Source: a virus. Taken from it: a stretch of 22,557 nucleotides of DNA. The first letter of the stretch is position 1. Each line of letters opens with the position of its first letter. The position numbers and the translations under genes are program-made. The notes under the pieces are model-generated. The model was not told the origin of the DNA and did not search any database. It saw nothing but the letters and a program-made list of their open reading frames with translations. The stretch lies in the IMG/VR virus record IMGVR_UViG_3300031787_000903, positions 1 to 22,557 of that record; one strand, given 5' to 3'. Of this stretch, positions 1 to 22,557 are shown piece after piece.

Positions 1-184
1 TGAGCGCCCCGACCGCGCCGGCGACTCCGGAGGCCATGACAAGCGCCCGCCACCCGCCGCGAGCCTCGGCCAGAATCTCCCGGATCGCGTGGAGGTCCGA
101 GCGCATTTCTCGGACGTCCTCTTTCAAGGCCAGAATCTCCGCGTCATGCCGACCTAAATCGCGCTCCATTGCGACCTCCGCCAT
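1..184 (-). CDS. Coiled-coil/membrane protein, XhlA- or holin-accessory-like (partial)
   Basis: The gene starts at ATG 184 and runs off the left edge, so only about 61 residues are seen. Residues 5-45 are charged and heptad-like (MERDLGRHDAEI, LKEDVREM, LHAIREIL), as in a short coiled coil. After GGWRAL a small-residue hydrophobic stretch begins near residue 48 (VMASGVAGAVGAL), probably a transmembrane helix cut by the window end. Small coiled-coil plus membrane-segment proteins of this type (XhlA style) often sit after tail genes and beside holin and endolysin genes in phages. A GAGGAG ribosome site lies about 6 nt before the ATG, overlapping the end of the preceding gene. The lysis role is inferred from layout and family resemblance; no lysis enzyme is in the window. 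Confidence 0.72.
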   Translation of the reverse strand, partial: MAEVAMERDLGRHDAEILALKEDVREMRSDLHAIREILAEARGGWRALVMASGVAGAVGAL

Positions 185-187
185 GGT

Positions 188-331
188 TTACTCCTCGGCC
201 GGCTCGGGCGTATTGCCCGCGGCAAGCCAAGCTAGATATGCCTGGTAATCGTAATTTCCTTCGACCGCCGGAATATAGGCGGAGTCGGTGGTCCTAAAAA
301 TCATATCGGGGTTCGGAGTGAGTTTATACAT
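188..331 (-). CDS. Small tail-fibre-associated protein (47 aa)
   Basis: This short gene runs from ATG 331 to TAA 188-190 and encodes 47 residues starting MYKLTPNPDMIFRTTDSAYI. It lies 3 nt after the tail fibre stop and ends 3 nt before the next ATG, so it fits tightly into the operon. Its last part, YQAYLAWLAAGNTPEPAEE, resembles a motif common at the ends of phage tail-fibre assembly and XkdW-like proteins (YLAWLAAGNTPxP). The N-terminal IPAVEGNYDYQ segment matches the usual IPxDxxNxDYQ lead-in. It may help fold or attach the fibre encoded just upstream, but that is inferred from context. The ribosome site is weak (GGAT), consistent with translational coupling. A second in-frame ATG occurs at codon 10. 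Confidence 0.72.
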   Translation of the reverse strand: MYKLTPNPDMIFRTTDSAYIPAVEGNYDYQAYLAWLAAGNTPEPAEE

Positions 332-334
332 AGT

Positions 335-1969
335 TTAGAAATCCGCGTTCGCGATGTAGTGGAAAGAGTAGTGAGTCGTGCTGTTAGCCGCTGAGCCTAG
401 TTGAATATAGGTTCCAATAGCTTTTGTCCCGGGAGCGGAAATAGACGTGACGGCGAGAGTCGTTGCGCTGTTCGAGTAGATCGAAACCGCGTTAACGAGT
501 CCGCCCGCTGAGTAGATTGTCAGGGTCGGGTTGGTTCGCATTTCTTTCGGAAGCGTTTGACCGTGAATAAAGAGGCGCGTGGTGGTGGTAGCGTCTGGGC
601 TTCCGTTGATAATGCCCGACGAGTTGGTTGATCCGGCGCCGTTCGGATAGTTGTAAGATTTTTGGTAATACCGCTTACATTGCTCAAGCTCGTCGATGAA
701 AGGCTTTTGCTCAAAGTCGCTCGCGACCGTCCCCGCCTCGAGTTGAACGCCGGTAAAATAGATCGTCGAGTTGAGCGTCTCGGAGAGGTTTACTTGCCCG
801 ATAGGTCCGTCCGCGTCGATAGCTCCCCAAGATCCGGGAGCAATCAAACGCGAGGCACCCGCGCCCGTGCAAAATTGGAGGTAAAGCCCGGCGTCGCTCA
901 ACTTGAGCCAGGTCCCCGCGCCGCCCGTATCGCCGGCGATTGTGATGGTTTTCTTTTCCCAAGTGTTTGCGGCGTTGATCGTGTATCCGAAAATGTATTG
1001 CCGCGAGCCCGCGAAGTTAGAAATCTTGCCGCCAAACGTCCCGGTCAGGCTTGAGCGGACCCAAAACGAGAGCGTTACCGCTTTAGCGCTTGCCGCACCC
1101 CAGGCGAGGTCTTCGACTTGATACCCCTCGATATAGTGGCCGAGACGTGTCGAGGCAATGCTCCCGCTCATGGTGGCCGTCGCGGTAAATTGCATTCCAA
1201 AGTAGGTTGTAAAGCCGTCGGGAAGCGTGGTCAGGGAGTTTTTGTTCTGCCCGACGACACAAGTTCCCGTGAAGCTATTCGATCCGACCCGCCAGCGGTC
1301 GACGACGTAGTCGAATCCGGCCGTTACCTCCGCCCCGCGGTTGCGTTGATCGACTTGAAAAGAGCCGTTCATGATCCGGTTACGACCGGAGCGAGAGCCC
1401 GCGGCGCTTGCGCCAATCTCAGACCATGCGCCCGCCTTGTATCCCTCAAAGGTCGCAAGGGTCGAGTTATACCGGACTTGCCCCTCGACCGGAGTCCCCG
1501 GGCGTTGCGCCGTCGTCCCGACCGGGAGGCGGGTTGCGCCCGTCCCGACGAGCTCGACGCCGGAGCTCGACCCGCGGAGGACCTCCGTCCCGCCGGCGGC
1601 AAGGGAAACGGAGTTAGCGGCGGGGGAGTACACCCCCGTATCGGCGTCCCCGTCAAATGCGACGCCTGGAGCGGAGACGGATCCCGCGGCGGCGAGGAGC
1701 GCGCCCGTCATGGTCCCGCCCGATTTGAGGAGGAGCCCCAGGTTAGCGGCGCTCACGTCGCCGAGCGTAACCCATCCGGTGTTAGTCTCATTCCTGATTT
1801 TCAGGACCGCGGGAGCGGCGCTCGTATCGACCCAAAGTTGATAGGCGAAAGGCGTCGCCGGCTCGGTTGCGCCCGAGTTGTTCGAGACAATCGCCTCGAG
1901 CGCGGCGTTGAGGTCCGCTCGGAATGAGAGTCCCGTTTGATTTGCGAGGTTATAATCATGCTGAGCCAT
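335..1969 (-). CDS. Tail fibre protein with carbohydrate-binding-like region
   Basis: This 544-residue protein is encoded directly after the gpJ homologue, the usual place for a side or distal fibre. The N-terminal 70 residues (AQHDYNLANQTGLSFRADLN, then LWVDTSAAPAVLKIRN) match an attachment module seen in many tail fibres. A low-complexity Ala/Gly/Ser beta-rich shaft follows, with GGTMTGALLAAAG and DGDADTGVYSPAANSVSLAAGG. From about residue 195 a RNRIMNGSFQVDQRN ... DRWRVG segment begins a beta-sandwich domain resembling carbohydrate-binding-like domains of fibres. It ends near the GVQLEAGTVASDFE and CKRYYQKSYN motifs, and about 100 C-terminal residues may form the variable tip. AAGGA lies 8 nt before the ATG. 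The receptor-binding role is inferred; the ligand cannot be read from sequence. Confidence 0.86.
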   Translation of the reverse strand: MAQHDYNLANQTGLSFRADLNAALEAIVSNNSGATEPATPFAYQLWVDTSAAPAVLKIRNETNTGWVTLGDVSAANLGLLLKSGGTMTGALLAAAGSVSAPGVAFDGDADTGVYSPAANSVSLAAGGTEVLRGSSSGVELVGTGATRLPVGTTAQRPGTPVEGQVRYNSTLATFEGYKAGAWSEIGASAAGSRSGRNRIMNGSFQVDQRNRGAEVTAGFDYVVDRWRVGSNSFTGTCVVGQNKNSLTTLPDGFTTYFGMQFTATATMSGSIASTRLGHYIEGYQVEDLAWGAASAKAVTLSFWVRSSLTGTFGGKISNFAGSRQYIFGYTINAANTWEKKTITIAGDTGGAGTWLKLSDAGLYLQFCTGAGASRLIAPGSWGAIDADGPIGQVNLSETLNSTIYFTGVQLEAGTVASDFEQKPFIDELEQCKRYYQKSYNYPNGAGSTNSSGIINGSPDATTTTRLFIHGQTLPKEMRTNPTLTIYSAGGLVNAVSIYSNSATTLAVTSISAPGTKAIGTYIQLGSAANSTTHYSFHYIANADF

Positions 1970-1985
1970 AGGTTAATTCCTTCCG

Positions 1986-4900
1986 TTAGGCGGAGAGCTT
2001 CCGCCCGTATCCTTTCGCGATAACGTCAAACGTCCGCGCGACAAATGAGCCGCCCGAGTTGCGGAATGAGACGTCGAATCCCGTCGCGCTCCGGTTTGTG
2101 ATCTCGTAATAATCGCCCGAGCTCATGCCGAAAGCGGTCAGCGCAACGGCCGGCGAGGTATGGAAAGGCTCGGCGAAATCGACGCGGAGTCCGCCGCTTG
2201 CGGTCGTGGTCAGGTTCCCGATGTTTAGGGTTCGATCTTCCATATCCACCGATACGCTGAGGCTCTTCACAAGCCCGTTTACGCTCGAATCAGTAGACGT
2301 AAGAATGAGCTTAAATTCAAACGCTCTTGCGGTGTACGACCCGGCAAAAAACGGTTTCCATTCCGTCCAAGTCGGGGATGCGCCTGGGTCGTCGATGGTG
2401 GTCCGGACGTAGGCGACGGCGTTGGCGTTGTCGATTTTCTCCCCGTCGATATCCGCCCAAGTGTCGATTAAGCCCGCCCGTTGGTCGATAAACGAGCCGA
2501 TATTGTAGACCTCAAAGTCGATAAAGGCTTTCAGGCGGGTCGGGTAAACGGCTCCCAAGTCGATCGAGTTATCGAAGAAATACTCCCCAAAGGGAGCAAC
2601 CCCTCCGATAAAGTCGAAAAGCGGGACCTCGTCGATGGTCGCGAGGAGCTCGTCGATCGTAAGTGCCGAAATCAGCATGAGCGCATTGACCGGCTCGTAT
2701 ACCGTGAGCGCCGTTTTAGATCCGGCAAAGGTCGGACTTTCCGTTACGGTCTCGACGACGTTTAGAGCGAGCGCCTCCGGGACCGTTGTAACGATTAGCG
2801 CCGCATTATCGGACGCGACGCCGGAGGAATCGTAAAACTTGGCGAGGTACGTCCCGGCGAGGAGCGGCGCTTGCGCGCTCGTATGAGTCCCGGCGAGAGC
2901 GGGGAGAATATCGACCGCGTCCGCCCATCGTTGACCCGTCGTCCTCGGAGTATGGCGAATCCGAACCGTACCGCCGACGAGGACGTCGAGGTCGATTGCC
3001 TTGTCCCAAGTCAGATAAGCAAGCCCCTGGTTTGGGATCATGCTGAAGTTTTCGACGTCCGCGGGAGGGGCGCTCCGCCCGTAAATCTCCCGGACGCCGA
3101 GAGCCGGGACCGACCGCGCGCCGAGGGAGTTGAGCGCGTAAACCGTGAACTCATAAAGCCCGGCCCTAGCGTCGAGGATTTCCACCTCGGAGTTGCGAGT
3201 CTCCGGGAGGAGGATTGCGTTTCCGTTGTCGATCCTGTAGCTCACGAGGTAGCTCGTCGCGCCGACCGGAGCAATCCACGACGCCGTAACCTTAACCCGC
3301 ACGTCGTTGTTGTACTCGTAAAGGTTTTCGCTAATCGTCAGATTGATCGGAGTTTCAGGCTTTACGACGAGGCTTGAAATCGTCCGCTCCTCGAGCTCAA
3401 TCCCGCTCTCGACGGCGTCGTATTTCTCCGGCCGGTAGGCAAGCGCGGAGATTTCATAAATCCCGGGCTCGGGCTCGGCGACGGAGATTACCCGGAAATA
3501 TTGATTCTCGATCGCGGGCGTCTGAAGCATCCAAACGCTCGGCGCCCCAGGCGCTTCCGAGAATGGAATCCCCACCGACAAGACGCGACCCGCGGCCGAC
3601 GTTACGGTCCGGACCTCGACCGCTCCCGTCTGGAGCATGACGGAGAGCTCGGCGCCGACCGGGTCGACGGAAAGGTCCGAATCGACCGTGACGGAGTCAA
3701 CCGTACCCGCGGCAATGCGTCCGCCCATGCGCTCGCCGGCCCTAACCGGGTCCGAGATCGCGACGACTTGTCCCGGGCGGACCATTGCGCCCTCGAGCCC
3801 GGTCCGAAAGGAAACGGTCTCGCTCTCGTTTTGCTCGGTGTATAAAAGCCATTTACCGACCCGGATCGCTTGCGCTTCGGACGTGCATCCCATCGCCGCG
3901 ATTTCGGTTTCGATAATCCCGAACCTCGCGACGGCGTCCGCGTCCTCGACGTAAGCGACCTTTTGCCGGTACATATCCGAGGGGTCTAACCACGTTACGA
4001 GCGCGACCGAATGGCGGGCTTTCAGGCTTGCGCCTTGGTAGGTAAACGCTCCGTCAATTACGTTTGCCGCCGTGAACAAATAGGACGGGTCGGTCGGGGC
4101 GTCTTGGCTTAACGTGAGCGTTCCGCCTTGCCAGAAAAGCATACCGCGGAAAATCGCGGCGAGGTTTTGGATAACCTTAAAAGCCTCCTCGCGGCTTTGA
4201 ATGTAGAGGTTAGCCGAGAATCGCGGCTCGAGCCCGCCTTTTCCATTCGGGACGAGCTCGTCGGCATAGCGCCCCGCCTGGTAGAATGCCCATTTATCAA
4301 TCGCGCTCTCGTCGAGGTAGGAGCCCAAGCCATAGCGCGCGGACGTCAGGAGATCGAAGAGGACCCAAGCCGGGTTAGACGTCCAGCTAACGCGGTAGTT
4401 TCCCGTCCAAGGGTTCCCGTCATACTCGAGAGACCCGTCCTCGCGCGTCGTCGTGTTGTCCGGCACCCGGACTTTGATTCCGCGGATATGATAGCCGCGG
4501 GTCGGGAGGGTCGAGAATTGCGAGGCGTCGAGGACCATTCCGACGAGCGCGGAGTTAGGGTAGCGAAGTTTCGACTCGATAATTTCGGTAATGCTCGCGA
4601 CGAAAAGTTTATTTTGAATGTAGGCGCTAGTTGATTCCGCGGCGAGGCGCTCGACCTTAATCGTCCAAGGCGGATCTCCGGCGAGCTTCACGACGTAGGA
4701 ATGCTGGTACGGGCTCGACGCCTTTCCGATGATATATTCCTTCACCTGGGAGGCGTAGGGCCCGCCGTTCGAGGAAAGGGAAATTTCGATCGGTATATCC
4801 GTTCCGCGGATATCGCCGGTATTGATATCGGTGACGGTGAGCGCCGGAATCTGAATCGTGATCCGGACGGAGTCGAGGTCCGCGTTGGTAATCGTCCGGA

Positions 4901-5180
4901 CGTAAGGAGTCGCGAGCTTCACCTCGGCGCCGACGTTGATTTGATTTTCAACCGACGGAAACCCCTCGATGTAGTCTTGCGCTTGGGTTCCCTTGCGCTC
5001 CGTCCAGGCGATATCGGCAAAGTTATTGACCGGGACGCCGTTAATCAGGGTTTGGAGGGGAGTATCGTCGAGGTAAATCGAGCGCGCCCCGTCGACAAGC
5101 CCCTCGATTTCGCCCTCGGAGACGACGTCGAGGATCCGCGCGTAGCTTTTAGAAACGAGCGTATCCTTTTGCTCAGCCAT
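1986..5180 (-). CDS. J: Host specificity / central tail fibre protein, lambda gpJ family
   Basis: This 1064-residue protein is the largest in the window and lies immediately after the gpI homologue, as in lambda. The N-terminus (LVSKSYARILDVVSEGEIEG, followed by a YLDDTPLQ strand) is the signature opening of gpJ proteins, which form the tail tip hub and central fibre. The middle carries the hub region, including the typical PNSALVGMVLDA, RGIKVRVPDN and PAWVLFDLLTSARYGLG segments. From about residue 600 two fibronectin-III-like repeats follow (TASWIAPVGATSYLVSYRI; AYLTWDKAIDLDVLVGGTVRI). The C-terminal 250 residues are fibre-like and should be the most variable. AGG lies 7 nt before the ATG, and the gene abuts the gpI stop. 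It is shorter than the E. coli lambda protein (about 1130 aa), with the difference probably at the tip. Confidence 0.95.
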   Translation of the reverse strand: MAEQKDTLVSKSYARILDVVSEGEIEGLVDGARSIYLDDTPLQTLINGVPVNNFADIAWTERKGTQAQDYIEGFPSVENQINVGAEVKLATPYVRTITNADLDSVRITIQIPALTVTDINTGDIRGTDIPIEISLSSNGGPYASQVKEYIIGKASSPYQHSYVVKLAGDPPWTIKVERLAAESTSAYIQNKLFVASITEIIESKLRYPNSALVGMVLDASQFSTLPTRGYHIRGIKVRVPDNTTTREDGSLEYDGNPWTGNYRVSWTSNPAWVLFDLLTSARYGLGSYLDESAIDKWAFYQAGRYADELVPNGKGGLEPRFSANLYIQSREEAFKVIQNLAAIFRGMLFWQGGTLTLSQDAPTDPSYLFTAANVIDGAFTYQGASLKARHSVALVTWLDPSDMYRQKVAYVEDADAVARFGIIETEIAAMGCTSEAQAIRVGKWLLYTEQNESETVSFRTGLEGAMVRPGQVVAISDPVRAGERMGGRIAAGTVDSVTVDSDLSVDPVGAELSVMLQTGAVEVRTVTSAAGRVLSVGIPFSEAPGAPSVWMLQTPAIENQYFRVISVAEPEPGIYEISALAYRPEKYDAVESGIELEERTISSLVVKPETPINLTISENLYEYNNDVRVKVTASWIAPVGATSYLVSYRIDNGNAILLPETRNSEVEILDARAGLYEFTVYALNSLGARSVPALGVREIYGRSAPPADVENFSMIPNQGLAYLTWDKAIDLDVLVGGTVRIRHTPRTTGQRWADAVDILPALAGTHTSAQAPLLAGTYLAKFYDSSGVASDNAALIVTTVPEALALNVVETVTESPTFAGSKTALTVYEPVNALMLISALTIDELLATIDEVPLFDFIGGVAPFGEYFFDNSIDLGAVYPTRLKAFIDFEVYNIGSFIDQRAGLIDTWADIDGEKIDNANAVAYVRTTIDDPGASPTWTEWKPFFAGSYTARAFEFKLILTSTDSSVNGLVKSLSVSVDMEDRTLNIGNLTTTASGGLRVDFAEPFHTSPAVALTAFGMSSGDYYEITNRSATGFDVSFRNSGGSFVARTFDVIAKGYGRKLSA

Positions 5181-5822
5181 TTATAAACCTATCGTAAAGG
5201 GTTCGATTTCAAACCAACCGAAATACCCGGACCCGAGTTGCTCCGTCGACGTGCCGGCGCTCACGACGGCGCTTCCAACGATGAGCGAGCCGTAACAAAG
5301 CGCGACGGGTTGACCTTGTTGCGTCGTATTTACGGGTCCGTTGAAGAGATAAGAGGGGCGGTTAGACTCGGATTCCTGGGGCGCCGTGACCTTGGGGTTA
5401 GGCGTGAGAATGCCGGCGACGCCATTCAGCGCAAGGTTTACCCCGACCGCCATTCCTACCTTGCCAAGCAACGCAAGCGAGCCGCCCCCCGTTGCCGGAG
5501 TAAGGAGGACCGCGGCCGTTACGAGAGCCGCCCCGACGAGAATTTTTCCGACGTCGCCCGAGCCGGAGATTGCCGGGACAATCCGGATCGACTCGCGGCC
5601 GGCGGGGTTGTGGAGCTCGTCGAGCCCCAGGTCCTCGCGGCCGATGCCGACCCGGTAGCCGACGCCTCGAGCGCCGGAGTCGATTAAATGCTTTTCAAAG
5701 CCTGGAAAGTTGACCGTCAGCGCGCGGATAGCCTCCGCCGGCGTCCGGATAGCAAAGCGATGCACCCGCCCGAAGCGCTTTCCGAGCTCGCCGTAGAGCT
5801 TAACAACGCGCAAGTTTGCCAT
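5181..5822 (-). CDS. I: Tail tip assembly protein, lambda gpI family
   Basis: With ATG 5822 as start, the protein is 213 residues and begins MANLRVVKLYGELGKRFGR, the core of gpI homologues. A ubiquitin-like N-terminal half (TPAEAIRALTVNFPGFEKHL) is followed by the RIVPAISGSG motif. A long Gly/Ala-rich hydrophobic stretch comes next (KILVGAALVTAAVLLTPATG ... GKVGMAVGVNLALNGVAGIL), typical of this family. The C-terminus contains NTTQQGQPVALCYGSLIVGS. gpI helps assemble the tail tip with gpK, gpL and gpJ. The gene overlaps the end of gpK by 23 nt and abuts gpJ. No Shine-Dalgarno precedes ATG 5822. An in-frame GTG at 5873 would add 17 residues; lambda gpI also has a short N-terminal extension, so the longer form is possible. 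Confidence 0.88.
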   Translation of the reverse strand: MANLRVVKLYGELGKRFGRVHRFAIRTPAEAIRALTVNFPGFEKHLIDSGARGVGYRVGIGREDLGLDELHNPAGRESIRIVPAISGSGDVGKILVGAALVTAAVLLTPATGGGSLALLGKVGMAVGVNLALNGVAGILTPNPKVTAPQESESNRPSYLFNGPVNTTQQGQPVALCYGSLIVGSAVVSAGTSTEQLGSGYFGWFEIEPFTIGL

Positions 5823-6513
5823 GCCGGAGGGTTGCGACCGTGTGTTTTTGGTAGTGGCCGTTGTAGACTTCACGCGTCGAAAGTCTCCCCTCTAAATGGT
5901 GCAAAATAACCCCGTCTCCCAGGTAAATCGCGGCGTGAGAGACGACGTTATTAAATAGCTGTAGTAGAAAAATATCCCCGCGACGGGGGTTCGCTTCAAA
6001 TACTTTCTCGAATCCCGCTTCGCGGTATTTTTCTAAGTAGAGTTGCTCGCCGCGCTCCCAAAACTTTCCGCGTCGGTCGAAATCGGGGAGCTCGATTTTG
6101 AATTCCTGACGGTAAAAGTCTCGAATAATGGTGTAGCAATCGAGGACGCCGAGGGAGTATTCCCGCCCGATCAAAGGCGCCTTATATCCGCAGGGCTCGA
6201 GGTAGTCCCATTCGCCGGCCGGGACGGAGACGATATACCAAGGGAGTCCAGACGCCTCGCAAGCGACCCGATCCGCCTGGGAGGGTTTTGGCGATTGTTC
6301 GACGTGGGAATGGAATACCGCCACAATATCCCCGCGGTCCTCGGCGGAGGCGTAGTCGTCGGGATGGAGGATAAAGTTTTGCGCGTCCTCGGCGATATTG
6401 CGGCAAGGGAAAAACTCCTCCTTACCCTTGCGGACGAGGACAAGCCCGCAAGCCTCCCGCGGCGCGTTCCAAAGCGCATACTCGAGAGCGAGGCTTTTAG
6501 TATTGGGGCGCAT
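5800..6513 (-). CDS. K: Tail tip protease, JAMM + NlpC/P60, lambda gpK family
   Basis: The 237-residue protein combines two hydrolase domains in the order found in lambda gpK. Residues 1-100 form a JAB1/MPN (JAMM) metalloprotease-like domain with Glu20 in REACGLV and the zinc motif HSHVEQSPKPSQAD (His68, His70, Asp81). Residues 115-237 form an NlpC/P60 domain with catalytic Cys126 in LDCYTIIRDFY and His193 in VVSHAAIYLGDG. Both active sites look intact. Homologues act at the tail tip; the NlpC/P60 half is thought to cleave host peptidoglycan during entry, and the JAMM half may process a tail protein. The ATG shares its A with the gpL stop (TAATG), implying translational coupling. Confidence 0.94.
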   Translation of the reverse strand: MRPNTKSLALEYALWNAPREACGLVLVRKGKEEFFPCRNIAEDAQNFILHPDDYASAEDRGDIVAVFHSHVEQSPKPSQADRVACEASGLPWYIVSVPAGEWDYLEPCGYKAPLIGREYSLGVLDCYTIIRDFYRQEFKIELPDFDRRGKFWERGEQLYLEKYREAGFEKVFEANPRRGDIFLLQLFNNVVSHAAIYLGDGVILHHLEGRLSTREVYNGHYQKHTVATLRHGKLARC

Positions 6514-7205
6514 TACCTAAACAACCCGGCGCCCGGGAATCCGCCGAAGGGGAGTTGAGCGACCTCGCCGAATCGCGCCTTGCAGGAGCTCAAGCGCTTG
6601 CCGCAACGGTCGAGCGCCTGGGTTGCGACGGGCTCGTCGGACGTGTCGAAATAGTTCGTTCCGGCGTAGCCGCATTCGGTCCCGCGATACTTAAACGGAC
6701 AAGTGTTTTGAATGATCTGGCGCCTAGGGAGCGCTATTCCGGCCAGGTCAAAGGGAGCGGCGAGCTCGAAAACGACCGCGTCCCGCGCCTCGGAAACCTT
6801 GCGGTCGACGATATAGACGTCCGCGGGGAATTCGGCCGTAGGATCCGCGAGCGCGTTTCCGGCCGCGAAGTTGACCGCGTCGAGGTATTTCGCAAGCGTT
6901 CGCCGGCGTGTGAGCTTTGCTCCGAGGAGATCCCCAAAGGTGAGAATGAGCGCCGTAATTGAGCCGAAAACGTTAGAGACCGAAAGCCTTGGGCGTGGGA
7001 TTTGGCCGTTACCCGTTAGGTCAAACCCCTCGGCTTGGACGGGAAAGCGCGTATAGGTCTCCCCGTTCCATACGATATTCTGCGAGAGCTCATTCGTCCC
7101 GGCGTGGAAGCGGTAAACCTGGTCGCCCAAGTCGGTCAGGTCGAGTTCGAAAAGCTCGATAACCGCGGAAGGAGCGAGCTTCTGAATTTCCGCCGAGAGG
7201 CTCAC
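6513..7205 (-). CDS. L: Minor tail protein, lambda gpL family (Cys4)
   Basis: This 230-residue protein opens MSLSAEIQKLAPSAVIELFE, which matches gpL homologues, and is followed by the beta-rich domain (YTRFPVQAEGFDLTGNGQIP). The C-terminal part carries four cysteines at 169, 178, 201 and 208 (NTCPFKYRGTECGY ... DRCGKRLSSC). In lambda gpL the equivalent cysteines hold an iron-sulfur cluster at the tail tip, so this protein probably binds one too; that is inference from the conserved spacing. The start is GTG at 7205, overlapping the gpM stop as GTGA. It lies in the canonical M-L-K-I-J order. Confidence 0.94.
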   Translation of the reverse strand: MSLSAEIQKLAPSAVIELFELDLTDLGDQVYRFHAGTNELSQNIVWNGETYTRFPVQAEGFDLTGNGQIPRPRLSVSNVFGSITALILTFGDLLGAKLTRRRTLAKYLDAVNFAAGNALADPTAEFPADVYIVDRKVSEARDAVVFELAAPFDLAGIALPRRQIIQNTCPFKYRGTECGYAGTNYFDTSDEPVATQALDRCGKRLSSCKARFGEVAQLPFGGFPGAGLFR

Positions 7206-7537
7206 GGCTCAAAAACCTCCTCGAACGACGCCGAGACCGTGTAAAAATCATGCCGGTCAATCGAGCGGGACCATTCGCGGCAAATGAACTTTTTACCGAC
7301 CGCCTCGTCGGGCGGAGTCCATTCAAACGCCTCAACCCCACCTCGAGCGTCGAGGAATGCGAGGATTGCATCCGCCTCGACCTTTGACCGATTCTGAAAC
7401 CGGAGGTTCCAGACGTCGGGGTTGCGGTTGATTCCCCAGGATTGGCGTTGCTCGTACCCATCGCCGAATTGAGCGGCGCGGACCCGCGGGCGCTTGCTAA
7501 CGGTTGCTCCGAAATCAGGGACGTAAACGAAAATCAC
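7202..7537 (-). CDS. M: Minor tail protein, lambda gpM family
   Basis: The 111-residue protein has the hallmark phage minor tail pattern: an N-terminal FVYVPDFGATVSKRPRVRAAQFGDGYEQR segment (seen here in two pieces), then WGINRNPDVWNLRF and the FLDARGGVEAFEWTPP motif, ending in a FEEVFEP tail. gpM homologues cap the tape measure at the distal tail during tip assembly. The start is GTG 7537, sharing GTGA with the tape measure stop, and GGAGG lies 9 nt upstream. Length matches lambda gpM (109 aa). The position between the tape measure and gpL supports the assignment. Confidence 0.95.
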   Translation of the reverse strand: MIFVYVPDFGATVSKRPRVRAAQFGDGYEQRQSWGINRNPDVWNLRFQNRSKVEADAILAFLDARGGVEAFEWTPPDEAVGKKFICREWSRSIDRHDFYTVSASFEEVFEP

Positions 7538-9684
7538 GCGAGGAGTCCTCCGGGACGTTTCTGCGAAATAAGCTCGCTCCGGACGGCCGCGGCAATCGCG
7601 CGCCCGAGCTCGGCGCCTTGGCGGTCGCCGGCGACTTGCTCCCCGCCCGACGTGTTGACGGTAACGCTCACGTTAAAGGTTTCCCCTGGGGCGCCTTGCA
7701 TGGCGACCGGGATCCGCTTTCCGTCCGGGAGCGGGACGTAAGCCTCGGGAGTCCGCCCCTCGCCAAACACGGCGAGTTGAGGGGAGCGCGCAATCCCGCC
7801 CGTCGAGTAGGTATTGAGCGGGAGCATCCCTTGCGCCGTCATGATCCCGCCCTTTGCAGCGTATGCAATGCCGGGAATCGCAATCGGTCCGCCGGCCGAG
7901 AGTCCCGTCCCGCCGCCCCCGAAGAGGCTAGAAATGCCTCCGAGGAGGGGAGCGATAATCCCGGACTTGATCGCGATTCGGGAAATATCCTTAATGAGCG
8001 AATTCGCGAGGTCGCGGAAACTGAGCTTACCCGTCGAGACGAAATCGACGAGCGCGTCCTCGGCGCCTTGGAATACGTTGGAAAGCGCGTTGTCCGTTTG
8101 CGCGGCGACGTTTTGAGCCTCTTGCAAATAGTCGTTAACGGCGCGCTTCACGCCGACGCCCGGGTCGCTCTCTTGCGCTTCGCGGAGGTCGATCAGCGAT
8201 TGCCTGAGCTCGCTCACGGCTTGCGCTTCTTTCAGGTATTCCGCCCGGCGCTCGGGGATGAGCTTGGCCGCTTCCGCGTTGGCTTTGGCATTTTCCTCAA
8301 TCGCGATTCGTTGCTTTTCGACCGCGGGGGTAAGAATGCCGAGGGTCTTTTCCTGGAGCGCATACTCCGCGCGGAGCTTTGACCCCTCCTCTTGGACTTT
8401 CCTAATCGCCGCTTCCGCGCGCTCGTATTTGCGTTCCTGGGATTCCTCGTCCGATCCGGAGAGGTTTCCGGCTTTCTTTGGCCGCTTCGCGGGAGCGGTC
8501 GAGGCCAGCGCGCGTTGAGCCGCTCCGTCCTCTCCGAAAAGAACTGAGTCCGAGAGCAATTTTTTAAATGCTTTCGTCGTGGCGCTGTTTTCGATCTCCT
8601 CGCCGGATTTCTTCCACTGGTCCGAGATCGATGCGAAGTTGAGTTTAAACCGCTCGGCGTTGCGGTTGTAGAATGTAGCGAAATCCCGGTCGATTTGCTC
8701 GAGAGCGTCAAAGTTTCCGGTAACGACGGCTCGAATCTTGGAGACGAGCATCGTAAAAACCATTGGAAAACCGTTGGCAAAAGCTTGAAAAATGTTCGCG
8801 CCCTGCCAAAGCAATCCGTTGATATCATTAAACGCCGTTTTAATCGCGATGGAGAAACCAAGGATTGCCGCGGTAGCCAGGCGGACCGTCTCGCCGATAA
8901 TCGTAAAGACGGGGGTAAACGCGCTCGACTCGCGGACGAATGCGAGCATAGCGTCGGCGATTTGCTTGAGCGTCGGGAGGAGGGTCGAGAGCCCCTCAAT
9001 CGCGAGATTCTTAAACGCGAATCCGATCTCGGAAATCCGGTCGTTAAACTCGTCGGCTTGCTCCCCAAACGAATCGCTAATCGCGAGCCCGTATTGCCGG
9101 ATAGCCTCGCTCCCCATATTGAGGAGCGGGATAATTTCCGCGCCGGACTTACCGAAGAGGCGGACCGCGAGCGCCGCCTTTTCCGGTCCGTCTTGCATTT
9201 CTTTGAAGCGGTCCGCGATTGCAAAGATTGCGGCGTCGGCTTTGATGGTATCGCCCGAGGAGTCGCGGAGGGAGATCCCGAGCGTCTTAAATGCGGAAGC
9301 GGCTTTCCCGTTGCCGGCGGTCGCCTCGCCGATATTAACGGCGAGTTTCTTAACCTTGACGGAGAGCGCGTCGACTCCGAGGTTAGTGAGCTCTGCCGCC
9401 CCGCGGAGGTTAGAAAGCGCCTGGGTGCCAATGCCGAGCGAGTCGGCCATGGTCTTTGTTTCGTCCGCGGCTTGCAGAATGCCGGAGGCAAAGCCCGCGA
9501 CTTGGCGAATCGCGAAAGCGCCGGCAAAGGCTTTGAGTCCGAAAGCGAGCTTACCGAATCGCGACTCGGTTTTATCGGCATTCGTCGAAAGCGTATTGAG
9601 GGAGCGCGAAAGAGCCGCGACCGCTTGCTCGCCGCTTACCTTGGCGGCAATCTCAAAAGTTACGCTCGAGGGGTTGAATGCCAT
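7534..9684 (-). CDS. H: Tail tape measure protein
   Basis: This 716-residue protein sets tail length and is probably ejected with the DNA. It begins with the usual FNPSSVTFEIAAKVSGEQAV opening, followed by long alpha-helical, coiled-coil-prone regions. Hydrophobic segments occur around residues 47-70 (GLKAFAGAFAIRQVAGFASG) and 265-285 (LATAAILGFSIAIKTAF). The C-terminal quarter has the lambda-family signature: ISRIAIKSGIIAPLLGGISS, Gly-rich FGGGGTGLSAGG, then the typical STGGIARSPQLAVFGEGRTP and EAYVPLPDGKRIPV. It follows the frameshift chaperone gene after a 3-nt gap. The length is short for a siphovirus; at roughly 1.5 angstrom per residue the tail would be about 100 nm (inference). Confidence 0.94.
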   Translation of the reverse strand: MAFNPSSVTFEIAAKVSGEQAVAALSRSLNTLSTNADKTESRFGKLAFGLKAFAGAFAIRQVAGFASGILQAADETKTMADSLGIGTQALSNLRGAAELTNLGVDALSVKVKKLAVNIGEATAGNGKAASAFKTLGISLRDSSGDTIKADAAIFAIADRFKEMQDGPEKAALAVRLFGKSGAEIIPLLNMGSEAIRQYGLAISDSFGEQADEFNDRISEIGFAFKNLAIEGLSTLLPTLKQIADAMLAFVRESSAFTPVFTIIGETVRLATAAILGFSIAIKTAFNDINGLLWQGANIFQAFANGFPMVFTMLVSKIRAVVTGNFDALEQIDRDFATFYNRNAERFKLNFASISDQWKKSGEEIENSATTKAFKKLLSDSVLFGEDGAAQRALASTAPAKRPKKAGNLSGSDEESQERKYERAEAAIRKVQEEGSKLRAEYALQEKTLGILTPAVEKQRIAIEENAKANAEAAKLIPERRAEYLKEAQAVSELRQSLIDLREAQESDPGVGVKRAVNDYLQEAQNVAAQTDNALSNVFQGAEDALVDFVSTGKLSFRDLANSLIKDISRIAIKSGIIAPLLGGISSLFGGGGTGLSAGGPIAIPGIAYAAKGGIMTAQGMLPLNTYSTGGIARSPQLAVFGEGRTPEAYVPLPDGKRIPVAMQGAPGETFNVSVTVNTSGGEQVAGDRQGAELGRAIAAAVRSELISQKRPGGLLA

Positions 9685-9687
9685 TCG

Positions 9688-10382
9688 TTAGTCTTTCTCC
9701 CGAAGCGTCCGCAAAGCCTCCGCCTCGAGGACTTGGATATCGGAGAATACGTCTAAGGGAGATGCTACCGCGTGAATTCGCAGCATAAAATCGACGGACT
9801 GATAATTTAGCCCGACAATATCGCCCGTCCCGGCGTAAACCCATTGGGTCGCGAGCGAGCAAAAGAGCCTAACCGCGTCCCAATTCTCCGGGAAAACCTC
9901 GTAAGCCGCGGACGCCTCTTGCCTCTCCAGTTGCTCGAGGAGCTCCGGCGGAGCGCCGAAAGCGGCGAGGTCCTCTTCGATCGAGCCTTTAGCGCCTGGT
10001 TTAGCGCGCCCCCCGGAGGCCCAAACCCGAGCGGCGCCCTCTAGTTTTTTCTTTTGGCGCCCGATGCGGATTCAAAGAAAGCCATAACGACCGCCGCGGC
10101 AACGAGCGGGATATCGAGGAGCGAATCCCGAGCCCCCTCGGAGTAGGGGACCTCGCTCCCGCCGTCGTCTTGGACGCCTTTCCATCCGGCCAGGACCTCG
10201 CGCGCGAGCTCGACGTCCGTGATTTGGGATTTCTCGATCAAGCCCCCGATCTCGAGCATTCGCGATTGAGAGAGGCGCCGGAATTCCGCGTCGAAAGTAT
10301 GCCGTTCATACTTGCCGCCGGAGACGGGGACCTCGACCTTGACCGGCCAGAAATAAGTTGGGGAATGTTTTAGGATAAACAT
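9688..10382 (-). CDS. G-T: Tail assembly chaperone G-T fusion made by -1 frameshift
   Basis: Reading gpG to the AAC codon at 10046-10044, then moving back one base, opens a frame of 118 further codons ending at TAA 9690-9688. The product has 231 residues. The added part resembles the DUF1799/T-like tail chaperone extension, with YEVFPENWDAVRLFCSLATQ, WVYAGTGDIVGLNYQSVDF and a C-terminal LEAEALRTLREKD helix. No good independent start precedes this segment. In lambda and most long-tailed phages the G-T form is a minor product that binds tube subunits while G binds the tape measure. The frame arrangement is read directly from sequence; use of the shift is inferred. Confidence 0.88.
10041..10382 (-). 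CDS. G: Tail assembly chaperone, gpG-like
   Basis: The 113-residue protein starts MFILKHSPTYFWPVKVEVPV and has the FDAEFRRLSQSRMLEI region usual in gpG-type tail chaperones, which coat the tape measure and recruit tail tube subunits. The C-terminal half contains the VLAGWKGVQDDGG and LLDIPLVAAAVVMAFFES segments common in this family. ATG 10382 is the only reasonable start because an in-frame TAG lies four codons upstream. The start sits inside a perfect 14-bp hairpin, and GGGG directly abuts it rather than lying at normal Shine-Dalgarno spacing. The last codons before TAG contain the slippery heptamer AAAAAAC, giving the longer G-T product. Confidence 0.9.
   Translation of the reverse strand: MFILKHSPTYFWPVKVEVPVSGGKYERHTFDAEFRRLSQSRMLEIGGLIEKSQITDVELAREVLAGWKGVQDDGGSEVPYSEGARDSLLDIPLVAAAVVMAFFESASGAKRKN
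10044..10050 (-). promoter_or_regulatory. Programmed -1 ribosomal frameshift site A AAA AAC
   Basis: The minus strand reads AGA AAA AAC TAG in the gpG frame, so the heptamer A AAA AAC sits immediately before the stop. This is a textbook X XXY YYZ slippery sequence. The following bases are GC-rich (GAGGGCGCCGCTCGGG, then TTTGGGCCTC), with a possible GAGG/CCTC stem and a GGCGCC that can pair with a downstream GGCGCT, so a stimulatory structure is plausible. The -1 frame stays open for 118 codons and ends just before the tape measure gene, the expected position. Confidence 0.87.
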
Positions 10383-10390
10383 TCCCCAAC
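10357..10390 (-). terminator. Perfect 14-bp inverted repeat over the gpG start codon
   Basis: The bases at 10357-10370 are an exact reverse complement of those at 10377-10390, with a 6-base spacer. As minus-strand RNA the 5' arm is GUUGGGGAAUGUUU, and its AUG is the gpG start codon. The 3' arm is followed by UUAUUUCU, a weak U-tract. It may act as a partial terminator lowering expression after the abundant tail tube gene, or as a translational lock on gpG, or both. The structure is directly visible; its function is inferred. Confidence 0.7.
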
Positions 10391-10425
10391 GCTAGCGAAT
10401 CAGGTTTTAGGCTTAAAACGATTTC

Positions 10426-11562
10426 TTAGAAGACGGTCAGGACGATTTCGTCGTTACCGCTCACGGGTTGCGCCGTGAAAGGAATCGAGAGGAAATGCAC
10501 CCCGTCGGTGTCCTGGTAGCTCGGGTTTTGAAGCGTGACGGATCCCGCTTCAATCTTGACCTTGTTACCGCCGACCGTGCCTTGGGTAATCGTCATGAGG
10601 CCCGGGGTTGCATTGCGAGCGAGCGTAAAGAAGTCTTTCGTCGCAATGGTCGGCGCCTCGATCAGAAAGGTCCCGGCCGGTTGGCGGTTCAGAATCAGGA
10701 CGTTTTCTTGACCGATCCGCGAGAGATATTGCACGTCGTTCGCGAGGTTCAAGCTCATGCTCTCGAGGACGCCGGCATACCCATGCAGCGAGAAGTTAGT
10801 CGTAAATTGGGTATTGGCGACTTGCGGGAGTTGGAATTTCGAAAAATCCGCGGTCGGTGCGGGCGTATCGGTCGGGGTCGAGTAGAGCCCGGTAAACGTA
10901 AACCGCATGACCGGAATTTGACGCGCGGAGATCGAAAACTCGACCGTCCCGCGAGCTCCGGCCAGGACGTGCCGGACCGAATCAATATGGAAATGCAGGG
11001 TCACGCTCTCGATTCCCTCGGAGACGGGCTTGTATTCAATCCGCTTGCCGACGACCGGGGTCCCGGTTGCGGGCGTGGCGGGCGTACCGACGACCGTAAA
11101 GTCGAAGGTGTTAGCCGTGACGCCGTAGACCTCAAACTCGCCGTTATACTCCGTTTCGCCAGCGCCCGAGATTTTTACGCGGTCGCCGTTCGAGAAACCG
11201 TGAGCGGCGAGGGTCGCGGTTGCGACTTGGCCGACGCGCTCGATATCAATTTCCTCGGTGATCGTGGTCGCCTCAAAGCCACAGGCGCGGAGGAGGCAAT
11301 CGTAACCGGGGAGCTTACCCGTTGCGCCCGAGCCGGCAATCTCGACCTCAAAGTCGATCGAAGCCGACGACGTCGCGAGGAGCGTTTCCGAGTTGCCGAG
11401 ATAGGGGCGGATCAGGTCCCGGGAGACCGTCTCAGCATTCAGAGGGGTAAGGTTCAAGTTCTTTACGAGGATTGCATCGGCCGAGCCCGCGGGGTTCGGG
11501 TCGACGCCGTAGCTGGTTTCGATTTTTGCGAGGACGGTCCGTTTACGAGTGAGCAAGGCCAT
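10426..11562 (-). CDS. Major tail tube protein with inserted domain
   Basis: The 378-residue protein starts MALLTRKRTVLAKIETSYGV, the opening of a widespread tail tube family, and continues with VKNLNLTPLNAETVSRDLIR, LGNSETLLATSSASIDFEVE and LPGYDCLLRACGF. It forms the tube around the tape measure. Residues about 104-175 look like an insertion: ATLAAHGFSNGDRVKISGAG and EFEVYGVTANTFDF resemble the FCCH-like beta domain found in some phage structural proteins. The tube fold resumes with VTLHFHIDSVRHVLAGARGT and a C-terminal sandwich. GGGGG overlaps the upstream stop 10 nt before the ATG. The location between the tail terminator candidate and gpG, before a hairpin, fits a highly expressed tail gene. 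Confidence 0.87.
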   Translation of the reverse strand: MALLTRKRTVLAKIETSYGVDPNPAGSADAILVKNLNLTPLNAETVSRDLIRPYLGNSETLLATSSASIDFEVEIAGSGATGKLPGYDCLLRACGFEATTITEEIDIERVGQVATATLAAHGFSNGDRVKISGAGETEYNGEFEVYGVTANTFDFTVVGTPATPATGTPVVGKRIEYKPVSEGIESVTLHFHIDSVRHVLAGARGTVEFSISARQIPVMRFTFTGLYSTPTDTPAPTADFSKFQLPQVANTQFTTNFSLHGYAGVLESMSLNLANDVQYLSRIGQENVLILNRQPAGTFLIEAPTIATKDFFTLARNATPGLMTITQGTVGGNKVKIEAGSVTLQNPSYQDTDGVHFLSIPFTAQPVSGNDEIVLTVF

Positions 11563-11577
11563 GAGTCTTATACCCCC

Positions 11578-12000
11578 TTAGATTGTGGAAAGGTTTTTGA
11601 GATCCGTTTTGTAAATAATCCGGAAATCCATTTCGACGACTCCCGCGATTTGGTCCGCCGCGAGAAATTGAAAACTTACGTTCGAGGGTTGCACGTCGAG
11701 CGCAAGCCCCCCGAGGGAGAGGTCCTCGGTAATTCTGGAATGAATCGCCTCGACAAAGGGGTCGGCGATTTGATGGGGAGAGTCGCCGCGGACGATAACA
11801 GAGACCCGAGCGGTCAGGGTCCAATCAAGCCGCGGAATGGTGGTTTGCTCCGCCTGGTCCGCGAGAGGCTCGACGAGGACCGCCGGGCTTTCGTCCCGAG
11901 TGAGAGCGTCGACGCGCGAGCGGAAAATCGACTCGGAGAGCTCCGGGATTTCCCGGAGTTTCTCGGCGATAGTCTCGAGGATTTGCTCGCGTTTGGTCAT
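11578..12000 (-). CDS. Tail terminator / minor tail protein candidate (gpU/gpZ position)
   Basis: The chosen start is ATG 12000, giving 140 residues that begin MTKREQILETIAEKLREIPE. This ATG overlaps the stop of the previous gene as ATGA, the coupling used elsewhere here. The longer frame opening at 12024 lies inside that gene and is less likely. The protein has an N-terminal helix, then FRSRVDALTRDESPAVLVEP and the strands LDWTLTARVSVIVRG and VVEMDFRIIYKTD, a pattern seen in small tail-completion proteins. The position between gpFII and the tail tube corresponds to lambda Z/U, so it probably ends tail polymerisation or joins the tail to the head. The role rests mainly on position. Confidence 0.74.
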   Translation of the reverse strand: MTKREQILETIAEKLREIPELSESIFRSRVDALTRDESPAVLVEPLADQAEQTTIPRLDWTLTARVSVIVRGDSPHQIADPFVEAIHSRITEDLSLGGLALDVQPSNVSFQFLAADQIAGVVEMDFRIIYKTDLKNLSTI

Positions 12001-12269
12001 ACTTTCGAGAGTTGAATGGCGCAAAAGACGCCGTCAGTAAGTTTCCGGACCTCGCGAACCTGATAGAGCGCGCCGCTTACGCGGATCATTTCGCCGCTCT
12101 TGAGGTTGCCGAACTTCGAGGTTTCGCAAGTCAGGTTGTAGCCGGTCGAGAGGACCAGACCGTCGGCAATGACGGAGTCCGGCGCGTCTAAAATACCTTT
12201 CCCCGTCGCTCCGCCTGGAGCAACGACCGGGACGCCGAAATCGTCTAAGAAGATTGCCGTTTCATTCAT
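11997..12269 (-). CDS. Head-tail joining protein, lambda gpFII-like
   Basis: This 90-residue protein resembles gpFII. It has an N-terminal FLDDFGVPVVAPGG segment, a GILDAPDSVI strand matching the GVFDDPE region of gpFII, and a C-terminal LKSGEMIRVSGALYQVREVR ... GVFCAIQL hairpin matching LRRGDTLTIGEENFWVDRV. gpFII binds the head connector and forms the tail attachment site. Lambda gpFII is about 117 residues, so this is a compact version. The ATG lies 11 nt after a strong GC-rich hairpin, and I see no good Shine-Dalgarno between them. The next gene overlaps its stop. Confidence 0.78.
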   Translation of the reverse strand: MNETAIFLDDFGVPVVAPGGATGKGILDAPDSVIADGLVLSTGYNLTCETSKFGNLKSGEMIRVSGALYQVREVRKLTDGVFCAIQLSKV

Positions 12270-12271
12270 CG

Positions 12272-12310
12272 CTTAAAAGAGAGGGGACCGGAATCCGTCC
12301 CGGCCCCCTC
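12272..12310 (-). terminator. Rho-independent terminator after the capsid gene
   Basis: On the minus strand GAGGGGGCCGG (12310-12300) pairs with CCGGTCCCCTC (12291-12281) through an 8-base loop. The stem is 11 bp including one G-U pair, and TCTTTTAAG follows. It sits 16 bases after the capsid stop codon and 11 nt before the gpFII start. Strong stem plus U-rich tail is the usual intrinsic terminator layout, and would reduce transcription from the abundant capsid cistron into the connector and tail genes. Confidence 0.77.
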
Positions 12311-12326
12311 CCGTCTCGTCTGACAA

Positions 12327-14153
12327 TTACAGCGTGTTGTTGCCGCGAGCGAAGGATTCGGCGTGGCGGATCGCGATATCGCAATCCTGCATCGCCACGA
12401 TGCGGACCGTACCGGAGGTCGATCCGCTAAAGGGGTCGACCATGATATCCAGGCCGCTCCAAAATCCGAGCATCATGCTGCCCGCGAAGTCGCCGAAAAT
12501 AACATCGCCGGCGGCGACTTGGTTCGAGGTCAGGACCGGGTATCCGTTGGCCGTTCCGCCCTCGAGGATATAAACCGGGTAACCGGCTTCCTTCGCGGCG
12601 GACTTCAGAGCGCCGGCCATGTTTGCATTTACAATGTAGCGCATACCGGCGACGTCGGCGTCCTTAGAGCTAATCTTGCTCTCGAGACCCACGATCTCGG
12701 CAAACGTCGGGGTTGCGCCGGCAAAGTCGAGCTCTTGAGCCGAGCCAGCGAGGAGACCTTTCAGGCCCATCGGTTGGTTGCTTGCGCCCGTACCGTAAAG
12801 AGCGGCTTGGTCGATCGCGAGAGCCAGGACCGCGGCCAGGTCAGCGCGGACGAGAGCCTCGACGTCGAGGGAGCTTTGCAGCATGAGCTTGCGCGAAATG
12901 TCGGTGTAAGCGCCGACCGTTTTCGGGCTCATCGTCACCTGGTCAAAGGTTTGCTGCGATTCCGTCGCGGATTGACCTTCGCTCAGCCAGAAAGCGGAGG
13001 CGGCGCCGGTATGCTTCGGGATGGAAACGTTACCGACGAGACCGCTCATAACCCGGGCGCCCGCGGCTTGAACGATCGACTTTTTGCGGAGGAGCTCGAT
13101 AAACGACTCGGCGAGGAGGTCGGTCGAGACCGTATAGCCACCGGCCGAAGCGGTACCGGCGACGAGGTCGCGCTTGGCATTCAGGACGTCGGTCGGGACG
13201 AGGAAACCTTGAGGAGCGCGGCCGGTCTTAGCGGCGGCGGCTTCCGAGATTTCGCGCTCGTACTTTGCCGCCTCTTGCGCGCGGCGGTCGCCCGGGTTTG
13301 CCAGGGCGTTAATCAGGCGCATGAAAGAGAATTGACGGATTTCCTTTTCGCTCAGGCCAATGTTTGCGGTCTCAGTTTTCACGATTTTAGCTCCTTGGGT
13401 TTCTTGGATTCTCTCGAGGAAAGCGGCGCGGGATTCATCAAGGCTCTTGCCGCCCTCGATCAGTTGACGGCCAAGGTCCTCAAGGCCGTGCTTTTTTGCG
13501 ATCGCTTCGATTTGAGCGACGCGCGCGCGTTCGGCTTTAACCGCTTCGGCGCCAATTTGTTCCACGTCGACGACCGGGGTCGCGACCGTTTCGATTTTGG
13601 TTTCGGGTTCCATTTCGACTTGCTCCTCGTTTGTTTCGGTTGCGATTACTTCCACGGCGTATTCCTCGCCGCTATCTTCATTCCGGCCGATTTGCGTGGT
13701 CGGATCCGCCGGGACGGAGACGGCGGAGATCTCATGCGGGGTCCAGCGCGTGACGGTGTAAGTCTTGATTCCGTCGCGCTCGCCGGTTAGTTGCATTTGC
13801 TCGATTCGGTAGCCGACGGAGACGTTTCTAAGAATGCCGTCTTGCACGTCCTGAAAGGCGCGTTCTCCGTCCGGGTTCCTCGAGAAACGGACGACGGCAA
13901 CGCCGCGGCCGTCGGCAATCCGAGCGCTCTCGACGACGCCGATTAAACGGTCCGGGTCGTGGTTGAAGAGGAGCGGCGCCCCGTTATTCAGGCGCGAGAG
14001 GTCCGCGGCGCCTGGGGCGTGGGAGAGGATCTCGTTTCCGAAATACCGCTCGACGGGGATCTCCGACGAAAAGGAGAGTTTTACCGTCCGGTTTTCGGAG
14101 TCGGTCTCGGCGCGCTCGAGCGTCGAGGCTCTAAACAGAGTTTTGATTTTCAT
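12327..14153 (-). CDS. HK97-type prohead protease fused to major capsid protein
   Basis: The chosen start is ATG 14153 (MKIKTLFRASTLERAE), with GGGGG 3 nt upstream; the longer frame from 14183 lacks such a site. The 608-residue product joins two head proteins. Residues 1-160 form an S78-family protease: His65 in LLFNHDPDRLIG, Ser112 in ILRNVSVGYRI and HEISAVSVPADP are the expected active-site region. Residues about 160-270 are acidic then charged and helical, like a scaffold (delta) segment. From about 280 to 608 lies an HK97-fold capsid protein, with FLVPTDVLNAKRDLVAGTAS, SAFWLSEGQSATESQ and DQAALYGTGASNQPMGLKGL. The protease would cut itself and the scaffold region away during maturation. 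No separate scaffold gene is present. Confidence 0.93.
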   Translation of the reverse strand: MKIKTLFRASTLERAETDSENRTVKLSFSSEIPVERYFGNEILSHAPGAADLSRLNNGAPLLFNHDPDRLIGVVESARIADGRGVAVVRFSRNPDGERAFQDVQDGILRNVSVGYRIEQMQLTGERDGIKTYTVTRWTPHEISAVSVPADPTTQIGRNEDSGEEYAVEVIATETNEEQVEMEPETKIETVATPVVDVEQIGAEAVKAERARVAQIEAIAKKHGLEDLGRQLIEGGKSLDESRAAFLERIQETQGAKIVKTETANIGLSEKEIRQFSFMRLINALANPGDRRAQEAAKYEREISEAAAAKTGRAPQGFLVPTDVLNAKRDLVAGTASAGGYTVSTDLLAESFIELLRKKSIVQAAGARVMSGLVGNVSIPKHTGAASAFWLSEGQSATESQQTFDQVTMSPKTVGAYTDISRKLMLQSSLDVEALVRADLAAVLALAIDQAALYGTGASNQPMGLKGLLAGSAQELDFAGATPTFAEIVGLESKISSKDADVAGMRYIVNANMAGALKSAAKEAGYPVYILEGGTANGYPVLTSNQVAAGDVIFGDFAGSMMLGFWSGLDIMVDPFSGSTSGTVRIVAMQDCDIAIRHAESFARGNNTL

Positions 14154-14159
14154 ATGCCC

Positions 14160-14172
14160 CCGATTTGATCGG
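14160..14172 (-). promoter_or_regulatory. Small hairpin next to the capsid gene ribosome site
   Basis: The minus strand reads CCGATCAAATCGG, a 5-bp stem with a 3-base loop, immediately before the GGGGCAT that leads into ATG 14153. Its 3' arm overlaps the G-run that would serve as ribosome site. It could modulate translation of the capsid gene; the stem is short, so this is tentative. Confidence 0.35.
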
Positions 14173-14206
14173 TTTAGGATCAAGCGTTACACGCTCAATT
14201 TTCCCA

Positions 14207-14239
14207 TTCAATCGAGAGGCGCTACTTTTTCAATCGAGA
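14207..14239. repeat. 11-bp direct repeat with 22-bp period before the capsid gene
   Basis: TTCAATCGAGA occurs perfectly at 14207-14217 and 14229-14239 (plus-strand reading). The start-to-start distance is 22 bp, about two helical turns, so both copies would lie on the same DNA face. They sit in the largest internal non-coding gap, between the appendage gene and the capsid gene. This resembles a paired operator or activator site; no convincing promoter was recognised nearby. Confidence 0.6.
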
Positions 14240-14244
14240 ATATA

Positions 14245-14266
14245 GAAAAAGCTCAGTTAGTTGAGC
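14245..14266 (-). terminator. Candidate terminator at the end of the beta-helix gene
   Basis: The minus strand reads GCTCA-ACTAAC-TGAGC followed by TTTTTC. The 5-bp stem overlaps the stop codon region of the preceding gene and is followed directly by a five-T run. The stem is short, so termination would be partial at best, but stem plus U-run orientation matches the transcription direction. Confidence 0.5.
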
Positions 14267-15468
14267 GCCTCGACGATGAAATTGAGCTCGGTTACTAGGA
14301 GGTTGTTGGCGTTTGTCGCGTTTGCGATAAAGCCCTCGATAAAGTCGTTGGTTGCGAGCTCGACGATCGCCTGGGAGTAGAAGTTTTCGTTTCGTGATGT
14401 TCCCGAGGTAGTGGCTTGCGATTCGCTTTCGGCGATCGTGGTTCCGTTCTTTGCAGCACGAACGAGAATAGTCGTGGTGTTTGTTGTAATGGCTTGTGCC
14501 GAACAAGAGAGAGTGACGCGAAATGACCGCGTGATTCCGCCAGTGTAAGTCAGTCTATTGTTGGTATGGGAGAATTTTTGATTGATCGCGCTTGGCGAGG
14601 TCACGCCCTCGATCTTTTCAAAAACCCCAGTAGTCGCGATTCCGTTCTGCAGTGTGTTGTTGAAGTAAAACGCTTGCCCGATCTCGGCCGAGTTCCCGAC
14701 TCCTTTCACGTTAGTGAAAAGGCTCCGGTTGTCATTAAAGGCAATGCCGGCCGTATAGGTTGCGCCGCCCGAGAAATTGACTGTATCGAGGATATATCCC
14801 TCGACCGGGATAGACGCCGACGTGCTGACGTTGATTGCGGTTGCCCCCCCGAAAGCGACGAAGCTCGAATACGTCACGCGGATTCGCCTGGTAACGATCA
14901 GGGTCGACGGGAAGTTGAGCGTCGTTTGACCGGCGACTCCCGAGAAAAGGCATTGGTTGAAACCGATTGTCCCAATCGTCCCGTTAAAGGTCATCCCCGA
15001 GCTATTCAGGAGCGCGCAATCGCTCATAATGAAATTGCTATAGTTCTGAATCGTCCCGACGCCGGAGCCGCCTCCGGTTGAATTGCAGTCGAGAAAGTTG
15101 ACCCCGAACCAATCAATAGCCGCCGTCGCGGTTCCGGCGCCGTTAAGGTCCAGCGCGGTCCCGTGAGTCAGCGTTACGTTTCGCATCGGGAGGCTATATT
15201 GCGAGGTCAGGAGCGCGGTACTCGCCGAGAGTCCGGTTGATTTTAGGATGCAGTTTTCGGAGGACCCGCCGATGATGACCGTATTTTGACCGGCGACGAG
15301 TCGATTTCCGGCGAGGTCAATCGTGCCCGTAATGAAATAAGTAAGGTTATCAGCGAGGGTAATCACGCCGGTGACGGGTTCCGGAAAATCCGCGAGCTTG
15401 TCGACGAAAAAGATCTTTTCCGACTCAAGCCATTTACTAAGTTTAGCGTATCCTTCCAGAAATCCCAT
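14257..15468 (-). CDS. Predicted beta-helix virion appendage protein
   Basis: I do not recognise a named family for this 403-residue protein. After a short helical opening (FLEGYAKLSKWLESEKIFF) it shows successive short strands typical of a right-handed beta-helix: LTYFITGTIDLAGNRLVAGQ, VIIGGSSENCILKSTG, RNVTLTHGTALDLNGAG, GTIQNYSNFIMSDCALLNSS, RIRVTYSSFVAFGGATAINV. The last 100 residues (RSFRVTLSCSAQAITTNTTT, ILVRAAKNGTTIAESES, NDFIEGFIANATNANNLLV) resemble a small jelly-roll or C1q/TNF-like trimer cap. No catalytic residues can be assigned, so adhesion or decoration is as likely as glycan cleavage. No Shine-Dalgarno precedes the ATG, which lies 11 nt after a GC-rich hairpin. Its place between portal and capsid suggests a head-associated appendage, but it could be a tail spike. 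Confidence 0.82.
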   Translation of the reverse strand: MGFLEGYAKLSKWLESEKIFFVDKLADFPEPVTGVITLADNLTYFITGTIDLAGNRLVAGQNTVIIGGSSENCILKSTGLSASTALLTSQYSLPMRNVTLTHGTALDLNGAGTATAAIDWFGVNFLDCNSTGGGSGVGTIQNYSNFIMSDCALLNSSGMTFNGTIGTIGFNQCLFSGVAGQTTLNFPSTLIVTRRIRVTYSSFVAFGGATAINVSTSASIPVEGYILDTVNFSGGATYTAGIAFNDNRSLFTNVKGVGNSAEIGQAFYFNNTLQNGIATTGVFEKIEGVTSPSAINQKFSHTNNRLTYTGGITRSFRVTLSCSAQAITTNTTTILVRAAKNGTTIAESESQATTSGTSRNENFYSQAIVELATNDFIEGFIANATNANNLLVTELNFIVEALN

Positions 15469-15479
15469 TCAGTGAGTTA

Positions 15480-15509
15480 GGGGAGCGGCAAGTTTCCCCG
15501 CCGCCCCCC
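15480..15509 (-). promoter_or_regulatory. GC-rich stem-loop before the beta-helix gene
   Basis: On the minus strand GGGGGGCGGC pairs with GCCGCTCCCC through a 10-base loop, a 10-bp stem with one G-U pair. It lies in the 54-base gap between two appendage genes and ends 11 nt before ATG 15468. No U-tract follows (TAACTCACTGA), so it is a weak terminator candidate. It may instead control translation or stabilise RNA ends. Confidence 0.6.
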
Positions 15510-15522
15510 CGTCCTTTCTCGG

Positions 15523-16995
15523 TTAGATAATGGCGCGCTTGCAGTAGGTCACGCGGATCGTATCGCCGACGCCGAGCTTTTCAGGGCTCGGGTTAACGAG
15601 CGAGCCGGCAAACACAAGGCGAGTCTTTCCGGCAACGGTGGTCAGGGTATAATCCCCATCCGATCCGTCGTAGAAATGCAGCGCCAGGCGGTCAACGAAA
15701 GCCGAGATCGACTCGGAAATCGCCGTATTCTGGAGCTCGACGTAACCCGCGGCGAGGATCCCCGCGTTCACGACGAATTTCTCTTTGACGAATTGGAGCG
15801 ACGCAAGTTCCAGCGCGTCGACCCGGCCGTCGAGAGCCGCCTCCGCCGCCTCCGCCCGGTTCTTTTCGGTCAGGACTTCTTGGTCGGTGTATGCCGCGGC
15901 GATCGTGACGGCTTCTTGAGCCGCCGCTTCGAGTTGCCCTTTATTGATCGCATCGGCCGGATTAACGCCGTCAGCGAGGCCGGTAATCTTCTTTGTTCCG
16001 ACCGCGATATCAGCGCCCGAGAAGGAAAACGACGCGCCCTCAATTTTAAAAAGGGCCGGGTTTTCGTTGCCTTGCTCGATCTCGACCTTGCTACTAGTAA
16101 CCTGAATCCAACCGAATTCGCCGGTAATCTCGTTCGTTGCCTGGAGCGTAGCCTCGCCGAGTCCAAGCGTGTGCTCTTGCGTCGAAAAGGTGTCAGCGGT
16201 AACGCTATTCGCCCCCTGAATGGAATTTTGACCCATCAGGAGGTTGCCCGTCATCGGGCGCGTTCCGTCGAGTTTCAGGAAAGTGAGATCCTCCGCCTCG
16301 AGAGCGGCGCTTTCCTGATCGATCAGAGCGGAAGCGGCGGCGACTGCGTCCGCTTCTGCCTGGTCCGCGTAAGCCTCAATCGCGGCTTGGCGGGCGGGCG
16401 TGTAGTAGAGGTTAGTCGAGCCGCCCTCGGGGACGAGGTTGGTCGAGTAGTCGCCGGATTGAGCCGTGACGACCCCGTTACGGCCGAAAACAGAATCTAC
16501 AGCGCCAGAGGTAATTTGGACGTAAGCCGAGCCGCTCCAGCGGTAGCATTTGCCCGAATCAATGGCGACGTAGATTTTGCCTTGCTCGCCCGTGACCGGG
16601 AATGCGGCAAGGTTCGCATACTCGAGCACGTCGTCGACGTAGGAGGGGAGGTATTGCTCCGCGATCAAGCCCGACCCGTTGAGGGGCGCGATTCCTCCGG
16701 GTTGCCCCTTGGTCGCCTCAAGCGCCGAGAGGTCGGAGGCGACTTGCGAGATTTCTCCGTCGAGGCTCGTAACTTCGGCGTCCAGTTGCGACTTGCGAAC
16801 GAGCCCGTCCGGGGTCGAGGCGTCGGAAGAGACTTCCGGGACGGACGAGAATTTAACGACGTCGTTACCGTCGACTTTGACGATTTCGATCTCGCTGAGT
16901 CCATCGGCGGACTTGCTCTTAAATGCCTGGTTATTCTCGAGGACGACTTTAGAGCCGTCGAGCGTCTCGATATACTTTGGTTGAATTAATGCCAT
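15523..16995 (-). CDS. Fibre-like structural protein (490 aa)
   Basis: This 490-residue protein looks like a trimeric phage fibre but lies in the head region. The N-terminus (MALIQPKYIETLDGSKVVLE) may be the attachment part. A first coiled coil spans about residues 70-95 (RKSQLDAEVTSLDGEISQVA). It is followed by PLNGSGLIAEQYLPSYVDDV, GKCYRWSGSAYVQIT, DSVFGRNGVVTAQSGDY and NLYYTPARQAAIEAYADQ, all frequent in tail fibres. A LDGTRPMTGNLLMGQNSIQG block and GTKKITGLADGVNPADAINK precede a second coiled coil near 365-400. The last 85 residues (KEKFVVNAGILAAGYVELQN ... LGVGDTIRVTYCKR) look related to the C-terminus of the next upstream gene product. GGGAG lies 10 nt before the ATG. An accessory virion fibre is the best guess. 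Confidence 0.82.
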   Translation of the reverse strand: MALIQPKYIETLDGSKVVLENNQAFKSKSADGLSEIEIVKVDGNDVVKFSSVPEVSSDASTPDGLVRKSQLDAEVTSLDGEISQVASDLSALEATKGQPGGIAPLNGSGLIAEQYLPSYVDDVLEYANLAAFPVTGEQGKIYVAIDSGKCYRWSGSAYVQITSGAVDSVFGRNGVVTAQSGDYSTNLVPEGGSTNLYYTPARQAAIEAYADQAEADAVAAASALIDQESAALEAEDLTFLKLDGTRPMTGNLLMGQNSIQGANSVTADTFSTQEHTLGLGEATLQATNEITGEFGWIQVTSSKVEIEQGNENPALFKIEGASFSFSGADIAVGTKKITGLADGVNPADAINKGQLEAAAQEAVTIAAAYTDQEVLTEKNRAEAAEAALDGRVDALELASLQFVKEKFVVNAGILAAGYVELQNTAISESISAFVDRLALHFYDGSDGDYTLTTVAGKTRLVFAGSLVNPSPEKLGVGDTIRVTYCKRAII

Positions 16996-17014
16996 TGTTC
17001 TTTTTCTCCCTTGG

Positions 17015-17524
17015 TTATTCGTAAATCAGGCGGACCCTGTCGCCTGATTCTAGGATCCCGTCGAGCGTTAGTCCGGCCCAGCTGAGAGAATTTCCGGTTA
17101 GTTGATAGTCAATCCCGGGAAAAAGAGCGCCGCCGCCGCCGGCGACGTCCACGACGAGCCTCGTCGGATCGGTCAGGGGATTCGAAAGCGTGAGCGACTT
17201 GCTCGAGACCTCGGCGGGAGTAAGCGCGCGATGCTCGACGAATCGGTCCGGGAGCGTCACGGGTTGCCATTGCGTACCGTCCCATCGGTAAACCTGATTA
17301 GGGCTCGGAGGCGTAATCCTGAAAGTCTCCGTCTCGCTCTCGTAAGAAAGCGGCGGGGAAATCGTAACGTCCTCGAAAGATTTTCCGCGGGGACCCTGTA
17401 GTCCCTGAGATTGCACGACGACGTTTTGAATTTCGGCGAGGACCTCGACGATAACGTTAGTCTCGTCTAGGACGGTAACGTTGTTCGCGGCCTGATTTTC
17501 GACCGAAACGACGAAATCCGTCAC
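17015..17524 (-). CDS. Structural protein with collagen-like stretch and shared C-terminal domain
   Basis: The 169-residue protein starts at GTG 17524, overlapping the previous stop as GTGA. The N-terminal 45 residues are Val/Asn/Glu-rich strands (NNVTVLDETNVIVEVLAEIQ). A short collagen-like GLQGPRGK follows, then YRWDGTQWQPVTLP, a segment common in tail fibres. Residues about 90-169 (RFVEHRALTPAEVSSKSLTL ... LVVDVAGG ... GIDYQLTGNSLSWAGLTLDG ... ESGDRVRLIY) form a beta-rich domain that recurs in virion proteins. It appears related to the C-terminal 85 residues of the neighbouring 490-residue protein. I know no firm function; decoration of the head or fibre attachment is likely from context. 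Confidence 0.8.
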   Translation of the reverse strand: MTDFVVSVENQAANNVTVLDETNVIVEVLAEIQNVVVQSQGLQGPRGKSFEDVTISPPLSYESETETFRITPPSPNQVYRWDGTQWQPVTLPDRFVEHRALTPAEVSSKSLTLSNPLTDPTRLVVDVAGGGGALFPGIDYQLTGNSLSWAGLTLDGILESGDRVRLIYE

Positions 17525-17889
17525 AGAGTAACCTCGGGGGAGATCGAAGCAATACCCTCTACCAAACGCTCAACCTCGCCCGTATCGGTAACGAGCTCGA
17601 CGTCGTAAGCGTAGCGGGTCGGGGTTTTCTTGTATGAGACCGCCGTCTCGACCGGGATCGCCGCGGTTTGCGCCGGCGTCAGTTTCATTTTGAACTTGCC
17701 GGCGAGAGGCTCGTGGATTTCGAAAGAAAACGACGCAATGACGGAGCTTGCCGAGTAGGTTTCGCGGATTTGCCCGCGGAGCGAGAATCCGGTCAGGTCA
17801 ATCGGCGTTCCCTCGTGGTCCTTCACGGTGAAGATTTTGAGAAAGCTCGCGCCTTGCTCGATTGTCAAATTGAGTTGTCCGGCGCTCAT
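17521..17889 (-). CDS. Small BppU-N/Ig-like virion protein
   Basis: This 122-residue protein has the pattern of BppU N-terminal-like (Ig-fold) phage proteins: LTIEQGASFLKIFTVKDHEG, PIDLTGFSLRGQIRE, a central FSFEIHEPLAGKFKMKLTP strand pair, and a C-terminal YAYDVELVTDTGEVERLVEG followed by ISPEVTL. In baseplate protein BppU this domain attaches receptor-binding parts to the virion. Here it follows the portal gene (ATGA overlap) and is coupled to the next gene (GTGA), so it may anchor the downstream fibre-like proteins. The fold call rests on motif pattern; the anchoring role is inferred. Confidence 0.8.
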   Translation of the reverse strand: MSAGQLNLTIEQGASFLKIFTVKDHEGTPIDLTGFSLRGQIRETYSASSVIASFSFEIHEPLAGKFKMKLTPAQTAAIPVETAVSYKKTPTRYAYDVELVTDTGEVERLVEGIASISPEVTL

Positions 17890-19391
17890 TCTTCGCCCCC
17901 TTGCCCCTCTTCAATGCTCGCAGGCGTCGGGCGTTCTTGTTCTTCATGGGGTTGTTCGGCAACGACGGTCGTGTCGAGCTCGACGCCGAGGCTCTCGGCG
18001 AATTCAATCTCGCGTTGACGTTGCGTCATGATCTCCTCGAAATCCCCACCCGATTGAGCGACGACGTCGGCGACCGTAATAAAGCCGGCTTTGATTGCCT
18101 CTTTATACGCGGCGACCTCCTTCACTGGGTCGACAAAAGCCCAACCCCGCGGGAGCCAGCGCGCCGCGGACTGATATCGCTCCGGTTGAATCTCATAGCC
18201 CGGGAGCGAAAGCGCGCCCGAGAGGGTTGCCATTTCGAGAAACTCCTCAAAAACGCGTTGATGTAAGTTTGAAATGAGCCAGGATTGCAAAACCCGCCAA
18301 TGGTCGCGGTCCTCGAGGAGCGAGAGGCGAGAGCTCGAGTAGTTGCTTTGGCTATAATCACGGCTCAGCGACTCGAACGAAATTCCACAGCTAGCAGAAA
18401 TTCCCCTCAGCATTACCCGCATGAAAGGCTCGAATTGGTTGCCGGGTCGGTTGAGTTGCGGGACGACGACTCTCTCGCCTGGGTTCAACTGCTTAAATAC
18501 GCCGGGTTCAAAGTCGGTGACGGCTTGCCCGTTTTGCTCGCCCTCCGCCGGGAGTTCGCCCTCTGGGGTTTCGATAAATCCCATGAGCGCCGCGGTTGCT
18601 CGAGCCGCTACAACCTCGGATTGCTCATAGCCTTGCATCTGATGAATGCGGGAGATCGCGGCCGAGAGCCAGGGAATCCCGCGGGACTGGTCCGGTCGCT
18701 CGGTAATGTAAAGATGAATCATTTCGTCCGCGGGAATCCGGATCCGCTCGACCCGCGGCGATGCGCCGGCGCCGAAAGTGTAGTCGCCGGGATGGTTCTG
18801 CAAAACGTGGTACGCTTGCGGGCGTCCCCAGGCGTCTCGCTCGATACTCATTCGGATTTCGTTCCCGTTGCTCGCTCGGGCGTTATAATTCTCGTCGAGC
18901 ATATCGCTCTCGATAATCTGAAGCGCGAGCGGGACCCGGGATCGTCCCATTTGTTGCCGGACGATGCGGACGAAAACCTCGCCGCTCTCGGCGACGGACG
19001 AAATCAAGAGGCGCTCGATATCGGCAAAGCTAAGGGTTCCCCCGACGTGGCAAGAGTCCTTACGTTGCCATTCGACCCATTTAGATTCGATCGCGTCGTT
19101 AATGGCGGTTTCGAGGCGCCGGGTCCGGGGTTGCCGGACTTGGGATTGCATTTGTACGCCTTGGCCGACGACGTTGTTTCGAATCGTCCGGATCGCTTGC
19201 CGGGCGTAGTCGTTGTTTCGGACGAGGTCGCGCGAGCGGTTCCGGAGCTTGCTCAAGCTCCCGCGGATCTCGGAATCTTGGGATGCGGAGTTAGCCGTTA
19301 CCCAATCGCCCGTTAGCCTCGAGGTCAAAGCGCCCTGAAACGCGCGGGCTTGCTTGCGTTGCTTTTTGCCAAACGGCCAGAATCGCGCCAT
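17886..19391 (-). CDS. Portal protein, lambda gpB family
   Basis: The 501-residue protein matches the lambda-family portal. It has the basic start RFWPFGKKQRKQARAFQGAL, then NRSRDLVRNNDYARQAIRTI and NNVVGQGVQMQSQV. The middle has IERLLISSVAESGEVFVRIV, IIESDMLDENY and the ERPDQSRGIPWLSAAISRIH motif. RVMLRGISASCGISFESLSR and DYSQSNYSSSRLSLLEDRDH are also classic portal signatures. The acidic C-terminus (EEGQGGEE) is flexible. The portal forms the dodecameric DNA gate of the head. Lambda gpB is 533 residues, a close length. It abuts the gpW-like gene and overlaps the next gene as ATGA. Confidence 0.96.
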   Translation of the reverse strand: MARFWPFGKKQRKQARAFQGALTSRLTGDWVTANSASQDSEIRGSLSKLRNRSRDLVRNNDYARQAIRTIRNNVVGQGVQMQSQVRQPRTRRLETAINDAIESKWVEWQRKDSCHVGGTLSFADIERLLISSVAESGEVFVRIVRQQMGRSRVPLALQIIESDMLDENYNARASNGNEIRMSIERDAWGRPQAYHVLQNHPGDYTFGAGASPRVERIRIPADEMIHLYITERPDQSRGIPWLSAAISRIHQMQGYEQSEVVAARATAALMGFIETPEGELPAEGEQNGQAVTDFEPGVFKQLNPGERVVVPQLNRPGNQFEPFMRVMLRGISASCGISFESLSRDYSQSNYSSSRLSLLEDRDHWRVLQSWLISNLHQRVFEEFLEMATLSGALSLPGYEIQPERYQSAARWLPRGWAFVDPVKEVAAYKEAIKAGFITVADVVAQSGGDFEEIMTQRQREIEFAESLGVELDTTVVAEQPHEEQERPTPASIEEGQGGEE

Positions 19392-19946
19392 TTACTTAAA
19401 CCTCACATACAGAGAGCCCGGGTCCGGGAGACCGTTGGCGAGTTTCGCCGCCCGGCGCTCGCGCGCGACGTCCTGTTTCATTTTGGATTCGAGCGCCATG
19501 AGATCGGCGAGGGGGATTTTCCGGAGCGACCGATTGCCGATCATGTATTCCGCGACCGCGCCGCCGGAGACGATTGCGCGGATTGCGGCTTGAACCGCGG
19601 CGAGGTCTTTCTCCGCCTGGGAGCGCCCGTCGTAAGGGGCGGCTTGCTCGGCCAGGTTCGGCTTGACGGTAAAGGTTCCCCCCCCGACTGTAATCCGCTC
19701 GGTCCCGTCTGTCGCGTGGGATTGCCAATAGTAAACGCCGGGCTCAAGAGCCGCGCTTTCCGACGTCGTAATTGCCAAGCGCCACCCTCCGGTCTCTGGA
19801 ATCCCGGTCAGAGTAAGGCTCGACGCTCCGGCGATTGCTACAGTGAGCGTCCAGCCGGGGGAGGAAATTGTCCCAAAAACATCGGAAAATGGTTCGATTT
19901 GCCAAGTTTTGGAGTCGCCGGCGACGATTTCGGCGGGGAAAGTCAT
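19392..19946 (-). CDS. gpW-like head-tail joining protein with N-terminal Ig-like domain
   Basis: The chosen start is ATG 19946, with GGTGA 4 nt upstream; a TTG lies one codon earlier. The 184-residue product has two parts. Residues 1-100 are beta-rich with a BppU-N/Ig-like pattern: FPAEIVAGDSKTWQIEPFSD, GWTLTVAIAG, GWRLAITTSESAALEPGVYY and GGGTFTVKP. Residues about 108-184 resemble lambda gpW: AEKDLAAVQAAIRAIVSGGA, YMIGNRSLRKIPLADLMALE and KMKQDVARERRAAK, with a C-terminal GSLYVRF like the GPAGFYV end of gpW. gpW (68 aa) stabilises packaged DNA and prepares the connector for gpFII. Gene order terL-W-portal matches lambda. Confidence 0.82.
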   Translation of the reverse strand: MTFPAEIVAGDSKTWQIEPFSDVFGTISSPGWTLTVAIAGASSLTLTGIPETGGWRLAITTSESAALEPGVYYWQSHATDGTERITVGGGTFTVKPNLAEQAAPYDGRSQAEKDLAAVQAAIRAIVSGGAVAEYMIGNRSLRKIPLADLMALESKMKQDVARERRAAKLANGLPDPGSLYVRFK

Positions 19947-19950
19947 CAAT

Positions 19951-21885
19951 TCACCACGAGGTTAGAAAATTTTTGCGACCTCGAAACAGGGTATTTTGAG
20001 GTTTTGCCGGATTCAAACGATTGCCTCCGTTTTCCCCCGGTTTCACTTCCGGACTAGCAGGGGAGGGAGGCGGCGGGGATTTCACGGGAGCGCATAGCTT
20101 GCGCTCGTATTGGTCCCATATCGTGCGGCGGTCGTGGCGCGTGTAGAGGTATTGGAGCGCGGCGTACCCCATAACCGCGCAATCGAGCGCCTCGTTACGT
20201 TTTCCCGAGGGTAAAAACCATTCTCGGACGGGTTGCCCGCGAACGAATCGCGTTACCTGTTTCTCGGCGACGAGTTGCTCGAAATACTCGGGGCCGAGCC
20301 CGGCGTAAAAATGGTAATAACCCTCGCCCGGAGTATCGAGTTTGAAACGAGCGTAAAGGGTCGTTTTAATCGTGTCGGATCCCATCGGGTAGACTTCCGC
20401 CCCGTGTTTCAGGGTTTGCCCGCGGAAGTTGAGATCGACTTTCGTCGCCTTACCGATAGGAGGCTTTCCCCGTTGGGATTGACCTTTGACTGCAATGATA
20501 TGCTTTCCGCGGCGCTCGCGCGTGTACTGGTAAACCTCCGAAGTAAAATGACCGCCGGAGTCGATAGCCGCGGCGGAAATCATGAGCTCCCCGCCGAGCT
20601 CGTGCCGGTAGGGGCGGAGGAGAACGGCGTCTAACTGTTTCCAAAGGTCCGCTCGAGCGGGGTCGCCGAAAATTTCTTGATGGGAGACTAACCAAGCCTC
20701 CTCCCCGCGCGCCCAAGCGTAAACGGAGATTGCTAGGCGGTTGTCTTGAACGTCGACGCCGGCGGTCAGGAGGACGGAGGAGAGGGGCGCGACGTTAGGC
20801 TCGTAAAACTCCGTTCGACTCATAAGCGAGTCGGAATTGATCCGAGCGGAGTAATTTTCCTCCCACGTCTCCCCCAGGGACGTATTCAGAAAAGTTTTGA
20901 GGAGCGCCGGGTCGGACTTGGCTTTGAGGAATTCCCGGACGAGCGCCTCCCAGGATTTCCAGCCGACCGGGGAGTAAAGGCTCGAGATATGAAACGACGT
21001 CGTCCGTCCGTCGCCTGGGGCGGTTGCCCGCCATTGCCCGCGGGCTAACATTTCGGTCTTATGGCGCTCAAAAATCTCGCCGGAGCATTCCTCGCAAATG
21101 TAGCGCGCGGTCTCGGGGCGCCCGTCGTCCCATTTGATTTGCTTGAACTTGAGCCATTGGAAAGCGTCGCAATGCGGGCACGGGACGAAATAGCGGCGTT
21201 GGTCCCCTTGCAGGAATTCGCGCTCGATTCGGGAGAAATCCTTTACCGTCGGGGTCGAGACGATAAAGATTTTGCGGCGGGCAAACGTCGTGGTCCGTTT
21301 CTCGGCGAGCTCGAGCGGGTCCCCCTCGCCGCCGACGTCCGCGGGCGCCGCGTCTGCCTCGTCGAAAAATAGGCTTTTGACGGGCGTAGACCTTAGCCCC
21401 GTCCCGCTATTGGCGCCGGTAATCACGAGCACCCCTCCCGGCCATTCTTTCAGGAGCATAGTATTGGAGGAGTCTTTTACTCGCGCCGCAGAGACGTTTT
21501 GCTTGAGGACCGGCGTTTCCTCGATCATTGGTGCGATTCTTTGCTTGGAGACGCGCTCCGCGGTCTCCGTCGTCGGTTGTACCATCATGACCGGGCCGCT
21601 TTGACCGGCGCCGCTCATGATGTAGCCGAGCCAATTAAAGCCGAGCTCCGAGGCGCCGACTTGCGCGCTCTTCATAAAAACGACCCGCTCAATAGGGGAT
21701 TGCGGCGAGAGCGTCTTGGCAATCTCGATCAGGTAAGGCGTCCGCGCGATGCGGTAGGGTCCAGGCTCGCTCGAGCCTTTCGCCGAAAGGACGCGGTGGC
21801 GGTCCGACCATTCGGCGAGGTCGACGTCCGGGTCCGGCGTGATGCCGGCCGCGAATCCTGCCAGGAAAGGACTAGGCTGTTTCAT
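19951..21885 (-). CDS. terL: Terminase large subunit, lambda GpA family
   Basis: This 644-residue protein is the packaging motor ATPase and nuclease. The N-terminus has the GpA-family VDLAEWSDRHRVLSAKGSSE motif. The ATPase shows a Walker-A-like MKSAQVGASE at 71-80 and Walker B SLFFDEADAA at 171-180. Four cysteines (236, 239, 264, 267; CPHC and CEEC) form a likely zinc ribbon. The nuclease domain has acidic residues Asp378 (LTAGVDVQDNRL), Asp442 (AAIDSGGHFTSEVYQY) and Asp568 (NEALDCAVMGYAAL). All key residues look intact. The Pro-rich C-terminus (KSPPPPSPASPEVKPGENG) is a flexible tail. Length matches lambda gpA (641 aa). It overlaps the small subunit by 14 nt. GpA-type enzymes usually cut at cos sites. 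Confidence 0.97.
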   Translation of the reverse strand: MKQPSPFLAGFAAGITPDPDVDLAEWSDRHRVLSAKGSSEPGPYRIARTPYLIEIAKTLSPQSPIERVVFMKSAQVGASELGFNWLGYIMSGAGQSGPVMMVQPTTETAERVSKQRIAPMIEETPVLKQNVSAARVKDSSNTMLLKEWPGGVLVITGANSGTGLRSTPVKSLFFDEADAAPADVGGEGDPLELAEKRTTTFARRKIFIVSTPTVKDFSRIEREFLQGDQRRYFVPCPHCDAFQWLKFKQIKWDDGRPETARYICEECSGEIFERHKTEMLARGQWRATAPGDGRTTSFHISSLYSPVGWKSWEALVREFLKAKSDPALLKTFLNTSLGETWEENYSARINSDSLMSRTEFYEPNVAPLSSVLLTAGVDVQDNRLAISVYAWARGEEAWLVSHQEIFGDPARADLWKQLDAVLLRPYRHELGGELMISAAAIDSGGHFTSEVYQYTRERRGKHIIAVKGQSQRGKPPIGKATKVDLNFRGQTLKHGAEVYPMGSDTIKTTLYARFKLDTPGEGYYHFYAGLGPEYFEQLVAEKQVTRFVRGQPVREWFLPSGKRNEALDCAVMGYAALQYLYTRHDRRTIWDQYERKLCAPVKSPPPPSPASPEVKPGENGGNRLNPAKPQNTLFRGRKNFLTSW

Positions 21886-22444
21886 CGGGGTTTAGGGTCT
21901 CGGTTTCCGCGGGCTCGAGCTCAAGGTCGCGCCCGAGCGCCTCGAGGGATTTCCGGATTTCTTCCGTCATAAGGCGGTGGATTTTGAATTGATCCGACTC
22001 CGCGGCCAGTTGAGGCGCGAGCCGGTCGGGGATGTTCGAGAGCGCGTCCCGGACAATGCGCGCCGTTTTGAATGCCTCGCGCTTGACGATCTCCGCGTCG
22101 ACGAGCTTTCCGGCGCGCTTGTGGAATTCGAGTTTAGCTAGTTTCGCGTTGTAGTTTTCGCGAATGGTGCGAGCCTCCGCGAACGAAACGCCGGGCTCGT
22201 CGAGATCCTGGGAGGCTTGCGCCTCTTGCTTGGCGACAATGGCGGGGACCCATTCCTCGTCGGCGACGGTCGGGTCGATTTGCGCTTTCCCTTTGTCGTT
22301 CCATGTAACGGACCGCGCTAATTTGCCGGCGCGAATCGCTTTGATGACGGCGACGTGAGAAACCCCGCGGTGATCGGCGTATGCTTTCACGCCGAGCCTT
22401 ACGTCCGCGGTTTCCTTCGGGGATTGCTTAGGCTTGCGTCCCAT
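21872..22444 (-). CDS. terS: Terminase small subunit, Nu1-like
   Basis: The 190-residue protein precedes and overlaps the terminase large subunit. Residues 17-45 (GVKAYADHRGVSHVAVIKAI, then RAGKLARSV) form a helix-turn-helix of the type that recognises cos DNA. A central helical part (EARTIRENYNAKLAKLEFHK, then RAGKLVDAEIVKREAF) is typical of Nu1-like small subunits and mediates oligomerisation. The acidic C-terminus (LGRDLELEPAETETLNPDET) would bind the large subunit. Lambda Nu1 has 181 residues. ATG 22444 has only a weak ribosome site, and a tiny six-codon frame (22465-22445 region) ends in TGA overlapping it. Confidence 0.93.
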   Translation of the reverse strand: MGRKPKQSPKETADVRLGVKAYADHRGVSHVAVIKAIRAGKLARSVTWNDKGKAQIDPTVADEEWVPAIVAKQEAQASQDLDEPGVSFAEARTIRENYNAKLAKLEFHKRAGKLVDAEIVKREAFKTARIVRDALSNIPDRLAPQLAAESDQFKIHRLMTEEIRKSLEALGRDLELEPAETETLNPDETA

Positions 22445-22557
22445 TCAATCCGAAAGGTCCGCCATTCCCCAGGCTCAAGCGAATGATTTTTTACACAACT
22501 ATTAGGTAACCCTTTTGGTCGGGTATCCCTAGCCAGCTAGCCAGGCTTGAATAAACC
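22445..22557. other. AT-richer leader before terS; cos/terminase-binding candidate
   Basis: These 113 bases have no gene I can support. They hold a perfect tandem 8-bp repeat CTAGCCAG (22529-22536 and 22537-22544). They also hold a partial inverted repeat (AGGTAACCC 22504-22512 against GGGTATCCCT 22521-22530) and two copies of CCAGGCT near 22469 and 22541. The position directly upstream of terS is where lambda-type phages carry cosB/cosN. No clear sigma-70 promoter was found. The cos assignment is inference from position plus repeats. Confidence 0.35.

Follow-up and report, generated by a model that had tools for sequence, protein, structure and literature searches.

Tail gene region and the hairpin at the gpG start

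The window is the whole stretch of 22,557 nt analysed here, IMG/VR record IMGVR_UViG_3300031787_000903, and represents a partial siphophage genome whose genes are encoded by the minus strand, to which all window coordinates below refer. As judged from PHROG families and position, transcription runs from the capsid gene through the head-tail connector genes to the major tail protein, gpG/T and the tape measure. The capsid gene occupies 14183-12327 and the major tail (tube) protein gene, encoding 378 aa, 10426..11562 (assigned by PHROG 290/584 matches and position), with its TAA stop codon at 10428-10426. Across a gap of 43 nt follows the gene of a gpG-like tail assembly chaperone of 113 aa (10041..10382; PHROG 569/8233/313 matches; 35-65% identity to relatives), which carries a slippery heptamer, A AAA AAC, at 10044..10050. 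A putative -1 shift would lead into the T reading frame, 118 codons at 9688..10044 that stop just short of the tail length tape measure protein gene (7534..9684; PHROG 8462 and others), and gpG ends in a strongly conserved GAKRKN, which agrees with such a frameshift.

A hairpin of 14 perfectly matched base pairs and a loop of 6 nt takes up the final 8 nt of the gap and the initial 26 nt of gpG; it reads GTTGGGGAATGTTT-ATCCTA-AAACATTCCCCAAC and then TTATTTCTGG in coding strand order. The element comprises (i) the 5' arm GTTGGGGAATGTTT at 10377..10390, in which GGGG is followed by a single A and then by the gpG ATG (10382-10380), (ii) the loop ATCCTA at 10371..10376, and (iii) the 3' arm AAACATTCCCCAAC at 10357..10370, encoding K5, H6, S7 and P8 of gpG and, with two bases, the beginning of T9. 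The earlier note had described exact reverse-complement arms with the AUG inside the 5' arm, and inspection of arms 10357-10370 and 10377-10390 bears this out; it had also placed GGGG directly against the AUG, where one A in fact intervenes, an addition that leaves intact its observation that normal ribosome-site spacing is missing. Its further statement that the 3' arm encodes gpG codons and is followed by T-rich sequence is likewise correct: the tail TTATTTCT at 10349..10356 contains 6 T in 8 positions and may serve as the weak U-tract of an intrinsic terminator. In RNA this tail, UUAUUUCU, is interrupted (6/8 U) and is itself coding sequence, with a TransTerm-like tail score of -4.07 that falls within the range of the terminators of relatives.

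The isolated stem has a predicted free energy of -20.7 kcal/mol, with a GC-rich base (6 GC pairs, 5 in the lower half of the stem) and a short loop. No second perfect 14-bp stem is present in the window when loops of 3-8 nt are considered, and dinucleotide shuffling of the complete window produced a stem of at least 14 bp in 7 of 2,853 rounds. The Rfam scan returned no family above the gathering score. The 34-mer of the hairpin has no other copy within the window, and elsewhere in IMG/VR the palindrome occurs on one other contig, which shares 5,258 bases with the window without a difference, so that it was rejected as a repeated or mobile element. This only second copy adds no variation and leaves no compensatory changes to count. 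Searches for closer relatives with the tube, tape measure and tail terminator proteins gave the identical contig together with distant or partial matches (tube matches L090 and L091; a tape-measure fragment, L140, at 94%, which stops short of gpG).

Between the tube stop and the stem extends a leader of 35 nt (10391..10425), which includes a small AU stem, GTTTTA-AGCC-TAAAAC, at 10404-10419. The motif CCTAAAAC is shared by this region and by the loop and 3' arm of the main hairpin, which makes a weak alternative pairing possible.

Hairpins at the tube/gpG and post-capsid junctions of relatives

About 180 usable junctions were gathered by searching with gpG and by aligning the relatives, and 55 were left once near-copies were removed. 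The distance between the tube stop and gpG is at least 35 nt at 22 of these and below 35 nt at the other 33. A hairpin reached p<0.02 against shuffles at 14/22 long-gap junctions (combined p ~1e-18) and at 0/33 short-gap junctions. By count, a compact GC-rich hairpin follows the tube stop at 16/22 long-gap junctions vs 4/31 control junctions (Fisher p 1.3e-5), where post-capsid junctions and frameshift regions were separated from the controls, a refinement defined after the first result had been seen, with which the p value should be read. The looser first control, in which post-capsid gaps and frameshift regions were still among the ordinary junctions, gave a much weaker enrichment (17/22 vs 48/96, p 0.03). 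All these junction counts are approximate, since the automatic stem rule misses the branched terminator of L060 and picks the wrong stem in L016.

Most stems of relatives start 17-25 nt past the tube stop, comprise 7-9 GC-rich pairs and leave 18-26 nt between their end and the gpG start, with a visible Shine-Dalgarno sequence following. T runs succeed the stems in L145 (TTTTTTCTT), L119 (TTCTTTTT), L037 (TTTTACT) and L060 (TTTCTTTTTT), and canonical ones also in L195 and L011. The stem sequences are unlike between lineages, and what recurs is therefore position and structure rather than sequence. In a supported clade (98/95) that has 17 members, the window among them, 13 carry the hairpin, and the element of the window conforms to the clade type in being compact and located between the tube stop and gpG in a long junction, but it runs past the ATG. 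Compared with the junction hairpins of L145, L119, L037, L011 and L013, it shares the location, the compact stem and the T-rich tail, whereas theirs end 18-26 nt before the start and leave the Shine-Dalgarno sequence and the AUG free. The window stem starts 35 nt past the tube stop and is 14 bp long; the hairpins of the relatives all stop before the gpG start is reached, and the window stem is the only one that covers the AUG.

Among these relatives, L012 displays a 226-nt gap with an apparent small extra reading frame between the post-tube hairpin and gpG (2058 and upstream). Two distant gpG relatives, L137 and L138, come from MAGs labelled Rhodobacteraceae and Phenylobacterium, and isolates carrying relatives infect Synechococcus, Rhodobacter and others.

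A companion hairpin, GAGGGGGCCGGGACGGATTCCGGTCCCCTC followed by TCTTTTAA, lies past the capsid gene at 12281..12310 and has equivalents in relatives: it was found in 22/24, window included, among those with a capsid stop found, and the refined control count places a hairpin at 11/12 post-capsid junctions. The window also contains a strong GC-rich hairpin with no T run at 15479-15510, between the genes at 15523-16995 and 14257-15468. The recurrence of unrelated hairpins, often with T runs, at the same junction and behind the capsid gene supports, at the level of sequence comparison, that half of the earlier proposal in which the element attenuates transcription between tube and gpG. Both the post-tube and the post-capsid hairpins probably act as attenuating terminators, each behind a gene for one of the two most abundant virion proteins.

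Accessibility of the gpG start and the histidine at residue 6

The assigned gpG start agrees with the conserved N-terminus of the family. A longer form from an upstream start is ruled out by an in-frame TAG four codons upstream (TAG CGT TGG GGA ATG), just as the earlier note had read it, and a start further inside would lose the conserved N-terminus. Translation running on past the tube stop was also considered, the frame being open for ~38 codons across the hairpin, but nothing speaks in its favour.

In the predicted fold the start codon (10380..10382) has a P(unpaired) of ~0.001. The computed cost of opening the start site amounts to 22.3 kcal/mol, vs a mean of 7.6 (sd 2.5, maximum 13.2) in the other representatives, which makes it the least accessible gpG start among 55 orthologues (z 5.9) and the most costly among 19 starts examined in the window phage. 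The computed pairing thus resembles that of the phage T4 e and soc transcripts, with the Shine-Dalgarno sequence and/or the AUG held in a stable helix.

The codon that pairs with the AUG in the stem is CAT, which encodes His6 of gpG. Residue 6 is Gln in 49/49 other aligned representatives and in 100/100 loci gathered by patterns not touching the N-terminus, and at no further column without variation among the other aligned representatives does the window differ. In addition, the Pro codon of the 3' arm is CCA, which makes up 8% of the codons for Pro, and ACT, across the end of the arm, accounts for 12% of Thr codons. On the sequence evidence, His6 and these codons would be explained either by selection for pairing or by a templated copying event, and the sole second copy, without a difference in 5,258 bases, favours neither account. 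The energetics and the unique Gln6-to-His change together support the predicted occlusion of the gpG AUG by the hairpin. The proposed lock on translation is not conserved, however, the pairing being found in no relative. Homologues that keep the protein without the pairing had been named in the earlier note as its refutation, and every relative is of this kind, so that the lock is refuted as a trait of the family.

A dependence of gpG on ribosomes arriving from the tube gene, also proposed there, is weakly supported at best. Tube ribosomes stop 35 nt short of the stem, and their stop codon is 43 nt away from the AUG, whereas a stop-to-start distance of <25 nt is described as optimal for coupling (PMC7538156), which makes such dependence less likely. 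Relatives that have no hairpin display short or overlapping stop/start arrangements, the spacing expected for coupling, which may be their alternative solution.

Candidate functions and known systems

The favoured reading, given an even chance, is that the hairpin is the attenuating, terminator-like stem-loop of the clade behind the tube gene, shifted so that one stem performs two jobs. Its more specific form, in which the same stem is both an attenuator of tube mRNA and a lock on gpG, with selection for pairing overriding an otherwise invariant residue, is advanced tentatively and is open to considerable doubt. Under either form, tube mRNA would be plentiful and only part of transcription would go on into G, T and the tape measure, while a displacement of the element by ~30 nt downstream relative to relatives would have created the double role. 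In the nascent RNA the stem, followed by UUAUUUCU, would act as a partial intrinsic terminator or as a 3'-end hairpin; in read-through RNA it would conceal the gpG AUG and slow initiation. Probably, although this is a guess, 30S subunits standing by on the open 35-nt leader would await transient opening of the stem, which ribosomes passing through the 3' arm might, as a further guess, then hold open. Termination, lowered initiation and an effect on the dose of G and GT are what we infer from this arrangement. A stem so strong on the AUG would nearly abolish initiation, which fits badly with an essential chaperone that phage lambda produces in excess over GT, at 30:1 (PMC5009743). Because the hairpin never overlaps the start in relatives, the putative dual role is seen in a single lineage.

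The shifted, two-job stem has to be weighed against accounts that assign a single function or none. The element might be a terminator or 3'-end stabiliser of tube mRNA only, its overlap with the gpG start being accidental and of little effect, for example if read-through RNA were translated co-transcriptionally ahead of stem closure; the relatives, whose hairpins lack the overlap, favour this, as the conserved property is the post-tube position, but the greater length of the window stem (14 vs 7-9 bp), the exact pairing of the AUG and the loss of an otherwise invariant residue argue the other way, and the account is considered unlikely while carrying appreciable weight. Conversely, sequestration of the AUG could set the gpG dose without real termination, as in T4 e, soc, 49 and I-TevI, where the Shine-Dalgarno sequence and/or AUG lies in a helix and structured transcripts yield ~100-fold less lysozyme (PMC3014915). 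That precedent and the very high opening cost suit a purely translational role, which is nevertheless improbable, given that the T-rich tail indicates an effect on transcription too, as do the terminator-like hairpins that relatives carry at this junction.

A different origin would be a recent template-switch event that perfected a near-palindrome and turned Gln6 into His, with no selected function and maybe slight harm. Perfect complementarity in one lineage, the 8-nt direct repeat CCTAAAAC in the leader and loop, and the lack of diverged relatives with the stem that would show its maintenance are all compatible with such an event; against it, the stem is located at the very junction where relatives retain hairpins, it has a T-rich tail behind it and its reading frame is intact, and we consider this origin quite improbable. 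A site acting at the DNA level, such as an operator or a mobile palindrome, would account for the perfect inverted repeat, but the single occurrence in the window, and in IMG/VR beyond the identical contig none, renders it very improbable indeed.

Several phage systems resemble parts of the two-job stem. The T-phi terminator of T7 is a partial terminator directly behind capsid gene 10, with genes 11 and 12 expressed by read-through only (PMC5592923). Like the presumed brakes of the window phage, it stands behind a major virion gene, but unlike the window hairpin it works on the phage's own polymerase. T-phi is not known to include the start codon of the next gene. In T4 mobE an intrinsic terminator with ~30% termination lies within the 5' end of the coding sequence, and in Aeh1 mobE an RNA structure sequesters the ribosome site (PMC2988022); these are two separate elements in two phages, concerning a homing endonuclease, whereas the window would employ one stem for both jobs on a virion assembly gene. 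The T4 transcripts share with the window a Shine-Dalgarno sequence and/or AUG buried in a helix, which lowers initiation in T4, but late promoters inside the structure bring relief in gene e and I-TevI, and none was identified in the window hairpin. In MS2 the AUGs of the coat-protein and replicase genes also lie in hairpins, and coat expression tracks hairpin free energy (PMC9894550). MS2 is an RNA phage, its coat hairpin is far weaker (~-8 kcal/mol) than the window stem, and its replicase start is made accessible when coat is translated and is repressed by the coat protein. In the part of the literature that was covered, a single stem performing both jobs on a tail chaperone was not found described.

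Tail assembly requires the tube protein in large excess over the tape measure and the chaperone products at a set ratio, and frameshifting is the well-known dosage control in tail assembly genes. The present comparison suggests a second, widespread dosage control, by which many uncultured siphophages would carry one terminator-like hairpin after the major tail gene and another after the capsid gene; in the window the junction hairpin has merged with the start codon of the next gene in a compact arrangement.

Follow-up and report, generated by a model that had tools for sequence, protein, structure and literature searches.

The p132/LtfC family of proteins anchors lateral fibers in T5-type phages (PMC10038345, PMC10713586). 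At the T5 tail tip, p132 is described as a dodecamer that surrounds an extra tube ring, p140 (PMC10038345), and in DT57C the N-terminal strands of LtfA are reported to join the sheets of LtfC (PMC10713586). The T5 study regards p132, together with p140, as a landmark restricted to large T5-like phages; for lambdoid phages it anticipates another way of anchoring fibers (PMC10038345). At the neck, the 12 Ig domains of the vB_DshS-R4C portal adaptor encircle the structure outside the capsid, and in the account given by its authors the adaptor has no similar structure (PMC10276861). The Sf14 whisker protein, gp30, is described as fixed to the neck through the adapter gp37, and the Sf14 gene table places the gp30 gene directly after the portal and ahead of the capsid. 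The neck fiber of cyanophage A-1(L) is described as a gp82-gp81-gp80 assembly of an anchor, a repeated bead and a larger distal trimer (PMC10966104). Here, we describe a p132-type gene in a lambda-type phage, where it opens a four-gene insert in the head operon.

Four genes separate the portal and capsid genes

We analyzed a virus record of 22,557 bases (the window), whose annotated genes all occupy the minus strand and follow the lambda order. The small and large terminase, adaptor and portal genes are followed by the insert A122-B169-C490-D403 (17889-14257, minus strand), a fused protease-capsid gene, an Hc1-like stopper and the tail terminator, and further downstream by the tail tube, the tape measure, gpM/L/K/I-like proteins, gpJ and a tail fiber. 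A first-pass annotation of the letters had marked a four-gene island between portal and capsid, and all four ORFs (4/4) are on the same strand, lack internal stops and fill the stretch. The features used below are:

19392..19949, minus strand: neck adaptor with an Ig-like N-terminal domain and a gpW-like part; proposed docking ring
17886..19391, minus strand: portal protein of the lambda family (Phage_portal_2, Pfam PF05136, 4.7e-108); upstream flank of the insert
17521..17889, minus strand: A122, 122 aa, p132/LtfC-like Ig-fold protein; proposed collar or anchor ring
17015..17524, minus strand: B169, 169 aa, with a beta-strand-rich N-terminus, collagen triplets and a C-terminal junction domain
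15523..16995, minus strand: C490, 490 aa, trimeric-fiber-like stalk with a YadA-type coiled coil
14257..15468, minus strand: D403, 403 aa, beta-helix and TNF/C1q-like jelly roll; proposed distal tip
14251..14266, minus strand: weak terminator-like hairpin with a T-run and a 5-bp stem, on the D403 stop codon and before the capsid gene
12327..14183, minus strand: fused protease-major capsid protein (PF04586, 4e-12; PF05065, 1.5e-46); downstream flank of the insert

The portal and A122 genes overlap by 4 bases, as do A122 and B169, as in one operon. For the protease-capsid gene, an ATG at about 14153 is a likelier start than the listed TTG. Terminator-like hairpins with a T-run occur at 17 sites in the window, against 11.3 expected from shuffles. 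The gap from capsid to Hc1 is 57 bases, and the Hc1 and terminator genes overlap. Both gpJ (phrog_31, 4.9e-252) and a tail fiber gene (phrog_4492, 8.6e-53) are present, and the suggestion that the island adds an adhesion cassette to these two systems is supported.

Searching IMG/VR with the capsid gave 73 loci, including L007, the near-identical contig also recorded as L006; the GenBank relatives S-LBS1, S-CBS1 and Bas97 were added to this set. Of the relatives obtained through the capsid or by name, 49/49 that have both genes hold no ORF in the portal-capsid gap, and a portal search contributed a further 4/4, so that the two genes adjoin in 53/53, confirming that the window departs from the usual order. 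The insert is common only to the window and the near-identical contig L006 (10,382 bp; protein identity 99-100%), which may come from the same sample and is therefore weak evidence against an assembly artifact. Neighboring sites differ as well: two ORFs separate capsid and Hc1 in 61/69 relatives having both genes, and the window carries neither, and 51/65 relatives having Hc1 and terminator carry a single ORF of 169-216 aa between them (on the opposite strand in one of the 51, L034). Compared with the maps of its relatives, the window thus has four extra genes at one place and lacks accessory genes at neighboring places. S-CBS1 (NC_016164) carries an mtd-annotated gene between its capsid and neck genes (L003, 6664-7725), another appendage gene in a head block. 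A search for prophage relatives found no capsid relative in genome contigs and one partial D403 relative, in a Rhodobacteraceae MAG.

A122 is a p132/LtfC-type Ig protein

A122 matches phrog_1084 (6.5e-28) and the T5-type family phrog_3304, 'L-shaped tail fiber protein assembly' (6e-16). Against PDB chains, its profile matches the DT57C/T5 entries 8hqz (7.7e-10) and 7qg9 (1.6e-8), for which phmmer alone gives 0.0047 and 0.007; the top profile match is 26dk_M (4e-10), from an entry named 'Structural protein', which is absent among the fold matches listed for A122. The AF2 model (pLDDT 92.9) resembles p132 with Z 14.6 (DT57C) and 14.1 (T5), and the best p132/LtfC match aligns 121/122 residues at an rmsd of 2.5, corresponding to an Ig fold along the entire chain. 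Profile and fold both identify A122 as a p132/LtfC-type Ig protein. The model also resembles baseplate proteins of Douge (Z 11.0), TP901-1 (BppU, 8.4), 80alpha (8.4) and NF5 (8.2), and neck proteins of P74-26 (9.2), Bas63 (connector, 9.0), Sf14 (9.0) and R4C (adaptor, 7.8), with the Sf14/Bas63 collar aligned at its residues 70-166 over 96 residues (rmsd 2.4). Unrelated Ig-like folds reach Z of about 8 for two filamin domains and mostly 6-7 for the remainder. Among the listed fold matches, those from phages come from the tail tip or the neck, with the tail tip at least as well represented, and the absence of a family from these lists is no evidence against that family. No match to the Sf14/Bas63 collar sequences was found by phmmer (E ≤ 10) or profile (E ≤ 1). 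The first-pass description of A122 as Ig/BppU-like fits this fold; as no Pfam family matched at E ≤ 1, A122 was not assigned to BppU_N, and judging from the modeled similarity to TP901-1 it may work like BppU without belonging to that Pfam family.

One pattern scan recovered A122 relatives at at least 510 viral loci, of which 80 were kept. Homologues adjoin the neck genes gp13/14/15 in cyanomyoviruses and lie with neck genes in L135, L136, L150 and L202; others are found near capsid genes (L109, L158, L185, L186, L204), in L158 and L204 following the capsid gene and a small decoration-like gene. In L175, the homologue lies between TerL and a portal-like gene, six genes ahead of a capsid gene. 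A122-like genes are located downstream of gpJ in 8 loci (L153, L157, L159, L193, L195, L209, L210, L211), many near-copies from one lineage follow podovirus-like structural genes, and many further loci were placed in no class. These mixed neighborhoods permit both a neck and a tail-tip location. Proteins encoded closely downstream often start, by eye, with a region rich in short beta-like repeats, and a simple pattern finds a collagen-like motif within the first 130 residues of 20/58 distinct downstream proteins. A tree of 67 A122 relatives did not place the window copy and was therefore not used to choose between these two locations; the rows with the shortest path to that copy are L140, L204 and L158, which is a hint only. 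Two loci have additional features: the terminase-like ORF of L175 (3391-5529) is unusually long (712 aa), perhaps through an intein-like insert, and is separated from the portal-like gene by A122 and a tiny B-like gene, and L161 carries two A122-like genes (3835-4206 and 10704-11063), each beside large structural genes.

The window adaptor carries a related Ig domain

The adaptor of the window matches the R4C head-to-tail joining protein (8gtd_M, 6.7e-10) as well as phrog_5774 (4.6e-46), phrog_118 (1e-4) and phrog_1084 (2.5e-5), and by the last of these profile matches its Ig domain is related to A122. In relatives, phrog_1084 matches 9/13 records in frames that, at 190-204 aa, are as long as the adaptor, and in those compared with gene maps (S-LBS1, S-CBS1, L010, L014, L073) the matched position is the adaptor gene. 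The window and R4C share a homologous adaptor with an Ig attachment domain, but in R4C the portal (_005) is followed by the capsid (_006), with nothing in between by gene numbers.

A second comparison is provided by the collar-whisker proteins of Sf14, Bas63 and FelixO1. FelixO1 ORF54 matches gp30, the whisker of Sf14 (1.1e-100), and the 'Collar protein' of Bas63 (7.3e-105), and on the FelixO1 map its gene lies directly 3′ of the portal gene, ahead of protease and capsid. These systems (ORF54/ORF55 in FelixO1) resemble the insert in their place between portal and capsid and in an Ig domain of Z 9.0, but their whisker is assembled from a pair of small proteins and lacks a beta-helix tip, and no sequence similarity to A122 was detected.

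B169, C490 and D403 are exchanged as a cassette

The N-terminus of B169 consists of short beta-like repeats followed by a collagen stretch; the stretch named in the first-pass annotation is real, but comprises only three Gly-X-Y triplets. The C-terminal domain of B169 is common to other cassettes and, by profile comparison, is probably related to that of C490 (prob 87.6, E 3.5e-6), a relationship that suggests repeated junctions along the fiber. A Pfam match of B169 to DUF6087 (4.3e-05) scored under the family cut-off and was rejected, and a search with B169 matched no phage record. C490 matches Pfam YadA_stalk (9.4e-07) together with phage fiber and 'head decoration' PHROGs, in line with the earlier fiber-like label. 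The 'head decoration' names, which cover short fiber stretches only, were rejected as proof of capsid binding. In other phages, C490 relatives adjoin D403 relatives.

The AF2 model of D403 (pLDDT 93.0) comprises a beta-helix at about residues 14-261 and a jelly roll at about 259-403, the architecture anticipated from the letters. The helix is most similar to Geobacillus virus E2 ORF18 (Z 20.1) and to many tailspikes (Z 15-20), and the jelly roll, of TNF/C1q type, to BxpB/ExsF (Z about 16). Among viral predicted structures D403 has a full-length match (TM 0.88); its sequence and profile gave no match in the PDB. D403 may bind or cleave glycans. D403 residues 305-391 match phrog_24754 (1.2e-8), as does S-LBS1 A09 (2.2e-95), and hhalign pairs the D403 tip with the fiber encoded between Hc1 and terminator in relatives (prob 97.5, E 5.6e-12, 68 columns). 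By this alignment, the tip is homologous to a short fiber from the neck genes of relatives, the gene for which is absent in the window. In the L009 member, this 200-odd-aa protein has an N-terminus in common with phage fibers and spikes. The short jelly-roll fiber (S-CBS1 gp10, S-LBS1 A09 and a 212-aa IMG/VR gene) belongs to the same phage group and the neck gene block and shares its tip with the D403 C-terminus, but it is a small single protein, encoded mostly between Hc1 and tail terminator, without a beta-helix and without A122. In Vibrio Zobellviridae (L133, L134), the interval from capsid to Hc3 genes contains distant D403 relatives, one with a TNF-like annotation.

Besides L006, D403 relatives were found at 53 loci. 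Identity reaches 82-85% in L080, L081, L082, L095 and L101, where nothing matches the portal or capsid of the window, and in several loci relatives of B169 (C-terminal part) and C490 lie upstream. The cassette again lies between portal-like and capsid genes in L080 and after the capsid gene in L101. B-C-D is thus exchanged as a cassette among phages with other head genes. Of eight B-C-D-bearing records checked, phrog_1084 is present in one (L094) and absent from 7/8, so that A122 and the B169 N-terminus look like a local adaptor and the remainder like the traveling part. The notion that every B-C-D cassette uses A122 was rejected on the same count.

A proposed neck fiber

The insert strongly appears to encode an appendage, and it is a variant of known fiber-anchoring systems at an unusual place, with clear signs of exchange. 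Its best explanation, to which we give about even confidence, would be an A122 collar on the neck that holds B-C-D fibers. In such a structure, copies of A122 would form an Ig-domain collar around the site where portal and adaptor meet, next to the adaptor's own related Ig domain, and the N-terminal beta-strands of B169 would join the A122 sheets, as LtfA does with LtfC in DT57C. The collagen stretch of B169 would run outward to C490 as a trimeric stalk, capped by D403 as a beta-helix and jelly-roll trimer that could bind or trim a surface glycan; this contact may aid reversible adsorption ahead of the action of gpJ and the tail fiber. The cassette would take the place of the short jelly-roll fiber in the neck block of relatives. 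The anchoring role that had been suggested for the Ig-like protein gains support from its nearest solved relatives, which are fiber-anchoring rings. T5 p132 and DT57C LtfC share with A122 the Ig fold (Z 14), a significant profile match and a downstream partner whose N-terminus is rich in strands (probably so in B169), but their ring is a tail-tip structure placed around a tail-tube-like ring and holds other fiber proteins, whereas the A122 gene follows the portal within a lambda-type head operon. The A-1(L) neck fiber, as described, is likewise built from several proteins, but its pentadecameric base is another protein, and in the assay its authors report, no host binding by the distal domain was seen.

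The neck fiber is favored because A122 belongs to the fiber-anchoring p132/LtfC family, because the Sf14/Bas63 neck whisker has the same fold and gene place, because the window adaptor is R4C-like with an Ig domain related to A122, and because A122 homologues adjoin neck or capsid genes in other viruses; the homology of the D403 tip to a neck-block fiber whose gene is missing here, and the D403-like gene between capsid and Hc3 genes in Vibrio Zobellviridae, point the same way. It is weakened because the closest structures belong to the tail tip, because 8 loci have their A122-like gene downstream of gpJ, because the Sf14/Bas63 Z of 9 is little above that of unrelated Ig folds and comes with no detected sequence similarity, and because B-C-D relatives exist without A122 and the tree leaves the window copy unplaced. 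The two tail-tip observations, together with the Douge, TP901-1 and 80alpha matches, would suit a side fiber in which a p132/BppU-type A122 ring sits near the distal tail with B-C-D attached, its genes merely residing in the head module. We regard this as rather unlikely, since A122 lies in the head module and overlaps the portal gene, the tail-tip genes of the window are intact and include their own fiber, neck or capsid genes are the neighbors of other A122 homologues, and T5 p132 is described as encircling the extra tube ring p140 (PMC10038345), whereas one tail-tube-like gene was seen in the window. The proposition that A122 must be a tail-tip protein because p132 is one was rejected. The first-pass annotation had also raised the case that homologues are tail fibers moved by rearrangement; p132 and the loci after gpJ agree with it in part, while the neck is favored overall.

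The same annotation had proposed head fibers or capsid decorations, a claim that found no support and that we hold to be improbable. Head fibers are exemplified by phi29 gp8.5 and the RcGTA spikes. In this version, the appendage would occupy many sites on the capsid surface and replace a lost 126-aa protein encoded after the capsid gene in relatives. The window does lack both capsid-Hc1 ORFs, the 126-aa protein of relatives is a candidate decoration (phrog_5707, function not annotated), C490 matches 'head decoration' PHROGs, and A122 homologues follow a decoration-like gene in L158 and L204, but the phage fold matches of A122 are tail-tip or neck anchors, no capsid-binding domain was recognized in the insert proteins, and the C490 matches are limited as noted above. 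More improbable still is a recent, perhaps non-functional insertion, or an assembly artifact that joined the cassette of another phage into the head operon. The arrangement is unique against the 53 relatives compared, the GC content of D403 is 0.532 against 0.588 overall, and the near-identical second record may share reads with the window; against this, the four ORFs are intact, with 4-base overlaps at the portal and A122 genes, the portal and capsid genes are both intact, and GC is near that of the rest in three of the four insert genes.

Beyond the neck fiber itself, we tentatively suggest that the T5-type Ig collar may be a widespread plug-in anchor, used either at the neck, on the homologous Ig ring of the adaptor, or at the tail tip, and that lambda-type phages might swap fiber cassettes onto this collar while keeping the jelly-roll tip family of the lost neck fiber. 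If so, the neck would be a second, exchangeable host-binding site, and if the rings sit there, host contact and host range would also be set by cassettes outside the tail module. Such cassettes are now annotated as 'tail fibre' or 'hypothetical'.
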